From Burkholderiales bacterium (GTDB taxonomy: Bacteria > Pseudomonadota > Gammaproteobacteria > Burkholderiales > Thiobacteraceae), in NCBI GenBank assembly GCA_023511995.1, contig JAIMAL010000011.1, positions 1 to 64,000 on the forward strand: a DNA stretch of 64,000 bases, given 5' to 3'. Below are positions 1-64,000 of the stretch, piece by piece. A program made the position numbers and the translations under genes. Numbering within the stretch: position 1 is the first letter of the stretch; each line of letters starts with the position of its first letter. Under the pieces are notes generated by a model. It did not search any database and was not told where the DNA came from. It was given only the letters and a program-made list of their open reading frames with translations.

Positions 1-56
1 GGCTCGCGCCGATGATAGTGGAGATCCCCTCCGCGAAAGTAGGTCACCGCCAGGCA
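1..56 (+). rRNA. rrf: 5S ribosomal RNA, 3' end (partial)
   Basis: The first bases match the conserved 3' half of bacterial 5S rRNA: the GATGATAGTG block, the GAAAGTAGGTCA block and the terminal CGCCAGGC. The gene starts before the window, so this is the tail of an rRNA operon on the plus strand. The exact 3' end, near 55-57, is uncertain by a base or two. Confidence 0.9.
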
Positions 57-68
57 CCCCCACCCCAC

Positions 69-98
69 AAAGCCCTCAAAAAGAGGGCTTTGTCTTTT
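69..98 (+). terminator. Intrinsic terminator of the rRNA operon
   Basis: Nine-bp stem AAAGCCCTC/GAGGGCTTT (69-77 with 83-91) followed by a T-rich stretch, 13 bases after the 5S rRNA end. It is a typical rho-independent terminator. Confidence 0.88.
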
Positions 99-352
99 GC
101 ACGAGGTACACTTCGCATCCCCCTGGCCCTGGCGCACTGTCGGGCATGCCCCGGGGTGCCGGCCGTCTAAGTCTCCACCGGAGCATCCCAGCCGCGCTGG
201 CGACAGCTTGAGTGCGCCAGCCTTAAGATGCCGGGCGGACCTGCCTGAGCCGCGGCGCACCCGGGGGCTTTGCCGCCGTGGGGAAGCCGTGGGCCTCTTT
301 GCCGCGGGCCTCGCGGCAAAGAGCGGATTCCTTCCCTTAGTTCTTGTTTTCC
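99..352. other. Non-coding spacer between rRNA operon and rimP operon
   Basis: No credible gene was seen. Open frames exist, but they lack a ribosome-binding site and resemble no known protein. The stretch holds the imperfect arms GCTGGCG/CGCCAGC near 198-223 and a perfect 12-bp stem-loop at 295-323 (listed separately). Confidence 0.6.
295..323. repeat. Perfect 12-bp inverted repeat
   Basis: CTCTTTGCCGCG (295-306) and CGCGGCAAAGAG (312-323) are exact reverse complements around a 5-base loop. No T-run follows on either strand, so it is not a standard terminator. It ends about 30 bases before the candidate rimP -10 box, which would suit a protein-binding operator or an RNA hairpin from read-through. 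Function unknown. Confidence 0.7.
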
Positions 353-361
353 TGTTATAAT
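353..361 (+). promoter_or_regulatory. Extended -10 promoter for the rimP operon
   Basis: TGTTATAAT matches the extended -10 pattern TGnTATAAT with a consensus hexamer at 356-361. No good -35 box is visible at 17 bp, as is usual for extended -10 promoters. Transcription would start near 368, just before the leader hairpin at 377. Confidence 0.6.
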
Positions 362-376
362 GGCCGACTCAAAGGG

Positions 377-398
377 ATGGGCGTTGCGCCCATTTTTT
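377..398 (+). terminator. Terminator-like hairpin in the rimP leader (attenuator candidate)
   Basis: ATGGGCG (377-383), loop TTG, CGCCCAT (387-393), then a run of six T (393-398). It has the form of a rho-independent terminator, but it lies between the candidate promoter (353-361) and the rimP start at 414. Transcripts would meet it about 10-30 nt after initiation. Control of the rimP-nusA-infB operon by premature termination, perhaps with NusA feedback, is inferred. Confidence 0.65.
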
Positions 399-413
399 GT
401 TTCTGGCGGTCGT

Positions 414-845
414 ATGGACTTGCAGGCGCTGTTGGAGAAGACATTGCCCGGACTTGGGTACGAGCTCGTGGACCTGGAGAGGGGCCACCGAGGCAGGCTG
501 ATTCGCCTATTCATCGACAAGCCGGGCGGGGTCACCATCGATGACTGCGTGCGGGTGAGCAACCATCTCACCCGGCTGCTCGCGGTGGAGCTCGACTATG
601 ACTACGACCGCCTGGAGGTGTCGTCGCCCGGCCTGGACCGCCCCTTGAAGAAGGCCGCCGATTTCGAGCGCTTCGCCGGCGAGCGGGCGCAGCTCAAGCT
701 GCGTGTGCCGGTGGAAGGACGTCGCAACGTAAGTGGGGTGCTCAAAGGCGTGCACGAGGGCGTACTGGAAATGGATGTGGACGGAATGCTGAAGACGTTC
801 GAGCTCGCGAACATCGAGAAAGCGCGTCTCATCCCCAATATTTGA
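414..845 (+). CDS. rimP: Ribosome maturation factor RimP
   Basis: A 143-residue protein needed for late maturation of the 30S subunit. The N-terminal part ([20 protein letters not shown]) and the block with [19 protein letters not shown] are typical of RimP, and length fits the family. The ATG at 414 was chosen because it gives the canonical N-terminus; in-frame codons upstream fall inside the leader hairpin and promoter. It is first in rimP-nusA-infB-rbfA-truB, and its end lies 14 bases before the nusA start with the nusA ribosome-binding site between. A terminator-like hairpin in its leader suggests attenuation. Confidence 0.95.
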
Positions 846-859
846 CCGGAGGTTGTTGT

Positions 860-2350
860 ATGAGCCGCGAAATTCTTCTGGTGGTGGATGCGCTGGCGCG
901 CGAAAAGAACGTGGACAGGGAAGTGGTGTTCTCCGCCCTCGAGCTCGCGCTCGCCTCGGCGACGAAGAAGCGGTTTCACGAGGACGTAGATGTCCGGGTG
1001 AGCATCGACCGGGAAACGGGCAAATACGAGACATTCCGTCGCTGGCACGTGGTGCCCGATGAAGAGTATGTGGACGAAGGCCTGCAGATCCCCCTTTCCG
1101 AGGCGCGCAAGAAGCAGCCGGACATCGAGGTGGGCGGCGTGATCGAGGAACACCTGGAACCCGTCGAGTTTGGGCGCATCGGTGCGCAGACGGCAAAGCA
1201 GGTGATCCTGCAGAAAATCCGGGAAGCGGAGCGGGAGCAGATTCTCAATGACTTCCTGGAGCGCAAGGAGCACCTGGTCACGGGCGTCATCAAGCGCATG
1301 GAGCGGGGCAATGCCATCATCGAGTCTGGTCGCATCGAGGCCGTGCTGCCGCGGGATCAGATGATTCCCAAGGAAAACCTGCGGGTGGGCGATCGGGTGC
1401 GCGCCTATCTACTCAAGATCGATCGTGCGGCGCGGGGCCCTCAGCTCATCCTGTCGCGCATCACGCCGGAGTTTCTGGTCAAGCTGTTCGAGCTGGAGGT
1501 ACCCGAGATCGAGGAAGGTCTGATCGAGATCAAGGCGGCGGCACGCGACCCTGGAGTACGGGCGAAGATCGCCGTCAAGTCCAATGACCCCCGCATCGAC
1601 CCACAGGGGACCTGTATCGGCATGCGGGGATCGCGCGTACAGGCCGTCACCAGCGAGCTCGCCGGTGAGCGGGTGGATATCGTGTTGTGGTCAGCGGACC
1701 CCGCGCAGTTCGTGATCAACGCACTGGCTCCAGCGGAAATCTCCAGCATCGTCGTCGACGAGGACAAGCACAGCATGGACGTGGTGGTGGAAGAGAACCA
1801 GCTTGCCCTGGCCATCGGCCGCGGTGGCCAGAACGTGCGCCTTGCCTCCGAGCTCACCGGCTGGGACCTCAATATCATGACCGCGGAAGAAGCCCAGCAG
1901 AAGAGCGCCGAAGAGGCGGAGCGGATCATGAAGGAGTTCATGGAAAAACTCGACGTGGACGAGGAAGTCGCCCAGGTGCTGGTGGAGGCGGGTTTCACGT
2001 CGTTGGAGGAAATCGCTTACGTGCCTTTGTCCGAGATGCTGGAGATCGAGGCCTTTGATGAGGAGACGATCAACGAACTGCGCAGCAGGGCCCGTAACGT
2101 GCTCCTCACCGACGCCATCGCCAGTGAAGAGAAAGTGGAGCACGTCGCCGAGGATTTGGCGAACGTGGCCGGGATGGATGCGGAAACCGCCCGCCTGCTG
2201 GCGGCCAAGGGGATCTCCACCATGGAGGAGCTGGCCGATCTCGCGGTGGACGATCTGGTGGAGATGACCGGCATGGACCCGGAGCGGGCCAAGAGCCTCA
2301 TCATGACGGCGCGTGCGCCGTGGTTTGCGGCGGAACAGAGCGGCGGTTGA
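860..2350 (+). CDS. nusA: Transcription termination/antitermination factor NusA
   Basis: A 496-residue RNA-polymerase-associated factor acting in pausing, termination and antitermination. Domains in order: N-terminal RNAP-binding domain (about 1-125), S1 domain (about 135-200, with [20 protein letters not shown]), two KH domains ([10 protein letters not shown] and [11 protein letters not shown] loops), and two C-terminal acidic repeats, each with a helix-hairpin-helix-like sequence, as in gamma- and betaproteobacterial NusA. The start at ATG 860 is supported by GGAGG at 848-852. Second gene of the rimP operon; may feed back on the leader hairpin at 377 (inference). Confidence 0.97.
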
Positions 2351-2380
2351 GAGAACGGACGGAATAGAGGGAGGGCTTCA

Positions 2381-4933
<2,553 letters not shown>

Positions 4934-4948
4934 TGACCGCGTGAGTCC

Positions 4949-5323
4949 ATGGCAAAGGATCATTCCCGTCTGCGGCGCGTTGCGGAACAGATCCGGCGCG
5001 AGCTCGCCGACCTGCTTCGCCTGGAAGTGAAGGACCCCCGCATCGGCATGGTCACCCTCACCGATGTGGAGGTCAGCAACGATTACGCCCATGCCAAGGT
5101 CTATTTCAGTCTCCTCGGTGACCAGGCGCGGGTCCAGGAGGCGCTGCAGGGCCTGCAGTCGGCGGCGGGTTTCCTGCGCAGCGAGGTGGCCAGACGGGTC
5201 AAATTGCGGGTGATGCCCCAGCTCCATTTCGTGCATGACACCTCCATCGAACGGGGCATGCAGATGGACAAGCTCATCGAGGCGGCGATCGCCGAGGACG
5301 CCAAACGTCATCAGGGCGAGTAG
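4949..5323 (+). CDS. rbfA: Ribosome-binding factor A
   Basis: A 124-residue KH-fold cold-shock factor that binds the 16S 5' region during 30S maturation. Typical family sequence: RRVAEQIRRELADLLRLEVKD near the start, then VTLTDVEVSNDYAHAKVYFS and LHFVHDTSIERG. It follows infB by 15 bases and precedes truB by 7, so translation is probably coupled. Together with rimP it makes this operon a 30S assembly unit. Confidence 0.95.
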   Translation: MAKDHSRLRRVAEQIRRELADLLRLEVKDPRIGMVTLTDVEVSNDYAHAKVYFSLLGDQARVQEALQGLQSAAGFLRSEVARRVKLRVMPQLHFVHDTSIERGMQMDKLIEAAIAEDAKRHQGE

Positions 5324-5330
5324 CACGCGC

Positions 5331-6278
5331 ATGGGGGGCAAGTGGCCGAAGCGCGCCATCGACGGCGTGCTGCTGTTGGACAAACCTGTGGGCATGACCT
5401 CCAATGGCGCGTTGCAGCACGCAAGGCGCCTCTACCAGGCCGCCAAGGCGGGCCACACCGGCAACCTCGACCCGCTGGCCAGCGGCCTGCTCCCCATCTG
5501 TTTCGGTGAAGCGACCAAGTTCTCCCACTATCTGACCGACGCGGACAAACGCTATCGCGCCGTGATCCGGCTGGGCCAGACCACGGATACCGGGGATGCG
5601 GACGGGCAGGTGCTGGAAACCCGTCCCGTCGAGGTCAGCCGGGCACAGGTGGAGGCGGTCCTGGGCCGTTTCGTGGGCGAAATCGAGCAGGTGCCGCCCA
5701 TGCACTCGGCGCTGAAATACCAGGGGCGGCCCCTTTACCACTACGCGCGCAAGGGTGTTGAAGTGGAGCGCGCCCCCCGGCGGGTGGTCATCCACGAGCT
5801 GCGGCTTCTCGACTTTACGGGGGACACCCTCGAAGTGGACGTGCACTGCAGCAAGGGTACTTATGTCCGGGTGCTGGCGGAGGACATCGGGCGTCTTCTT
5901 GGCTGCGGCGGCCACCTGGCGGCGTTACGCCGGACCGGTGTCGGGCCGTTTTCCGTCGACGACGCCATTGCTCTCGACCGGCTGGAAGCCATGGGCGAGG
6001 CGGACCGCATGGCCCAGCTGCTGCCCACCGACGTGCTCGTTGCCGATCTTCCCCGCATCGATCTCGATGCCGACGGGGCTTTCTATTTCAGACGCGGCCA
6101 GGCGCTTTGGCTGCCGCGCCTGGAATTTTCTCGGGTTTACCGGGTTTACGATGAAAAACAAAAATTTATCGGCATAGCCCAGGTTGACCGGGATGGCCGG
6201 CTCGCCCCCCGCCGGCTTTTGGCCGAAAGCCAGGCCGCGGCGCACCAGGCGGGGGGAGGAGCCGGGAAAAGCTTGTGA
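5331..6278 (+). CDS. truB: tRNA pseudouridine(55) synthase TruB
   Basis: A 315-residue enzyme that converts U55 in the T loop of elongator tRNAs to pseudouridine. The catalytic aspartate is in [12 protein letters not shown] (Asp47). DKPVGMTSN near the N-terminus and [13 protein letters not shown] are also family hallmarks; a PUA-like C-terminal region follows. ATG 5331 gives the usual N-terminus ([19 protein letters not shown]) and lies 7 bases after rbfA; an upstream in-frame ATG would overlap rbfA heavily. The 3' end carries a candidate promoter for rpsO. Confidence 0.95.
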
Positions 6279-6302
6279 AACTGGATATTTGGCGTGTAAA
6301 AT
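6273..6302 (+). promoter_or_regulatory. Candidate promoter of rpsO-pnp
   Basis: TTGTGA (6273-6278), 18-base spacer, TAAAAT (6297-6302), overlapping the end of truB. Transcription would begin near 6309, 19 bases before rpsO. It would separate rpsO-pnp from the rimP operon. Match by eye only. Confidence 0.45.
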
Positions 6303-6327
6303 TTCGCCTTTCTCTGGAGCGAAACGA

Positions 6328-6597
6328 ATGGCTGTCACCACCGCTGAAAAAGCAAAGATTGTGCGCGAGTACCAACTGGCGCAAGGCGATACCGGCTCGC
6401 CCGAGGTGCAGGTCGCGCTGATGACTGCGCGCATCAATGACCTCACCGAACACTTCAAGACCCATGTCAAGGATCACCATTCCCGCCGCGGTCTGCTCAA
6501 GCTGGTGAGCAAGCGGCGCAAGCTGCTTGACTATCTCAAGCGCACCAATGCGGACCGCTATCGGGCATTGATCGACCGCCTCGGTCTGCGCAAGTAA
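6328..6597 (+). CDS. rpsO: 30S ribosomal protein S15
   Basis: An 89-residue primary 16S rRNA-binding protein. Near-full match to the family, including [35 protein letters not shown] and the basic end. ATG 6328 follows a GGAGCGAA ribosome-binding site. It sits between truB and pnp, the classic order, and is followed by an intrinsic terminator, so S15 can be made in excess over PNPase. Confidence 0.97.
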
Positions 6598-6611
6598 GGC
6601 GGGTGTGGGAA

Positions 6612-6634
6612 AGGCGCGGTCTCCGCGCCTTTTT
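6612..6634 (+). terminator. Terminator between rpsO and pnp
   Basis: Eight-bp stem AGGCGCGG/CCGCGCCT (6612-6619 with 6623-6630), 3-base loop and T-run. It lies 15 bases after the rpsO stop; partial read-through would feed pnp. Confidence 0.85.
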
Positions 6635-6695
6635 CAATTGGAGGTTTGGTTTTTTCCTGGCCGTGGCTGCGGCCTTTCAGTTGAGGATTCCCAAG

Positions 6696-8834
6696 GTGGC
6701 ATATTTCAAGAAGACCTTTGCCTACGGCAAACACCAGGTGACTCTGGAAACGGGGGAGATCGCGCGGCAGGCGAGCGGCGCGGTGATGGTTAACATGGAC
6801 GACACCTGTGTGCTGGTCACGGTGGTGGCGGCGAAGGGGGTGAAACCGGGCCAGGATTTCTTCCCCCTGACCGTGGATTACCAGGAACGTACCTACGCTG
6901 CAGGGCGCATTCCCGGCAGCTTCTTTCGGCGTGAAGGCAAGCCCTCCGAGAAGGAAATTCTCACCTCCCGCCTCATCGACCGCCCCCTGCGGCCCCTCTT
7001 TCCCGATGGTTTCTACAACGAAGTGCAGATCGTGGCGACGGTGATGTCCGCCAACCCCGACGTGGATCCGGACATCCCGGCGCTCATCGGGGCGTCGGCG
7101 GCGCTATCCCTTTCCGGTGTGCCTTTCCACGGCCCCATTGGCGCCGCCCGCGTGGGTTACCAGGACGGCCAGTATCTGCTCAATCCCACCATCAGCGAGC
7201 TGAAGACTTCTGAGCTCGATCTGGTGGTGGCGGGCACGGAGCAGGCGGTGTTGATGGTGGAATCGGAGGCCATGGAGCTGCCCGAGGACGTGATGCTGGG
7301 GGCGGTGATGTTCGGCCACGAACAGTTGCAAACCGTCATCCGGGCCATCAACGAGCTTACCGAAGAGGCCGGTGCCGAGCCGTGGGACTGGACGCCGCCT
7401 GCGCGTGACGAAGCCCTGGTGGAACGCATCCGCCAGCTTGCCGAAGCGGAGCTTCAGGAAGCCTACCGCATCACCCAGAAACAGCAGCGAGTGGCGCGGG
7501 TGGATGCGATCCGGGAAAAAGTCTTTGCCGAGCTCATCACGCCCGACATGGATACCATGGCGCAGAACGCCATCAAGTCCCATTTCTTCGAGTTGGAAGC
7601 CAAGGTGGTGCGCAGCCGCATCCTCGCCGGTGAGCCCCGGATCGATGGTCGCGACACGCGCACGGTGCGCCCCATCAGTATCCGCACCGGCATCCTACCC
7701 CGTGCCCACGGCTCCGCCCTCTTCACACGGGGGGAAACGCAGGCGCTGGTGGTGGCGACCCTGGGTACCGCCCGCGATGCACAAATCATCGATGCCCTCG
7801 AAGGCAGCTATTCCGAGCGTTTCATGATGCATTACAACATGCCCCCCTATGCCACCGGTGAGACCGGGCGGGTGGGCGTGCCCAAGCGGCGGGAAATCGG
7901 CCATGGCTGGCTGGCGAAGCGGGCTCTGCTGGCCGTGCTGCCCAGCGAGGAGGAATTCGCCTATTCCATCCGCCTCGTTTCCGAAATCACGGAATCCAAT
8001 GGCTCCAGCTCCATGGCTTCGGTCTGCGGCGGCTGTCTTGCCCTGATGGATGCGGGCGTGCCGGTGAAGGCCCATACGGCGGGGATCGCCATGGGCCTGA
8101 TCAAGGAAGGGAACCGCTTTGCCGTGCTCACCGACATCCTGGGGGATGAGGACCACCTGGGTGACATGGATTTCAAGGTGGCCGGCACCGAACGCGGTGT
8201 CACTGCCCTGCAGATGGACATCAAGATCACCGGCATCACCAAGGAGATCATGCAGGTCGCCCTCAATCAGGCGCGGGAAGGGCGCATGCACATCCTCAAG
8301 CTCATGAAGGAGGCCATGCCCCAAGTGCGGGAGGAGCTTTCCACTTACGCCCCCCGCATGATCACCATGAAGATCAACCCGGAGAAGATCCGGGACGTGA
8401 TCGGCAAGGGTGGAGCCGTCATCCGTGCCCTCACCGAGGAGACCGGAACCCAGATCGATATCGCCGAGGATGGCACGGTCACCATCGCCTGCGTCAATCC
8501 GGAAGCCGGCGCCGCCGCCAAGCGGCGCATCGAGGAACTCACCGCCGAAGTGGAAGTGGGCAAGGTGTACGAGGGGACGGTGCTCAAGCTGCTGGATTTC
8601 GGCGCCATCGTCAGTGTGCTGCCCGGCCGGGACGGCCTGTTGCACATCTCCCAGATTGCCCATGAACGGGTGAACAACGTCTCCGACTACCTCAAGGAAG
8701 GCCAGACCGTGCGCGTCAAGGTCCTGGAGGCGGACGAGAAGGGTCGCCTGCGTCTTTCCATGAAGGCCCTCTTGGAGCCGCCGGCAGGACAGAAGGCTGA
8801 GAGCGCGGAAAAGAAACCCGAGCCGGCGGCCTGA
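6696..8834 (+). CDS. pnp: Polyribonucleotide nucleotidyltransferase (PNPase)
   Basis: A 712-residue phosphorolytic 3'-5' exoribonuclease and degradosome component. Two RNase PH-like cores are joined by an all-helical segment, then a KH domain ([20 protein letters not shown]) and an S1 domain ([20 protein letters not shown]) at the C-terminus. The start is taken as GTG 6696, giving [20 protein letters not shown], with TGAGGA 9 bases upstream. Upstream in-frame codons would run into the rpsO terminator. Expression may come through that terminator or from an unseen promoter. Confidence 0.96.
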
Positions 8835-8853
8835 TTTCTACTGGGGTCGGAAG

Positions 8854-8879
8854 AAGGGCGGCTTCGGCTGCCCTTTTTC
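8854..8879 (+). terminator. Terminator after pnp
   Basis: AAGGGCGGC, TTCG tetraloop, GCTGCCCTT, then T-run; one G-T wobble. The cUUCGg loop makes it very stable. It ends the rpsO-pnp transcript before the convergent 8994-9446 gene. Confidence 0.88.
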
Positions 8880-8993
8880 ATTGGCGAAGCCTTTTCAACC
8901 CGCCCCGCTCCCGCTAGCGTGGCGCCAAGGCGCCGGCGCCCAGGCCGGGAGGTGGGTCCTACCGATCGGCAGGGGGCTGGGCCGGAGGCCCTT

Positions 8994-9446
8994 TCAGCGC
9001 AGCGAGGCGAGGAAGCCCTGCCACCAGCGGCGTCGGCTCTGGGGCACAATCCAGGCCGGTTTCAGTTCCACTGGTGGCACCTGGCTCATCACCCAGCCGG
9101 GCAGGACGGGATTCCTGGAAGAGCCGCAACTGCTGCCGAGGTGGTTGGGGTCGTAGATCTTGATGAAGGTGGGATGCTCCAGATCGTCTGCATAGACGAT
9201 GCTGCAGTAGTCCTCCCGGTGTTCTTCCCGCAGCAGGCGATCCAGGTCGGTGATGAATTTGCGCACGTGGTCGGCATCGGCCGGCGCGGTGGGGGGAGGC
9301 TCCCCCACGGCGTAGAGGTACCAGCCGGCCTGGGGATCGACCCGCTGCCAGAAGGCGGTGAGCTGATCCCACTGCATGATGCCGTACAACAGCCCGTTGA
9401 GCTTGCGGGTGAAGTCGGTATCCGGCAGTGGGGCAGGGGCGCTCAT
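8994..9446 (-). CDS. Conserved hypothetical protein coupled to dksA
   Basis: A 150-residue protein I do not recognise as a named family. The N-terminal half holds LNGLLYGIMQWDQLTAFWQR and GWYLYAVGE; the middle has DHVRKFITDLDRLLREEHRE and DYCSIVYADDL; then IKIYDPNHLGSSCGSSR and a Pro/Trp-rich tail. No signal peptide or membrane segment is visible, so it is probably cytoplasmic. ATG at 9446 lies 7 bases after the dksA stop, with GAGG in between, so translation is likely coupled to dksA. The context suggests a role near the stringent response, but no function can be assigned. Confidence 0.7.
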   Translation of the reverse strand: MSAPAPLPDTDFTRKLNGLLYGIMQWDQLTAFWQRVDPQAGWYLYAVGEPPPTAPADADHVRKFITDLDRLLREEHREDYCSIVYADDLEHPTFIKIYDPNHLGSSCGSSRNPVLPGWVMSQVPPVELKPAWIVPQSRRRWWQGFLASLR

Positions 9447-9453
9447 GGAGGGT

Positions 9454-9876
9454 TTACTTGGCCATTTGCCGCTCGCGCAGCTCGTCCAGGGTCTTGCAGT
9501 CGATGCAGAGTGTGGCGGTGGGACGGGCTTCCAGCCGTTTGAGGCCGATTTCCACCCCGCAGCTTTCACAGTAGCCGTATTCCCCGGCGTCGATCTTGGC
9601 CAGGGTCTCCTCGATCTTTTTGATGAGCTTGCGTTCCCGGTCCCGGTTACGCAGCTCCAAGGCCATGTCGGACTCCTGACTTGCCCGATCGTTGGGATCA
9701 GCGAATACCGTCGCCTCGTCCTGCATGGTGTGGACGGTGCGGTCGATGTCCTGGGACAGCTCGGCTTTCCACTCCTCCAGGATTTTGCGAAAATGCGCGA
9801 GCTGTTTCGGGTTCATATAGGCTTCGCCCTTCTTGGGTACGTAGGGGGCGAAGGTCTTGTGGAATTCTGCAGCCAT
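9454..9876 (-). CDS. dksA: RNA polymerase-binding transcription factor DksA
   Basis: A 140-residue factor that enters the RNAP secondary channel and works with ppGpp to repress rRNA and activate amino-acid promoters. It has a coiled coil with the acidic tip [11 protein letters not shown] (two tip Asp residues) and a four-cysteine zinc finger, CESCG...CIDC, near the C-terminus. ATG 9876 gives [18 protein letters not shown] and fits the family length. A candidate promoter lies just upstream in the shared dksA/cbbY intergenic region. Confidence 0.95.
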
Positions 9877-9905
9877 CTCAGTGTCACCGTCGGCGAAAAG
9901 CCGAT

Positions 9906-9934
9906 TTAATACCAGCTTTTCCCCGGTACCGCAA
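9906..9934 (-). promoter_or_regulatory. Candidate dksA promoter
   Basis: On the minus strand: TTGCGG (9934-9929), 17-base spacer, TATTAA (9911-9906), with TG one base before the -10 (extended -10). It lies 30 bases upstream of the dksA start. By-eye match only. Confidence 0.45.
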
Positions 9935-9968
9935 GCGCGGTTCTTCCCTCCCTCGAAGGAGCAGCCCC

Positions 9969-10736
9969 GTGACCCTGCAAGCCCTGATTTTCGACGTGGA
10001 CGGCACGCTCGCCGACACCGAACGTGATGGCCACCGGCTCGCATTCAACGCCGCCTTTCGCGAGTTTGGCCTGGACTGGGAGTGGGATGGGGTCCTCTAT
10101 GGGGAGCTTCTGACGATCACGGGCGGCAAGGAGCGCATCCGCCACTACGTGGCCCGGTACCGGCCGGATTTCGTGCCACCGCCGGACTTCGATGAACTGG
10201 TGGCGGCGCTGCACCAGGCCAAAACCCGCCACTATACGCAGCTTCTGGCCACCGGTGGCATTCCCCTGCGGCCGGGCGTGCGGCGGCTCCTGGAAGAGGC
10301 GCGGCAGGCGGGGCTTTCCCTGGCCATTGCCACGACCACCACGCCGGAGAACGTCACCGCCCTGCTGCGCCACAGTCTGGCGCCGGATGCGGAGGACTGG
10401 TTCGAGGTGATTGGCGCAGGAGACATCGTGCCGCACAAAAAACCGGCGCCCGATATCTATCATTGGGTTCTCGAGCACCTTGGGCTGGATGCTCGCGCCT
10501 GTGTGGCTTTCGAGGATTCGGAAAATGGCATCCGCGCGAGCCGGGCAGCCGGTTTGGCGACAGTGGTGACCGTCAACGACTACACCCGCAATCACGACTT
10601 CAGCGGTGCGATGGCGGTGCTGAGCGATCTGGGCGAGCCCGGGGCCCCCTTTCAGCTCATCGCCGGCGAGGCGGCGGGCAAGTCCTGGGTGGATGTGGCA
10701 CTGCTTGAGGCCTGGCATCGTCGCCAAGCCGGGTGA
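9969..10736 (+). CDS. cbbY: HAD-superfamily sugar phosphatase, CbbY type
   Basis: A 255-residue HAD subfamily IA phosphatase. Motif I is [16 protein letters not shown] with the nucleophile and acid/base Asp; motif II Thr is in [12 protein letters not shown]; motif III Lys is in [10 protein letters not shown]; motif IV is [23 protein letters not shown] in the cap domain is typical of CbbY proteins, which in Calvin-cycle bacteria dephosphorylate the Rubisco inhibitor xylulose 1,5-bisphosphate. Start is GTG 9969 behind GAAGGA; upstream in-frame codons fall in the dksA promoter region. It stands alone, divergent from dksA and convergent with folD, away from any cbb operon, so the substrate assignment is family-based. 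Confidence 0.82.
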
Positions 10737-11594
10737 TCAAAGAGGGTCGTGCAGGTTGGCTGCCTGGAGGGTGTTGGCCAGCAGGGTGGCCACGGTCATG
10801 GGGCCCACCCCGCCGGGCACGGGGGTGATCCAGGCGGCGCGACGGGCAGCGGCTTCGAATTCCACATCGCCGCAGATGCGTCCATCGGGCAGCCGGTTGA
10901 TGCCCACGTCGATGACGATGGCGCCCTCCCGCACCCACTCGCCCCGGATCAGCCCCGGCTTGCCCACTGCCACCACCAGGATTTCCGCCTGGGCGACCAG
11001 TTGCGGCAGGTCGCGGGTGAAACGGTGGGCAATGGTCACCGTGCAGCCGGCGAGCAACAGCTCCAGGGCCATGGGCCGACCCACGTGATTGGATGCCCCC
11101 ACCACCAGCGCCTGCCTGCCCTTGAGCTCGGTGCCCGTGCTGCGCAACAGGTGCATCACACCCCAGGGCGTGCAGGAGCGCAGGATGGGTAGGCGCACTG
11201 CCAGCCGGCCGATGTTGTAGGGATGGAAACCGTCCACGTCCTTGTCCGGCCGGATGCGTTCGATCACCGTCTCCCCGTCGATGTGGGGGGGCAGGGGTGC
11301 CTGGACGAGGATGCCGTCCACACTGGCATCGGCATTGAGTTCGTCGATGAGGTGCAACAGCGTCTGTTCCGGGATGGCGGCGGGCAGATCATGGGAAACC
11401 GAGCGGACCCGCGCCGTCTCGCAGGCCTTGCGTTTGTTGCGTACGTAGATGGTGGAAGCGGGGTCGTCGCCCACCAGGATGACCGCCAGGGCCGGGGGGC
11501 GTTTGCCAGCGGCAAGCCGCACCTCCACCTGGCGGCGCACATCCGCGAGTAGCGTTTCGGCAAGGGCCTTGCCGTTGAGGATTCGGGCGCTCAT
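10737..11594 (-). CDS. folD: Bifunctional methylenetetrahydrofolate dehydrogenase/cyclohydrolase FolD
   Basis: A 285-residue NADP-dependent enzyme that interconverts 5,10-methylene-THF and 10-formyl-THF. Family hallmarks: [10 protein letters not shown] with the catalytic lysine, [14 protein letters not shown], and the Rossmann part with [17 protein letters not shown]; the C-terminal [15 protein letters not shown] is diagnostic. Its stop codon abuts that of cbbY with no base between, so the two genes converge without room for a terminator. Confidence 0.96.
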
Positions 11595-11656
11595 GAAGGC
11601 GGGGGAAAAAAACCGAATGATCGCACTGCAAGCCCCTTTTCCTCAAGGGCTTTGCG

Positions 11657-11685
11657 TTGCTTTTTTGGGGGGCGGACGCTATAGT
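11657..11685 (+). promoter_or_regulatory. Candidate promoter of tRNA-Pro/tRNA-Arg
   Basis: TTGCTT (11657-11662), 17-base spacer, TATAGT (11680-11685). The tRNA-Pro 5' end is 12 bases further on, as expected for a short pre-tRNA leader. Confidence 0.5.
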
Positions 11686-11696
11686 CGCGCGTCGTT

Positions 11697-11773
11697 CGGG
11701 GTGTAGCGTAGCCTGGTAGCGCGCCTGCTTTGGGAGCAGGAAGTCGGGGGTTCGAATCCCTCCACCCCGACCC
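11697..11773 (+). tRNA. tRNA-Pro (anticodon TGG)
   Basis: Full cloverleaf: acceptor CGGGGTG/CACCCCG, anticodon stem CCTGC/GCAGG with loop TTTGGGA (anticodon TGG at 11731-11733), and T arm GGGGGTTCGAATCCCTC-like. The 3' CCA is not encoded (CCC follows the discriminator A) and must be added or repaired by nucleotidyltransferase. Confidence 0.95.
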
Positions 11774-11801
11774 CTCGCGCCCTTGCGGCGTCCTTGTCTT
11801 G

Positions 11802-11878
11802 CTGCCCGTAGCTCAACCGGATAGAGCACCAGCCTTCTAAGCTGGGGGTTACAGGTTCGATTCCTGTCGGGCAGGCCA
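11802..11878 (+). tRNA. tRNA-Arg (anticodon TCT)
   Basis: Acceptor CTGCCCG/CGGGCAG, anticodon stem CCAGC/GCTGG with loop CTTCTAA (anticodon TCT at 11836-11838), T arm ACAGG/CCTGT, discriminator G and an encoded CCA. It lies 28 bases after tRNA-Pro and is probably co-transcribed with it. Confidence 0.96.
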
Positions 11879-11933
11879 TTGTCCTGCCGGGCGGCTTGCG
11901 GCGCCTGACGGGAGCCGGTAGAATTGGCCGTTC

Positions 11934-11992
11934 CCCGATTGCCAATCGGGAAAAGAGGCAAACCTTGCCTGATCCGTGCGCACCGCGGCAGG
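11934..11992 (+). promoter_or_regulatory. Structured leader of the rpsF operon
   Basis: Three hairpins stand in series between tRNA-Arg and rpsF: CCCGATT/AATCGGG (11934-11950), AGGCAA/TTGCCT (11956-11970) and GCCTG/CAGGC (about 11967-11992) with an inner GTGC/GCAC stem and unpaired CCG-type bases. The last two share bases. S6:S18 feedback through a CCG-bearing hairpin is known for rpsF leaders; whether this one belongs to that class is inferred. Confidence 0.4.
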
Positions 11993-12013
11993 CTTTATCC
12001 ACAAGGAGAGTGC

Positions 12014-12412
12014 ATGCGACATTACGAGATCGTGTTCATCGTCCATCCGGACCAGAGCGAGCAGGTGCCGGGGATGATCGAACGTTACAAAACCCTCATC
12101 ACCGGCCGTAACGGCCGCATCCACCGGCTGGAAGACTGGGGCCGCCGGCAGCTTGCCTATCCCATCCAGAAAGTCCACAAGGCCCATTATGTGCTCATGA
12201 ACATCGAGTGCGACCAGGCCACGCTGGACGAGCTGGACCATGCCTTCAAGTTCAACGATGCGGTGCTGCGCCACCTCATCATCCGCATGAAGGGACCGGT
12301 CACCGAACCTTCGCCGATGATGAAGGAGGAGAAGGCCAAGACCGTGCCCACCGGCGACAAACCGGAGGCGGTCGAGGCGCCCGCCGCCGCGGAAGCATCC
12401 AACGAAGGCTGA
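12014..12412 (+). CDS. rpsF: 30S ribosomal protein S6
   Basis: A 132-residue 30S platform protein that pairs with S18. The N-terminus [20 protein letters not shown] and the block [19 protein letters not shown] are typical. The C-terminal tail (about residue 100 on) is an Ala/Glu/Pro-rich extension, common in betaproteobacteria. ATG 12014 follows AAGGAGAG. One base separates its stop from priB. Confidence 0.96.
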
Positions 12413-12413
12413 C

Positions 12414-12719
12414 GTGGCGTGCAACCGGACGCGCATCTGCGGCCGGATCATCGACAAGGGCAGCCTGCGCCATACCCCGGCGGGGGTGGCCGTTCTGCGT
12501 TTCCTTCTGGCGCATCGCTCGGAACAGCAGACCGGGCAAAGCCGGCGCAGGGTCGAGTGTCTGATCCCCGCCATGGCCTTCGAGGCGTTGGCGGAAACCA
12601 TTGCCCGCTGGCCCCGGGATGCGCAGGTGGTGTGTGAAGGTTATCTGACGCGGAAAAGCCGCACCGAGCCGCAGCTTGTGCTGCACGTGCAAACGATCGA
12701 ATTGACCGACGAGAGGTGA
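12414..12719 (+). CDS. priB: Primosomal replication protein N (PriB)
   Basis: A 101-residue OB-fold single-strand DNA-binding protein of the PriA-dependent replication-restart primosome. The sequence (CGRIIDKGSLRHTPAGVAVL, SRRRVECLIPAMAFE, VVCEGYLTRKSR) is that of betaproteobacterial PriB, located as usual between rpsF and rpsR. The start is GTG 12414, one base after the rpsF stop, so it depends on coupled translation. Confidence 0.92.
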   Translation: MACNRTRICGRIIDKGSLRHTPAGVAVLRFLLAHRSEQQTGQSRRRVECLIPAMAFEALAETIARWPRDAQVVCEGYLTRKSRTEPQLVLHVQTIELTDER

Positions 12720-12722
12720 AAC

Positions 12723-12950
12723 ATGTCCCGGCAAATGTACAAACGCCGCAAGTTCTGCCGCTTCACCGCGGAAGGCATCAAGGAAGTGGATTACAAGGAT
12801 GTCAATCTGCTCAAGGATTTCATCAGCGAGACGGGCAAGATCATTCCCGCCCGCATCACCGGCACCAAGGCGCGCTATCAGCGGCAGCTTTCCACGGCCG
12901 TGAAGCGGGCCCGTTTCCTTGCCCTGCTGCCCTACACCGACCAGCACTGA
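12723..12950 (+). CDS. rpsR: 30S ribosomal protein S18
   Basis: A 75-residue platform protein and S6 partner. [31 protein letters not shown] and [19 protein letters not shown] are family signatures. ATG 12723 follows GAGAGGTGAA. It lies 3 bases after priB and 10 before rplI, in a single operon. Confidence 0.96.
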
Positions 12951-12960
12951 GGAGGCGGCG

Positions 12961-13407
12961 ATGCAAGTGATCCTGTTGGAAAAAGTGGCCAACCTGGGCC
13001 AGCTCGGCGATGTGGTGAAGGTCAAGGACGGCTATGCGCGCAACTATCTAATCCCGCAAGGCAAGGCCAAGCGCGCCACGCCGGAAAACATCGAGGAGTT
13101 TGCGCGGCGGCGTGCCGAACTGGAACGCCAGGAAGCGGAAAAACTCGCTGCCGCCCAGGCGCGGGCGGACCAGCTCGCGGGCATGAACGTCCAGATCGCG
13201 CAGCGGGCCGGTGTCGATGGCAAGCTGTTTGGCTCCGTGGGCACGGTGGACATCGTCGAGGCCCTCAAGGCCAAGGGCATCAGTGTCGCCAAATCGGAAA
13301 TCCGCATGCCGGCCGGGCCCATCAAAGCCATCGGCGAATATGCGATCGACCTGGTGCTGCACACCGACGTGCGCACCAGCATCACGGTGACCGTCGTTCC
13401 CGAGTGA
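12961..13407 (+). CDS. rplI: 50S ribosomal protein L9
   Basis: A 148-residue 23S rRNA-binding protein with an N-terminal domain ([32 protein letters not shown]), a long connecting helix rich in Glu/Ala/Arg (about residues 42-75) and a C-terminal domain. ATG 12961 is preceded by GAGGAGGCG. It ends the rpsF operon; an intrinsic terminator follows. Confidence 0.97.
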
Positions 13408-13431
13408 AAGGCGCGGCGTCGTCGGTTGCGG

Positions 13432-13456
13432 GGGCTGCCAGGGGGCAGCCCTTTTT
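13432..13456 (+). terminator. Terminator after rplI
   Basis: Eight-bp stem GGGCTGCC/GGCAGCCC (13432-13439 with 13444-13451), 4-base loop and T-run. It separates the ribosomal operon from dnaB. Confidence 0.88.
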
Positions 13457-13519
13457 GCTTCCGTGACCGCTATACTAGCTTCTCCCCGACCGCATCGCGG
13501 CGTGAGCGTGGAAACGACC

Positions 13520-14884
13520 ATGGGCGACCAGCAGTTCGAAGCCATCAAACTCCCCCCCCATTCGGTGGAGGCGGAACAGGCCGTGTTGGGCGGATTGCTG
13601 CTCGACAACAGTGCCTGGGAGCGCATCGGCGATCTTTTGCGGGAGGAGGATTTCTACCGCTACGATCACCGCCTCATCTACCGCCACGTTGTCGGGCTGC
13701 TGGAGGCAAATAAACCGGCCGACGTCGTGACCGTGGCCGAGGCTCTGGAAAATGCCGGCGAACTGGCCACGGTGGGGGGGCTCGCCTACCTCGCCACCCT
13801 GGCGCAGAACACCCCCTCGGCGGCCAACATCCGCCGCTATGCGGAAATCGTCCGCGACCGCGCCATCATGCGCAGCCTGGTCGAAGTGGGGACGGCCATT
13901 GCCGATTCCGCCTACAACCCCGGCGGGCGCTCCGCCTCGGAGCTGCTGGATGAGGCCGAGGCCAAAGTGTTTCACATCGCCGAGATGGGCAACCGCGGCA
14001 AACAGGGCTTCAGCGAGATCCAGCCGCTGCTCACCCAGGTGGTGGAACGCATCGATCTCCTCTTCCAGCGCGACAGTGCCAGCGAGGTCACCGGCATCCC
14101 CACCGGCTACACGGATCTGGATCGCATGACCTCCGGCCTGCAACCGGGCGATCTCATCATCATTGCCGGCCGGCCCTCCATGGGGAAAACGGCGTTCTCC
14201 CTCAACATCGCCGAGCACGTGGCCCTGGAGACGCGCCTGCCGGTGGCGGTATTTTCCATGGAGATGGCCGGCACCCAGCTCGTCATGCGCATGATCGGTT
14301 CGGTGGGCAGGCTCGATCAGCACCGTGTGCGCACCGGCCGCCTCATGGACGAAGACTGGCAACGCCTCACCTATGCCGTGGGCAAGCTCAACGATGCCCC
14401 CATCTACATCGACGAGACCGCCGCCCTTTCCGCGCTGGAACTGCGCGCACGGGCGCGGCGGCTGCATCGCCAGTGTGGACGGCTGGGGCTCATCGTCATC
14501 GACTATCTGCAGCTCATGAGCGGCAGCAACCAGGGCGAAAACCGCGCCACCGAGATTTCCGAGATCTCCCGTTCCCTGAAAGCGCTGGCCAAGGAGCTGG
14601 ATGTGCCGGTGATCGCCCTCTCCCAGCTCAACCGCAGCCTGGAAAGCCGTCCCAACAAGCGGCCGGTGATGTCCGATCTGCGGGAATCCGGGGCCATCGA
14701 GCAGGATGCGGACCTGATCCTCTTCATCTACCGGGACGAGGTGTACAACCCGGAAACACCCGACAAGGGAATCGCCGAGATCATCATCGGCAAACAGCGC
14801 AATGGACCCATCGGCACCGTCAAACTGACCTTCCTTGGGGAATACACCCGGTTCGAGAATCTGGCCCATCCGGGCACCTACTGA
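13520..14884 (+). CDS. dnaB: Replicative DNA helicase DnaB
   Basis: A 454-residue hexameric 5'-3' helicase that unwinds the fork. The N-terminal collar domain begins LPPHSVEAEQAVLGGLLLDN; the RecA-like motor has Walker A GRPSMGKTAF, then FSMEMAGTQLVMRM, Walker B-type LIVIDYLQLMSG and the arginine-finger region. ATG 13520 was chosen; an in-frame GTG four codons upstream is possible. A TATACT box at 13471-13476, just after the rplI terminator, may be its -10, but no matching -35 is visible. No intein is present. alr and radA follow on the same strand. Confidence 0.96.
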   Translation: MGDQQFEAIKLPPHSVEAEQAVLGGLLLDNSAWERIGDLLREEDFYRYDHRLIYRHVVGLLEANKPADVVTVAEALENAGELATVGGLAYLATLAQNTPSAANIRRYAEIVRDRAIMRSLVEVGTAIADSAYNPGGRSASELLDEAEAKVFHIAEMGNRGKQGFSEIQPLLTQVVERIDLLFQRDSASEVTGIPTGYTDLDRMTSGLQPGDLIIIAGRPSMGKTAFSLNIAEHVALETRLPVAVFSMEMAGTQLVMRMIGSVGRLDQHRVRTGRLMDEDWQRLTYAVGKLNDAPIYIDETAALSALELRARARRLHRQCGRLGLIVIDYLQLMSGSNQGENRATEISEISRSLKALAKELDVPVIALSQLNRSLESRPNKRPVMSDLRESGAIEQDADLILFIYRDEVYNPETPDKGIAEIIIGKQRNGPIGTVKLTFLGEYTRFENLAHPGTY

Positions 14885-14918
14885 ACTGCCTTGCCTTGCC
14901 CAAGGGAACTTCCGGCCC

Positions 14919-15980
14919 ATGTCCCGCCCCCTCCAAGCGCTCATCCACCGTGACGCCTTAAGCCACAACCTCGCCGTTGCCCGCAGCAAGACCACGGCGC
15001 GCATCCTCGCCGTGGTCAAAGCCAATGGCTATGGCCATGGCCTGTTGCCGGTGGCCGCGGCCCTGGCGGCAGCGGATGGTTTCGCCGTGCTCACCCTCGA
15101 GGAGGCCGTGCGTCTGCGGGAGGCGGGGTTTCGCCAGCCCATCCTGCTCCTGGAGGGCGTCTTCGCCCCGGATGAACTGGGCGAAGCGGTGCAGCGGCAG
15201 CTTATGCTCGTGGTGCATGACGAGGAACAACTGGCCATGCTGGAGGCGCTGCCGCCGGGGCCCCGGCTCGAAGTGTTCCTCAAGGTCAACACGGGGATGA
15301 ACCGGCTGGGTTTTTCCGCGGCGGATTTTCCTGCGGCCTGGGCGAGACTTCAGGCCTGCCCGGTGGTGGCCCGCATCACCTTCATGACCCATTTTGCCTG
15401 TGCCGACGAAGCCGGTGGGCCGGGGGAGCAGCTTGCCCGCTTTTTCCGGCTGATCGGGGACAGCCGGAATTTCAGTGCGGCCAACTCTGCCGCGCTTTTG
15501 CGCTACCCGGAAACCCATGGCGCGTGGGTCCGCCCCGGCCTCATGCTCTACGGCGCCTCGCCGTTTCCGGAGCAAACTGGGGCGGAGCTGGGGCTTCAGC
15601 CTGCCATGAGCCTCGTCTCCCGCGTCATTGCCGTGCAGCGGCTCGGTCGCGGCGATGGTGTGGGTTACGGTGCCACTTTCGTCGCCCCGGGGGACATGCG
15701 TGTGGGCATCGTCGCCTGTGGTTACGCCGACGGCTACCCCCGTCATGCGGGGACCGGCACACCGGTGCTCGTGGATGGTGCGCCCAGCCGGACGCTGGGG
15801 CGGGTGTCGATGGACATGCTGGCCGTGGACCTCACCCACCTGCCTGGCGCCGGCGTGGGCACGCCGGTCACCCTGTGGGGACGGGGTTTGCCGGTGGAGA
15901 CGGTGGCTGCCTGTGCCGGAACCGTCAGCTATGAACTCTTGACCGGCCGCGCCGAGCGCGTGCCCCTCGTCGTCGAATAG
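14919..15980 (+). CDS. alr: Alanine racemase
   Basis: A 353-residue PLP enzyme that makes D-alanine for peptidoglycan. The PLP lysine is in VVKANGYGHG (Lys34) and the second catalytic base is the Tyr in VGYGATF. The barrel domain is followed by a beta-rich C-terminal domain. The start at ATG 14919 lies 34 bases after dnaB; an ATG further upstream would overlap dnaB. The radA gene starts two bases after its stop. Whether this is the anabolic or the catabolic isozyme cannot be told, but the housekeeping context favours anabolic. Confidence 0.94.
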   Translation: MSRPLQALIHRDALSHNLAVARSKTTARILAVVKANGYGHGLLPVAAALAAADGFAVLTLEEAVRLREAGFRQPILLLEGVFAPDELGEAVQRQLMLVVHDEEQLAMLEALPPGPRLEVFLKVNTGMNRLGFSAADFPAAWARLQACPVVARITFMTHFACADEAGGPGEQLARFFRLIGDSRNFSAANSAALLRYPETHGAWVRPGLMLYGASPFPEQTGAELGLQPAMSLVSRVIAVQRLGRGDGVGYGATFVAPGDMRVGIVACGYADGYPRHAGTGTPVLVDGAPSRTLGRVSMDMLAVDLTHLPGAGVGTPVTLWGRGLPVETVAACAGTVSYELLTGRAERVPLVVE

Positions 15981-15982
15981 CC

Positions 15983-17350
15983 ATGGCCAAGGCAAAAACG
16001 GTCTACGTCTGCAGCGACTGCGGCGGGCAGAGCCTGAAATGGCAGGGACAGTGTCCCCATTGCGGTGCCTGGAACACCCTCCTGGAGACGGTGGCGGAAA
16101 CACCGGCAACGGGCAGCCATCGCTACCAGGGGCTGGCGGCGGATGGACGCCTGAAACGGCTCGCGGAAGTGGATGCCGAAGAGATGCCGCGCTGGTCAAC
16201 GGGGGTGGGCGAGCTCGACCGGGTTCTGGGGGGCGGGCTGGTGCCGGGCGCCGTGGTGTTGCTGGGCGGGGATCCGGGCATCGGCAAATCCACCCTCCTG
16301 CTGCAGGCGCTGGCCCACATGAGCCGGAAGCAGGAGGTGCTCTACGTGAGCGGCGAGGAGTCCGCCGAGCAGGTGGCCCTGCGGGCGCGCCGCCTGGCGC
16401 TCGATGCAAGCCGTGTAGCCCTCTTGGCGGAAATCGGGCTGGAACGGATTCTTGCGGCCCTGCGCAACTCGGCGCCCCGCGTGGTGGTGATCGACTCCAT
16501 CCAGACCCTTTATTCCGATGCCCTGCAGTCTGCGCCGGGCAGTGTGGCACAGGTGAGGGAATGCGCCGCCCAACTGACCCGGTATGCGAAACAGTCCGGC
16601 ACCGCGGTGCTTCTGGTCGGGCATGTCACCAAGGAAGGCGCGCTGGCGGGCCCGCGCGTGCTGGAACACATCGTGGATACGGTCCTCTATTTCGAGGGTG
16701 ACACCCATTCCAGCTTTCGCCTCGTGCGCGCCTTCAAGAACCGTTTCGGCGCCGTCAATGAGCTGGGGGTGTTCGCCATGACGGAGAAGGGTTTGCGCGA
16801 AGTAGCCAACCCCTCCGCCCTGTTCCTTTCCCACCATGGCCGGCAGGTGGCGGGCTCCTGCATCCTGGTGACCCAGGAAGGCAGCCGCCCCCTCCTGGTG
16901 GAGGTGCAGGCCTTGGTGGACGAGGCCCACACGGCGAATCCCCGGCGACTGGGGGTGGGGCTGGAGCAGAACCGGCTGGCCATGCTGCTGGCGGTCCTGC
17001 ACCGCCATGCGGGGATTGCCTGTTTCGATCAAGATGTCTTCGTCAATGCCGTGGGGGGGGTGCGCATCAGCGAACCGGCGGCGGACCTCGCCGTGCTGCT
17101 GGCCATCGTCTCCTCCTTGCGGGACCAGCCCCTGCCGCCCAAACTGGTGGTCTTCGGCGAGGTGGGCCTGGCCGGCGAGGTGCGTCCCGTGCAGCGGGGG
17201 CTGGACCGCCTGAAGGAGGCCGCCAAACTGGGTTTTGAGCGCGCCATCGTGCCGCGGTCCAACGTTCCCCGGCAGGCCCCGCCCGGGCTGGAGATCTTTG
17301 GCGTCGAGCGGGTGGAGGAGGCGGTTGCCATGCTCCGGGCGGCCCCGTAG
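15983..17350 (+). CDS. radA: DNA repair protein RadA
   Basis: A 455-residue RecA-like branch-migration helicase for recombinational repair. The N-terminal zinc finger is CSDCGGQSLKWQGQCPHCG (about residues 10-28), then Walker A GGDPGIGKST, the RadA-specific KNRFG motif (FKNRFGAVNELGVFAM) and a C-terminal Lon-protease-like domain without protease function. ATG 15983 is two bases after alr. Its last codons carry a candidate promoter for the next gene. Confidence 0.95.
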   Translation: MAKAKTVYVCSDCGGQSLKWQGQCPHCGAWNTLLETVAETPATGSHRYQGLAADGRLKRLAEVDAEEMPRWSTGVGELDRVLGGGLVPGAVVLLGGDPGIGKSTLLLQALAHMSRKQEVLYVSGEESAEQVALRARRLALDASRVALLAEIGLERILAALRNSAPRVVVIDSIQTLYSDALQSAPGSVAQVRECAAQLTRYAKQSGTAVLLVGHVTKEGALAGPRVLEHIVDTVLYFEGDTHSSFRLVRAFKNRFGAVNELGVFAMTEKGLREVANPSALFLSHHGRQVAGSCILVTQEGSRPLLVEVQALVDEAHTANPRRLGVGLEQNRLAMLLAVLHRHAGIACFDQDVFVNAVGGVRISEPAADLAVLLAIVSSLRDQPLPPKLVVFGEVGLAGEVRPVQRGLDRLKEAAKLGFERAIVPRSNVPRQAPPGLEIFGVERVEEAVAMLRAAP

Positions 17351-17353
17351 AAT
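17325..17353 (+). promoter_or_regulatory. Candidate promoter of the first phosphatase-FHA pair
   Basis: TTGCCA (17325-17330), 17-base spacer, TAGAAT (17348-17353); each box is one base off consensus. It overlaps the radA stop codon. Transcription would start near 17360, 77 bases before the phosphatase gene. Confidence 0.55.
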
Positions 17354-17436
17354 GACATCGTAATAGCGCCGGCGCCGGGCGGTTGGCCCTGGCGGTCCCA
17401 TAAAGACGCCCCGGCACTTTGACGAGGGTGCGTAGC

Positions 17437-18240
17437 ATGCAGATGGAAACGGGCATGGAGTGGTCGGCTTCCCCTGACCGGGCGTTGCACGTGACCTTCG
17501 CGGCGCTTACCGATGCCGGCCGGCTGCGCACCAACAATGAAGATGCCCTGGCGTGGGACCTGGACGCGGGCCTATTCCTGGTGGCCGATGGCATGGGCGG
17601 CTGCAACGCGGGCGAGGTGGCCAGCCGGCTGGCGGTGCGCATGGTCCTCGCCGAGTTCCGTCAGCTTCCCCTTTCCCTGCCGGCGCAGGAAGGCTGCAGC
17701 GCGGTGCTGAGTGCGCCGGCCATGCGCCTGTGCACGGCGATTGTCAAGGCCAACCGGGCGGTCTTCGAAGCCAGTCTCCAGGAGCCGGCCTACGCCGGCA
17801 TGGGCACCACCCTGGTGGCGCTGCTTTTGCAGGGCCAGCGGGCCATCATCGCCAGCATCGGGGATTCCCGGGTGTACCGTTTCCGCGCCGGCCAGCTCGC
17901 CCAGCTCACGGTGGATCATACCGTCCTCCAGGAACAGATCGATTTCGGGCTCATCACCCTGGAACAGGCACGCCTGATGGGGGGCCGCGGGCTCATCACG
18001 CGCGCCCTCGGGGTGGAACCGGGGTTGGAAGTGGATGTGCAGGAACAGGCTGTCGCCGCCGGCGATCTCTATCTCCTTTGCACAGACGGCTTGTTCGATA
18101 TGATCCCCGATGAAGAAATCGCCGCCATTCTGAGTGATACCCAGGGGGAGGTGGAGGCGGCGGCCAAGGCGCTGGTGGCGGCGGCGAATACCGCCGGGGG
18201 CTACGACAACATCTCCGTCATTATCGTGGGAATCCGCTAG
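17437..18240 (+). CDS. PP2C-type protein serine/threonine phosphatase (first copy)
   Basis: A 267-residue metal-dependent phosphatase of the Stp1/PppA type, predicted to remove phosphate from Ser/Thr in targets of the nearby kinase. Metal-binding motifs are present: TNNED (33-36), VADGMGG (Asp51), GMGTT, GDSRVYRFR, CTDGL and GGYDNISVI. No signal peptide or membrane segment is visible, so it is cytoplasmic. ATG 17437 is preceded by GAGGG; a TTG at 17419 is less likely. An FHA gene follows 8 bases later. A paralogue with the same motif order lies at 21337-22146. Confidence 0.88.
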   Translation: MQMETGMEWSASPDRALHVTFAALTDAGRLRTNNEDALAWDLDAGLFLVADGMGGCNAGEVASRLAVRMVLAEFRQLPLSLPAQEGCSAVLSAPAMRLCTAIVKANRAVFEASLQEPAYAGMGTTLVALLLQGQRAIIASIGDSRVYRFRAGQLAQLTVDHTVLQEQIDFGLITLEQARLMGGRGLITRALGVEPGLEVDVQEQAVAAGDLYLLCTDGLFDMIPDEEIAAILSDTQGEVEAAAKALVAAANTAGGYDNISVIIVGIR

Positions 18241-18248
18241 AGGGCACC

Positions 18249-19004
18249 ATGTCCCGCCTGCTCATTTTCGATGCCAACGGCAACCCGCTGGGTGAGCGCC
18301 TCCTCGACCGGGAGCGTATCCGCATCGGCCGCCGCTTGGACAACGACCTCGTCCTCGATGACCTTTCCGTCAGCAATGAACACGCCCTGATCATCACCAT
18401 CCGCAACGATTCCTTCATCCAGGATCTGAACAGCATGAACGGCGTGCGGGTGAACGGCCGGCTCATCCGCCATCACCATTTGCAGGCTGACGACGAGGTG
18501 ACCATCGGCAGCTTCACCCTACGCTACCTGCATGAGCCATGGACGGAGCCGGCATCGGTGTGGCTGCCGCCGGAAACCCGCGCCCAGAAGGAAGCTGCAG
18601 TGCGCGCGGCGACCGCCGGGGAAGGGCAGACCCTGTTCCACCTGGAGGTGGAAGGGGGAGAGGCAAGTGAAGTGCTGCCGGATACGGAAATCCTGGGCAG
18701 CCCGACGGCTTTGCTAGCGCCGACGCCACCCACCACGGTCCAGGGCACGGGCCATCTGCGACTTCTGGCCGGGCCCGGTGCCGGGCGCGAGACCGCGCTC
18801 ACCCGCGCGGTGACCACGCTGGGTAAGCCGGGCATTCAGACGGCGGTGATTTCCCGGCGGGGCCCCGCCTATTATCTGAGCTTCGTCGAGGGCGACACCT
18901 ATCCCCAGGTGAACGGGATGGAAATCGGCGCCACCCCCCATCTCCTCAACGATCACGACATCCTGGACGTGGCGGGTACCCGCCTGGAATTTTTCTACCG
19001 CTGA
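18249..19004 (+). CDS. FHA-domain protein (first copy)
   Basis: A 251-residue phosphothreonine-recognition protein. The N-terminal FHA domain (about residues 5-95) has IGRRLDNDLVL (Gly-Arg), SVSNEHA (Ser/His) and the Asn-Gly of NSMNGVRVNG. A linker follows (about 95-165). Residues about 170-251 look like a second, degenerate FHA: LRLLAGPGAGRE, ISRRG, VNGMEIG. It probably brings phosphorylated partners to the phosphatase translated just before it. It ends 7 bases from the convergent lipoprotein gene. Its architecture matches that of 22157-22852. Confidence 0.85.
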   Translation: MSRLLIFDANGNPLGERLLDRERIRIGRRLDNDLVLDDLSVSNEHALIITIRNDSFIQDLNSMNGVRVNGRLIRHHHLQADDEVTIGSFTLRYLHEPWTEPASVWLPPETRAQKEAAVRAATAGEGQTLFHLEVEGGEASEVLPDTEILGSPTALLAPTPPTTVQGTGHLRLLAGPGAGRETALTRAVTTLGKPGIQTAVISRRGPAYYLSFVEGDTYPQVNGMEIGATPHLLNDHDILDVAGTRLEFFYR

Positions 19005-19011
19005 AGATGCC

Positions 19012-19425
19012 TCAGCGGGAACGGCTGCGGGCCGCCATCTCCGACTTCACCGACCGGTAGATGGGCCCCCAGATGGGATGACCTTCCTCCGTGGGGTCCA
19101 GGCGGAAGTCCGGGTCCAGCTCGAAAATCCGGCGAAACTCGTCCCGGCAGGCCCGTTCCTGGCCCGAGGCGCAATAGATGAAGGCAAGGTATTTGCGCGC
19201 GGCAATCTTGTCCGACTGGAAGGCAAGCCCCGCGTCCAGGGCCTCGTTGAGGCTTTTCTGGGCGGCCTTGTAGTTGCCGTCCTCGTATTGGCTGATGCCC
19301 TGGGAGAGGAGCTTTTCCGCCTTACGTACGGCAAGCTTGTCCACGCCCAGGTCGCGCGCCGTCTGGCTGGCGCAGCCGGCGACCAGCAGGGCGGCAAGGA
19401 GGCAAAGCCAGCGAGCCAGGATCAT
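19012..19425 (-). CDS. TPR-type lipoprotein, TssQ-like
   Basis: A 137-residue predicted lipoprotein. The signal peptide ends in LLVAGC (Cys18). The mature part has one to two TPR-like helices (KLLSQGISQYEDGNYKAAQ) and a conserved end: LAFIYCASGQERACRDEF, then FELDPDFRL and GHPIWGPIYRSV. It resembles the small TssQ-type lipoproteins sometimes found with type VI secretion kinases; that link is from memory and needs a search. It follows the kinase gene by 8 bases on the same strand, so it may be a periplasmic partner of the membrane-anchored kinase. No type VI secretion structural genes are in the window. Confidence 0.72.
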   Translation of the reverse strand: MILARWLCLLAALLVAGCASQTARDLGVDKLAVRKAEKLLSQGISQYEDGNYKAAQKSLNEALDAGLAFQSDKIAARKYLAFIYCASGQERACRDEFRRIFELDPDFRLDPTEEGHPIWGPIYRSVKSEMAARSRSR

Positions 19426-19433
19426 GGGGGTGC

Positions 19434-21032
19434 CTATTTGCTGAATTTGTATTTGATCTTGTGGGTGCCGTCCGCTTCCACCCGGATCGTCTCCGTGTAG
19501 GGGGCGAAGGTCTGGTTGACGATCAGGATGCGATGTTCCCCGGCCGCGACCTTCAGCTCCCGCAGCGGCGGGCTGACCCCTTGGCGCACGCCGTCCACGA
19601 ACACCTCGCCCCAGGGACTGATGGCCAGAAGGAGGGTGGCCGTCCCCGCCGCGGGGCCCGCCTCGTGCTCCACCACCCGGCTTTCCGCGGTGGAGGTGAG
19701 GGCCACCGCCTTGGGCCGGGGCTCGCTTTTCTCGCGGCGGGCGGCGGTGGCCTCACCGGCGGGCTTGGTGGCCATTTTGCCGGCGGGCGGGGTGGGTTTG
19801 GCTTCCGTTTTCTCTTCGGCTTGTTTCTTTTCCTCTTGCGCTCCCGGCCGGGCGGCGGGCGCCTCGGGGCTAGCCGCGGGCGCCTCGGGGGTAGCCGAGG
19901 TGGGCGCGGCTTGTTCCGCCTTCGGGGATGAGGCTTCTGCCACGACGACGGGCGGTGCGGCGACCTGCGGCGGCGGGGCCGGCGCCTTGCGGCTGACAAT
20001 CAGCCCGATGAAGACGGCAAGCAGGAGGGGGATGCCCGCCAGCAGCGCCCAATGGGGCCAGCGCCGTCTGGCGGCAGCCGGTGCGGGGGGTGGGTTTTCC
20101 TCTTCCTCACTCAAGCGGGCGATGACCTGGGTTTTGTCACCCAGACTGTCGCGGGGCGTGCGGCGCCGCTCCAGGGGTGCCGCCGGGGCTGGGTTTTCCC
20201 CCGGCGCCGGCACCACCAGGGTCTTGTACTTGCGCAAATCCCGCGCCAGTTCCTTCGCCGTCTGGTAACGGGCATCCGGTTGCTTGGCCAGGGCCTTGAG
20301 GACGATGTAGTTGATGGAATCGGGGATGTTCTGGTTGAAGGCCTTGGGCGGGATGGGTTCCTCGTTGAGGATCTGGTACATGATGGCGCTGATGTTGTCG
20401 CCGACGAAGGGGGTCTTGCCGGTGAGCATTTCGTACAACACCACGCCGAGGGAAAAGATATCGGAACGTCCATCCACCGTCTGGCCCACCACCTGCTCGG
20501 GGGACATGTACTTGGGCGAACCCATGACCATGCCGGCCATGGTGCGGGAGGCGGAAGAGACCTGGGCGATGCCGAAGTCGGTGATCTTCACCATGCCGTT
20601 CTTCAGCACCATGATGTTGGCCGGCTTGATGTCCCGATGCACGATGCCATGCTCGTGGGCAAAGGCGAGGCCATCGCATACCTGGGCGGCAATGTGCACC
20701 ACCTTCTCGATGGGCAGGACCACACCGGAATCGAGAATCTCCCGCAGCTCCTTGCCCTGCAGGAATTCCATGGCCATGTAGGCCACGCCCTCCGCGCGGC
20801 CCACATCGTAGATGGTGACGATATTGGGATGATTGAGTTTGCCCGCGGACTGGACCTCCCGCTGGAACCGCTTTTCGAAGGTTTCCAGCTCATCCCGGGA
20901 CAGGTCCAGGTTGATGGTCTTGATCGCCACGGTGCGATCGATCAGAGGGTCCACGGCCTTGTAGACCACACCCATGGCCCCCTGGCCCAGCTCCTCGACG
21001 ATGACGTAACGACCCAGCTTCTCGATGACCAT
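19434..21032 (-). CDS. Transmembrane serine/threonine protein kinase with PEGA-like domain
   Basis: A 532-residue Hanks-type kinase. Residues 8-265 carry GQGAMG (16-21), the catalytic Lys (VAIKT, Lys38), HRDIKPAN (132-139), DFG (152-154) and SPE (177-179). A cytoplasmic linker (about 270-320) is followed by one transmembrane helix (about 327-347), a long Ala/Pro/Glu/Lys-rich stalk (350-460) and a PEGA-like domain (463-532: GEVFVDGVRQGVSPPL). The kinase therefore faces the cytoplasm and the PEGA end the periplasm. ATG 21032 gives the usual N-terminus; a TTG at 21104 is an alternative. It is flanked by two PP2C-FHA pairs on the opposite strand. Confidence 0.9.
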   Translation of the reverse strand: MVIEKLGRYVIVEELGQGAMGVVYKAVDPLIDRTVAIKTINLDLSRDELETFEKRFQREVQSAGKLNHPNIVTIYDVGRAEGVAYMAMEFLQGKELREILDSGVVLPIEKVVHIAAQVCDGLAFAHEHGIVHRDIKPANIMVLKNGMVKITDFGIAQVSSASRTMAGMVMGSPKYMSPEQVVGQTVDGRSDIFSLGVVLYEMLTGKTPFVGDNISAIMYQILNEEPIPPKAFNQNIPDSINYIVLKALAKQPDARYQTAKELARDLRKYKTLVVPAPGENPAPAAPLERRRTPRDSLGDKTQVIARLSEEEENPPPAPAAARRRWPHWALLAGIPLLLAVFIGLIVSRKAPAPPPQVAAPPVVVAEASSPKAEQAAPTSATPEAPAASPEAPAARPGAQEEKKQAEEKTEAKPTPPAGKMATKPAGEATAARREKSEPRPKAVALTSTAESRVVEHEAGPAAGTATLLLAISPWGEVFVDGVRQGVSPPLRELKVAAGEHRILIVNQTFAPYTETIRVEADGTHKIKYKFSK

Positions 21033-21075
21033 GGCGGAAATGTCTTCAGCCCGTGCGGCTTCCGTGAGGCACTCA

Positions 21076-21104
21076 ACGGTAGTTTTTAGGCCGGTCCCTG
21101 TCAA
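21076..21104 (-). promoter_or_regulatory. Candidate promoter of the kinase gene
   Basis: On the minus strand: consensus TTGACA (21104-21099), 17-base spacer, TACCGT (21081-21076). The -10 is weak (3 of 6). Transcription would begin about 35-40 bases before the ATG at 21032. Confidence 0.4.
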
Positions 21105-21336
21105 GGGAAAAGGGCGGGGGCCTCAAGTTTTGCGCCCGCGCGCCGTTAATCCCGGGCATTCGCCATGTGCTTGTCATGACAGGGAAAATGCCCCGGCCGC
21201 GGCCTTGCCGGGGCGCCATGCCATTAGCGTCAAAGTGAACAAAAAGTTAAGCCTGGCCCAACCGGCGGCGAAGTAATATGCTGTCGCAACAAATCGGAGG
21301 CAAGGGGGCGCGGCCCCCTGCCCAAGCAGGTGTTCC
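21105..21336. other. Divergent intergenic region, kinase / second phosphatase
   Basis: The full gap between the two start codons is 304 bases. It holds a GC-rich stem GCCCCGGC/GCCGGGGC (21190-21214) with no T-run, and a TAATAT box at 21274-21279 that may be the -10 of the second phosphatase gene (no clear -35). GGGGGCGCGGCCCCC at about 21303-21317 can also pair. Control of both directions from here is plausible. Confidence 0.4.
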
Positions 21337-22146
21337 ATGAAACTCAGTCATGCCTTGACCTTTGCCAGCCTGAGCGACGCCGGGCTGGTGCGCAATTTCA
21401 ACGAAGACAGTGTGGCCGTGGATGAGGACATGGGGCTTGTCATCGTCGCCGACGGCATGGGAGGCTACAAGGCGGGCGACGTGGCGGCCGGCATGGCCAC
21501 CCTCATCGTCACCAATGAGTTGAAGGGCAAGCTGGGGGACAAGGGGGCACGGGAGCCTGTCTCCACCGACGTGATCCGTGCCGCGGTCAACCGCGCCAAC
21601 CAGGCCATCTACCATGCGGCCCACAACCGGCCCCAGTTCCAGGGCATGGGCACGACCCTGGTCATGGCGCTGTTCCACGACGACATGGTGACCATCGCCC
21701 ATGCGGGGGATTCCCGCGCCTACCGCCTGCGGGAGGGGCGCCTGACGCAGTTGACGGTGGACCATTCCCTGCTGCAGGAACAGCTCGAGATGGGGCTCAT
21801 CAGCACCGAGGATGCGCGCGTATCCCACAACCGCAACCTGGTGACGCGCGCCCTCGGGGTGAACCAGAACATTGTCGTCGATGTGAAACAGGAACGGGCA
21901 CTGCCGGGGGATCTCTATCTCTTGTGCACGGACGGGCTCAACGACATGGTGGACGATGCGGACATCGAGCTTGCCATGGAAAGCCTCCAGGAAAACCTTC
22001 CGCTGCTTGTCAAACAACTGGTGATCATGGCCAACGACAACGGCGGCCATGACAACATCTCCGTGGCCGCGATCCGTGTGGATCGGCCCTTCCCCGCGCG
22101 GCGCGGGTTGTGGGCCCGGATTTTTCCCCGCTTGTGGAACCGGTGA
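21337..22146 (+). CDS. PP2C-type protein serine/threonine phosphatase (second copy)
   Basis: A 269-residue paralogue of 17437-18240 with all metal motifs: FNED (22-24), VADGMGG (Asp39), GMGTT, AGDSRAYRLREG, CTDGL and GGHDNISVA. It lacks the Met-rich N-terminal extension of the first copy and has a basic tail (FPARRGLWARIFPRLWNR) that could touch the membrane. The FHA gene follows 10 bases later. Retention of a complete active site in both copies argues for two working phosphatases. Confidence 0.9.
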   Translation: MKLSHALTFASLSDAGLVRNFNEDSVAVDEDMGLVIVADGMGGYKAGDVAAGMATLIVTNELKGKLGDKGAREPVSTDVIRAAVNRANQAIYHAAHNRPQFQGMGTTLVMALFHDDMVTIAHAGDSRAYRLREGRLTQLTVDHSLLQEQLEMGLISTEDARVSHNRNLVTRALGVNQNIVVDVKQERALPGDLYLLCTDGLNDMVDDADIELAMESLQENLPLLVKQLVIMANDNGGHDNISVAAIRVDRPFPARRGLWARIFPRLWNR

Positions 22147-22156
22147 GGCGATCGAT

Positions 22157-22852
22157 ATGGCGAAGCTGGTATTGAGCCTGAATGGCACGGTGCTGGGCAA
22201 CTACTTCCTGGAGAAGGATCGGTTCGTCATCGGGCGCCGCGCAAGCTGCGACATCCAGATCACCGATCAGGGGGTGAGCAAGGAACACGCCGTCATCCTG
22301 ACGGTGGGCAATGACCAGATTCTGGAAGACCTCAAGAGCACCAACGGCACCCTGGTCAACGGGCGCCGGGTAAGCCGCCATATCCTGCAGAACGGCGACG
22401 TGATCGAAGTGGGCCGCTACAAGATCAAGTACATCAACCAGAAGGCCCTGCCGGACATGGATTTCGACAAAACCCTCCTGATTCCCGCCTTCGACCGCAG
22501 CCGGCTGAAAGAGGTGGGGATCGATCTCGAGGCACAAACCGGTCTGCAGGTGGAGACCGCGGTGGCCACCGCGCGGGCGGTGAAGAGCGTCTTCCCCCTG
22601 GGGGCGGTGCGGCTGCTGTCGGGGGCGGAGGCGGGCAGGGAAATCGAGCTTTTGCGGCCCATCACGCCCTTCGGACGACCCGGCAACCGGGCCATCATTT
22701 CCCGCCGGCCCCACGGCTATTTCGTCACCCATGTGAGCGGCCGCCGGCTGCCGGTGGTCAACGGCCGCACTATCGGCAGCGAGCCCCATCCCCTGGACAA
22801 TCTCGATCAACTGGAGATTGACGGGGAAAAACTGCAGTTCTTCCTCAAGTAA
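22157..22852 (+). CDS. FHA-domain protein (second copy)
   Basis: A 231-residue paralogue of the FHA protein at 18249-19004. The first FHA domain has FVIGRRASCDIQI, SKEHAVIL and STNGTLVNG, all intact. The second, from about residue 150 (VRLLSGAEAGREIELLRPIT, ISRRP, VNGRTIG), lacks a clean phosphothreonine pocket. ATG 22157 was chosen over an in-frame codon upstream inside the phosphatase gene. Its last 8 bases overlap the 3' end of the convergent SDR gene. Confidence 0.86.
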   Translation: MAKLVLSLNGTVLGNYFLEKDRFVIGRRASCDIQITDQGVSKEHAVILTVGNDQILEDLKSTNGTLVNGRRVSRHILQNGDVIEVGRYKIKYINQKALPDMDFDKTLLIPAFDRSRLKEVGIDLEAQTGLQVETAVATARAVKSVFPLGAVRLLSGAEAGREIELLRPITPFGRPGNRAIISRRPHGYFVTHVSGRRLPVVNGRTIGSEPHPLDNLDQLEIDGEKLQFFLK

Positions 22853-23594
22853 GCGGCTGGGCGTCGAGGACGGTGCCACTCACGCCCCGGCTGTCCGGAC
22901 CCATGAGGTAGAGGTAGGCGGGCATGATCTCCTCGGGGCGGGGCAGAAGCGTGGGCAGCTCCCCCGGGTGGGTCCGGCGCCGCTGGGGGGATTGCACGGG
23001 GCCGGGCACCAGCGCGTTGATGCGCACCTGGGGCGTGATTTCCAGTTCCTGGGCCCAGGTCCTCACCAGCGCCTCCAGCGCCCATTTCGACACACCAAAT
23101 GCGCCCCAGTAGGCGCTGGGTTTGCGCCCGTGGGTTTCCGAAGTCATGACCACCGAAGCGTCTCTCGCTGCCTTGAGCAGGGGCAGGCAGGCGCGGGTCA
23201 GGGCAAAGGGGGCCACCAGATTGACGCGCAGGATGCCGAGCCACTGCGCCATGGTTTCCAGCTCCAGAGGCACCAGGGCGTCCAGACGGGAGGCATTGTG
23301 CAGAATGCCATCCAGGCGGCCGAGCTGTCCCTCGATGGCATCGGCCATACGCTGGAAATCCTCGTCCGTGGCCTTCTCCAGGTCGAGACTGAAAATCACC
23401 GGCTCCGGATGGCCGGCGTCGGCGATGAGGTCATAGGTTTCCTCCAGGCGCCTTTCGTCCCGGCCGAGGAGAATCACCGTGGCGCCGTAGGCGGCGAAGG
23501 TGCGGGCGGCGGTCTGGCCGATGCCCTGGCCGGCGCCGGTGACGAGGATGACCCGCTCCTTGAGCAGATCGGGCGGGGGATGATAGGCGATCAT
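22845..23594 (-). CDS. YciK-like short-chain dehydrogenase with altered active site
   Basis: A 249-residue SDR resembling E. coli YciK. The cofactor motif VTGAGQGIG (18-26), LGRDERRL, HNAS (99-102) and RVNLVAPF are intact. In a gap-free alignment to the SDR pattern, the catalytic Ser position is Glu153 (VVMTSETHG) and the catalytic Tyr is Phe166 (YWGAFGVSK); only Lys170 remains. The DNA reads GAA and TTT at these codons. It may bind NAD(P) without normal oxidoreductase chemistry. It starts 23 bases after hpnE, so it may share the hpn transcript. Confidence 0.82.
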   Translation of the reverse strand: MIAYHPPPDLLKERVILVTGAGQGIGQTAARTFAAYGATVILLGRDERRLEETYDLIADAGHPEPVIFSLDLEKATDEDFQRMADAIEGQLGRLDGILHNASRLDALVPLELETMAQWLGILRVNLVAPFALTRACLPLLKAARDASVVMTSETHGRKPSAYWGAFGVSKWALEALVRTWAQELEITPQVRINALVPGPVQSPQRRRTHPGELPTLLPRPEEIMPAYLYLMGPDSRGVSGTVLDAQPLT

Positions 23595-23617
23595 GGGATT
23601 TGCCCGGCGTGGGGGGA

Positions 23618-24922
23618 TCAACGGCGTCCGAGGATGTGGCGCGCGCATTGTACCCCACTTCGCACCGCGCCTTCGATGGTGGCGGGATAGTCCCGTTCCC
23701 CTTCTGCCGCGGCGACGTAATCGCCCGCCAGCAACAAGCCGGGCAGCGGGGTCTGACTGCCGGGGCGCGAAAGGCCCGGGGTGCAGGAGAAGGTGGCCTG
23801 TTTTTCGCCGATCACCCCCGTCCATTCCGGCTGGGGCAATCCCAGCTGTTCCGTGAGCTGCCGGGCCACGGTCTGGGCCAGGCGGGCGTGATCCCAGGTG
23901 TCGTGGGGGCCTTCTGCGCTGATGACCACGGCAAGGAGGCCCGCCTCGCCGGTGAGGGACTGCCGGTCGAACACCCACTGCCCGGGCCCTCGCGCCAGCC
24001 CCAGCATCGGCGCCGGCAGGCGCAGGCGCGCCCCATAGCGGAGATAGACGGTGTGGATGGGCTGCGGCGCGAGCCCCGAGATTTCCCGCGCCACCGCTTC
24101 CATCCCTGGCAGGGGCGAAAGGAGCCTCGCCGCGGCCTTGGGGGGCAGCGCGCAAATCACCTGGGGGAAGGTTGCACTGCCTTGCCGGGTTTCCACGCGC
24201 CACCCCCCTTCCGTCCTGGCGAGGGACTCCACCCGTTCCCCCAGGAGGAGGCTTCCGCCCCGGCGCAGCAGATAGGCGGCGGCGGGCTGGGGAAATAGGG
24301 CCGAGAGGTTCACCCGGGGCAGCAGCAGGTCGCTGTCAGCCCGGCTACGGGCGAGGGCGTCGTGGAGGACGTTGACGAAGACCTGCGCCGAAGCGATTTC
24401 CGGCGGCGTGTTGAGGGCGGCGAGACACAGGGGATGCCAGAGGAAGCGGGCAAGGCGTTCGGTCTGCCGCCGCGCGGCGAGGAAGTGGGCAACGCTCGTG
24501 TCTTCGTCGAGCTGAAAGCGGTGGCGCCGCAGGGATGCAAAGAGCCGCAGGGCCGCCAGCCGGTCCCGCCAGCCCAGTCCCTGGGCACGCAGAAGCGCCG
24601 CGGCGAGGTGCCAGGGGGCGGGCAGTCGCGGGGCGGCGAGCCTCACGCCCGGCTCCACCCGCAGGGTCAGGGGTAGACGCAGGAGGCACTCCCGCCAGCG
24701 GGGGTTGACCCGCGCCATGAGCGCCAAGGTCTGCCGGTAGGCGCCCAAAAGGATATGTTGGCCGTTGTCCAGGGCGATGCCCCGCAGCTTCACTGCGCGG
24801 GCACGCCCGCCGGGCTGGGGGGCGCTTTCGAAGACGGTCACCGTCATTCCGTGGTGCGCCAGTTCCACCGCTGCGGCCAGTCCCGCCCAGCCGGCGCCGA
24901 GCACAGCCACGGCGCCTTTCAT
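23618..24922 (-). CDS. hpnE: Hydroxysqualene dehydroxylase HpnE
   Basis: A 434-residue FAD-dependent amine-oxidase-like protein. The dinucleotide-binding motif AVLGAGWAGLAAAVELAHHG is at the N-terminus, followed by GGRARAV and LDNGQHILLGAY. It reduces hydroxysqualene to squalene as the third step of the HpnCDE route. Its start overlaps the hpnD stop by 4 bases (ATGA), which fixes the operon order hpnC-hpnD-hpnE. Confidence 0.92.
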   Translation of the reverse strand: MKGAVAVLGAGWAGLAAAVELAHHGMTVTVFESAPQPGGRARAVKLRGIALDNGQHILLGAYRQTLALMARVNPRWRECLLRLPLTLRVEPGVRLAAPRLPAPWHLAAALLRAQGLGWRDRLAALRLFASLRRHRFQLDEDTSVAHFLAARRQTERLARFLWHPLCLAALNTPPEIASAQVFVNVLHDALARSRADSDLLLPRVNLSALFPQPAAAYLLRRGGSLLLGERVESLARTEGGWRVETRQGSATFPQVICALPPKAAARLLSPLPGMEAVAREISGLAPQPIHTVYLRYGARLRLPAPMLGLARGPGQWVFDRQSLTGEAGLLAVVISAEGPHDTWDHARLAQTVARQLTEQLGLPQPEWTGVIGEKQATFSCTPGLSRPGSQTPLPGLLLAGDYVAAAEGERDYPATIEGAVRSGVQCARHILGRR

Positions 24923-25752
24923 GGGCTCACCCAGGTTTTCCAGGCGATCCAGAACTTGCGCAGGGGGGTGAGGGCGGTGCGGCGATCGAGGACCCGGAAA
25001 CCGTCGCGTTCGATCTCGGTGAGCAGGGCCTGGTAGATGGCGGCCATGATGAGGCCGGGGCGCTGGTTGCGACGGTCCGCCGCGGGCAGTTGGGCAAAAG
25101 CCCGGGCATAGGTGGCGCGGGCACGCGCCACCTGGAAGGCCATGAGTTCCCGGAAGGCGGCCGTGTAGCGGCCGGCGAGGATGTCCTCCTCCCCCACGCC
25201 AAAACGGTGCAAGTCCTCCAGGGGCAGATAGATGCGGTTGCGACGGGCATCCTCCCCCACGTCCCGGATGATGTTGGTGAGCTGGAAGGCAAGCCCCAGA
25301 TCGTGGGCGTACCTGAGGGTGCGCCGGTCGCTGTGACCAAACAGGGTGGCGGCGAGCTGGCCCACCACCGAAGCCACCCGGTAGCAGTAAAGCTCGAGGG
25401 TGCGGAAGTCCGGGTAGCGGTTGAAGGTGAGGTCCATTTCCATGCCATCCACGATTTCCTCCAACTGTTCCCGGGGCAAATCGTGGCGCGCCACCACGGG
25501 GGCGAGTGCCCGGCTCACCGGGTGTTGCGGCACGCCGTTGTAGAGGCGATCAAGCTCGGTGCGCCACCAGGCGAGCTTGGCCCGGGCCACTTCGGTTTCC
25601 CGGCACTCGTCCACGCAATCGTCTACCTCGCGGCAGAAGGCGTAGAGGGCGGTGATCGCCTCCCGTTTGTCCCGGGGCAGAAAGAGGAAGCTGTAATAGA
25701 AACTGGAACCGCTGCGGGCGGCCTTGTCCTGACAGTACTGGGTGGGGGTCAT
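24919..25752 (-). CDS. hpnD: Presqualene diphosphate synthase HpnD
   Basis: A 277-residue squalene/phytoene synthase family enzyme that joins two farnesyl diphosphates into presqualene diphosphate. Both aspartate-rich motifs are present: DDCVDE (first) and NIIRDVGEDARRNR (second), with the typical YYSFLFLPRDKREAITALYAF start. ATG 25752 lies 7 bases after the hpnC stop. No phytoene desaturase gene is near, which favours a squalene over a carotenoid role. Confidence 0.93.
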   Translation of the reverse strand: MTPTQYCQDKAARSGSSFYYSFLFLPRDKREAITALYAFCREVDDCVDECRETEVARAKLAWWRTELDRLYNGVPQHPVSRALAPVVARHDLPREQLEEIVDGMEMDLTFNRYPDFRTLELYCYRVASVVGQLAATLFGHSDRRTLRYAHDLGLAFQLTNIIRDVGEDARRNRIYLPLEDLHRFGVGEEDILAGRYTAAFRELMAFQVARARATYARAFAQLPAADRRNQRPGLIMAAIYQALLTEIERDGFRVLDRRTALTPLRKFWIAWKTWVSP

Positions 25753-25759
25753 GGCGGCT

Positions 25760-26578
25760 TCATCGTGCCCGCAGGGCGCGCCAGAACATGTGGATCCAGT
25801 CGACGGGCTCGAGGCGGGGGCGGTGGTGGAAGACGTCGCCCTGTACCCCATGGATTTTGCGCAGGATGGTTTCCCCGCCGGCGATGATGAGGCGCAGCTC
25901 TAGCCCCAGCCGGCCCGGGAGACGTCTGGCCAGGGGCGCGCCCGCCTGCAGCAGCTTGCGCGCACGCTCGATCTGGAAGCGCATGAAAGGCCACCAGCTG
26001 CCGCCTGCATCCCGCTGCGCGATCTGCGTTTCGCTGACACCGAAGCGGGCAAGCTCGTCCTGGGGCAGATAGAGCCGGCCACGCCGGTAATCGATGGCCA
26101 CGTCCTGGAGAAAATTGATGAGCTGCAGGGCGGCGCAGAGGGCGTCCGAGTAGGCCTGCGCGCGCCGGTCGTTTTCCCCGTAGAGGGCGAGCAGCAGGCG
26201 GCCCACTGGGTTGGCGGAGCGGCGGCAGTATTCCATCACCTCGCCGAAGTGGGCATAGCGGGTTTTCACCACATCCTGGCGAAAAGCGTTAAGCAGGGCG
26301 TAAAAGGGTTCCAGGGGCAGGTTGTGCCGGCTGATGGTTTCGGCCAGCGCCACGAACAGCGGGGTGGTGGGGGTTTTGCCGGCCGCGATGTGGTTGAGCT
26401 CGGCTCGGAACGCTTCCAGACGGGCAAGACGCACCTCCGGCGGCGCCTCCCCCTCATCGGCAATGTCGTCCGCCTGGCGGGCAAAGGCGTAGATGCGGCG
26501 CACCGGCTCCCGCCACCGCCGCGGCAGAATGACGGAGGCGACGGGAAAATTCTCGTAATGGTCTACGCCGTTCAACAT
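25760..26578 (-). CDS. hpnC: Hydroxysqualene synthase HpnC
   Basis: A 272-residue squalene/phytoene synthase family enzyme that turns presqualene diphosphate into hydroxysqualene. Motifs: DDIADEGE (first) and NFLQDVAIDYRRGRLYLPQDEL (second). ATG 26578 (MLNGVDHYENFPVASVILP) matches the usual HpnC start; an in-frame start 13 codons upstream is possible. It is the first gene of hpnCDE and is divergent from tRNA-Leu. No squalene-hopene cyclase is in the window, so whether the end product is hopanoid, squalene or sterol cannot be said. Confidence 0.9.
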   Translation of the reverse strand: MLNGVDHYENFPVASVILPRRWREPVRRIYAFARQADDIADEGEAPPEVRLARLEAFRAELNHIAAGKTPTTPLFVALAETISRHNLPLEPFYALLNAFRQDVVKTRYAHFGEVMEYCRRSANPVGRLLLALYGENDRRAQAYSDALCAALQLINFLQDVAIDYRRGRLYLPQDELARFGVSETQIAQRDAGGSWWPFMRFQIERARKLLQAGAPLARRLPGRLGLELRLIIAGGETILRKIHGVQGDVFHHRPRLEPVDWIHMFWRALRAR

Positions 26579-26615
26579 GGAGGAGGGCGAGGATGGGCCG
26601 GCCGCGGCACCAGGC

Positions 26616-26644
26616 ATGACATGGGAGGGGTAAAGGGCTAAAAT
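26616..26644 (+). promoter_or_regulatory. Candidate promoter of tRNA-Leu
   Basis: ATGACA (26616-26621), 17-base spacer, TAAAAT (26639-26644). The tRNA begins 13 bases after the -10. Confidence 0.55.
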
Positions 26645-26656
26645 ATACCATTTTTC

Positions 26657-26741
26657 GCGAAAGTGGCGGAATTGGTAGACGCACTGGACTTAGGATCCAG
26701 CGCCGCAAGGCGTGCGAGTTCGAATCTCGCCTTTCGCACCA
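26657..26741 (+). tRNA. tRNA-Leu (anticodon TAG)
   Basis: 85-nt class II tRNA: acceptor GCGAAAG/CTTTCGC, anticodon stem CTGGA/TCCAG with loop CTTAGGA (anticodon TAG), a long variable arm (CGCCGCAAGGCG), T arm GCGAG/CTCGC, and an encoded ACCA end. Confidence 0.96.
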
Positions 26742-26797
26742 TCGTCGAGGCCACTGGTCTCGTTCCGCCGAACCAAACGTACTCTCAGGGAATCAAC

Positions 26798-28099
26798 ATG
26801 CAAGCAACCGTGGAAAACATTGGCTCGCTTACGCGGCGTATTCGCATCACCGTGCCCCGCACCGAGATCGACAGCGAGGTGGAGTCCCGCCTCAAGCGGC
26901 TGGCGAAAACGGTCAAGGTGCACGGCTTCCGGCCGGGCAAGGTGCCGCTGAAGATCGTCGCGCAGCAGTATGGTGGCGAGGTGCGGCGGGAGGTGATCGG
27001 CGAGACCATGGAGCGCAGCATCGCCGAAGCGCTGCGGGAGCAGCAGTTGCGGGTGGCGGGTTACCCCCGCCTGGAAACCGTCTCCGAAGGGGGCGGTGAC
27101 ACCCTCGAATTCAGCGCCACCTTCGAGGTCTATCCGGAAGTGAAGCTGGGCGATCTGGCCGGCGTCACCATCGAACGCCCGCAGGTGGAAGTGACGGAAG
27201 CGGACGTTAACAAGACCATCGAAATTCTGCGCAAACAACGCATCACCTACGTGCCCGTGGAACGGCCCGCCCAGGCCGGGGACCGCGTGGAGCTGGATTA
27301 CCGCGGCACCATTGACGGCCAAGCCTTCGCCGGCGGGGAGGGCAAGGACTATGCCCTCATCCTGGGTGATGGGCGCACGCTCAAAGATTTTGAGGAAGCG
27401 ATCATCGGCATGAAGGCGGGGGAGACGAAATCGGTGCAGGTGACCTTCCCCGAGGACTATCACGGCCGGGAAGTGGCTGGCAAAACGGCCACCTTCGAAA
27501 TCTCTGTCAAGCGTGTGCTGGAACCGAAACTGCCGGAGGTCGATGCAGAATTCGCCCGCTCCCTGGGGGTCGAAGACGGCGATCTTGCAAAGATGCGCGC
27601 GGAGATTCGCGCCAACGTGGAACGCGAGGCGAGAAAGCGGATCGAAACCAGAATCAAGGAACAGGTCATGCAGGCACTGGTTGACACCACGCCCGTGGAA
27701 CTGCCCCAGGCCCTGGTGCAGATCGAAAGCGAGCGCCTGCAAAGCCATGCCCGCGAGGACCTGCGCCGGCGTGGTGTCAAGGAAGTCAACCTGCCCCCGG
27801 AGATGTTCCGCGAAGCGGCGGAAAGGCGGGTCAAGCTGGGGCTGATCCTGGCGGAGCTGGTGAAGGCGCACGGTCTGCATGCCACCCCCGAGCAGGTGAA
27901 GGCGGTGGTGGAGGATTTCGCCCAGGCCTATGAGCATCCGGAAGAGATCGTGCGCTGGTATTACGCCGATCCCAACCGTCTGGCGGAAGCGGAATCCTTG
28001 GCGCTGGAACAGAATGTGGTAAATTGGGTCCTCGGCGTGGCCAAGGTCACCGACAAGCCCATTACCTTCGACGAACTGATGGGTATTGCCAACAAATGA
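26798..28099 (+). CDS. tig: Trigger factor (ribosome-associated chaperone)
   Basis: A 433-residue peptidyl-prolyl isomerase/chaperone that meets nascent chains at the exit tunnel. The N-terminal ribosome-binding domain has the signature GFRPGKVP; an FKBP-type PPIase domain is in the middle ([19 protein letters not shown]) and a helical C-terminal domain follows. ATG 26798 with CAGGGAA upstream gives [14 protein letters not shown]. It is 56 bases after tRNA-Leu and heads the classic tig-clpP-clpX-lon order. Confidence 0.96.
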
Positions 28100-28116
28100 G
28101 GAACGGGTATCCGGAC

Positions 28117-28746
28117 ATGATGGACCATAACAAGATGGAACCGCAGGGGCTCGGTTATATCCCCATGGTGATCGAGCAGAGCGGGCGCGGGGAGCGGGCC
28201 TACGACATCTATTCGCGCCTGTTGCGGGAGCGGGTGGTGTTCCTCGTCGGCCCGGTCAACGAGCTGAGCGCCAATCTGGTGGTGGCGCAGCTTCTTTTCC
28301 TGGAATCGGAGAACCCGGACAAGGACATCTATCTCTACATCAACTCGCCGGGGGGTTCGGTGTCGGCGGGGCTGGCCATCTACGACACCATGCAGTTCAT
28401 CAAGCCGGACGTGTCCACCCTCTGCATCGGCCAGGCGGCCAGCATGGGCGCATTCCTGCTTGCGGCGGGCGCCAAGGGCAAGCGTTATTGCCTGCCCAAC
28501 TCGCGCACCATGATCCACCAGCCCATGGGAGGTTTCCAGGGTCAGGCCTCCGACATCGAGATCCACGCGCGGGAGATCCTCTATCTGCGTTCGCGCCTCA
28601 ATGAACTGCTGTCCAAACACACCGGCCAGCCCATCGAGGTGATCGAGCGGGACACCGATCGCGATTTCTTCATGAGCGCCGAACAATCGGTGGCCTATGG
28701 CCTCGTGGACAAAGTGCTTGTCAATAGGAACGAAAGTTCGGTTTAA
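28117..28746 (+). CDS. clpP: ATP-dependent Clp protease proteolytic subunit ClpP
   Basis: A 209-residue serine peptidase forming a 14-mer that degrades substrates passed by ClpX/ClpA. The catalytic Ser is in [14 protein letters not shown] and the His in [10 protein letters not shown]; the Asp lies further on. ATG 28117 follows GAGGAAC; ATG 28120 and 28135 are alternatives, since the short N-terminal propeptide is variable. It is 17 bases after tig and 31 before clpX. Confidence 0.96.
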
Positions 28747-28777
28747 TGTCTTCTCACCGTAGTCAAAGGGTCACGCC

Positions 28778-30034
28778 ATGAGCGACAAATCCGGAAACGA
28801 CAAGCTTCTCTACTGCTCTTTCTGCGGCAAAAGCCAGCATGAGGTGAGGAAGCTCATCGCGGGCCCGTCCGTTTTCATCTGCGACGAGTGCGTCGATCTG
28901 TGCAACGACATCATCCGCGAGGAGGTGCAGAACGAAAAAGCCGCCAAGGGCGGAGCCTCCGAGCTGCCGGTGCCGGCGGAGATTCGCAGCATCCTCGACC
29001 AGTATGTGATCGGCCAGGACTATGCGAAGAAAATTCTCTCGGTGGCCGTCTACAACCACTACAAGCGGCTGAAGACCGGTGCCAAGGCCGATGACGTGGA
29101 GCTGTCCAAGAGCAATATCCTGCTCATCGGTCCCACGGGTTCAGGCAAGACCCTGCTGGCGCAAACCCTGGCGCGCCTGCTCAATGTGCCTTTCGTCATG
29201 GCCGATGCCACCACCCTCACGGAAGCGGGGTATGTGGGCGAGGATGTGGAAAACATCATCCAGAAGCTCCTGCAGAAGTGCGACTACAACGTGGAGAAGG
29301 CGCAACAGGGCATCGTCTATATCGATGAGATCGACAAGATCTCGCGCAAGTCCGAAAACCCCTCCATCACCCGCGATGTCTCCGGGGAAGGGGTGCAGCA
29401 GGCGCTGCTCAAGCTGATCGAGGGGACCATCGCCTCGGTGCCCCCGCAGGGTGGGCGCAAGCATCCCAACCAGGAATTCGTTCAGGTGGACACCACCAAC
29501 ATTCTCTTCATCTGCGGCGGGGCTTTTGATGGTCTGGAGAAAATCATCCGCAACCGCTCGGAGAAGGGCGGGATCGGCTTCGGCGCCCAGGTGCAGAGCC
29601 GGCAGAACCGCAAGGCAATCGGCGAACTGTTGCGCACGGTCGAACCGGAGGACCTCATCAAGTACGGTCTGATCCCGGAGTTCGTCGGCCGTCTGCCGGT
29701 GGTGGCCACCCTGGAGGAACTGGACGAAAAAGCCCTGGTGCAGATTCTCACCGAACCGAAGAACGCCTTGGTGCGCCAGTACCAGAAGCTGTTCGCCATG
29801 GAGGGGGTGGAGCTGGAGTTCCGCGAGGAAGCGCTCACGGCCATCGCCAAACGCGCCCTGCAGCGCAAGACGGGGGCGCGGGGGCTGCGTTCCATCCTGG
29901 AACACGCCCTCCTCGACATCATGTTCGAGCTGCCCAGCAAGAAAGACGTCACCAAGGTGGTGGTGGACGAGGACGTCATCACCCACAACGCGCCGCCCAA
30001 GCTGATTTACGCCGACCAGCCGCGTGTGGCTTAA
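28778..30034 (+). CDS. clpX: ATP-dependent Clp protease ATP-binding subunit ClpX
   Basis: A 418-residue AAA+ unfoldase. The N-terminal zinc-binding domain has [11 protein letters not shown]...CDECVDLC; then Walker A GPTGSGKT, the GYVGEDVE pore loop, Walker [11 protein letters not shown], sensor and arginine-finger regions. ATG 28778. It delivers SsrA-tagged and other substrates to ClpP, encoded directly upstream. It is followed by a 208-base gap before lon. Confidence 0.97.
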
Positions 30035-30099
30035 GGGCCATCGGGTGGCAGGCCGCCGCCAGAGAGCGGGAGGCCCGGCCGGCGATGGAACCAATGGCG

Positions 30100-30131
30100 A
30101 AAAAAGGCGCCCAATTCAAAACATGGGCGCC
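30100..30131 (-). terminator. Minus-oriented terminator-like hairpin between clpX and lon
   Basis: GGCGCCCA (30106-30113) and TGGGCGCC (30124-30131) form an 8-bp stem. Six A at 30100-30105 read as six T after the stem on the minus strand. Both neighbouring genes are on the plus strand, so as a terminator it would only act on antisense transcripts. On the plus strand it has no T-run. Confidence 0.5.
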
Positions 30132-30179
30132 GCCCGGTGGACCCGGCCCACGGGGGCGTTGGCGCGGCCGACGGTGGGC

Positions 30180-30205
30180 CTTGAATTCCCCCTGCGCGCC
30201 CCCAT
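30180..30205 (+). promoter_or_regulatory. Heat-shock (sigma-32) type promoter of lon
   Basis: CTTGAA (30180-30185), 14-base spacer, CCCCAT (30200-30205), matching the sigma-32 consensus CTTGAA...CCCCAT. The lon ATG is 37 bases further on. Lon is a heat-shock protein in most proteobacteria, which fits. Confidence 0.72.
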
Positions 30206-30242
30206 CCCCGCAGCGTAGTCTTTTATTTACAGGTGGCCCAAG

Positions 30243-32666
30243 ATGAACACCCTACCCGAAACCCCGGCCGAACAGGTCACACTGCCCCTGCTGCCCCTGC
30301 GCGACGTGGTGGTCTATCCCCACATCGTCATCCCCCTGTTCGTGGGGCGCCCGAAATCTATCAAGGCGCTGGAAGTCGCCATGGAGACGGGCAAACACAT
30401 CCTGCTGGTGGCGCAGAAATCGGCCGCCAAGGACGAACCCTCCACCGATGATCTGCACCGGGTGGGCAGCGTGGCCAGCATCCTGCAGATGCTGAAACTG
30501 CCGGACGGCACGGTCAAGGTGCTGGTGGAAGGCAACGAACGTGCCGAAATTGTCCAGTTCCTCGACGAGAAGACGCATTTCGCCGCGCAGGCGATCGTGC
30601 GCAAAATCGAGACGCCGAACGACCATGAGACGCTGGCGCTCATGCGCAGCCTCTTTTCCGAATTCGAGCAGTACGTCAAGCTGAACAAAAAAATCCCGCC
30701 GGAGATTCTGACCTCCCTGGCGAGCATCGAGGACGCGGGCCGTCTGGCCGATACCATTGCCGCCCATCTGCCCATCAAGCTGGACCAGAAGCAACAGATT
30801 CTGGAGATGATGGATGTGCGGGCGCGGCTCGAGCATCTGTTCACCCTTTTGTCTGCCGAGATCGACATTCTCCAGGTGGAAAAACGCATCCGCGGCCGGG
30901 TGAAGCGGCAGATGGAGAAAAGCCAGCGGGAGTACTACCTCAACGAACAGGTCAAGGCCATCCAGAAAGAGCTTGGCGAACTGGAAGAGGGGGCCGACCT
31001 CGACGAGCTGGAAAAGCGCATCAAGGCGGCGCGTATGCCGAAGGAGGCGCACAACAAGGCCATGGCCGAGCTGAAAAAGCTGCGCCTGATGTCGCCCATG
31101 TCGGCGGAAGCCACCGTGGTGCGTAACTACATCGAGACGCTGGTGAGCCTGCCCTGGCGCAAGAAGACCAAGATCAGCAACGATCTGAAGAAGGCCGAGG
31201 AGATCCTCGAGCAGGATCATTATGGCCTCGAGCGGGTCAAGGAGCGCATCATCGAGTATCTGGCGGTGCAGCAGCGGGTAGACAAGCTGAAAGCCCCCAT
31301 CCTCTGCCTGGTGGGGCCTCCCGGCGTGGGCAAGACCTCCCTCGGACAATCCATCGCCAAGGCCACCAATCGCAAGTTCGTGCGCATGGCCCTGGGCGGC
31401 GTGCGCGACGAGGCGGAGATTCGCGGCCATCGCCGCACCTATATCGGGGCCATGCCGGGCAAGATTCTGCAGAGCATGGCCAAGGTGGGGGTGCGCAATC
31501 CCCTGTTCCTCCTCGATGAAGTGGACAAGATGGGCATGGACTTCCGCGGCGATCCCTCCTCGGCGCTGCTGGAGGTGTTGGATCCGGAGCAGAATCACAC
31601 CTTCGTCGATCACTACGTGGAGGTGGAATACGATCTTTCCGATGTGATGTTCGTGGCGACGGCCAACTCGCTCAACATCCCGGCTCCCCTGCTGGATCGG
31701 ATGGAAGTCATCCGCCTCGCCGGTTACACGGAGGATGAGAAGATCAACATCGCCACGCGCTACCTGTTGCCTAAGCAGATGCGGACCCATGGGCTGAAGC
31801 CGGAGGAAATCAACGTCACGCAAAGCGCGATCCGCGACATCATCCGCTATTACACGCGGGAAGCCGGCGTGCGCGGGCTGGAGCGGGAAATTGCCAAGAT
31901 TTGCCGCAAGGTGGTGAAAAGCCTGCTCGTGGAGAAGAAACAGCGCCGGGTGACCATCACCTCGCGTAACCTGGAGCATTACCTGGGCGTGCGCCGCTTC
32001 ACCTACGGCATGGCGGAAAAAACCAACCAGGTGGGGCAGGTCACGGGTCTGGCCTGGACCGAGGTGGGCGGCGAGCTGCTCACCATCGAGGCGGTGCGTC
32101 TGCCGGGCAAGGGCAAGACCATCACCACCGGAAAGCTGGGCGAGGTGATGCAGGAATCCATCCAGGCGGCCCTCTCGGTCGTGCGCAGCCGCGCCGCGCG
32201 CTTGGGCATTCCCGTGGATTTCTACCAGAACAATGACATCCACATCCACCTGCCGGAGGGCGCCACGCCCAAGGATGGTCCCAGCGCGGGCATTGCCATC
32301 TGCACTGCCCTGGTGTCGGTGCTGACGGGGATTCCGGTGCGTGCGGATGTCGCCATGACCGGGGAGATCACCCTGCGCGGCGAAGTCCTGCCCATTGGCG
32401 GCCTCAAGGAGAAGCTTTTGGCGGCGCATCGGGGCGGCATCAAGACGGTCTTGATCCCCGAGGAGAACGTCAAGGATCTGGTGGAGATTCCGGACAATGT
32501 GAAGAACCGCCTCGACATCCAGCCCGTGCGCTGGATTGATCAGGTCCTCGACATCGCCCTGGAGCGCAAGCCCATGCCTTTGCCGGAGGAAACACCGGCG
32601 CCGGCGGTGCCAGCGGTGGGCCAGGCGGAGAGCAAGGTGGAGGCCGACGCCATCATCAAGCATTGA
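30243..32666 (+). CDS. lon: ATP-dependent protease Lon
   Basis: An 807-residue AAA+ serine protease that removes damaged and regulatory proteins. It has an N-terminal substrate-binding LON domain ([20 protein letters not shown]), a coiled-coil middle, Walker [10 protein letters not shown], Walker [11 protein letters not shown] and the protease domain with the Ser-Lys dyad in [11 protein letters not shown] and the [14 protein letters not shown] region. ATG 30243. A sigma-32-like promoter precedes it and a strong terminator follows, so it can be transcribed apart from clpX. Confidence 0.97.
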
Positions 32667-32692
32667 CCGTGCCCGCGGCAGGCGGGAAGCCG

Positions 32693-32724
32693 AAAAAATG
32701 GGCGCGCGGGCGCCCATTTTTTTT
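32693..32724. terminator. Bidirectional terminator after lon
   Basis: ATGGGCGC (32698-32705), loop GCGG, GCGCCCAT (32710-32717), with an A-run before and a T-run after. It can act on both strands. The stem core is the same ATGGGCG/CGCCCAT as in the rimP leader hairpin. Confidence 0.88.
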
Positions 32725-32815
32725 GGTGGCAGGCGGCCTTGGCGCACCGTTTTGAGGCAGCGCGTGAAGTTTTCGGCGATGCCTCATGGGAGCGCGCAAC
32801 AGCAGGCGAATTGCC

Positions 32816-32845
32816 TTGACACCCCATTTTCCACGCTGCTATAAA
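32816..32845 (+). promoter_or_regulatory. Sigma-70 promoter of hupB
   Basis: TTGACA (32816-32821), 18-base spacer, TATAAA (32840-32845). The -35 is consensus. The start codon is 57 bases downstream. Confidence 0.72.
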
Positions 32846-32902
32846 GCGCTTTGCAGTCAGCCACACTCCTGCCACACCAAATCAAACGAAAGGGGACTTC
32901 AC

Positions 32903-33175
32903 GTGAACAAATCCGAACTCATCGAAGCGATCGCCAAAAATGCCGATCTGTCCAAAGCCGCCGCGGGCCGTGCTCTGGACGCCGTGTTGGCCGCCGTGCA
33001 GCAGAGCCTGAAGAAGGGTAACGCCGTGACACTAGTGGGGTTTGGCACCTTCTATGTGGGTAAGCGCGCAGCGCGGACCGGCCGCAATCCCCGCACCGGT
33101 GCCACCATCAAGATCAAAGCCGCCAAGGTGCCGAAATTCCGTGCTGGCAAAGCGCTGAAAGATGCGATAAACTAA
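32903..33175 (+). CDS. hupB: DNA-binding protein HU-beta
   Basis: A 90-residue nucleoid protein. The family signature [21 protein letters not shown] and the dimerisation helices ([20 protein letters not shown]) are present. The start is GTG 32903 behind GAAAGGGGA. It has its own strong promoter, consistent with an abundant protein, and follows lon as in many proteobacteria. Confidence 0.95.
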
Positions 33176-33272
33176 CGCGCTTTGGGTGAGGGGTCACCGG
33201 GGCAGTTTTCCGTGATCCCGGCCCGCTGAGCACCGGGCTGCCGCCGTCTGCGGGAGGAAAGTCGGGCAGGGT

Positions 33273-33437
33273 GTCCGGCCGCAAGCCGCGCTGCGGTGAG
33301 CCGGGTCGCGACGGGGTGCTCAAACCGGGTGCTTAGCTCAGCTGGTAGAGCGTCGCCCTTACAAGGCGAATGTCGGCGGTTCGATCCCGTCAGCACCCAC
33401 CAGCGCAGCCGAACAGATGTTGCGGTCCGGCCGCAAG
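33273..33437 (+). repeat. 13-base direct repeat flanking tRNA-Val
   Basis: GTCCGGCCGCAAG occurs at 33273-33285 and again at 33425-33437, on either side of tRNA-Val (33327-33402). In each copy a GCCGG about 15-20 bases downstream can pair with the CCGGC in the repeat, so each copy may fold into a hairpin. Possibly processing or termination elements; function unknown. Confidence 0.5.
33327..33402 (+). tRNA. tRNA-Val (anticodon TAC)
   Basis: Acceptor GGGTGCT/AGCACCC, anticodon stem TCGCC/GGCGA with loop CTTACAA (anticodon TAC), standard D and T arms, encoded ACCA. Confidence 0.96.
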
Positions 33438-33470
33438 GCGGCTGGGCGGCAGCCGGATGTAACAGTTTCA

Positions 33471-33547
33471 GGAGTGGTAGTTCAGTCGGTTAGAATACCG
33501 GCCTGTCACGCCGGGGGTCGCGGGTTCGAGTCCCGTCCACTCCGCCA
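33471..33547 (+). tRNA. tRNA-Asp (anticodon GTC)
   Basis: Acceptor GGAGTGG/CCACTCC, anticodon stem CCGGC/GCCGG with loop CTGTCAC (anticodon GTC), T arm CGGG/CCCG, encoded GCCA. It lies 68 bases after tRNA-Val and before an intrinsic terminator, so both tRNAs probably share one transcript. Confidence 0.96.
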
Positions 33548-33550
33548 GAC

Positions 33551-33576
33551 AAGGGCGAGCTCGTCTCGCCCTTTTT
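33551..33576 (+). terminator. Terminator after tRNA-Asp
   Basis: Nine-bp stem AAGGGCGAG/CTCGCCCTT (33551-33559 with 33565-33573), 5-base loop and T-run. Confidence 0.88.
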
Positions 33577-33617
33577 CATTGCTGCGCCAGCCAGGGCGCG
33601 GCCACGGGATGTGAGCG

Positions 33618-35519
33618 ATGCTGTCGGAAACCATTCACGAGCGCATGAAGGGCTGGTTCGCCCGGATTCTGCTGGGCCTGATCATCATTTCCTTTGCCCT
33701 TTTCGGGGTCGATGCGTATTTCCGCGGGACCGGGGGCCAGCAGTGGGTGGCGGAGGTGAATGGCGAAAAAATCCCCGCCCTGGAGTTCGAGGACAGGCTT
33801 AAGCGGGAACAGGCCCGCCTGCGGGAGATGGGGGTGCGGGATCCGGCGGAGCTCGAATCCGCGAAGCTCCGCCAACAGGTGCTGGACGAGCTCATCCGCG
33901 AACGGGTGTTGTTCCAGGCGGCGCTGGCGCGGGGTTATGACCTGCCGCCGCAGGCGGTGCTAGCCCGGCTTGCCCAGGAGCCCGCCTTTCAGGAAAACGG
34001 CCAGTTCTCGGAGCAGCGCCTGCAGGCTTTCCTTGCCCAGCGTGGTCTGTCCCGGGCGCAGCTCGTCCAGATGCTGCGCCAGGACGCCCTGATCAATCAC
34101 ATGATGAGCGTGGCGGTGGCCTCCGCCCTCGTGCCCCAGGAACCTGCCGGCCGCCTGGCGCGCGCCCTGGCGGAGACGCGCGAGGTGAGCCGGGCTTTCC
34201 TGGCGGCGGAGGCGGTGCTGCCCGAGGTGAAGGTGAGCGAGGCGGAGATCGAGGCGTACTACCGCGCCCGTCCGGAACTGTCCCGTGTCCCCGAGCAGGC
34301 GCGGGTGGCCTATGTCGTTTTCTCCCCGGAGGCGCTGCTGCCCGGCATCGAGCTCGACGAGGCGGCGATCAAGGCGTACTACCAGCGCCATGCGGCGGAA
34401 TTTGCCGAACCGGAGCGCAGACGTCTGTCCCACATTCTGCTCAGGCTGCGTCCGGATGCGCCGCCCGCCGAGGTGGAAGCGGCGCAGAAAAAAGCGGAAG
34501 CCATCCTGCAGGAGGTGCGGGCCGCTCCCGGACGCTTCAGTGAGCTGGCGAAACAATACTCCGCCGATCCTTCCAGTGCCCAGCGGGGAGGGGACCTCGG
34601 CTGGATCACGGCCGGTGCCCTCTTTCCCGAAGTGGAGCGCGAGGCCTTTGCCCTGAAGCAGGGCGCCATCGGCGGTCCGGTGCGCTCGCCGGCGGGCCTG
34701 CACATCATCATGGTGACGGCGGTGGAACCGGCACGCAGCCGTCCCTTCGAGGCGGTGCGGCAGCAGGTGGCGGAAGCGGCGCGACGGGACGCGGCCATGC
34801 GACGCTTCAGCGAGGAAGCGGAAAAATTCTCCGATCTGGTCTATGCCCAGTTCCAGTCCCTGGAGCCGGCGGCAAAACAGTACAACCTGAAAATCCAGGT
34901 TACCGGCTGGCTTCCCCGCGCGGGGCAAAGCCCACCGCCCTTCGACAATGAGCGCCTGCGCGCGGCCGTCTTTGCCGATGAAGCGGTCCGGCAGCAACGC
35001 AACACGGAAGCCATCGAGGTGGCCCCCAACACCCTGGTGGCGGCCCGCGTGCTCGAATACCGGCCGGCGGGCCAGCGCAGCCTTGGCGAAGTGCGCGGCG
35101 AGATCGAGCTGATCATCAAGCGGGAGCAGGCCCTCAAACGGGTGCACGAACGGGGCCAGGCGCTGCTGGAACGGCTGCGCAAGGGGGAGAGTGTGGCGGG
35201 ATTGAGCTTCGATGCGCCGCGCCTTCTCGATCGGCGGGGGGCCGAGGGCTTCGATGCCGATGCGGTGCGGGCCGTGTTCGCCGCCCGCGCCGAGCCGCTG
35301 CCATCCTATGCGGGACAGGCGAGGCGGGACGGCTTTGCCATTTACCGCATCTCCCGGGTGACGGTGGACGATGACCGTCTGCGTCAAACGCAGAATATCG
35401 CCCCGGCACTCCTTCAGCGCGCGCAGGCCTCCCTCATCGCGCAGGCCTATGCAGAGAGCCTGCGCAGCCAGGCGAAGGTGGAGATTCGCAAGGCGGTGCT
35501 GGAAAAAAGCGAGCGGTAA
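33618..35519 (+). CDS. ppiD: Peptidyl-prolyl cis-trans isomerase PpiD
   Basis: A 633-residue periplasmic folding factor held by an N-terminal helix (about residues 14-34: FARILLGLIIISFALFGVDA). A SurA-like N-terminal chaperone region follows, with a parvulin-type rotamase domain in the middle (RRLSHILLRLRP, FSELAKQYSADPSS, GGDLGWIT, GPVRSPAGLHIIMV) and a second SurA-like part. ATG 33618 gives MLSETIHERMKGWFARILL, the usual PpiD start. It follows hupB, as in many proteobacteria, with two tRNAs between. Confidence 0.92.
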   Translation: MLSETIHERMKGWFARILLGLIIISFALFGVDAYFRGTGGQQWVAEVNGEKIPALEFEDRLKREQARLREMGVRDPAELESAKLRQQVLDELIRERVLFQAALARGYDLPPQAVLARLAQEPAFQENGQFSEQRLQAFLAQRGLSRAQLVQMLRQDALINHMMSVAVASALVPQEPAGRLARALAETREVSRAFLAAEAVLPEVKVSEAEIEAYYRARPELSRVPEQARVAYVVFSPEALLPGIELDEAAIKAYYQRHAAEFAEPERRRLSHILLRLRPDAPPAEVEAAQKKAEAILQEVRAAPGRFSELAKQYSADPSSAQRGGDLGWITAGALFPEVEREAFALKQGAIGGPVRSPAGLHIIMVTAVEPARSRPFEAVRQQVAEAARRDAAMRRFSEEAEKFSDLVYAQFQSLEPAAKQYNLKIQVTGWLPRAGQSPPPFDNERLRAAVFADEAVRQQRNTEAIEVAPNTLVAARVLEYRPAGQRSLGEVRGEIELIIKREQALKRVHERGQALLERLRKGESVAGLSFDAPRLLDRRGAEGFDADAVRAVFAARAEPLPSYAGQARRDGFAIYRISRVTVDDDRLRQTQNIAPALLQRAQASLIAQAYAESLRSQAKVEIRKAVLEKSER

Positions 35520-35602
35520 GACTCGCCAGAAGAAGAGAGAAGAGCATCTTTTGGCCCGGGAAGGGGCGGCGCCGGTGGTTTCCTGGCGGCCGCCTGAAGC
35601 GC

Positions 35603-36382
35603 TCAGCCCGCGCCGACGGTGGTGTTGAAGCCGGCATCCACGTAGGTGATCTCACCGGTGATGCCCGAGGCCAGGTCGCTCAGGAGGAAGGCGGCGGCAT
35701 TGCCCACTTCCTCGATGGTCACGTTGCGCCGCAGTGGGGCATTGCGTTCCACATGTTCCAGGATTTTGTGGAAATCGGTGATGCCGGAGGCGGCCAGGGT
35801 CTTGATGGGGCCGGCGGAGATGGCGTTGACGCGAATCCCCTTCGGCCCCAGGCTTTGCGCCAAATAATAGACGCTGGATTCCAGGCTGGCCTTGGCCAGC
35901 CCCATGACGTTGTAGTTGGCGACCGAACGCACCGCGCCCAGATAGGTGAGGGTGAGCAATGCGGCCTTTCGCCCTTCCATCAGGGGCAGGGCGGCCTTCG
36001 CCAGCGCGGTGAAGCTGTAGGCGCTAATGTCATGGGCGATGCGGAAATATTCCCGGTTCACCGAGCTTAAATAATCGCCGGACAAAGCCTGTTTCGGTAC
36101 GAAGGCGATGGAGTGCACCACGCCATCCAATCCGTCCCAGTGCTGGCCGAGGCTGGCGAAGGCCTGTTCGATCTGGTCATCGGAGGCCACGTCCATTTCG
36201 AAGACCAGGCGCGTGCCGAATTCCTCCGCCAGTCCCAGGACGCGTTCCCGGGTGCGCTCGCCCTGGTAGGTGAAGGCAAGTTCTGCTCCCTCCCGTTGAC
36301 AGGCCTTGGCGATGCCGTAGGCAATGGAACGGTTGGAGAGCATGCCGGTGATGAGAATGCGTTTGCCTGCGAGGAATCCCAT
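35603..36382 (-). CDS. fabI: Enoyl-[acyl-carrier-protein] reductase (NADH) FabI
   Basis: A 259-residue SDR-type enzyme that performs the last reduction of each fatty-acid elongation cycle. It starts [22 protein letters not shown], with the FabI-type cofactor motif, and has the Tyr-x6-Tyr-x9-Lys-like catalytic set in [22 protein letters not shown]. The terminal [10 protein letters not shown] is typical. ATG 36382. It stands alone on the minus strand, convergent with ppiD and divergent from the transporter operon. Confidence 0.95.
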
Positions 36383-36413
36383 GGCGCGTCCTTATGTCGT
36401 TTGCGGATGCGCG

Positions 36414-36419
36414 ATTATA
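36414..36419 (-). promoter_or_regulatory. Candidate -10 box of fabI
   Basis: Consensus TATAAT on the minus strand, 31 bases before the fabI start codon. No convincing -35 box is seen, so an activator may be needed, or the promoter may lie elsewhere. Confidence 0.4.
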
Positions 36420-36474
36420 AGGGATCGGGGACATTCATCGTAGGCGTCCCTCAAATGGGCTACACTTGGACGCC

Positions 36475-38640
36475 ATGACCGGCCTGCGCCTGTTTTCCCT
36501 CCTTTTCCTGCTGGTGCTTGCGGGTGGGTGCGGCGCACCGCCCTGGAACGATCCCTATCCGGCGTCGCAGCGGGGTGCCAACATCCGCTATGCCGCCTTC
36601 GCCGAACGCCCCAAGCACCTGGACCCGGCCCGCTCCTACAGTTCCAACGAGGTGGAGTTCATCGGCCAGATCTATGAGCCGCCGCTGCAGTATCACTACC
36701 TGAAGCGGCCCTATGAGCTCATTCCCGCCACCGCGGTCGCCGTGCCGCAACCCCGTTATTTCGACGCCGCAGGCCGGGTGCTCGCGGCCGACGCGCCCCC
36801 TTCGCGCATCGCGTGGAGCGTCTACGAGATTCGCATCCGGCCGGGCATCCTCTATCAGCCCCATCCCGCCTTCGCGCAGGATGCCGACGGGCGTCCCCTC
36901 TACTACCCCTTGAAGCCGTCTGCGCTGGCGAAGGTGGAAAAAATCAGCGATTTCGTCCATACGGGCACGCGGGAGCTCGTCGCCGAAGATTACGTCTATC
37001 AGATCAAGCGACTGGCCGATCCCCGGCTGCATTCGCCGATTTTCGGCCTGATGGGGGAACACATCGTGGGCCTGCGGGAGCTTGCGGCGGAAATCGAGCG
37101 CAGGCGCAAAACGCTGTCGGAAGGCGCCTGGCTCGATCTACGCTCCATTCCGCTCCAGGGGGTGGAGCTGGTGGACCGCTACACCTACCGCATCCGCATC
37201 AAGGGCAAGTATCCCCAGTTCCTCTACTGGCTGGCGATGCCTTTTTTCGCCCCCGTGCCCTGGGAGGCGGATCGCTTCTATAGCCAACCGGGGATGCAGC
37301 AGAAAAATCTCGTCCTCGATTGGTTTCCCGTCGGCACCGGGCCCTACATGCTCACCGTCAATGATCCCAACCGGCAGATGGTGCTGGAACGCAACCCCAA
37401 TTTCCACGGCGAGAACTATCCCAGCGAAGGCGAGCCGGGCGACCGCGAGGCCGGGCTCCTGCGCGATGCAGGCAAGCGGCTGCCCTTCATCGACAAGGCG
37501 GTGTACAGCCTGGAAAAGGAGGACATTCCCTACTGGAACAAATTCCTCCAGGGCTATTACGACAGTTCCGGCATCACCTCGGACACCTTCGACCAGGCGA
37601 TCCGCATCGGTGCCACCGGGGATGCGGTGCTCACACCGGAGTTGGCGGAGAAGGGCATCCGCCTGGTGACGGCGGTGATGACCAGCATCGGTTACATGGG
37701 TTTCAACATGCAGGACCCGGTGGTGGGGGGCTTGAGTGAGCGGGCGCGCAAGCTGCGGCAGGCGATTTCCATTGCCGTGGACATGGAGGAGCGCATCTCC
37801 ATCTTCAACAACGGACGGGGCATTCCCGCCCATGGGCCCATTCCCCCGGGCATATTCGGCTATCGCGAGGGCAGGGCGGGCATCAACCCCTACGTCTATG
37901 ACTGGGTGAACGGGCGGCCGCAGCGCAAATCCCTTGCCGAGGCGCGGCGGTTGATGCGGGAGGCGGGCTATCCCGACGGACGCGATGCCGAGACGGGCAA
38001 GCCGCTGGTGCTCTATTTCGATACGGCCGCGGTGGGGGTGGATGCCAAATCCCGCCTGGAGTGGCTGGTGAAGCAGTTCCGCAAGCTCGATATCGAACTG
38101 GTCATCCGCGCCACCGATTACAACCGCTTCCAGGACAAGATGCTGAAAGGCACGGCACAGATTTTCGAATGGGGGTGGAATGCGGACTACCCCGACCCGG
38201 AGAACTTTCTTTTTCTGCTCTACGGTCCCAACCGCAAGGTGGGCATGAATGGGGAGAATGCCGCCAATTACGAGAATCCCGAGTTCGATCGGCTGTTCGA
38301 AGAGATGCGGCACATGGACAATGGACCGGAACGGCAGGCCATCATCGACCGGATGCTGGAGATCGTCCGCCGCGATGCGCCCTGGGTGTGGGGCTTTTAT
38401 CCCAAGGCCTTCGGCCTCTACCATGGCTGGCTTGCCAACGCGAAACCCAACCTGATGGCGAACAACGGCCTCAAGTATCTGCGGCTGGATCCCGCCTTGC
38501 GGGAGCGCCGGCGCCGGGAGTGGAACGAGCCCGTGCTCTGGCCCCTGTGGCTGGGGTTAGCCTGCCTGGTCGGGGTGCTCACGCCGGCGGCCATAAGCTA
38601 CTGGCGGCGGGAACATGGTGCGCCGGTGAAAGGTGCATGA
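36475..38640 (+). CDS. Peptide ABC transporter substrate-binding lipoprotein
   Basis: A 721-residue solute-binding protein family 5 member (oligopeptide/dipeptide type). The signal ends in LVLAGGC (Cys19). Family sequence includes KHLDPARSYSSNEVEFIGQIYEPP-type start and WNADYPDPENFLFLLYGPN near the end. Unusually, a hydrophobic helix lies at the C-terminus (about 694-715, PLWLGLACLVGVLTPAAISY), followed by basic residues. The protein may thus be held at the membrane at both ends. It is longer than typical DppA (about 530). First of a four-gene SBP-permease-permease-ATPase operon, the order of yejABEF. Confidence 0.87.
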   Translation: MTGLRLFSLLFLLVLAGGCGAPPWNDPYPASQRGANIRYAAFAERPKHLDPARSYSSNEVEFIGQIYEPPLQYHYLKRPYELIPATAVAVPQPRYFDAAGRVLAADAPPSRIAWSVYEIRIRPGILYQPHPAFAQDADGRPLYYPLKPSALAKVEKISDFVHTGTRELVAEDYVYQIKRLADPRLHSPIFGLMGEHIVGLRELAAEIERRRKTLSEGAWLDLRSIPLQGVELVDRYTYRIRIKGKYPQFLYWLAMPFFAPVPWEADRFYSQPGMQQKNLVLDWFPVGTGPYMLTVNDPNRQMVLERNPNFHGENYPSEGEPGDREAGLLRDAGKRLPFIDKAVYSLEKEDIPYWNKFLQGYYDSSGITSDTFDQAIRIGATGDAVLTPELAEKGIRLVTAVMTSIGYMGFNMQDPVVGGLSERARKLRQAISIAVDMEERISIFNNGRGIPAHGPIPPGIFGYREGRAGINPYVYDWVNGRPQRKSLAEARRLMREAGYPDGRDAETGKPLVLYFDTAAVGVDAKSRLEWLVKQFRKLDIELVIRATDYNRFQDKMLKGTAQIFEWGWNADYPDPENFLFLLYGPNRKVGMNGENAANYENPEFDRLFEEMRHMDNGPERQAIIDRMLEIVRRDAPWVWGFYPKAFGLYHGWLANAKPNLMANNGLKYLRLDPALRERRRREWNEPVLWPLWLGLACLVGVLTPAAISYWRREHGAPVKGA

Positions 38641-38643
38641 GCG

Positions 38644-39621
38644 ATGCTGGCTTACATCGTCCGTCGTCTCCTCTATGCCATTCCCATCCTGATTGGGGTG
38701 AACGTCCTCATCTTCGTTCTCTTTTTCGCCGTCAACACACCGGATGACATGGCGCGTCTGCATCTGGGTGTGAAACACGTCACGCCCGAGGCCATCGCCA
38801 GGTGGAAAGCGGAACGGGGCTATGACAAACCGCTCTTCTACAATCCGGGAGCAGCGGGCCTTGCGCGGTTCACCGATACGCTTTTCGTCCACCGCGCCGT
38901 ACCCATGTTCGCCTTCCGTTTCGGCGCCGCCGACGATGGACGCGACATCGGCCGGGAAATCCGCACCCGCATGTGGCCCAGTCTGGCGGTGGCGGTGCCG
39001 GTCTTCCTCATCGGCCTGCTCGTCAATATCACCTTTGCCCTCATCCTCGCCTTCTTCCGCGCCACCTACGTGGATACCGCCGGTGTGGTGCTGTGCGTGG
39101 CGATGATGTCCATATCGGGCCTCTTCTACATCATCGGCGGACAGTTCCTGGTGAGCAAACTGTTGCACCTGGTCCCCATTTCCGGTTACCAGGAGGGCTG
39201 GGACGCCTTCAAATTCCTGGTGCTGCCGGTGGCGGTGGGGGTCATCTCCGGCATCGGCAGCGGCACCCGCTGGTACCGCACGATCTTCCTTGAGGAGATG
39301 GGCAAGGATTATGTACGCACCGCGCGGGCCAAGGGGTTGGCGGAAGCCACGGTGCTCTTCCGCCACGTGCTGAAAAACGGCCTCATCCCCATTCTCACGG
39401 GGGCGGTGGTGGTGATTCCCACCCTGTTCATGGGCAGTCTGATCCTGGAATCCTTCTTCGGCATTCCCGGCCTTGGCAGTTACACCATCGACGCCATCCG
39501 CCAGCAGGATTTCGCCATCGTTCACGCCATGGTGTTCCTCGGCTCGGTGCTCTACATCGTCGGCCTGTTGGCCACGGACATTTCCTATACCCTGGTCGAT
39601 CCGCGGATTCGCCTGTCATGA
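38644..39621 (+). CDS. Peptide ABC transporter permease (DppB/YejB type)
   Basis: A 325-residue inner-membrane permease. It begins MLAYIVRRLLYAIPILIGVNVLIF, typical of this family, has about six membrane segments and an EAA-type loop (EEMGKDYVRTARAKGLAEATVLFRHVLKNG). It starts 3 bases after the binding-protein gene and its stop overlaps the next permease by 4 bases (ATGA). Confidence 0.92.
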   Translation: MLAYIVRRLLYAIPILIGVNVLIFVLFFAVNTPDDMARLHLGVKHVTPEAIARWKAERGYDKPLFYNPGAAGLARFTDTLFVHRAVPMFAFRFGAADDGRDIGREIRTRMWPSLAVAVPVFLIGLLVNITFALILAFFRATYVDTAGVVLCVAMMSISGLFYIIGGQFLVSKLLHLVPISGYQEGWDAFKFLVLPVAVGVISGIGSGTRWYRTIFLEEMGKDYVRTARAKGLAEATVLFRHVLKNGLIPILTGAVVVIPTLFMGSLILESFFGIPGLGSYTIDAIRQQDFAIVHAMVFLGSVLYIVGLLATDISYTLVDPRIRLS

Positions 39622-41021
39622 TGCCCGTGCAGCCTGTCCTGCTGTGGACCGACCTTCTCCTCTTCCTGCTGCTGGCAGTGCTGGCCCTCTATGCCTGGCA
39701 GGCGCGCCGGCGTCCCCACCTCGCCGCGCCGTGGCGGCGGCTCGCCCGCCGGCCGGCGGCAATGGCGGCCGCGGTGATCCTGAGCGCCTTCGTGGCGGTG
39801 GGGCTGCTGGATTCCATTCATTTCCGGCCGCTGCTGCCGACCCAGACACCGGGCGCCGCACCCCAGTATGCGCCGGAGACGCTGAGCCTCCTGGATCAAC
39901 TGCTGCGACCGCTGCGGGAGCAGAAGGAGAAGACCTATTCCGCCCCCTTTGCCACCCATCTCTATGCGATGGAGAGCGTGGAGGTGTCCGCCGGACGCAT
40001 TGTGCGGCTCTATCCACGGCTGCGTTACGGCGGTGCGCATCTGGGCGACGATCTCGGCCGGCGGGAAGCCGACATCCTGCTGCGCGCCGTGCGCGCAACA
40101 GGGGTGGCGCTTCTCCTTTGGGCCGCAGCGGTGGCCTTGGTGGCCGTGGGGCTTGCCCGGCGCCATGGCGTCACGTGGGGTGCGGGCCTTATGCGTCTTA
40201 TGAGGGGTGAGACGGCGCTGCCCTGGCGCACCATGCTCGCCACCTTCGGTGTCCTGCTCTGGCTGGCCTGTCTGGCCGGCCACTGGACGCCGGAATGGCA
40301 CATCTTCGGCACCGACAAGGTGGGGCAGGATGTCTTCTATCTTTCCCTGAAGAGCATCCGCACAGGTCTCATCATCGGCACCCTCACCACGCTGGTGATG
40401 CTTCCCTTCGCCCTGGCCCTGGGGATCATGGCGGGGTATTTCCGCGGCTGGGTGGACGATGTCATCCAGTATCTCTACACCACTCTGAATTCGATTCCCG
40501 GTGTGCTTTTGATCGCCGCCGCGGTGCTGGTGCTGCAGGTGCGCATGGATCAGCTCCCCGACTTGACGCTGGTGGAGCGCGCCGATCTGCGGCTGCTGTT
40601 TCTGTGCATGATCCTGGGGATTACCAGTTGGACCGGCCTGTGCCGCCTGTTGCGGGCGGAGACGCTCAAGCTGCGCGAGATGGAATTCGTGCAGGCGGCG
40701 GAAGCCTTCGGTGTCGGTCCGGCGCGCATCATGATGCGCCATGTGCTGCCCAATGTGATGCATATCGTGCTCATCACCCTCACTTTGGAATTCAGCGGGC
40801 TGGTGCTCGCCGAGGCGGTGCTCGCCTATGTCGGGGTCGGGGTGGACCCGTCCATGCACAGTTGGGGCAACATGATCAATGGCGCACGCCTTGAGCTCGC
40901 CCGGGAACCCATGGTGTGGTGGCTGCTCACGGCGGCGTTTGTCTTCATGTTCGTGCTGGTGTTGGCTGCCAACGTCTTCGCCGACGCGGTACGCGACGCC
41001 TTCGATCCGAGGGTGGCCTGA
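39618..41021 (+). CDS. Peptide ABC transporter permease (DppC/YejE type), extended
   Basis: A 467-residue inner-membrane permease, about 120-160 residues longer than usual DppC/YejE. The extra part is N-terminal and in the first loops: membrane segments at about 8-30 and 47-68, a periplasmic stretch to about 155, then helices near 158-180 and 195-220. The core has GTDKVGQDVFYLSLKSIRTGL and the EAA loop (LREMEFVQAAEAFGVGPARI). The ATG overlaps the previous gene by 4 bases; its stop overlaps the ATPase start by 1 base. Confidence 0.88.
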   Translation: MMPVQPVLLWTDLLLFLLLAVLALYAWQARRRPHLAAPWRRLARRPAAMAAAVILSAFVAVGLLDSIHFRPLLPTQTPGAAPQYAPETLSLLDQLLRPLREQKEKTYSAPFATHLYAMESVEVSAGRIVRLYPRLRYGGAHLGDDLGRREADILLRAVRATGVALLLWAAAVALVAVGLARRHGVTWGAGLMRLMRGETALPWRTMLATFGVLLWLACLAGHWTPEWHIFGTDKVGQDVFYLSLKSIRTGLIIGTLTTLVMLPFALALGIMAGYFRGWVDDVIQYLYTTLNSIPGVLLIAAAVLVLQVRMDQLPDLTLVERADLRLLFLCMILGITSWTGLCRLLRAETLKLREMEFVQAAEAFGVGPARIMMRHVLPNVMHIVLITLTLEFSGLVLAEAVLAYVGVGVDPSMHSWGNMINGARLELAREPMVWWLLTAAFVFMFVLVLAANVFADAVRDAFDPRVA

Positions 41022-43012
41022 TGGCTGGCCCTGAACTGCTTCGTATCCACAACCTGCGGGTTCACTTCGCCAGCGCCGGGCGCACGGTGCGCGCGGTGGA
41101 TTGCGTCAGCCTCGAAGTGCGGCGGGGTGAGACGGTGGCGCTGGTGGGCGAATCCGGTTGCGGCAAGTCGGTGACGGCGCTCTCCATCCTGCGCCTGCTC
41201 CCTCCTGCGGCGCGCATCGTCGGCGGCAGCATCCGGCTCGAGGGGGAGGAGCTCCTCGCCCTGCCGGAGGTGGCCATGCGCCACGTGCGGGGGGCGCGGG
41301 TGGCCATGATTTTCCAAGAGCCCATGACCAGCCTGAACCCGGTGCTCACCGTGGGCCGCCAGATCGCGGAGGGGCTCGCCCGCCATCAGGGTCTGCGCGG
41401 CGAGGCATTGCGCCGACGCGCCCAGGCGCTCCTGGAAGCGGTGCACGTGCCGGACCCCGGGCGCATCCTGGAGGCCTATCCGCACCAGCTTTCCGGGGGC
41501 ATGAAACAGCGGGCGATGATCGCCATGGCCATTGCCTGTGAGCCCAGGCTGCTCGTCGCCGACGAGCCCACCACGGCGCTGGACGTCACCATCCAGGCGG
41601 AAGTGCTGGCGCTGCTGCGGGAATTGCAGCAGCGAACCGGCATGGGGCTGCTCTTCATCACCCACGATCTGGGCGTGGTCGCCCAAATGGCCGACCGGGT
41701 GGCGGTGATGTACGCCGGGGAGGTGGTGGAAAGCGCGCCCCGCGAGGCCTTCTTCCGCCATCCTCTGCATCCCTATTCCCGCAAGCTGTTCGCCGCCCTG
41801 CCCGGGAGGACGAGGCGCGGTGAGCCGCTGGCGGTGATCCCGGGCATGGTGCCGCCCCTTGACCGGCTGCCGCCGGGCTGCCGCTTCCAGGATCGTTGCG
41901 AGTTCGCCTGGGAGCGCTGCCGCAGCGAGACCCCACCGTGGGTGGAGACCGGCGGCCATGGCGTGCGTTGTCATCTGGGGCTGACGGCGCCACCCCAAGG
42001 CGGCAGCCCCCCCTCCACCGGGGTGGTCTCAGCGCCGCCGCCGTCCGGCGAGTCCGGCTCGCTCCTCGAGGTGCGCGACCTGCGGGTGTATTTCCCCATC
42101 CGCCGCGGCGTGTTCCAGCGCATGGTGGGCCAGGTGAAGGCGGTGGATGGCCTCTCCTTGAGTCTGGCAGCGGGGCGCACACTGGCCCTGGTGGGGGAGT
42201 CGGGCTGCGGCAAGACCACGGTGGGCAAGGCAATCCTGCGCCTCATCCCCATCACTGGCGGTTCGGTGCAATTCCAGGGGGAGGAGCTGACGGGCATGTC
42301 CCCGGCCCGTCTGCGGCCCCTGCGCAGCCGCTTCCAGATCGTGTTCCAGGATCCCTTCGCCTCCCTCGATCCGCGCATGATGGTGGCAGACATCCTGGAA
42401 GAGGGCATGGCCGCACTGAATGTGGTGAAGGAGGGCGCGGCACGGGCGAGAGAAGTGGAACGGCTGCTGGAGGCGGTGGGGCTGCCTGTGGAAGCCAAGC
42501 ATCGCTATCCCCACGAATTCTCCGGGGGCCAGCGGCAACGCATCGCCATCGCCCGGGCGTTGGCGGTGAATCCCCGGCTCCTTGTCTGCGACGAACCCAC
42601 CAGTGCCCTGGATGTGTCAGTGCAGGCGCAGATCCTCAATCTGCTCGCTGAGCTGCAGTGGCAGCGGGGCCTCAGCTATCTTTTCATCACCCATAATCTC
42701 GCCGTGGTGGAGTTTCTCGCCCACGAAGTGGCGGTGATGTATCTGGGCCGCATCGTGGAAACGGGCCCGGTGGAAAAGGTGCTGGCTGCCCCGGCGCATC
42801 CCTACACCCAGGCTCTGCTGTCTGCGGTGCCACGGGTGGAAAAAAGCGGCCGCCCGGTGATCCGTCTGGCGGGGGAATTGCCTTCGCCCGCCAATCCTCC
42901 CGCCGGGTGTCATTTCCATCCCCGTTGTCCCCAGGCCATGCCCGTCTGTCGGGAACATTATCCGGAGGAAAAGGAAGTGGATGGCCGCCGGGTGTGCTGC
43001 CACCTCTATTGA
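41021..43012 (+). CDS. Peptide ABC transporter ATPase, fused double-domain
   Basis: A 663-residue protein with two complete ATP-binding cassettes, equivalent to DppD+DppF (YejF/GsiA type). First cassette: Walker [14 protein letters not shown], signature [12 protein letters not shown], Walker [13 protein letters not shown]. Second: [39 protein letters not shown]. Each ends in an oligopeptide-type C-terminal region with Cys residues ([17 protein letters not shown] and [17 protein letters not shown]). ATG 41021 overlaps the permease stop. Ends the operon. Confidence 0.94.
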
Positions 43013-43038
43013 GGCAACCCAGTGGAGAGTAGAGGAAG

Positions 43039-44661
43039 TCAGCCGGCGCGGGCGAGGACGAGCACGTCGCCGGGCTGGATGCGATCTTTGCGGCCCAGCC
43101 TGTTCCAGCGGCGCAGATCATCCACTTCCACGTCGAAGCGCTGGGCGATGCCATAAAGGGTGTCGCCACGGCGCACCGTGTAGCGGAGGGGACGGCTGGG
43201 CTCGCGGGCCGCTTTCCTGCTCAAGGGTTTGCCCGCTTCAAGGGGTTTTGCCTGCGCGAGCTTGAGCGGAGCGGCTGCCACGACGAGCTTCTGGTTGGGG
43301 ACAAGCCGCGTCGAAGTCAGCCGATTCCACGCTTTCAGTTGTTCTACCGTCAGCCCGTGTTTGCGCGCGATGGTGGCCAGGGTATCGCCGCGGCGCACCA
43401 CATAGGTGATCTGCCGGGGGGACGCTTCATCCCTGCTCGCCGAAGCCACATCGGATGCTTTTTTCTCCGCCGTTGCCGGCACCAGCAAAAGCTGCCCATG
43501 GCTTAAGCGACGGGTGCGGGCATCGAGACTGTTGACCTCCCGCAGACGGGCCAGGCTGATGCCATAGCGGCGGGCGATGCTGTCCAGACGTTCCCCCCTT
43601 CTGCCTTGGTAGGGCTGCCAAGAGACCAGGGGTTTGCCGTAGTTTTCCAGGTTGCGCGCGAACACCTCCGCCTTGTCCACGGGCAGAAGCAGGGTGGTGG
43701 GTTCCCGGACGTGGATGATGGGACGGTTGTAATGGGGATTGAGGGAAAGGAACTCGGATAGGGGGATTTCTGCCAACCGCGCCGCCACTGCCACGTCCAT
43801 GTGCTGGTTCAGGGTGATCTGGGCGAAATAGGGCGCGTTGGGCAGCGGGCCGAGATTGGCGGAAAAATCCTGCGGCCGCTGGATGAGATGTTTGACGGCG
43901 AGCAGGCGGGGCACGTAATTGGCCGTTTCCACCGGCAGGCGCAGGCTCAGGTAATCGGTGGGGAGTCCCTGGGCCTGGTTGCGGGCGATGGCGCGGCTCA
44001 GGTTGCCTTCGCCCCAATTGTAGGCCGCAAGCGCCAAGTGCCAGTCGCCGAACAGGGCATAAAGTTTCTGCAGGTAGTCGAGGGCCGCCCGGGTGGCGGC
44101 GAGCACCTCGCGGCGCTGATCCACCCACCAGTTCTGCTGCAGGCCGAAGGTGCGCCCCGTGCCCGGCATGAATTGCCAGATGCCGGCGGCTCTGGCGCGC
44201 GAATAGGCCTGCGGGTTGAAGGCGCTCTCGATCATGGGCAGCAAGGCGATCTCCGTGGGCATGCCGCGGCGTTCCACTTCCTCCACGATGTAGAAGAGAT
44301 AACGCCGGCTGCGCTCCAGCATCCTCGCCACGTATTCGGGACGCTCCGCATACCAGGCTTCGTTTTCCGCCACCAGCGGTGTGTCCAGCTCGGGCAGGGC
44401 GAAGCCGGCGCGAAGCCGCGCCCATAAATCGGTGCGCGGGTCCCCTTGGCCCTCGATGGCGCGTAGCAGGGGTTCGATGGTATCGGGCGGACTCTCGATG
44501 CTGATGATGCTGGGCGATTCTTCTTCCGCCGCCGCCTCCGGCTGGCCCAGATGGGCGAGCTGGGTGATCCCCGCGGCGGGCTCGGTTGCCTCGCCGGCGT
44601 AAGCCAGGAGGGGGGAAGCGAGCAAAGAAAGGCAGAGGAAGAGACGGCGAACTCGGGCCAT
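43039..44661 (-). CDS. mltD: Membrane-bound lytic murein transglycosylase, MltD-like, three LysM
   Basis: A 540-residue exported lytic transglycosylase that cuts peptidoglycan glycan strands. Signal peptide MARVRRLFLCLSLLASPLLAYA; no lipobox, unlike E. coli MltD. The catalytic domain has the active Glu in MIESAFNPQAYSRARAAGIW and FMPGTGRTFGLQQNWW. Three LysM peptidoglycan-binding repeats follow near residues 365-405, 425-470 and 490-540 (VRRGDTLATIARKHGL, VRRGDTLYGIAQRFDV). It is convergent with the transporter operon (26-base gap) and downstream of flgKL on the same strand, but has its own candidate promoter. Confidence 0.9.
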   Translation of the reverse strand: MARVRRLFLCLSLLASPLLAYAGEATEPAAGITQLAHLGQPEAAAEEESPSIISIESPPDTIEPLLRAIEGQGDPRTDLWARLRAGFALPELDTPLVAENEAWYAERPEYVARMLERSRRYLFYIVEEVERRGMPTEIALLPMIESAFNPQAYSRARAAGIWQFMPGTGRTFGLQQNWWVDQRREVLAATRAALDYLQKLYALFGDWHLALAAYNWGEGNLSRAIARNQAQGLPTDYLSLRLPVETANYVPRLLAVKHLIQRPQDFSANLGPLPNAPYFAQITLNQHMDVAVAARLAEIPLSEFLSLNPHYNRPIIHVREPTTLLLPVDKAEVFARNLENYGKPLVSWQPYQGRRGERLDSIARRYGISLARLREVNSLDARTRRLSHGQLLLVPATAEKKASDVASASRDEASPRQITYVVRRGDTLATIARKHGLTVEQLKAWNRLTSTRLVPNQKLVVAAAPLKLAQAKPLEAGKPLSRKAAREPSRPLRYTVRRGDTLYGIAQRFDVEVDDLRRWNRLGRKDRIQPGDVLVLARAG

Positions 44662-44693
44662 GTGTTGTGGTTCTTGTCCGGGCGGGTGGCCGC

Positions 44694-44723
44694 ATGGTAA
44701 ACGCCCACGACCCTCCGGGTCAA
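44694..44723 (-). promoter_or_regulatory. Candidate mltD promoter
   Basis: On the minus strand: TTGACC (44723-44718), 18-base spacer, TACCAT (44699-44694), 33 bases before the mltD start. Confidence 0.5.
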
Positions 44724-44772
44724 GGCGCCGCCGCCGGGGCTTTTGGCCCGGCACTTGGGCAGGACATGCGCC

Positions 44773-45678
44773 TCAGCCTCCGAGATAGTTGAAGAGGGAG
44801 AGTTGGCTTACGGCGAGGAAGGATTTCTGCGCCGCTTCCAGCGAGGTCTGGGTGCGGGTGAGATCGGTGATGGCCTTGGTGTAGTCGAGGTCCATCAGGA
44901 CGGATAGCGTCGCCTGGTATTGCAGGACGCTGTCGGCATGGGTGCCGTCGGTGGCATCCAACTCCCGCAGTCGCGCACCCACGCCGGCGCGCACGCGCAG
45001 GACGTTGCCCAGGGCATTGTCCAATCCGGACAGGGCCGCGCTCAATTGGGCGGGCGTGATGCTGCCGCTACCCAGTTGGTTGATGAGATCGTCCAGGGTC
45101 TTGAAAACATCCTGCCCCGGCACGCCCGGCTGGAAGATGTCCTGCCCGTTGTCGTTGATGGCGATGCGGCGAGAGGCAGAAATCTGCACGCTGCGCACGC
45201 CGGTGTCGCCGGCATACACACCGGGTCCGGAGGATTGCGTGAAGGGCTTGACGTTGCTTTTATAGCCGGCGAAGAGGTATTGGCCATCTCCATTCTGGGT
45301 ATTGGCCAGACCCAGCAGTTCCTGATAGCGGCCCTTGAGTTCCGTGGCCAGGGCCTTGAGGTTGTCCGGGGAGAGGGTGGGGTTGCCGGCATTGACCGCG
45401 GTCACCTTGGCGTCCTGGATGACCCGGGTGATTTGTGCGAGGACCTTGTCTTCCAGGCTCAAGGCATTGGTGGCATGGGTGATATTGGCCTGGTATTGCT
45501 GGGCAACACTCAGCGACTGCTTGAGCTGCAGGCTTTGTGCACTGGCCACCGGGTCATCGCTGGGCGCCAGCACACGCCGGCCCGCGGCCAGTTGCTGCTG
45601 AGTTTTGACGAGTTCCGCCATCCGGTTCTGGATGGCGGAAACGCCCAGTTCATAGATCATGCCGCTGCTGATACGCAT
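44773..45678 (-). CDS. flgL: Flagellar hook-associated protein 3 FlgL
   Basis: A 301-residue hook-filament junction protein, homologous to the ends of flagellin. The N-terminus RISSGMIYELGVSAIQNRMAEL and LAAGRRVLAPSDDPVASAQ, and the C-terminal helices, are typical. ATG 45678 lies 12 bases after flgK, so both belong to one transcript under the sigma-28-type promoter at 47674-47700. Confidence 0.94.
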   Translation of the reverse strand: MRISSGMIYELGVSAIQNRMAELVKTQQQLAAGRRVLAPSDDPVASAQSLQLKQSLSVAQQYQANITHATNALSLEDKVLAQITRVIQDAKVTAVNAGNPTLSPDNLKALATELKGRYQELLGLANTQNGDGQYLFAGYKSNVKPFTQSSGPGVYAGDTGVRSVQISASRRIAINDNGQDIFQPGVPGQDVFKTLDDLINQLGSGSITPAQLSAALSGLDNALGNVLRVRAGVGARLRELDATDGTHADSVLQYQATLSVLMDLDYTKAITDLTRTQTSLEAAQKSFLAVSQLSLFNYLGG

Positions 45679-45690
45679 GGTGAACCTCCC

Positions 45691-47625
45691 TCAGCGGAGC
45701 TCAAGAATCGTTTCGAAAAGCAGGCTGCCGGTCTGGATCACCTTCGCCGCGGCCTGATAGGCCTGCTGGTAGCGGAGCAGATTGGCCGCCTCCTCGTCGA
45801 GATTCACCCCCGAGAGCTCCTGCTGCGCCTGTTTGGTCTGGGTGAGCAGCGCGGCCTGGGCCTTGGCGTTGATCTGGACTTCCTGGGAGCGCGTGCCCAC
45901 CGCGCTCACCATCTGGCTGTAGGCGCCCTGATAGGTGGCGGTGAAGCCGGCAACGAGGTTGCGGATTTGCAGCGCGGCAAGCTCCAGCGCATTGCGGCCG
46001 TCGGCGATGCCGCCCGTGTTGGGGCCGATGGTGAAGGTGTCGCCGGCAGCCGGCGAGCCGTTGATCTGGACGATCCAGCCGTTGTAGCTGATGTTGGCCC
46101 CTGGTGTGTAGGTCAGCCCCGTGGGGTTTCCCGTTCCTGTCCCCGTGACATCGTAGGTGGTGGGACTGGTGAAGGTGATGGTCACCGGCTGGAGCAGGTT
46201 GGGATTGAGGGGCGGCTGGCTGGTGGCATCCACGGTGCCCGGCGTGATGGTGCCGCTGCCCGTGTTGGAAGCGCTTGCCTGGGCTCGAATGGGGGCGGCG
46301 GCGGCGATCCGGTTCACGTCGGTGATGGCAACAGAAACATCCCGCGCGCCATAGCGGGTGGGCAGCACGAGGAAGCTGTCTCCATCATTGGGGGTGCCAC
46401 TCATGGAAAGCACGAGGCCGGGGATGGCGGTGGCCAGCGTACCCGGGGCAACGACGCTGCTCGTGTGGTTGAGCAGATCCTCGACCAGATAGTCATTGGT
46501 GCCGGACCGGTAGGTGAGCCGGTAGCTGCCCGTGGTGAGTGCAGCAGCCCCGGCATTGGTGGTGTCAAGGGTGGCGGTGAGAATGCCGCTCCCCGTGTTG
46601 TTGCTGCTTGCCTTTGCCGTGGGGGAAGTGCTGGCAATGGTGAAGAAATTGCCACCCAGGGCACCCAGCAGGTCCTGCCCCAAGCGATGCTGGTTGTTGA
46701 AGGTCTCGGCAAGCACCAGAGCGACGCGACCCAGGCCGTTCTGCGCCGCCTCCAGCACTTCGCGCCGGAAGGCGAGCAGCCCGCCCAGGCGGCCGCCGGT
46801 GAGGTCGCTTTCATTGAGGGGAATCTGTCCACTGCTGCCCGCTTTGAGCACCACCTCCAGGTTGTCGGCATCGAGGGGCGAGCGGACGGCGGCGAGCTGG
46901 AAGGCCACCTGTCCCACCACCAGGGGCTGGCCGTTGCCGATGAAGACATTGAAGGTGCCGTCGTCCTGTTTCACCACGCTGGCCCGGACCCGCTCGTTCA
47001 ATTCGGCAATGAGCTGGTCCCGTTGATCGAGAAGATCGTTGGGGGGTTGCCGGTTGGTGTTGAGGGCGAGCACGATTTTCTCGTTGATCTGGGCGATCTG
47101 GCTGGCGTAGCTATTGATTTCCGCCGTCACCGCGGCAAGCTGGGTGTTCACCCCCTGGCGGATGCCCTGCAGTCTCTCATCCAGCGCATGGAAGCGGGCG
47201 ACGAGGGCCTCCGCGCTGGAAAGCATGAGCTGGCGCGCCGGCACCGAGGCGGGATCGTTGGCCACGGTATGGACGGCGGTGAAGAACTGCTGCAACGCCG
47301 GCGCGAGCCCCGAGTCGGGGTCGCCGAGGAGGTTGTCCACCTGGCGCACCTGGAAGGAATAGGTGTCGAAAAAGGCGCTCTGGGCCGTGGCCGCCAGCAC
47401 CTGGTTGTCCAGGAACTCGTTGTAGATGCGCTTGACGGTGTCCACCTTCGCCCCCTGGCCCAGCCAGCCGGCGCCGGTGCTGAAGGGAAGAAGGGTGGAC
47501 TGGGTGATCTGTTGCCGGTGAAAGCCCGGGGTGTTCACATTGGCGATGTTGTGCTGGGTGGTCACCAGGCCATATTGGGCCACGTTGAGGGCACGCACGC
47601 CGATATCGATGATGCTGCTGGTCAT
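45691..47625 (-). CDS. flgK: Flagellar hook-associated protein 1 FlgK
   Basis: A 644-residue hook-filament junction protein. The N-terminal rod/hook-type motif ALNVAQYGLVTTQHNIANVNTPGFHRQ and the C-terminal SGVNLDEEAANLLRYQQAYQAAAKV are diagnostic. The centre is a variable surface domain rich in Thr/Gly/Asn. ATG 47625. The leader carries two overlapping hairpins over the ribosome-binding site and a sigma-28-type promoter, so timing of expression may be controlled at two levels. Confidence 0.96.
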   Translation of the reverse strand: MTSSIIDIGVRALNVAQYGLVTTQHNIANVNTPGFHRQQITQSTLLPFSTGAGWLGQGAKVDTVKRIYNEFLDNQVLAATAQSAFFDTYSFQVRQVDNLLGDPDSGLAPALQQFFTAVHTVANDPASVPARQLMLSSAEALVARFHALDERLQGIRQGVNTQLAAVTAEINSYASQIAQINEKIVLALNTNRQPPNDLLDQRDQLIAELNERVRASVVKQDDGTFNVFIGNGQPLVVGQVAFQLAAVRSPLDADNLEVVLKAGSSGQIPLNESDLTGGRLGGLLAFRREVLEAAQNGLGRVALVLAETFNNQHRLGQDLLGALGGNFFTIASTSPTAKASSNNTGSGILTATLDTTNAGAAALTTGSYRLTYRSGTNDYLVEDLLNHTSSVVAPGTLATAIPGLVLSMSGTPNDGDSFLVLPTRYGARDVSVAITDVNRIAAAAPIRAQASASNTGSGTITPGTVDATSQPPLNPNLLQPVTITFTSPTTYDVTGTGTGNPTGLTYTPGANISYNGWIVQINGSPAAGDTFTIGPNTGGIADGRNALELAALQIRNLVAGFTATYQGAYSQMVSAVGTRSQEVQINAKAQAALLTQTKQAQQELSGVNLDEEAANLLRYQQAYQAAAKVIQTGSLLFETILELR

Positions 47626-47627
47626 GA

Positions 47628-47660
47628 CCGGTCTCCCGTCGAGACCGGGCTCTGCCCGGT
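47628..47660 (-). promoter_or_regulatory. Mutually exclusive hairpins in the flgK leader
   Basis: Read on the minus strand, hairpin B pairs ACCGGGC (47660-47654) with GCCCGGT (47650-47644). Hairpin A pairs CCGGTCTC (47648-47641) with GAGACCGG (47635-47628). They share 47644-47648 and cannot form together in full. Hairpin A covers part of the GGGAG ribosome-binding site (47637-47633), right before the ATG at 47625. Hairpin B is transcribed first and would leave the site open. Confidence 0.6.
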
Positions 47661-47673
47661 TTCGACCATTGGG

Positions 47674-47700
47674 TTAACGGCAGGGCGGGGGATTTCTTGA
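47674..47700 (-). promoter_or_regulatory. Sigma-28 (FliA) type promoter of flgKL
   Basis: On the minus strand: TCAAGAAA (47700-47693), 11-base spacer, GCCGTTAA (47681-47674), close to the sigma-28 consensus TAAAGTTT-N11-GCCGATAA. It sits directly after the flgJ stop codon, so flgKL can be a late transcript. Confidence 0.8.
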
Positions 47701-47701
47701 A

Positions 47702-48601
47702 TCACGCCAGGGCCTCCCGGAACAGGCTGCTCGTCATCACCCGCGCAAGCTTCTCTTCATAGGCCGGATCGGTGGCATAGCCCGCCTCCCGCAAGGCCCT
47801 GGCGAAGGTGGCAAAGTCGGCGGCGCCCACGGCGGCCGCGTAGCGGCGGGATTGGGTCAAAAGCCGCGCATAGTCGGCGAAGGCTTCGGCATAGGAGGAG
47901 TAGGCGCGGAAGCGGGCCGTGCGGAGCCTGGGCAGGCCGTTTTCGTATTCCGTGGTGGTGACCTCCACACTGGGACCGGACCAGTCTGCCCCGGCCTTGA
48001 TGCCGAACACATTGTGACTTGCGCGCCCATCGGGCAGCCGTATTTGCCGCTGTCCCCAACCGGATTCCAGCGCCGCCTGGGCGACCAGGAAGGCTGGGGG
48101 AACCCTGACCTGACGCGCTGCGGCCACAGCCGGCTCCCAGACTGCCTCGACGAAGGCCTTTGCCGTCGCCGGGCGCGGCGCGGCTGGAAGGAGGGGAGTG
48201 ATGTCGCTGCCCGGCAACTCACCCTTTACGGGAGGGGCTGGGGGCTGCCGGCGCAGGGGCAATGCCTCCGGTGAGGCCGCAGGCGCATGGGGCGCGCGGG
48301 TTTGGGCCTGCAGCTGGGCGGCGAGTTTATCGGCAAGCCCCAGCCCCTTGCCCGACTGAACGAGGCTGCGGGCAAGCTGCTGATCCGCCAGTTCGCGATA
48401 GAGGCGGGTGGCCTCACTGTCCAGGGGACCGCCCGGGATGCTGGCGCGCATGTTTCTGAGCATGAGCTCGAGAAAAAGGCTTTCGAATTCTCGGGCGATG
48501 TCCTTCAGGCTGGAGGTCTCCTCCACCGTCGCCTTGCGCCGCAGGGCGGTGATCGCCCGCGGGTCGGCGGCAAGCAAAGGGGCATCGGCGAGGGGAAGCA
48601 T
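47702..48601 (-). CDS. flgJ: Flagellar rod-assembly protein/peptidoglycan hydrolase FlgJ
   Basis: A 299-residue two-domain protein: N-terminal rod-cap part (about 1-110, AREFESLFLELMLRNMRAS) and C-terminal glucosaminidase domain (about 155-299) with the catalytic Glu in AQAALESGWGQRQI. It opens a hole in peptidoglycan for the growing rod. Its ATG overlaps the flgI stop by one base (TGATG), so translation is coupled. Confidence 0.95.
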   Translation of the reverse strand: MLPLADAPLLAADPRAITALRRKATVEETSSLKDIAREFESLFLELMLRNMRASIPGGPLDSEATRLYRELADQQLARSLVQSGKGLGLADKLAAQLQAQTRAPHAPAASPEALPLRRQPPAPPVKGELPGSDITPLLPAAPRPATAKAFVEAVWEPAVAAARQVRVPPAFLVAQAALESGWGQRQIRLPDGRASHNVFGIKAGADWSGPSVEVTTTEYENGLPRLRTARFRAYSSYAEAFADYARLLTQSRRYAAAVGAADFATFARALREAGYATDPAYEEKLARVMTSSLFREALA

Positions 48602-49707
48602 CAGATGATCTCCAGTTCGGCGCGCAGGGCACCCGCCGCCTTCATCGCCTGCAGGATGGCGAGCAGGTCCTGGGGGGTGGCCCCCACCGCATTCAAAGCC
48701 TTCACCACTTCGGCGAGATTGACACTGGTGGGGATGGTGACGAGATTGCCTTTTTCCGCTTTCACCTCGATTCTCGCCTGCTCGGTGACCACGGTCTGAC
48801 CGCCGGCCAGGGGCGCGGGCTGACTCACGCGGGGCTCGCTGGTGATGGTCACCGACAAATTGCCATGGGCCACGGCGCAGGTGTCCACCTGCACGGCCTG
48901 ATTCATGACCACCGAGCCGGTGCGGGCGTTGAGCACCACCTTGGCCGGGGCATCGCCGCCGATCACGTTGAGGTTCTCCACCTGGGCGAGGAAGGCCACC
49001 CGGGCACTGGCCTCGCGGGGGGCGCGCACCTGGATGAGGCGCCCGTCCAGGGCTGTCGCCATGCCGGGGCCGAAGGCGTTGTTGATGGATTGCACGACGC
49101 GGTTGGCGGTGGTGAAGTCGGCCTGGTTGAGCTCCAGATGCACCACGTCCCCCTGGCCCAGGGGCGTGGGCACGACGCGTTCCACGGTGGCGCCGGCGGG
49201 AATGCGCCCCGCGCTCAGGTGGTTGACGGTGACACTGCTGCCCGCCGCCGCGGCGCCGGCTCCGCTGACCAGGACATTGCCCTGGGCGATGGCATAGACC
49301 TGCCCGTCGGCACCCTTGAGGGGCGTCATGAGCAGGGTGCCACCGCGCAGGCTTTTCGCATTGCCGAGGGAGGAGACGGTCACGTCGATGGTCTGCCCCG
49401 GCTTGGCAAAGGGCGGCAGGCTCGCCGTGACCATCACCGCGGCGACGTTCTTGAGTTGCAGGCCTCCCGCCACCGAGGGCGGCAGGTTCACGCCGAGCTG
49501 GGTCAGCATGTTGGCGATGCTTTGCACCGTGAACGGCGTCTGGGTGGTCTGGTCGCCGCTGCCGTCCAGCCCCACCACCAGGCCGTAACCGATGAGCTGA
49601 TTGCTGCGCACCCCCTGCACCATGGCCAGATCCTTGATGCGTTCCGCCGCGGCAAGGGCCGGCAAAAAGGTGAGGAGCAGGAGGATGAGGATGCGACGGG
49701 TCGCCAT
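48601..49707 (-). CDS. flgI: Flagellar P-ring protein FlgI
   Basis: A 368-residue periplasmic ring protein. Signal peptide [20 protein letters not shown], then [33 protein letters not shown] and the C-terminal [20 protein letters not shown], all typical. It forms the P-ring bushing around the rod, a structure of Gram-negative flagella. It starts 12 bases after flgH. Confidence 0.96.
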
Positions 49708-49719
49708 GGCATGGCCTCC

Positions 49720-50376
49720 TCAGAAGGGCAGGAAGGTGAGGAAGAAGCGGGCGAGCCAGCCCATGATCTGGGCCTCGTCCACATAGCCGCTGCCCCGGTA
49801 CTCGATGCGGGCATCCGCCACCTGGGTGGAGGAGACGGTGTTGCCGAAGCCAATGGTGGCAGGATCCACCACGCCGGAGAAGCGGATGTATTCCGTGCCC
49901 TGGTTGATGCCCAGTTGTTTCTCCCCGGAGACCAGGAGATTGCCGTTGGGCAGCACCTCGATCACCGTCACCGTGATGGTGCCGGTGAAGGTGTCACTGC
50001 TGTTGCTTTCTCCCTTGCCTTCGAATTTGTGGTTGCCGGAAGTGGACAACTCCATGCCCTGGAAGGACTTGCCGGGCAGACCGAGGATGGTGGGTACACT
50101 GACCGCATTGCTGCTCTGGCGGCTGGCGGAACTATTGCCTTTCTTCGTCGCCGCCGTCTTCTCGTTGATCTGGATGGTGAGGATGTCGCCCACATTGCGT
50201 GCCCGCTTCATCTCGAAGAGGGAAAGCGCCGTATTGGCGGAATAGATGGCGCCATCGGTTCTCTCCGGGGCCGCTGCCGGCGCGGGCCGCGCCGTCATGG
50301 GCTGGTGCACGTTGGTGGGGGGCACGGTGCTGCAGGCGGTGGTCAGAAAGGCGGCGAGGAGAAGCAGGCGTTTCAT
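49720..50376 (-). CDS. flgH: Flagellar L-ring lipoprotein FlgH
   Basis: A 218-residue outer-membrane lipoprotein. The lipobox is LTTAC (Cys15). Family motifs: GAIYSANTALSLFEMKRARN, VGDILTIQINEKTAATK and the C-terminal VSSTQVADARIEYRGSGYVD. It forms the L-ring in the outer membrane together with FlgI. ATG 50376, 9 bases after flgG. Confidence 0.96.
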   Translation of the reverse strand: MKRLLLLAAFLTTACSTVPPTNVHQPMTARPAPAAAPERTDGAIYSANTALSLFEMKRARNVGDILTIQINEKTAATKKGNSSASRQSSNAVSVPTILGLPGKSFQGMELSTSGNHKFEGKGESNSSDTFTGTITVTVIEVLPNGNLLVSGEKQLGINQGTEYIRFSGVVDPATIGFGNTVSSTQVADARIEYRGSGYVDEAQIMGWLARFFLTFLPF

Positions 50377-50385
50377 GGTGTCACC

Positions 50386-51168
50386 TCACAGTTGCGCTAG
50401 GCGCTGCAGCATCTGGTCGGAGGCGGTGATGGCGCGCGAATTGAGTTCGAAGGCCCGCTGCGCCTCGATCATTTTCACCAGTTCCTCCGCCACATTGACG
50501 TTCGAGGTTTCCAGGTAGCCCTGGTTGAGCACGCCCAGCCCGTTGGTGCCGGGCGTGTTGGTGGAGGGCGCGCCGGAGGCGGCGGTTTCCAGATAGAGGT
50601 TTTCCCCCATGCCTTGCAGACCGGCGGGATTGATGAAACTCGCCAGTTGCAGCTGGCCCACCTGCACCGGTGTGGGATTGCCCGCCTGCTGCACGGAAAT
50701 GATGCCGTCAGGGCTCACGGTGATGCTCAAGGTGTTGGCGGGGATGGTGATGGCCGGCGCAACGGTGTAGCCGCTTGCCGTCACCAACTGACCCTGGCTG
50801 TTGATCTGGAAAGACCCATCGCGGGTGTAGGCCGTCGTGCCATCGGGCAGGGTGATCTGGAAAAAGCCGTTGCCGTTGATGGCGAGGTCGAGGGGGTTGC
50901 CCGTCTGGGTGAGGTTGCCCTGGGTGAAGATGCGTTCCGTGGCGATGGGGCGCACCCCGGTACCCAGTTGCAGGCCGGAGGGAATCTCCGACTGCTGGGA
51001 GGATTTCGCCCCGGGCTGGCGCAGGGTCTGGTAGAGCAGGTCCTCGAACACGGCACGGCTGCGCTTGAAGCCGGTGGTGCTGACGTTGGCGAGATTGTTG
51101 GCGACCACGTCGATGTTGAGCTGCTGGGCATCGAGCCCGGTCTTGGCGATCCAGAGGGAACGAATCAT
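50386..51168 (-). CDS. flgG: Flagellar distal rod protein FlgG
   Basis: A 260-residue rod protein. [39 protein letters not shown] and the C-terminal [20 protein letters not shown] are diagnostic. 260 residues is the usual length. It follows flgF by 6 bases. Confidence 0.97.
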
Positions 51169-51174
51169 GATGCG

Positions 51175-51918
51175 TTATCCATTGAGGTTGAGCAGGGCCG
51201 CGGCCTTGGCGGCATTCTGTTCGGCGTTTTGCAAAAGCTTCATCTGCATGTCGAACTGACGCTGCAGGGAGATGAGGCTCACCAGGATTTCCGCCGGATT
51301 CACGTTGCTGGTCTCCAGCGCCCCCACGTGCAGGAACACCGTGTCATCGGCTGGCGCACGTCCCCCGTTGGCCAACCGGAACAGGCCATCCTCGCCCCGC
51401 ACCAGGTCGCCCTCCGGCGGGTTGACCAGCTTGATGCGTCCCACCTCGGTGAGCTGGTTTTTCTGATTGGTGCCGGGCACCGTCGACAGGGTGCCGTCCT
51501 TGGCGATGGTGAGCTCCGTATCCGGCGGCACGGAAATGGGGCCAGCATCCGAAAGCACATTGAAACCGTCCCGGGTCTGCAGCACGCCATTGGCGGTGAG
51601 CTGCAGGCTGCCATTGCGGGTATAGGCCTCGGAACCATCCGGCGCCTGCACGGCGATCCAGCCGCGGCCATTGATGGCCACATCCAGAGGCCGCCCCGTG
51701 GTCTGGATGACACCGGGCCGGAAATCCGTTCCCACCGTGGCATCCACCGCATAGGTGCGGGTGGGCAGCAACGCGCCCACCACGGGCACGGCGCGGAAGG
51801 CGTCGAGCTGCGCCCGGAAGCCCGGTGTGCTGATATTGGCCAGGTTGTGGCTGTTGGTGGCCTGCTGCGCCAGCACGTTGCGGGCCCCAGTCATGGCGAG
51901 ATAAATGAGGCGGTCCAT
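51175..51918 (-). CDS. flgF: Flagellar proximal rod protein FlgF
   Basis: A 247-residue rod protein. MDRLIYLAMTGARNVLAQQA, NSHNLANISTPGFRAQLDAF and the C-terminal LETSNVNPAEILVSLISLQR are typical. It starts 10 bases after flgE. Confidence 0.95.
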   Translation of the reverse strand: MDRLIYLAMTGARNVLAQQATNSHNLANISTPGFRAQLDAFRAVPVVGALLPTRTYAVDATVGTDFRPGVIQTTGRPLDVAINGRGWIAVQAPDGSEAYTRNGSLQLTANGVLQTRDGFNVLSDAGPISVPPDTELTIAKDGTLSTVPGTNQKNQLTEVGRIKLVNPPEGDLVRGEDGLFRLANGGRAPADDTVFLHVGALETSNVNPAEILVSLISLQRQFDMQMKLLQNAEQNAAKAAALLNLNG

Positions 51919-51928
51919 GGTTCAGCGC

Positions 51929-53161
51929 TTAGCGCAGGTTGACCAGGGTCTGCAGCACGGCGTCCTGGGTCTTGATGGTTTGCGCATTGGCCTGGTACAC
52001 CCGCTGGGCGGTGATCATGGCCACCAGCTCCGCGGTGAGGTCCACCGTCGAATCCTCGGTGGCGGAGGACTGCACCACGCCCAGGCTGCCTGTGCCCGGT
52101 GCCCCCACCAGGGGTTGACCGGAAGCCGCGGTTTCGGCGTAGAGGGTGTTGCCCAGGGGCTGCAGGCCCTGGGGATTGGTGAAGTTGGCCAGCACCACCT
52201 GACCCTGCGGCTTGTTCTGGCCATTGGAATAGCGGGCCTGGATCACGCCTTTGTCATCAATGGCAAAACCGGTCAGGCGTCCCGAGGTGTAGCCATCCTG
52301 GGTGATGGCATTCACCGAGAAGGGACTGCCGAACTGGGTGGAGCCGGTGAAATCCAGAGTGAAATTGAGGGCGGCCGCCCCTGTGCCCAGGGTGCCGGCG
52401 GGGATGGTGATCGCCGTCGGCGTCCAGCCTGTCAGCGCGCCTGCCGTATCAAAGTTGAGCGTGGTGGTGGGTGTGGGGCTGAGCAGGGTGGTGGTGCCCG
52501 CCGGGTTGGTCAGGCTGGTGTAGACCTCCCAGGTATTGCTTGCCGTCTTGCGGAAATAGAAGGTGTAGGTCTGCGCATTGCCCAGGCTGTCGTAGAGGGT
52601 CATGGAGGTGGAGCTGTTGTAGGTGGTGGGGTCCAGATAGTTGAACGGGTTGGTGGGCGGCGTCTGCCGCGAATCCAGATTCACCAGCACATTGGCATTG
52701 GCAGTGGCGGAGGGGGCAATGTCGGCCTGGGAAAGCTGCAGATTCACCAGCGCGCCGGGCAGAATCTGGCCCAGGGAATTGGCGGCGTAACCGGTGAGTT
52801 TCTCCCCGGCGGCGGTGACGATGTAGCCGTCCTTGTCCAACTGGAACTGGCCATTGCGGGTGTAGTAGATGGTGCCCTGCTGATCCACCCGGAAAAAGCC
52901 CTTGCCATTGATGGCGATGTCCAGGGGATTGTTGGTGATGGTGATGTTGCCCTGGGTGAACTGGGTGGCGATGGTGGCCACCTTGGTGCCGATGCCCGCG
53001 GCAAGTCCCGTCGCGCCGGCGAGGGAGGCGGCATAGACATCGGCGAACTGCGCCTGGGAGGCCTTGAAGCCGACGGTGGAGGCGTTGGCTACGTTGTTAC
53101 CGATCACATCCAGGCTCTTGGCCGCGGCATTCAGTCCGGAAAGTCCTTGCTGGAAGCTCAT
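51929..53161 (-). CDS. flgE: Flagellar hook protein FlgE
   Basis: A 410-residue hook subunit. The start SFQQGLSGLNAAAKSLDVIG, the rod/hook motif VIGNNVANASTVGFKASQAQ and the end EDSTVDLTAELVAMITAQRV are typical. The middle is the variable outer hook domain, rich in Thr/Asn/Gly. It follows flgD by 22 bases. Confidence 0.96.
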   Translation of the reverse strand: MSFQQGLSGLNAAAKSLDVIGNNVANASTVGFKASQAQFADVYAASLAGATGLAAGIGTKVATIATQFTQGNITITNNPLDIAINGKGFFRVDQQGTIYYTRNGQFQLDKDGYIVTAAGEKLTGYAANSLGQILPGALVNLQLSQADIAPSATANANVLVNLDSRQTPPTNPFNYLDPTTYNSSTSMTLYDSLGNAQTYTFYFRKTASNTWEVYTSLTNPAGTTTLLSPTPTTTLNFDTAGALTGWTPTAITIPAGTLGTGAAALNFTLDFTGSTQFGSPFSVNAITQDGYTSGRLTGFAIDDKGVIQARYSNGQNKPQGQVVLANFTNPQGLQPLGNTLYAETAASGQPLVGAPGTGSLGVVQSSATEDSTVDLTAELVAMITAQRVYQANAQTIKTQDAVLQTLVNLR

Positions 53162-53183
53162 GGTGTTCTCCTTCTCGGCTCGG

Positions 53184-53840
53184 CTACATGATCTGTTTGA
53201 TCTGGCTCAGGGTCACCGACCCCAGCCCAAGCAAATTGAGTTCCACGTTGTCCCGGTCGAGGCTCACGCTGGTCACCGTGCCGTGACTGAAGCGGGTCGC
53301 GGTCACCGGCTGGCCGTTTTGCGTGGCCTGGATTTCGAAGCGGTAAGTGCCCTCGGCGGCAGCGGTCCCGTCATCACGGAGGCCATCCCACTGGAAGACA
53401 TTCATGCCCGCCGGCTGCGGCCCCAGGTCATTGGCATAGACGAGCTGGCCGTTGCCGTCCTTGATCTGCACCAGGACATGGTCGGCGGGGCCGGCGAGCT
53501 CGAAACCGGCCAGGGCCCTGCCGCCCGTCAGCAAAAGGAGGCTGCCCTCGGTGAGCACCCCGCGGCCAATCATGCCTGCCGCCTGCAGGGACTGGGCGGT
53601 GTTGAAGCTGGCGCTCAGGGATTGCAGAAGCTGGGCGAGCTTGTTGATGCCGGTGACCGTGGAAAGCTGGGCCATCTGCGAGGTGACCTGGGCATTGTCC
53701 AGGGGGTTCAAGGGATCCTGGTTGCGCATCTGGGCAATGAGGAGCTTCAGGAACCGGTCCTCGGTGGCGACCACGGTGTCAGTGGGGCGCACGCTGGAAC
53801 CGGGTGTCGTGGCAGCAAGCGGGTTGATGGCAGTCATCAT
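53184..53840 (-). CDS. flgD: Flagellar hook-assembly protein FlgD
   Basis: A 218-residue hook-cap protein. FLKLLIAQMRNQDPLNPLDN is the family hallmark; the C-terminal part has the tudor/FlgD Ig-like fold (FQWDGLRDDGTAAAEGTYRF). ATG 53840 follows AAAGGA; an upstream GTG at 53852 would include that site in the coding region and is less likely. Confidence 0.94.
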   Translation of the reverse strand: MMTAINPLAATTPGSSVRPTDTVVATEDRFLKLLIAQMRNQDPLNPLDNAQVTSQMAQLSTVTGINKLAQLLQSLSASFNTAQSLQAAGMIGRGVLTEGSLLLLTGGRALAGFELAGPADHVLVQIKDGNGQLVYANDLGPQPAGMNVFQWDGLRDDGTAAAEGTYRFEIQATQNGQPVTATRFSHGTVTSVSLDRDNVELNLLGLGSVTLSQIKQIM

Positions 53841-53848
53841 CCATCCTT

Positions 53849-54262
53849 TCACTGACCCAGGGTCAGCAGCTTGAGCATCATGGTTTTGGCGGTGTTCATG
53901 ACGTCCACGTTGTTCTGGTAGGAGCGGGAGGCGGAAATCATGTTCACCATCTCGTCCACCACGTTGACGTTGGGATAGGTGACATAGCCATCCCGGTCGG
54001 CGGCGGGATGGCGGGGATCATAGACCCGGCGCAGGGGAGAGGGATCTTCCACCACCTCCCGCACCACCACCGCCGCGCCCTGGCTGAGACCCGCACCGCT
54101 TAGGGGGATGGCCTGGAAGACCACCTGTTTGGCCCGGTAGGGGCCGCCATTGGCGCTGGTGGCACTCTCCGCATTGGCCAGGTTGCTTGCCACCACGTTG
54201 AGGCGCTGGGACTGTGCGGTCAGGGCGCTGGCGGCGATGTTGAAGACATTGAAAAGGGACAT
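53849..54262 (-). CDS. flgC: Flagellar basal-body rod protein FlgC
   Basis: A 137-residue proximal rod protein. [40 protein letters not shown] and the C-terminal [20 protein letters not shown] fit the family and its usual length. It starts 9 bases after flgB. Confidence 0.96.
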
Positions 54263-54271
54263 GGGCGTGCC

Positions 54272-54664
54272 TCACTGGGTGCGCAGGGCGGCCTTGAGGT
54301 GTTGGATTTCCACGTTGAGCAGGCGCACGAGGGCTTCATAGCGCAGGGCGTTTTCCGCAAACTGGGCACGCTCCCGGTCCATGTCCACGGTATTGCCGTC
54401 GATGTTGCCCTGCACGTCGGTGCGATAGAGCACCGCTACGCCAAAGGGCCCGCTGTTGCTTGCCGTAAGATGGCGCGGATGGGTGGTGCGAAGCGCCGAG
54501 CCCGCCAGGGCCTGGTGCAAGGCCTGGCCGAAGTCGATGTCCACCGCCTTGTAATGGGGCGTATCGGCATTGGCGATGTTGGAGGCCAGCAATTGCTGGC
54601 GGTAACTCCGCAGCTTGAGCGCAACCGCATAGTCATCGAATGCGTGTTCCAGTTTGCCGATCAT
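54272..54664 (-). CDS. flgB: Flagellar basal-body rod protein FlgB
   Basis: A 130-residue proximal rod protein, first gene of the flgBCDEFGHIJ operon. FDDYAVALKLRSYRQQLLAS, NIANADTPHYKAVDIDFGQAL and the C-terminal RYEALVRLLNVEIQHLKAAL are typical. ATG 54664 follows GAGGAC. A sigma-54-type promoter lies 36 bases upstream. Confidence 0.96.
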   Translation of the reverse strand: MIGKLEHAFDDYAVALKLRSYRQQLLASNIANADTPHYKAVDIDFGQALHQALAGSALRTTHPRHLTASNSGPFGVAVLYRTDVQGNIDGNTVDMDRERAQFAENALRYEALVRLLNVEIQHLKAALRTQ

Positions 54665-54699
54665 GGCGGTCCTCTTTGTCTCTTGGCTGCGAGAGCACT

Positions 54700-54715
54700 A
54701 GCAGCAAGCGTGCCA
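54700..54715 (-). promoter_or_regulatory. Sigma-54 type promoter of the flgB operon
   Basis: On the minus strand TGGCAC (54715-54710), 5 bases, CTGCT (54704-54700). The GG and GC doublets are 12 bases apart as required for -24/-12 promoters; one base differs from TGGCAC-N5-TTGCW. Class II flagellar operons of polar flagellates commonly use sigma-54 with a FleQ/FlrC-type activator. Confidence 0.72.
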
Positions 54716-54797
54716 GGCGGCGGAGGTCATGGCCGCGGCGGGTTTTCCACTTCTGGATGGGGGTTTGTGGCGGGGCGGAAGAAAAACGGCAAGGGCG

Positions 54798-54816
54798 GCC
54801 GGCAAAGTTTGCCGGC
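54798..54816 (-). terminator. Hairpin directly after the diguanylate cyclase gene
   Basis: GCCGGCAAA and TTTGCCGGC pair perfectly around a single base. The hairpin begins at the base after the stop codon. T residues follow only about 12 bases later (GCCGTTTTTC), so it is a weak terminator or a 3'-end stabiliser. Confidence 0.5.
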
Positions 54817-56619
54817 TCAGGCGGTGGCGTTGCCGGCTGGGGCGGCAAAGACCCGGTTGCGCCCGGCCTGCTTGGCCCGATAGAGGGCTTCGTCGGCGCG
54901 GCTCAAAAGCGAGTCGGCGGATTCACGCCCTTCTCGCTGGGCCACGCCGGCGCTGAAGGTGATGAGGATGCGCTGGTTGTCGTGGAGGAAGAAGCGTTTG
55001 GTGAGCTCCCGCTGCAGGCGGGTCATGATTTTCACGGCCTCCTCAAGCGTGGTGTCGGGAAAGAGGATGACGAATTCCTCTCCGCCGTAACGGGCAACGG
55101 TATCGCTGGGCCGCAGGATTGCCTTGATTACCTGCGCCAGATGCCGCAGCGCCTGGTCGCCTGCCTCGTGTCCATAGGTGTCGTTGAGGCGTTTGAAATG
55201 GTCCACGTCGAGGAGAGCAATGGAAAGGGGCGTACCGTGGCGCTCGGAACGGGCGAATTCCCGGGCGAAGGCGTCTTCCAGGCCGCGGCGGTTCAGGGCG
55301 CCGGTGAGGTAATCCTGATAGACGAGGTCTGACACCTGCTCCAGTTCCGCCTCCAGTTGACGGATGCGGGCCTCCGCCGCCTCCACCTGTTGCCGCGCCG
55401 CCACCAGTTCGTCGTGGGAGCGGATCATGTCCAGATGCAGGCTGCGCGTGTCGGCGAGGATGTCCTGCAGCACCTGGTTGAGGGTGGGCAGGTCCTCGGT
55501 GTTGCTCAGGATTTCCGTGTAACGCTCGATCTTCCTGTGGTAGCCGCCGGTGCTTTCCGACATCTCGCCGATGCGTTCGATGAAGACGGTGACCAGATTC
55601 TTCAGGGTGGCCTTGGCCTCGTTGAGGCTGTGCTTGAGGGTGCTCTGTTTGAAGATGACTTCCTTGAACCGCTTCTCGGCATCGGCAATCACCCGGCTAT
55701 CGAGGGGCTGGCGGATGATTTCCTGCACCACGATGAGCTGCCCCCGCAGCCATTGGTCGTCCAGCAAAAGCTCGCCGATGTTATCGATGACGAGCTCAAG
55801 CAGGCGCTTCAGTCCTTCGATGACGCCCGTTTCGGCCTCGGTCTGCAGTTCCACCTGGATCCAGAACTGCCGCATTGACCGGGCCAGGGCGGCGAAGGCT
55901 TCCGGGCTGCGGGCGACGCGTGCCTCGTCGGCAAGGCGCTCGGCCTCGCGCGCCAGCGCCGGCAGATGACCGAGACGCGGGCGCACGCCCTGGAGGAGGG
56001 CCTGGGCGAGGAGCTCCGCCAGGGAGGCGGCCAGATCCTCCGCTGCGGCGACGTTTACCGGCAAACCCCGGCGGTCTGCCGCCGGCTCGGCAGCAGGTTC
56101 AGCGGGGGCCGCAAGTTCGATGTCGCTGGCCACCGCGGCGCCTTCCGCCCAGGCACGGCTCAAAGCGGCAAGCTTGACCGCAAGCTCCTCCCCATTGCGG
56201 CCGAAGTTGATCAGCACCCGCTCCAGGGCCTCTTTCTTGCGCAGGGTGGTGAGACCCGGCTGTTTCAGGTCCCACTGGCGGATGAGCTCGCGGATGATCT
56301 CTGCCCAGTTGGCCTGCGCCTCGCCACGGGGTTGGACGAGGCCCTCCAGCGTGGTGGTGAACGCCTCCCAGTTGCGCTCCTCCACCGCCTTGGCGAGCTG
56401 GCGCAGCGGCCCACCCTGCGCCGGCAGGCGGCGGGCAAGGTTCTCCAGCACGCGGGCCAGATTTTCCTCCACCCCTTCCGCCGCGGCAGTTTGCGGTGCC
56501 AAGCCCGCCAGTTCCCGATAGATGCGCTGGTAATTCTCCGGTGTGGGGGCAATGCGCCGGGCGGCGAGCTGTTTCAGGGTTTCCCGGGCAAGCTCGGTGG
56601 GGTTGTTCGAAGGAGGCAT
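54817..56619 (-). CDS. GGDEF-domain diguanylate cyclase
   Basis: A 600-residue predicted cytoplasmic enzyme that makes c-di-GMP from two GTP. The last 170 residues (about 430-595) form a GGDEF domain with the active motif RYGGEEF and an intact allosteric I-site RPSD five residues before it. The first 400 residues are helical, Leu/Glu/Ala-rich and resemble no domain I can name; a coiled coil (VEAAEARIRQLEAELEQV) links them to the GGDEF domain. ATG 56619 gives MPPSNNPTELARETLKQLAA. It sits between flgB and flgA, so it probably serves motility control. A sigma-28-type promoter may drive it. Confidence 0.9.
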   Translation of the reverse strand: MPPSNNPTELARETLKQLAARRIAPTPENYQRIYRELAGLAPQTAAAEGVEENLARVLENLARRLPAQGGPLRQLAKAVEERNWEAFTTTLEGLVQPRGEAQANWAEIIRELIRQWDLKQPGLTTLRKKEALERVLINFGRNGEELAVKLAALSRAWAEGAAVASDIELAAPAEPAAEPAADRRGLPVNVAAAEDLAASLAELLAQALLQGVRPRLGHLPALAREAERLADEARVARSPEAFAALARSMRQFWIQVELQTEAETGVIEGLKRLLELVIDNIGELLLDDQWLRGQLIVVQEIIRQPLDSRVIADAEKRFKEVIFKQSTLKHSLNEAKATLKNLVTVFIERIGEMSESTGGYHRKIERYTEILSNTEDLPTLNQVLQDILADTRSLHLDMIRSHDELVAARQQVEAAEARIRQLEAELEQVSDLVYQDYLTGALNRRGLEDAFAREFARSERHGTPLSIALLDVDHFKRLNDTYGHEAGDQALRHLAQVIKAILRPSDTVARYGGEEFVILFPDTTLEEAVKIMTRLQRELTKRFFLHDNQRILITFSAGVAQREGRESADSLLSRADEALYRAKQAGRNRVFAAPAGNATA

Positions 56620-56658
56620 GCTTCGGTCGCCGTGGGCGTGAACTGCTACAATCTTTGC

Positions 56659-57393
56659 GTGCGAAGGAGGTCGTGTTTTTTATTTCGGCGGGCCGCGCGT
56701 CCAACTTTAGCCCAGGTGTGGGCATGCTGTCAGCTCGCCTGGCTTGTTGCTGCCGGCATGGCGCAGGCCGAAATGCCTCCGCCTTCGGTGCGCCACGTGG
56801 TGGAGCAATTCGTGTTCCAGCAGCTCGCCGGCCAGCCGGGGCAGATCAGCGTGGAGGTGGGGGAGCTCGATAGAGGCCTCAATCTGCCCCGCTGCCAGCG
56901 GCTGGAGGCTTTTCTCCCCGCGGGGGTGCGTCTTTGGGGACAGGCCAATGTGGGGGTGCGGTGCGTGGCGGGGGCGAACTGGACCGCCTATGTCCCCGTC
57001 ACCGTGCGCATCCAGGCACCGGTGGTGGTGGCGGCTCGGCCCTTGAGTGCCGGACGCACCCTGACCGCGGAAGACCTGTCGTTACAGACCCAGGATTTGA
57101 CCCGACTGCCACCGGGCGTGCTCACGGATCCGGCGCAGGCCATGGGGCAGGTGCTGAATGTGGGCCTGATGCCGGGCTACCCCCTGCGGCAGGACATGCT
57201 GAAGGCGCCCCTGGTCATCCGCCAGGGTCAGGTGGTGAAGCTCATCGCCCAAGGGGGGGGATTCCGCGTCACTTCGGAAGGCCGCGCCCTCACCAATGCC
57301 GCTGCGGGTCAGACCGTGCAGGTGCGCACCTCAAGCGGCCAGACGGTGACCGGCACCGCCCGGGCGGATGGCAGCGTGGAGGTGGCCTTCTAG
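56659..57393 (+). CDS. flgA: Flagellar P-ring assembly chaperone FlgA
   Basis: A 244-residue (if GTG 56659) periplasmic chaperone for FlgI. The SAF/ChaB-like C-terminal part is clear: VVVAARPLSAGRTLTAEDLS, PGYPLRQDMLKAPLVIRQGQ and VVKLIAQGGGFRVTSEGRAL. A signal-like stretch (PTLAQVWACCQLAWLVAAGM, cleavage near AQA) precedes. The start is uncertain: no in-frame ATG exists before residue AAGM, the AGGAGG at 56665-56670 faces only out-of-frame codons, and GTG codons at 56638, 56659 and 56716 are possible. GTG 56659 gives a basic n-region and lies 7 bases after a TACAAT box (56647-56652). It is divergent from the diguanylate cyclase gene. Confidence 0.85.
   Translation: MRRRSCFLFRRAARPTLAQVWACCQLAWLVAAGMAQAEMPPPSVRHVVEQFVFQQLAGQPGQISVEVGELDRGLNLPRCQRLEAFLPAGVRLWGQANVGVRCVAGANWTAYVPVTVRIQAPVVVAARPLSAGRTLTAEDLSLQTQDLTRLPPGVLTDPAQAMGQVLNVGLMPGYPLRQDMLKAPLVIRQGQVVKLIAQGGGFRVTSEGRALTNAAAGQTVQVRTSSGQTVTGTARADGSVEVAF
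56682..56709 (-). promoter_or_regulatory. Candidate sigma-28 promoter of the diguanylate cyclase
   Basis: On the minus strand: TAAAGTTG (56709-56702), 12-base spacer (one more than ideal), GCCGAAAT (56689-56682). It lies inside the 5' part of flgA, about 63 bases before the cyclase start codon. Confidence 0.45.
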
Positions 57394-57538
57394 CGTCCCC
57401 CGCGGCGCTTGGTGGTACACTGTGGGGGTCAGCCCGGCCGTTGCCTGGTCCCGGAGTCGAGGCCGGGGCCGGGCCAAAAGCCTTGTGGATGGCGGCTTTG
57501 TGCCGGATGAGCGATTGCAGCTTTGTCATGCCTTTGGC

Positions 57539-57565
57539 TCAAGTTTCGCTGCCGACAGTCGAAAT
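57539..57565 (+). promoter_or_regulatory. Sigma-28 type promoter of flgMN
   Basis: TCAAGTTT (57539-57546), 11-base spacer, GTCGAAAT (57558-57565). The -35 has the same TCAAG core as the flgK promoter. FlgM made from a FliA-dependent promoter is the usual negative-feedback design. Confidence 0.62.
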
Positions 57566-57617
57566 TCTAGCCAAGGCGGGCGGTGGTCCCGCTCACTCAT
57601 CAGCGAAGGGACATGCC

Positions 57618-57935
57618 TTGAAAATCGACAACTCTTCCAAGCCGGTGGGCAAGCCCCAGGCCACGCAGGCGACGACCAAAAAATCGGGCGCCGGCGGGGC
57701 GAAGCGGGCTTCTTCTGGTTCCTCCTCGTCCGCGGAGAAAGTGGACATCACGCCCCTGTCCGCCCAGTTGCAGGCACTGGAGAGCAAGCTGGAACAGGTG
57801 GAAGTGGTGGACACGGCACGGGTCGAGGCCATCAAACAGGCCATCGCCGAAGGCCGCTTCAGGGTGAACCCGGACGCCATCGCCGACCGGCTCATCGCCA
57901 CGGTCAAGGAAATGGTGCTCTCCCGCAAGGGCTAG
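57618..57935 (+). CDS. flgM: Anti-sigma-28 factor FlgM
   Basis: A 105-residue protein that holds FliA until the hook is complete and is then exported. The N-terminus (L/M)KIDNSSKPVGKPQATQ and the C-terminal sigma-binding part (VDTARVEAIKQAIAEGRFRV, NPDAIADRLIATVKEMVLSR) are typical. The start is TTG 57618, with GAAGGG 7 bases before it; an ATG at 57528 would add an atypical extension across the promoter. flgN follows 4 bases after the stop. Confidence 0.9.
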   Translation: MKIDNSSKPVGKPQATQATTKKSGAGGAKRASSGSSSSAEKVDITPLSAQLQALESKLEQVEVVDTARVEAIKQAIAEGRFRVNPDAIADRLIATVKEMVLSRKG

Positions 57936-57939
57936 CGCC

Positions 57940-58431
57940 ATGTCCGGCCAACCCATCGTTGATGCCCTGCTCCCGCTGCTGCGGGAGGAACGGGATGGCT
58001 ATCGCGCCTTTCTCGATCTCCTCAAGGAGGAACGAACTGCTCTCGAAGGCCGGGACCCGGACGCGCTGCTGGCGATTGCCCAACGCAAATCGGCAGAGGT
58101 GATGCGGCTAGGCCGGCTGGGGGAGGCACGCAACCAGGCGTTGCGCGCCCACACCGGTGCCACCGACCTGGCGGGCATCGAGGCCTGGTGCAGAAAGCTC
58201 GACGGGGCGACGGGCCGCACTGTGCTCACCCTCTGGCAGGAACTCCTCGACGCCGCGCGGGCAGCGCGTACCCTTAACGAGGAAAACGGCGCCCTGATCA
58301 CGGTGCGGCTAAAGCACAACCAGCAGGCCCTTGCCATCCTCCGCGGTGCCGCGCCCTCGCTGCCACCCTTCTACGGGCCCGACGGCCAGCCCTGTGGCGC
58401 TTCCTCCGGCCGCCGCTTGGGCAAGGCCTGA
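57940..58431 (+). CDS. flgN: Flagellar export chaperone FlgN
   Basis: A 163-residue chaperone for the junction proteins FlgK and FlgL. It is mostly helical: LLPLLREERDGYRAFLDLLK, EERTALEGRDPDALLAIAQR, KSAEVMRLGRLGEARNQALR. The family is weakly conserved; flgM-flgN order supports the call. Its stop lies 9 bases from the end of the convergent motD. Confidence 0.85.
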   Translation: MSGQPIVDALLPLLREERDGYRAFLDLLKEERTALEGRDPDALLAIAQRKSAEVMRLGRLGEARNQALRAHTGATDLAGIEAWCRKLDGATGRTVLTLWQELLDAARAARTLNEENGALITVRLKHNQQALAILRGAAPSLPPFYGPDGQPCGASSGRRLGKA

Positions 58432-58440
58432 CACGCGACT

Positions 58441-59256
58441 TCACTCGCCGGCCTTGCCGTTGCCTTCGCCCAACACCCCGGCGATGGGAATGTCCTTCAC
58501 CTTTTCCGGTGTTTCGGCAATGACCAGCATGGTGACGCGGCGGTTGCGTGCCCGGTTCTGTTCGTCCGTGTTGGGCAGCAGAGGCCGGTTGGCGGCGTAG
58601 CCCACCGCCACCAAGCGGTCGGGACTCACGCCGTTGGCCTCGAACAGTCGCACCACGCTGGCGGCGCGGGCGGTGGACAGCTCCCAGTTGGAAGGATAGA
58701 GGGGGGTGTTGATGGGGGTGTCGTCGGTGTGTCCCTCCACCTGGATTTTGTTGGGGATGCGGGCGAGGATCTGGGCCACGGCGGAAAGCACCTTCACCGG
58801 TTCCCCCTGCAGGGTGGCGGAGCCGGGCGGAAACAGCACTGCGGCATTGATTTCGATGGTCACCCCCCGCTGGCTCTGGGTGACGCGCACCTGCCCTTCC
58901 TTGACCAGGGGCGCCATCACCTGCAGCAAATCCTGGGCAATGCGTTTCATGTTTTCCGTCTGTTTGCGCAGGCGCGGATCCACTTCGGCATCCGGTTTCT
59001 TCACCGGCGCCGCTTTGATGGGCTGCGTGCCGGTGCCGGGGGAGAGCCGGGTTTCGAATTCGACGGGGTTGAGGGAGGAGGGCGCATTGCGGAAGGCGTT
59101 GAGCAGGGCATCCGACAGGACGCGATACTTGCCCTCGTTGATGGAGGAGATGGCGTACATCACCACGAAGAAGGCAAAGAGCAGGGTGATGAAATCGGCG
59201 TAGGAAACCAGCCAGCGTTCGAGGTTTTCGTGGTCCTGATGTTTTTTGCGGCGCAT
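58441..59256 (-). CDS. motD: Flagellar stator protein MotB/MotD type
   Basis: A 271-residue stator subunit with one N-terminal membrane helix and the ion-conducting Asp in SYADFITLLFAFFVVMYAIS, a plug/linker region, and a C-terminal OmpA-like peptidoglycan-binding domain (IQVEGHTDDTPINTPLYPSN, WELSTARAASVVRLFEANGV). ATG 59256. It follows motC after a 119-base gap holding a small CCCC/GGGG hairpin. The position next to fliA and flhFG resembles Pseudomonas motCD rather than motAB; the letter is a matter of convention. Confidence 0.86.
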   Translation of the reverse strand: MRRKKHQDHENLERWLVSYADFITLLFAFFVVMYAISSINEGKYRVLSDALLNAFRNAPSSLNPVEFETRLSPGTGTQPIKAAPVKKPDAEVDPRLRKQTENMKRIAQDLLQVMAPLVKEGQVRVTQSQRGVTIEINAAVLFPPGSATLQGEPVKVLSAVAQILARIPNKIQVEGHTDDTPINTPLYPSNWELSTARAASVVRLFEANGVSPDRLVAVGYAANRPLLPNTDEQNRARNRRVTMLVIAETPEKVKDIPIAGVLGEGNGKAGE

Positions 59257-59375
59257 GGAAGTCCGGCGGTTTGGTCCCTTGGGGAAGCGGAGGCTTGCTG
59301 TGGGCAGCCCTGTTTGCGTCCCCCTCGCAAGGGGATGTAAACCCTTATCGGCGCACCCCCCGCTTTCTTGAGGCC

Positions 59376-60116
59376 CTAAGCCAGGAAGCCGCGCAGCTTG
59401 CGCTCGATGAGGCGCGGGTTTTCCCCATTGGCCACCGAGACCAGGCCTTCCACCAGCATGTGGCGCAGGGTGATCTCGCGGGCGATGATACCCTTCAGTT
59501 TGTTGGCAATGGGCAGAAACAGCAGGTTGGCCGAACCCACGCCATAGACCGTGGCGACGAAGGCGACGGCGATGCCCGCCCCCAGTTTGGAGGGGTCGGA
59601 GAGATTCTCCATGACGTGGATGAGCCCCAGCACCGCACCCAGGATGCCGATGGTGGGCGCGTAGCCGCCGGCGGACTCCCACACCCGCGCCGCCTGCCGC
59701 TGCTGTTCCTCATAGGCGTCGATTTCCAGTTGCAGCGTCTCCCGCAGGGTTTCCGGCTCGGCGCCATCGACGAGCATCTGCAGCCCTTTTTTCACGAAGG
59801 GGTCGGCGATTTCATCGATCACGGGTTCCAGGGCGAGCAGCCCGCCCTTGCGCGCCGTCGTGCTCCACTGGGTGATGGACTGGATGAGGGCATCGGCGGC
59901 GAGAGGCGGCGGCACGAAGACCCATTTGACCATGCGCATGCCGCGCAGGAAGGTGGGCAGGGTGCTCTGCAGCATGACCGCACCGGCGGTGCCACCGATG
60001 ACGATGACGAAGGCCGTGACCTGCAGCAGGGAGCCCACATGCCCGCCTTCCAGAATCTGACCACCGATGATGGCGATGCCGGCGAGGAGGATGCCGACGA
60101 TGCTGATGAAATCCAT
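59376..60116 (-). CDS. motC: Flagellar stator protein MotA/MotC type
   Basis: A 246-residue inner-membrane ion-channel subunit with four predicted helices (FISIVGILLAGIAIIGGQI; FVIVIGGTAGAVM; APTIGILGAVLGLIHVME; AGIAVAFVATVYGVGSANLL) and a cytoplasmic loop that meets FliG. Its length and the GAVLGLIHVMENL motif fit the PomA/MotC group rather than E. coli MotA (295 residues). Ion type (H+ or Na+) cannot be told. It starts 52 bases after fliA on the same strand. Confidence 0.88.
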   Translation of the reverse strand: MDFISIVGILLAGIAIIGGQILEGGHVGSLLQVTAFVIVIGGTAGAVMLQSTLPTFLRGMRMVKWVFVPPPLAADALIQSITQWSTTARKGGLLALEPVIDEIADPFVKKGLQMLVDGAEPETLRETLQLEIDAYEEQQRQAARVWESAGGYAPTIGILGAVLGLIHVMENLSDPSKLGAGIAVAFVATVYGVGSANLLFLPIANKLKGIIAREITLRHMLVEGLVSVANGENPRLIERKLRGFLA

Positions 60117-60168
60117 GATGGTCTAGGCGGCGGAAGAAAAGGAAGGGGAGAAAAGCCACATGGGGAAG

Positions 60169-60873
60169 TCAGCGGCGGGGTTCGATCCATTCGCGCAGCC
60201 GCGCTCGCAACCGCGCCACCGCCTGGGTGTGCAGCTGACAGACGCGGGATTCCGTCACGCCCAGCACCTCGCCGATCTCCCGCAGGTTGAGGTCCTGTTC
60301 GTAATACATGGCCATGACCAGGCGCTCCCTTTCCGGCAGGCCCTTGATCGCTTCGATGAGCTGCCGGCGGAAATCGCGGTCTTCCACCATGCGGAGGGGA
60401 TCATCGCTGTCGGTGGCGTGGTGGCGTTCGAGGAAATCGGCGCCTTCGGCTTCCTGTAGGTCCTCGTAATAGACGAGCTGGTGGCCGCGCGCGTCGAGGA
60501 GCATCTGCTGGTAGTCGGCAAGGGAGACGCCCAGTTCCGCCGCCACCTCGGCTTCTGTGGGGGGACGCCTGAGCTTTTGTTCCAGTCTGCTGATGGCGGC
60601 TTCGATCTGGCGCAGATTCTTGCGCACCGTGCGCGGCAGCCAGTCTGCATGCCGCAGCTCATCCAGCATGGCGCCGCGGATACGCTGCACGGCATAGGTT
60701 TCGAACTGCGCGCCCTGGGTGCCATCGTAGTTGGCGGCGGCATCGAGCAAGCCGATCAGCCCGGCCTGGATGAGGTCGTCGACCTGGACGCTCGCCGGCA
60801 GACGCGTCATGAGATGGTAGGCGATGCGTTTGACCAGCGGGGCGAATTTCTCGACGTATTCCTCTTTTTTCAA
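60169..60873 (-). CDS. fliA: Flagellar sigma factor FliA (sigma-28)
   Basis: A 234-residue sigma factor for late flagellar genes. Region 2 has LVKRIAYHLMTRLPASVQVD and DDLIQAGLIGLLDAAANYDG; region 4 has LPERERLVMAMYYEQDLNLR and EIGEVLGVTESRVCQLHTQA. The start is TTG 60873 (KKEEYVEKFAPLVKR), with GAGG 8 bases upstream; no ATG gives a sensible N-terminus. It follows flhG by 113 bases and would read the promoters of flgKL, flgMN and perhaps the diguanylate cyclase. Confidence 0.93.
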   Translation of the reverse strand: MKKEEYVEKFAPLVKRIAYHLMTRLPASVQVDDLIQAGLIGLLDAAANYDGTQGAQFETYAVQRIRGAMLDELRHADWLPRTVRKNLRQIEAAISRLEQKLRRPPTEAEVAAELGVSLADYQQMLLDARGHQLVYYEDLQEAEGADFLERHHATDSDDPLRMVEDRDFRRQLIEAIKGLPERERLVMAMYYEQDLNLREIGEVLGVTESRVCQLHTQAVARLRARLREWIEPRR

Positions 60874-60986
60874 ACTGAAAACCTCAAATGAAGCCGCCCC
60901 AAAGGAACCTTCCGGCAGGTGCGCAAAGCCCGGGGAGCTCCCAAAGCGGCCGGCTGGGTGCCTCCCTTGTCGGCCGCTCAGGCGCC

Positions 60987-61847
60987 TTAGAGCGTTGCCA
61001 GCCGGCTTGCCGTCACCAGCCGGTGAAAGAGGCTTTCGGCTCTGCCCAGCTCCCCCTCCGGACGGGGCCATGCCTCCATGGCTTCCGCCAGCGCGCGGCA
61101 ATCCTGTGTGGCGACACTGTCGGGAAACGCGGTCACCACGCCGCGGCCCAGGCGCCGCGCCCTTCCCACCTGCGCATCGGCGGCAAGCTTCCCCAGCCAG
61201 TCGAGGCGCACACCGAGAAAGCGGCCGGCCGTGTGCTGAAGGTTATTATAAATGGCCTGCCCGTCCAAACCAGCCTTGACTTTCGTCACCACCAGATGGA
61301 AGCGGCGCAAGGCAAAGCCTTGGGCGAGGCGTTTGAGGAGGCCGTAGGTGAGGGTGATGGCCCTGGCCTCTGGCGTGGTGACGAGCACAATTTCCTGCGC
61401 TGCGAGTGTCAGGGCACAGGCGGTTTCCCCCGCGCGTGGCAGAAGCAGCGCGAAATCGGTGGCCTCCGCCAGCGCAGCGAACTCTGCGGCAAGGGCCTCC
61501 TGGCTGCTTGCATCGAGGCGGGCAAGGCCTTCCATGGCCTGCCCCAGGACAAGCCAGCCGATGCCTTCGCCGCCATGACGCACGATTTCGGCGAGCCGCT
61601 TCTGTCCCCGCAGCACCGTCGTGAGGTCATGGCGGGGCGGTGGGGCGACCTCCTCGACCGGTGGCTCAGGGGCATCGCAGAGCACCAGCACGCGGCGGCC
61701 GCGGCGGGCTAAGGTGAGGGCGAGGTTTTCCACCAAGGCGGTGCGCCCCACTCCCTCCCGCGCGGCGCAGAAGGCGATCACCCGCAAAAAATCCGGTTGC
61801 AGCAGGCGCCGCAGACCTTCTGCCTGATCGTGGGCGAAGGGCCCCAT
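60987..61847 (-). CDS. flhG: Flagellar number regulator FlhG/FleN, degenerate ATPase
   Basis: A 286-residue MinD/ParA-like protein. FlhG normally limits flagellar number and works with FlhF. The N-terminal helix MGPFAHDQAEGLRRLLQP is the FlhF-activating DQAxxLR motif. The Walker A position reads REGVGRT (30-36): both lysines of the deviant Walker A motif are arginine. The usual aspartate-bearing motifs are also lost (CDAPEPP; FALLLPRAGE). ATP binding is therefore doubtful. It starts 14 bases after flhF and precedes fliA. Confidence 0.85.
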   Translation of the reverse strand: MGPFAHDQAEGLRRLLQPDFLRVIAFCAAREGVGRTALVENLALTLARRGRRVLVLCDAPEPPVEEVAPPPRHDLTTVLRGQKRLAEIVRHGGEGIGWLVLGQAMEGLARLDASSQEALAAEFAALAEATDFALLLPRAGETACALTLAAQEIVLVTTPEARAITLTYGLLKRLAQGFALRRFHLVVTKVKAGLDGQAIYNNLQHTAGRFLGVRLDWLGKLAADAQVGRARRLGRGVVTAFPDSVATQDCRALAEAMEAWPRPEGELGRAESLFHRLVTASRLATL

Positions 61848-61861
61848 TGCGGCGGCCTGTC

Positions 61862-63142
61862 CTACCAGGTTTGCGGGATGGCGTTTTCCCCTTCCTCCGC
61901 GACGGAGAGGGCGGCCGCCGCAACCAGGGGAAACTCCTCCGCACGGGGTGTGAAGGCGGGGTCTTCCCGCGGTGGCCGGAAAGCCCGGTCGATGAGGTAG
62001 CCGGGATGGGCGAGGTGCAGGTCTTCGGGGACCCGCTGCCCATTGGTGAGGAAGTGCACCGTGAGCCGGTGGCGGATGACCACATCCAGAACGGGCCCGA
62101 GGCTTAAGCTTTCATCCACCTTGGTCAGGATACAGCCGGCCATGCCATGACCGCGGTAGGCGGTGACCACGTCGTCGAGGGTGCTGCCGTGGGCGGTGGC
62201 AGCGAGCAAAAGCAGGCGTTTCACCTCGCGACCGCGGCCGCAGAGCATGGCAATCTGCTGGGCGATGCGACGGTCGCGCTGACTCATGCCGACGGTGTCG
62301 ATGAGGACGAGATGCCGATCGGCGAGGTCGGCCAGGGTGAGTTGCAGGTCGGTTTCGTCCTTCACGGAAAAAACGGGCACGTTGAGGATCTTGCCGTAGA
62401 TGCGCAACTGTTCGTGGGCGCCAATGCGGTAGGTGTCGGTGGTGACCAGGGCCAGGCGTGAAGGCCCGTGCTTGAGCGTAGAGCGCGCGGCAAGCTTCGC
62501 CACCGTAGTGGTCTTGCCCACGCCGGTGGGGCCCACCAGCGCATAGACGCCGCCCTGCTCGATCAGGTCATCGCCGGCGCCCACACAGTGCAGATTACGC
62601 TGCAATGCCAGCTTGGCCCAACGCAGTCCGCGTTCGTAGTCGAGTTCCCGCGGCATCGCCTCCACCAACTGGCGCGCAAGCAGGGGGCTGAACCCCGCAG
62701 CCAGAAGCGCCCGCATCACTTCCAGCTTGAAGGGCTCCCGGCCCTTGAGCTCGCTCCAGGCGAAACCGGCAAGCTGGCCTTCCAGCATCATGCGGATGGT
62801 CTTCAGTTCCTGTACCAGGCTCTGCACCACGGCCTCCGGAGCCGGGGATGCCGTTGGCGGGCGCTGCGCCGTCGGGGAAGGGCCGGCTTCATTGGCCGGT
62901 GGCGCGGGCTTTTCCGCCGGCGCGCGGGGCACGGTGACGCCTGGAATCTCGTGACGGGCGGCAGGGCGCGAGGGGGGCACGGCGCCGGTCAGGGAGGCCA
63001 CATCCGCTTCGGCCACGGCCATGATCTCCACACCGCCGGGAACCGGCCGGTTGCTGAGGATCAGGGCATCGGGTCCGAGGACGTCGCGCACCTGGCGCAG
63101 GGCTTCCCGCGTGGTGGGGGCGGAAAACTTTTTCACGATCAT
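61862..63142 (-). CDS. flhF: Flagellar biosynthesis GTPase FlhF
   Basis: A 426-residue SRP-type GTPase that sets flagellar position, usually at the pole. The N-terminal B-domain has MIVKKFSAPTTREALRQVRD; a Pro/Ala-rich linker (about 55-105) follows; the NG domain has Walker A GPTGVGKT (204-211), then VTTDTYRIGAHEQLRIYGKI and the DTVGMSQRD G3 motif. ATG 63142 overlaps the flhA stop by 4 bases (ATGA). Confidence 0.95.
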   Translation of the reverse strand: MIVKKFSAPTTREALRQVRDVLGPDALILSNRPVPGGVEIMAVAEADVASLTGAVPPSRPAARHEIPGVTVPRAPAEKPAPPANEAGPSPTAQRPPTASPAPEAVVQSLVQELKTIRMMLEGQLAGFAWSELKGREPFKLEVMRALLAAGFSPLLARQLVEAMPRELDYERGLRWAKLALQRNLHCVGAGDDLIEQGGVYALVGPTGVGKTTTVAKLAARSTLKHGPSRLALVTTDTYRIGAHEQLRIYGKILNVPVFSVKDETDLQLTLADLADRHLVLIDTVGMSQRDRRIAQQIAMLCGRGREVKRLLLLAATAHGSTLDDVVTAYRGHGMAGCILTKVDESLSLGPVLDVVIRHRLTVHFLTNGQRVPEDLHLAHPGYLIDRAFRPPREDPAFTPRAEEFPLVAAAALSVAEEGENAIPQTW

Positions 63143-64000
63143 GCGCTAGCTCCCAAAACGGCGGTGACCTTGACGGTCTTGGTGTCGGGAATTTCGGCGT
63201 GGGACAGTACCTTGAGCTGCGGCGCCACCCGGCGCAGGAAGCGGGACAGCAATGGCCGCAGCGGCGCCGGGACCAGAAGCACGGGTGGTAGCCCCTGGGC
63301 TTCCTGCTGCTGCACCACCTGGCGCGTCCGGGTGAGAAGTCGCTCGGCAAGACCCGGTTCCAGTCCCGGTCCCTGACCTTCGCCCACCTGGGTGGCCTGC
63401 AGCAGCAGCTGTTCCAGCTGGGGCTCGAGGGCGATCACTTGCAGCTCGTCGGTGCCGGGGAAGAGACCGGCCACGATGGAACGGCCCAAGGCGACCCGCA
63501 CGGCGGCGATGAGGTCGTCCACGTTCTGGGTGCGGGGGGCGTGATCGGCCAGGGTGTCGAGGATGGTCTTCATGTCGCGGATGTGCACCCCTTCCTCCAA
63601 GAGCCCCTGCAACACCTTCTGCAGGGTGCTCAGGGACACCAGCTTGGGCACCGTTTCCTCCACCAGTTTGGGGGATTCCTTGGCGATGTGGTCGAGGAGC
63701 TGCTGCACCTCCTCGCGGCCGAGGAGCTCCGCGGCATGGCTTTGCATCACCTGGGAAAGATGGGTGGCGATCACCGTGCTGGCATCCACCACCGTGTAGC
63801 CGTAGGTTTGCGCCTGTTCCCGCAGGCTGGCCTCCACCCACACCGCGGGAAGCCCGAAGGTGGGGTCCCGCGTGGGGGTGCCGGGCAGCGTGCCCAGGAC
63901 GCGCCCGGGATTGATGGCGAGAAATTGGCCAGGGAAAGCCTCGCCCCTTCCCACTTCCACCCCCTTGAGGGTGATGCGGTAGGCGTTGGGACGCAGCTCC
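63139..64000 (-). CDS. flhA: Flagellar export gate protein FlhA, C-terminal part (partial)
   Basis: The visible 287 codons are the cytoplasmic export-gate domain of FlhA. Typical sequence: YRITLKGVEVGRGEAFPGQF, GYTVVDASTVIATHLSQVMQ and HAAELLGREEVQQLLDHIAK. The frame is open to the window edge, so the membrane part lies beyond 64000. It binds FliI, chaperones and substrates in the type III export apparatus. Order flhA-flhF-flhG-fliA is that of polar flagellates. Confidence 0.95.
   Translation of the reverse strand, partial: ELRPNAYRITLKGVEVGRGEAFPGQFLAINPGRVLGTLPGTPTRDPTFGLPAVWVEASLREQAQTYGYTVVDASTVIATHLSQVMQSHAAELLGREEVQQLLDHIAKESPKLVEETVPKLVSLSTLQKVLQGLLEEGVHIRDMKTILDTLADHAPRTQNVDDLIAAVRVALGRSIVAGLFPGTDELQVIALEPQLEQLLLQATQVGEGQGPGLEPGLAERLLTRTRQVVQQQEAQGLPPVLLVPAPLRPLLSRFLRRVAPQLKVLSHAEIPDTKTVKVTAVLGASA

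Follow-up and report, generated by a model that had tools for sequence, protein, structure and literature searches.

The six-gene locus at positions 17437–22852 of a Burkholderiales contig probably encodes a stand-alone trans-envelope phosphothreonine circuit, built from a membrane Ser/Thr kinase with a PEGA-type tail, a TssQ-family lipoprotein, and two pairs of PP2C phosphatases and FHA proteins. The genome carrying it lacks three core proteins of the type VI secretion system (T6SS). The window analyzed is a stretch of 64,000 nucleotides, and all coordinates count from its first letter.

Organization of the locus

All six open reading frames (ORFs) retain their motifs and are arranged as a PP2C-FHA pair on the plus strand, the lipoprotein and the kinase on the minus strand, and another PP2C-FHA pair on the plus strand. 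The features are as follows:

17325–17353, plus strand: promoter-like match TTGCCA-17-TAGAAT upstream of PP2C-A, a consensus match only
17437–18240, plus strand: PP2C-A, Ser/Thr phosphatase, 267 aa plus stop; ATG start, alternative TTG at 17419
18249–19004, plus strand: FHA-A, 251 aa; N-terminal FHA domain at residues 24–87
about 18750–19001, plus strand: degenerate second FHA-like region of FHA-A; limits set by eye from the alignment
19012–19425, minus strand: TssQ-family TPR-like lipoprotein, 137 aa; from profile match, alignment, and fold model
19434–21032, minus strand: Ser/Thr kinase, 532 aa; from profiles and motifs, ATG at 21032
19440–19607, minus strand: PEGA domain of the kinase (PWGEVFVDG...GVSPPL), presumed periplasmic; from Pfam PEGA and a profile built in this analysis
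19995–20051, minus strand: transmembrane helix (WALLAGIP...) predicted in the kinase, beginning at residue 328; from sequence, end set by eye
20121–20138, minus strand: juxtamembrane motif DKTQVI of the kinase (Thr301), candidate autophosphorylated FHA ligand; from alignment and motif count
21337–22146, plus strand: PP2C-B, Ser/Thr phosphatase, 269 aa; from profiles and motifs
22157–22852, plus strand: FHA-B, 231 aa; N-terminal FHA domain at residues 24–86, low-confidence linker at residues 108–144
22466–22483, plus strand: linker motif DKTLLI of FHA-B (Thr106), candidate phospho-switch site; from alignment and motif count
about 22601–22849, plus strand: second beta domain of FHA-B, its second FHA-like region

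The original prediction, made from the letters of this DNA, had listed these genes in this order and on these strands, with complete metal motifs in each phosphatase, a full first domain in each FHA protein, and a TssQ-like lipoprotein, all of which was borne out by the profile scores and motifs given below. Its left edge, 17325, had to be moved: this position is no gene start and is still inside the preceding ORF (15983–17350), at its 3' end, the first PP2C gene beginning at 17437 or 17419. Promoter-like matches numbered two between 17300 and 22960, compared with a mean of 0.9 after shuffling.

Characteristics of the encoded proteins

The kinase matches PF00069 with 204.9 bits and keeps the VAIK, HRDIKPAN, and DFG motifs, which identifies it as a Hanks-type Ser/Thr kinase, and its score with the Stk1/PknB_PASTA model (378.3 bits) is under the cut-off of 450. 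From the N- to the C-terminus it comprises the catalytic domain, a Pro-rich linker, one transmembrane helix, an Ala/Pro/Lys-rich stretch, and the PEGA tail. The Pfam PEGA score of this tail, 25.9 bits, is barely above the cut-off of 20.8, and two tested relatives fall under it (19.1 bits in L062 and 17.6 bits in L048); across loci, the tail was followed with a profile made from the window's own tail.

PP2C-A and PP2C-B match PF13672 with 61.8 and 57.9 bits, respectively (cut-off 24), and each contains all five motifs, NED, ADGMGG, GDSR, TDGL, and (Y/H)DNIS. With NF033484, the model of Stp1/IreP-type PP2C phosphatases (cut-off 230), PP2C-B scores 234.6 bits, and PP2C-A, which has the five motifs and passes Pfam PP2C_2, scores 228.6 bits, just under the cut-off. 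Across loci, the PP2C motifs were found in 26 of 34 cases with a strict pattern and in 32 of 34 with a relaxed one.

The first FHA domain is well above the PF00498 cut-off (20.7) in FHA-A (61.4 bits) and FHA-B (83.1 bits), and that of FHA-B aligns structurally with OdhI (Z 17.2), GarA (Z 17.0), and FhaA (Z 16.9). Both proteins also carry a degenerate second FHA-like region beyond what had been predicted, whose hhalign match with the first domain spans no more than 33 columns (probability 92.7) and of which structure comparison gave scarcely any test. PF20232 (T6SS_FHA_C) was found in neither protein, and the TIGR03354 scores (39.9 bits for FHA-A and 50.0 for FHA-B, cut-off 120.25) place both outside the T6SS Fha (TagH) family, whereas the Fha proteins of the T6SS-type loci L053, L078, L086, and L114 pass both models.

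The lipoprotein belongs to the TssQ family (NF038027, 112.5 bits; curated cut-off 65) and has a lipobox cysteine. This residue, Cys18, is invariant among 29 aligned members, as are Cys85 and Cys93, and a GHPxWG motif is present. The best PDB matches of its fold model were TPR modules, none of them at E ≤ 0.001, and no closer structural relative was found there.

Conserved threonine motifs in the linkers

The linkers of the kinase and of the FHA proteins contain conserved threonine motifs that, judged by their sequence, resemble FHA ligands. Of 50 type I kinases, 41 carry the kinase motif, [DE]xTxx[ILMV], compared with 3.1 expected by shuffling, the other nine missing the strict form. In FHA-B-like proteins the motif is present in 42 of 42 linkers (0.09 by shuffling), and Thr106 is invariant among 18 aligned members, whereas the FHA-A motif (GQTLF, Thr128) is weaker, with 10 of 14 linkers compared with 1.97. 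These counts covered the window and all loci from L035 on, with identical kinase catalytic domains counted once; the FHA-B-like set was reduced from 57 to 42 and the FHA-A-like set from 24 to 14 by requiring the linker-finding pattern and dropping identical linkers. The shuffling figures overstate independence, since the aligned sequences in which the motifs were first spotted are also among those counted, and the sequences are related.

Occurrence of the locus and of T6SS

No match to TssB, TssC, or TssK (PF05591, PF05943, and PF05936) was found in the 99.98%-complete genome, each profile being positive in the E. coli control. The predicted absence of secretion genes, stated for the visible sequence, thus extends genome-wide for these three families, and membership of the locus in a T6SS was rejected on their absence together with that of PF20232. 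Among 250 genomes of the order, 77 carry a TssQ-family gene (including G494, which is below the cut-off and was left out of the fetched loci; G367 is among the fetched genomes but falls outside this survey), and 60 of these lack TssC. The T6SS association implied by the family name therefore does not hold in this genome, and in the sampled genomes of the order the lipoprotein is mostly free of T6SS. TssQ-family genes also occur in a kinase-lipoprotein-Fha arrangement at the T6SS-type loci L053 and L086.

Two locus types were distinguished among L035–L114; L115–L194 were kept out of these counts because some of their contigs are shared with the former. In type I, that of the window, the PEGA tail is on the kinase (23 loci), and in type II it is on a cyclase-like protein beside a separate kinase without PEGA (37 loci), no tandem-FHA gene being found in the fetched stretch. 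Cyclase motifs were recovered in 20 of the 37 type II loci with a strict pattern and in 31 with a relaxed one, the remaining six being without at least one motif. A second kinase had been considered for type II and was rejected, as sequence and Pfam show the gene before the lipoprotein to encode a cyclase-like domain plus PEGA; its weak phmmer kinase score is due to the PEGA tail. Genomes negative for TssC hold 19 of the 23 type I loci and 55 of the 60 loci of both types. The conserved occurrence of the module in relatives free of T6SS, whose lack would have spoken against the original prediction, was therefore found.

The same six-gene arrangement recurs in every one of the six genomes sampled within the genus or family (L035–L040), which is more than expected by chance. 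Of the 23 type I loci, 19 have a radA-like ORF in the stretch that was fetched, compared with 1 of 20 other loci, a sign of long-standing vertical inheritance at one fixed position. In the kinase tree (L035–L114, seven named loci, and the kinases of the CHASE2 survey), the window kinase is closest to kinases of its own locus type, and T6SS-type kinases lie on different branches; the tree carries a long-branch warning, and its T6SS group (n = 8) includes L112, whose genome lacks TssC, L042, with TssC more than 50 kb away, and L114.

A PEGA-tailed ORF lies within 500 bases of the lipoprotein gene on the same strand in 72 of 80 TssQ loci; in the other eight no same-strand PEGA ORF adjoins it. In one relative, TssQ-like and PEGA domains are fused in a single ORF (L086:7279–8064). 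A search of plasmids for a named example led to three records, and the one examined carries no annotation in that stretch.

The prediction of one kinase, two erasers, and two readers describes the locus correctly but not the genome, which has three Pkinase, three PP2C_2, and five FHA matches; the locus may therefore not be the whole network, and cross-talk may occur. The other kinases are an HDOD-GAF kinase on contig C6 and that of a kinase-PP2C pair on C9, and a third tandem-FHA protein on C1 has a linker motif of the same kind (LEKTVVM). The two outputs that had been proposed are not supported, since 10 of 23 sampled type I loci lack the second PP2C-FHA pair, which makes this pair optional.

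Comparison with known systems

In Acidovorax citrulli, the outer-membrane protein TssW is encoded between ppkA and fha and binds the periplasmic domain of PpkA; without TssW, PpkA foci shift to the poles independently of PpkA catalysis, and PpkA overexpression brings secretion back (PMC12607579). The same study describes the threonine-phosphorylation pathway of the Pseudomonas aeruginosa T6SS as PpkA-PppA-Fha with TagQRST (PMC12607579), and A. olearius is reported to have homologues of PpkA and PppA and no TagQRST (PMC6423157). The T6SS pathway of A. citrulli and P. aeruginosa and our locus, the latter as predicted from its genes, would share a membrane kinase with a periplasmic C-terminus, a PP2C eraser, an FHA reader phosphorylated on threonine, and an outer-membrane partner binding the periplasmic domain of the kinase. 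In L053 and L086 the place of TssW is taken by TssQ-family genes, and by this gene order TssW may belong to the TssQ family. In contrast to the T6SS pathway, our locus lies in a genome without the sheath proteins TssB and TssC and the baseplate protein TssK, its FHA proteins have no T6SS-type C-terminal domain, its kinase is on another branch, and it contains two PP2C-FHA pairs on the strand opposite to the kinase.

The GarA/OdhI switch operates by self-binding. The actinobacterial PknB-GarA/OdhI and FhaA systems resemble the locus in the fold of the first FHA-B domain (Z about 17) and in having a conserved threonine next to the FHA domain that is a candidate for its ligand, whereas in FHA-B this threonine follows the FHA domain, in the linker to the degenerate second region, and the kinase has PEGA instead of PASTA. 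The CHASE2-kinase/PP2C/tandem-FHA/CHASE2-cyclase operon (L211 and, judged by size and profile, L212, L220, L221, L223, and L224) contains the same kind of PP2C and tandem-FHA pair beside a kinase, with the linker motif in five of six FHA proteins, but its sensor is CHASE2, and neither PEGA nor TssQ profiles matched in those stretches. The type II PEGA-cyclase/TssQ lipoprotein/kinase operon shares the tail, the lipoprotein family, and a related kinase, and differs in the features that define that type. In the open-licence PMC literature, we found nothing on the kinase/FHA/PEGA/CHASE2 theme outside T6SS.

Proposed mechanism and alternative explanations

For the circuit we infer the membrane location, phosphorylation, docking, stimulus, direction of the signal, and targets; envelope stress, named in the original prediction, would be a putative stimulus. 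The lipoprotein, TPR-like and probably anchored in the outer membrane, would bind or restrain the kinase through its PEGA tail in the periplasm, and an altered contact between them may lead to kinase clustering and autophosphorylation, including at the isolated juxtamembrane threonine of DKTQVI. The FHA domain of FHA-A, FHA-B, or both would then dock on the kinase phosphothreonine, and the docked protein would be phosphorylated in its own linker (DKTLLI in FHA-B), after which it may close on itself or oligomerize, releasing or capturing a target, perhaps via the second FHA-like region. Both phosphatases would reset the kinase and the readers. That the PEGA tail and the lipoprotein form one side of the circuit, as had been predicted, is supported by their gene adjacency, by the single fusion, and by analogy with TssW and PpkA (PMC12607579).

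The same pair could be structural and not sensory, positioning a constitutively active kinase in the envelope as TssW positions PpkA. The displaced PpkA foci and the rescue by overexpressed PpkA in A. citrulli (PMC12607579) agree with this, but we regard it as rather unlikely: in the 37 type II loci a cyclase-like protein, and not the kinase, bears the tail, an arrangement more in keeping with control of an output enzyme than with kinase placement, although placement may also apply. The locus might also not be insulated, its kinase and PP2C-FHA pairs working in a wider cytoplasmic network with the kinases on C6 and C9 and the tandem-FHA protein on C1. The additional genomic matches, the LEKTVVM motif, and the PP2C-tandem-FHA pairs adjoining CHASE2-kinases elsewhere in the order speak for such a network; tight gene order kept across families and the grouping of the kinase with its own locus type speak against it, and we hold it to be unlikely.

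A remnant of a lost T6SS, in which a PpkA-PppA-Fha and lipoprotein switch outlived the secretion genes and has since fallen idle or been co-opted by chance, would explain the family name of the lipoprotein and the shared gene arrangement at L053 and L086. We consider this improbable, given the six intact genes retained in every sampled relative of the genus or family, the separate kinase branches, the predominance of TssC-negative genomes among type I and II loci, the absence of PF20232 from the FHA proteins, and the vertical inheritance to which the radA-like neighbor points. The stand-alone circuit is the reading that we prefer, and T6SS PpkA-TssQ is best read as a related use of the PEGA-lipoprotein receptor.

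More broadly, there is about an even chance that the PEGA tail and the TssQ-family TPR lipoprotein constitute a general trans-envelope receptor, mainly of betaproteobacteria, whose cytoplasmic outputs are interchangeable. In type I the output would be a kinase together with readers of phosphothreonine, in type II a class III cyclase working next to a kinase, and with PpkA the firing of a T6SS. T6SS use would then be one branch, and the T6SS name of TssQ would fit a minority of its carriers in the order, most of those sampled having no T6SS sheath gene. If this reading is true, the locus would offer a tractable model, usable for instance in Thiobacillus denitrificans, of how a Gram-negative outer-membrane lipoprotein couples to a eukaryote-type kinase or to a cyclase, and would suggest a possible origin of the T6SS PpkA-TssW switch.

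Six-gene locus and T6SS families in the window genome

All six genes of the predicted arrangement were found in the window, with family scores and catalytic motifs in order:

17437-18240, plus strand, ORF, PP2C-A
18249-19004, plus strand, ORF, FHA-A
19012-19425, minus strand, ORF, lipoprotein (TssQ family)
19434-21032, minus strand, ORF, kinase
21337-22146, plus strand, ORF, PP2C-B
22157-22852, plus strand, ORF, FHA-B
15983-17350, plus strand, upstream radA-like ORF, the name being taken over from a related ORF (L049) with RadA-fitting Pfam matches

The original prediction had stated that no secretion genes are visible, and this was borne out genome-wide for TssB, TssC and TssK, the three type VI secretion system (T6SS) families searched, which gave no match in the window genome (2.51 Mb, 44 contigs, 99.98% complete), the E. 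coli control being positive each time. Pfam found no T6SS_FHA_C domain in the window's FHA proteins. The gene set is of the same general kind as the T6SS proteins PpkA-PppA-Fha but differs in standing outside a T6SS.

Distribution of the TssQ family

The TssQ family (NF038027) was detected in 77 of 250 order genomes (76 over cut-off), 5 of 369 class genomes (3 over cut-off), and 12 of 398 phylum genomes (11 over cut-off), the window's own genome being counted among them. TssC (PF05943) was found in 59 of the 250 order genomes (58 over cut-off). Since 17 order genomes were common to both lists, 60 of the 77 TssQ-positive genomes have no TssC, this absence being less certain in a few genomes because a few of the 77 are <90% complete; the overlap repeated on the 75 fetched order genomes again gave 17 with TssC. 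A scan of named genome contigs yielded 508 relatives, 80 of them kept, with mostly betaproteobacterial titles, though a few name Deltaproteobacteria or Syntrophus. Named organisms that carry a PEGA-tailed kinase together with the lipoprotein and one or more PP2C-FHA pairs are Thiobacillus denitrificans RG (L127), Sulfuricella sp. T08 (L123), Sulfuriferula multivorans TTN (L146), Cognatazoarcus halotolerans (L153), and Azoarcus sp. L1K30 (L183).

Three locus settings

ORFs of 80 loci (L035-L114; 79 from 75 order genomes and one from genome G367) were scanned with profiles built for this analysis. Type I loci (23/80) combine a PEGA-tailed kinase with tandem-FHA genes, and in type II loci (37/80) the PEGA tail is found on a cyclase-like protein beside the lipoprotein, with a PEGA-free kinase adjoining in 35 of the 37. 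Among the 20 other loci, L053 and L086 comprise kinase-PEGA, TssQ, Fha with T6SS_FHA_C, and PP2C. Genomes with TssC account for 4 of 23 type I, 1 of 37 type II, and 16 of 20 other loci (19 of these 20 were scored, all but the one from G367); in all four TssC-positive type I cases, TssC is encoded on a different contig from TssQ. This survey of other genomes supports the proposed stand-alone module. The two predicted PP2C-FHA pairs proved typical of part of the type only: 13 of the 23 type I loci are window-like, with two PP2C and two FHA genes, and 10 do not have the full double set, eight having a single PP2C, in some cases alongside two or three FHA ORFs, and two having an FHA gene only.

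PEGA tail and lipoprotein

Using a PEGA-tail profile seeded from the window's own tail, we found that in 72 of 80 loci a same-strand PEGA-tailed ORF is no more than 500 bases away from the lipoprotein, the distance usually being 0-20 bases; it lies on the opposite strand in L087 and L110, and the fetched stretch contains none in six loci, all from TssC-positive genomes. Pfam PEGA scored over cut-off in L064, L047, L046, and the window, at cut-off in L042, and below it in L062 and L048. In one 262-aa ORF, L086:7279-8064, a PEGA domain (35.6 bits; cut-off 20.8) is combined with a TssQ-like stretch that scores 52.7 bits (E 4.7e-14), under its cut-off of 65. Besides the lipobox cysteine, two further cysteines are invariant in the lipoprotein family, and its predicted structure is helical and confident (mean pLDDT 91.3). 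Tandem double TssQ domains were seen in the lipoprotein ORFs L045:7881-8768, L080:7358-8380, and L091:7659-8546. In L048 (2763-4535 and 6339-8372), PP2C and kinase domains are joined in one ORF near a TssQ gene; the PEGA-type partner of that gene, at 17.6 bits below the Pfam PEGA cut-off, showed no further recognised domain.

The type II cyclase-like protein is exemplified by L064:6616-7800, which carries a PEGA-type tail and adjoins the lipoprotein, as at 36 further loci. Pfam Guanylate_cyc scored 18.7, 21.3, and 18.6 bits in three such proteins, all below the curated cut-off of 21.9, and relaxed catalytic motifs are kept in 31 of 37, six being without at least one; judged by sequence, cyclase activity is plausible.

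Threonine motifs and FHA domains

A phosphothreonine followed at +3 by an aliphatic residue suits FHA domains. In type I kinases, a variable Pro-rich linker containing a single conserved Thr (DKTQVI, Thr301, in the window) separates the kinase domain from the membrane. In post hoc counts on related sequences, compared with shuffling, [DE]xTxx[ILMV] occurs in 41/50 type I kinase linkers vs 3.1 expected, [DE]ATxxL in 30/54 type II kinases (their motif being FDSxxATxRLA) vs 0.76, the looser pattern, less telling here, in 34/54 of these vs 9.7, [DE][KR]T[LMIV][LMIV] in 42/42 FHA-B linkers vs 0.09, and a weaker FHA-A linker motif in 10/14 vs 1.97. By our own reading, all nine type I misses keep Thr in a similar setting (e.g. 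VKTEIL), eight with I, L, M or V at +3. Structures of FhaA (Z 16.9), OdhI (17.2), and GarA (17.0) align with the first domain of FHA-B; the second FHA-like region shares the VNG...D-IEVG end with an FHA domain, and the alignment showed no SxxH at the matching place.

Kinase kinship and other kinase, PP2C, and FHA genes

In a tree computed quickly from 80 kinase domains, single branches set apart type II kinases (99), those of T6SS-type loci (89), and CHASE2-kinases (100), and type I kinases need two changes. VAIK, HRD, and DFG are kept in 58/58 type I and II kinases. Because a radA-like ORF is frequent in the fetched stretches of both types (19/23 type I, 15/37 type II, 1/20 other), the two may have an old chromosomal place in common.

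The predicted set of one kinase, two erasers, and two readers stands at the locus but not genome-wide: beyond the locus, the window genome encodes two more kinases and one more PP2C and gives three more FHA matches, and the locus may not be insulated. A third tandem-FHA protein, among these FHA matches (L206:6073-6816, contig C1), has a similar linker motif, LEKTVVM; the fetched stretch around it gave no kinase or PP2C profile match, and a 5'-nucleotidase-like gene and a sulphur-transport gene lie nearby. The same genome encodes a 550-aa protein in which FHA and type II/IV secretion ATPase (T2SSE) domains are fused (L209:1742-3391, contig C9) and an 807-aa Ser/Thr kinase fused to HDOD and GAF domains (L210:5843-8263, contig C6). 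FHA-B relatives occur in 152/250 order genomes (E <= 1e-10), many listed matches covering the first domain only. Some of these relatives belong to a CHASE2-kinase/PP2C/tandem FHA/CHASE2-cyclase operon of several order genomes, its PP2C-FHA pair being of the window's kind; the operon was identified with Pfam in L211:2931-9379 and recognised by size and profile also in L212, L220, L221, L223, and L224.

TssW as a putative relative and proposed reading of the gene set

As described in the main text of the report on Acidovorax citrulli, the T6SS protein TssW binds the kinase PpkA, periplasmic domain included in two-hybrid tests, and positions it, and PpkA overexpression without TssW restores secretion with foci still mostly polar (PMC12607579); the words PEGA and TssQ are absent from that main text. 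The gene order around tssW matches that of the T6SS-type loci L053 and L086, which makes TssW a putative member of the TssQ family.

The gene set is real and conserved outside T6SS, and is best read as a putative phosphothreonine circuit with a putative PEGA-lipoprotein sensor. The main new point is that one type bears the PEGA tail on the kinase and another bears it on a cyclase-like protein, the lipoprotein adjoining in either case.
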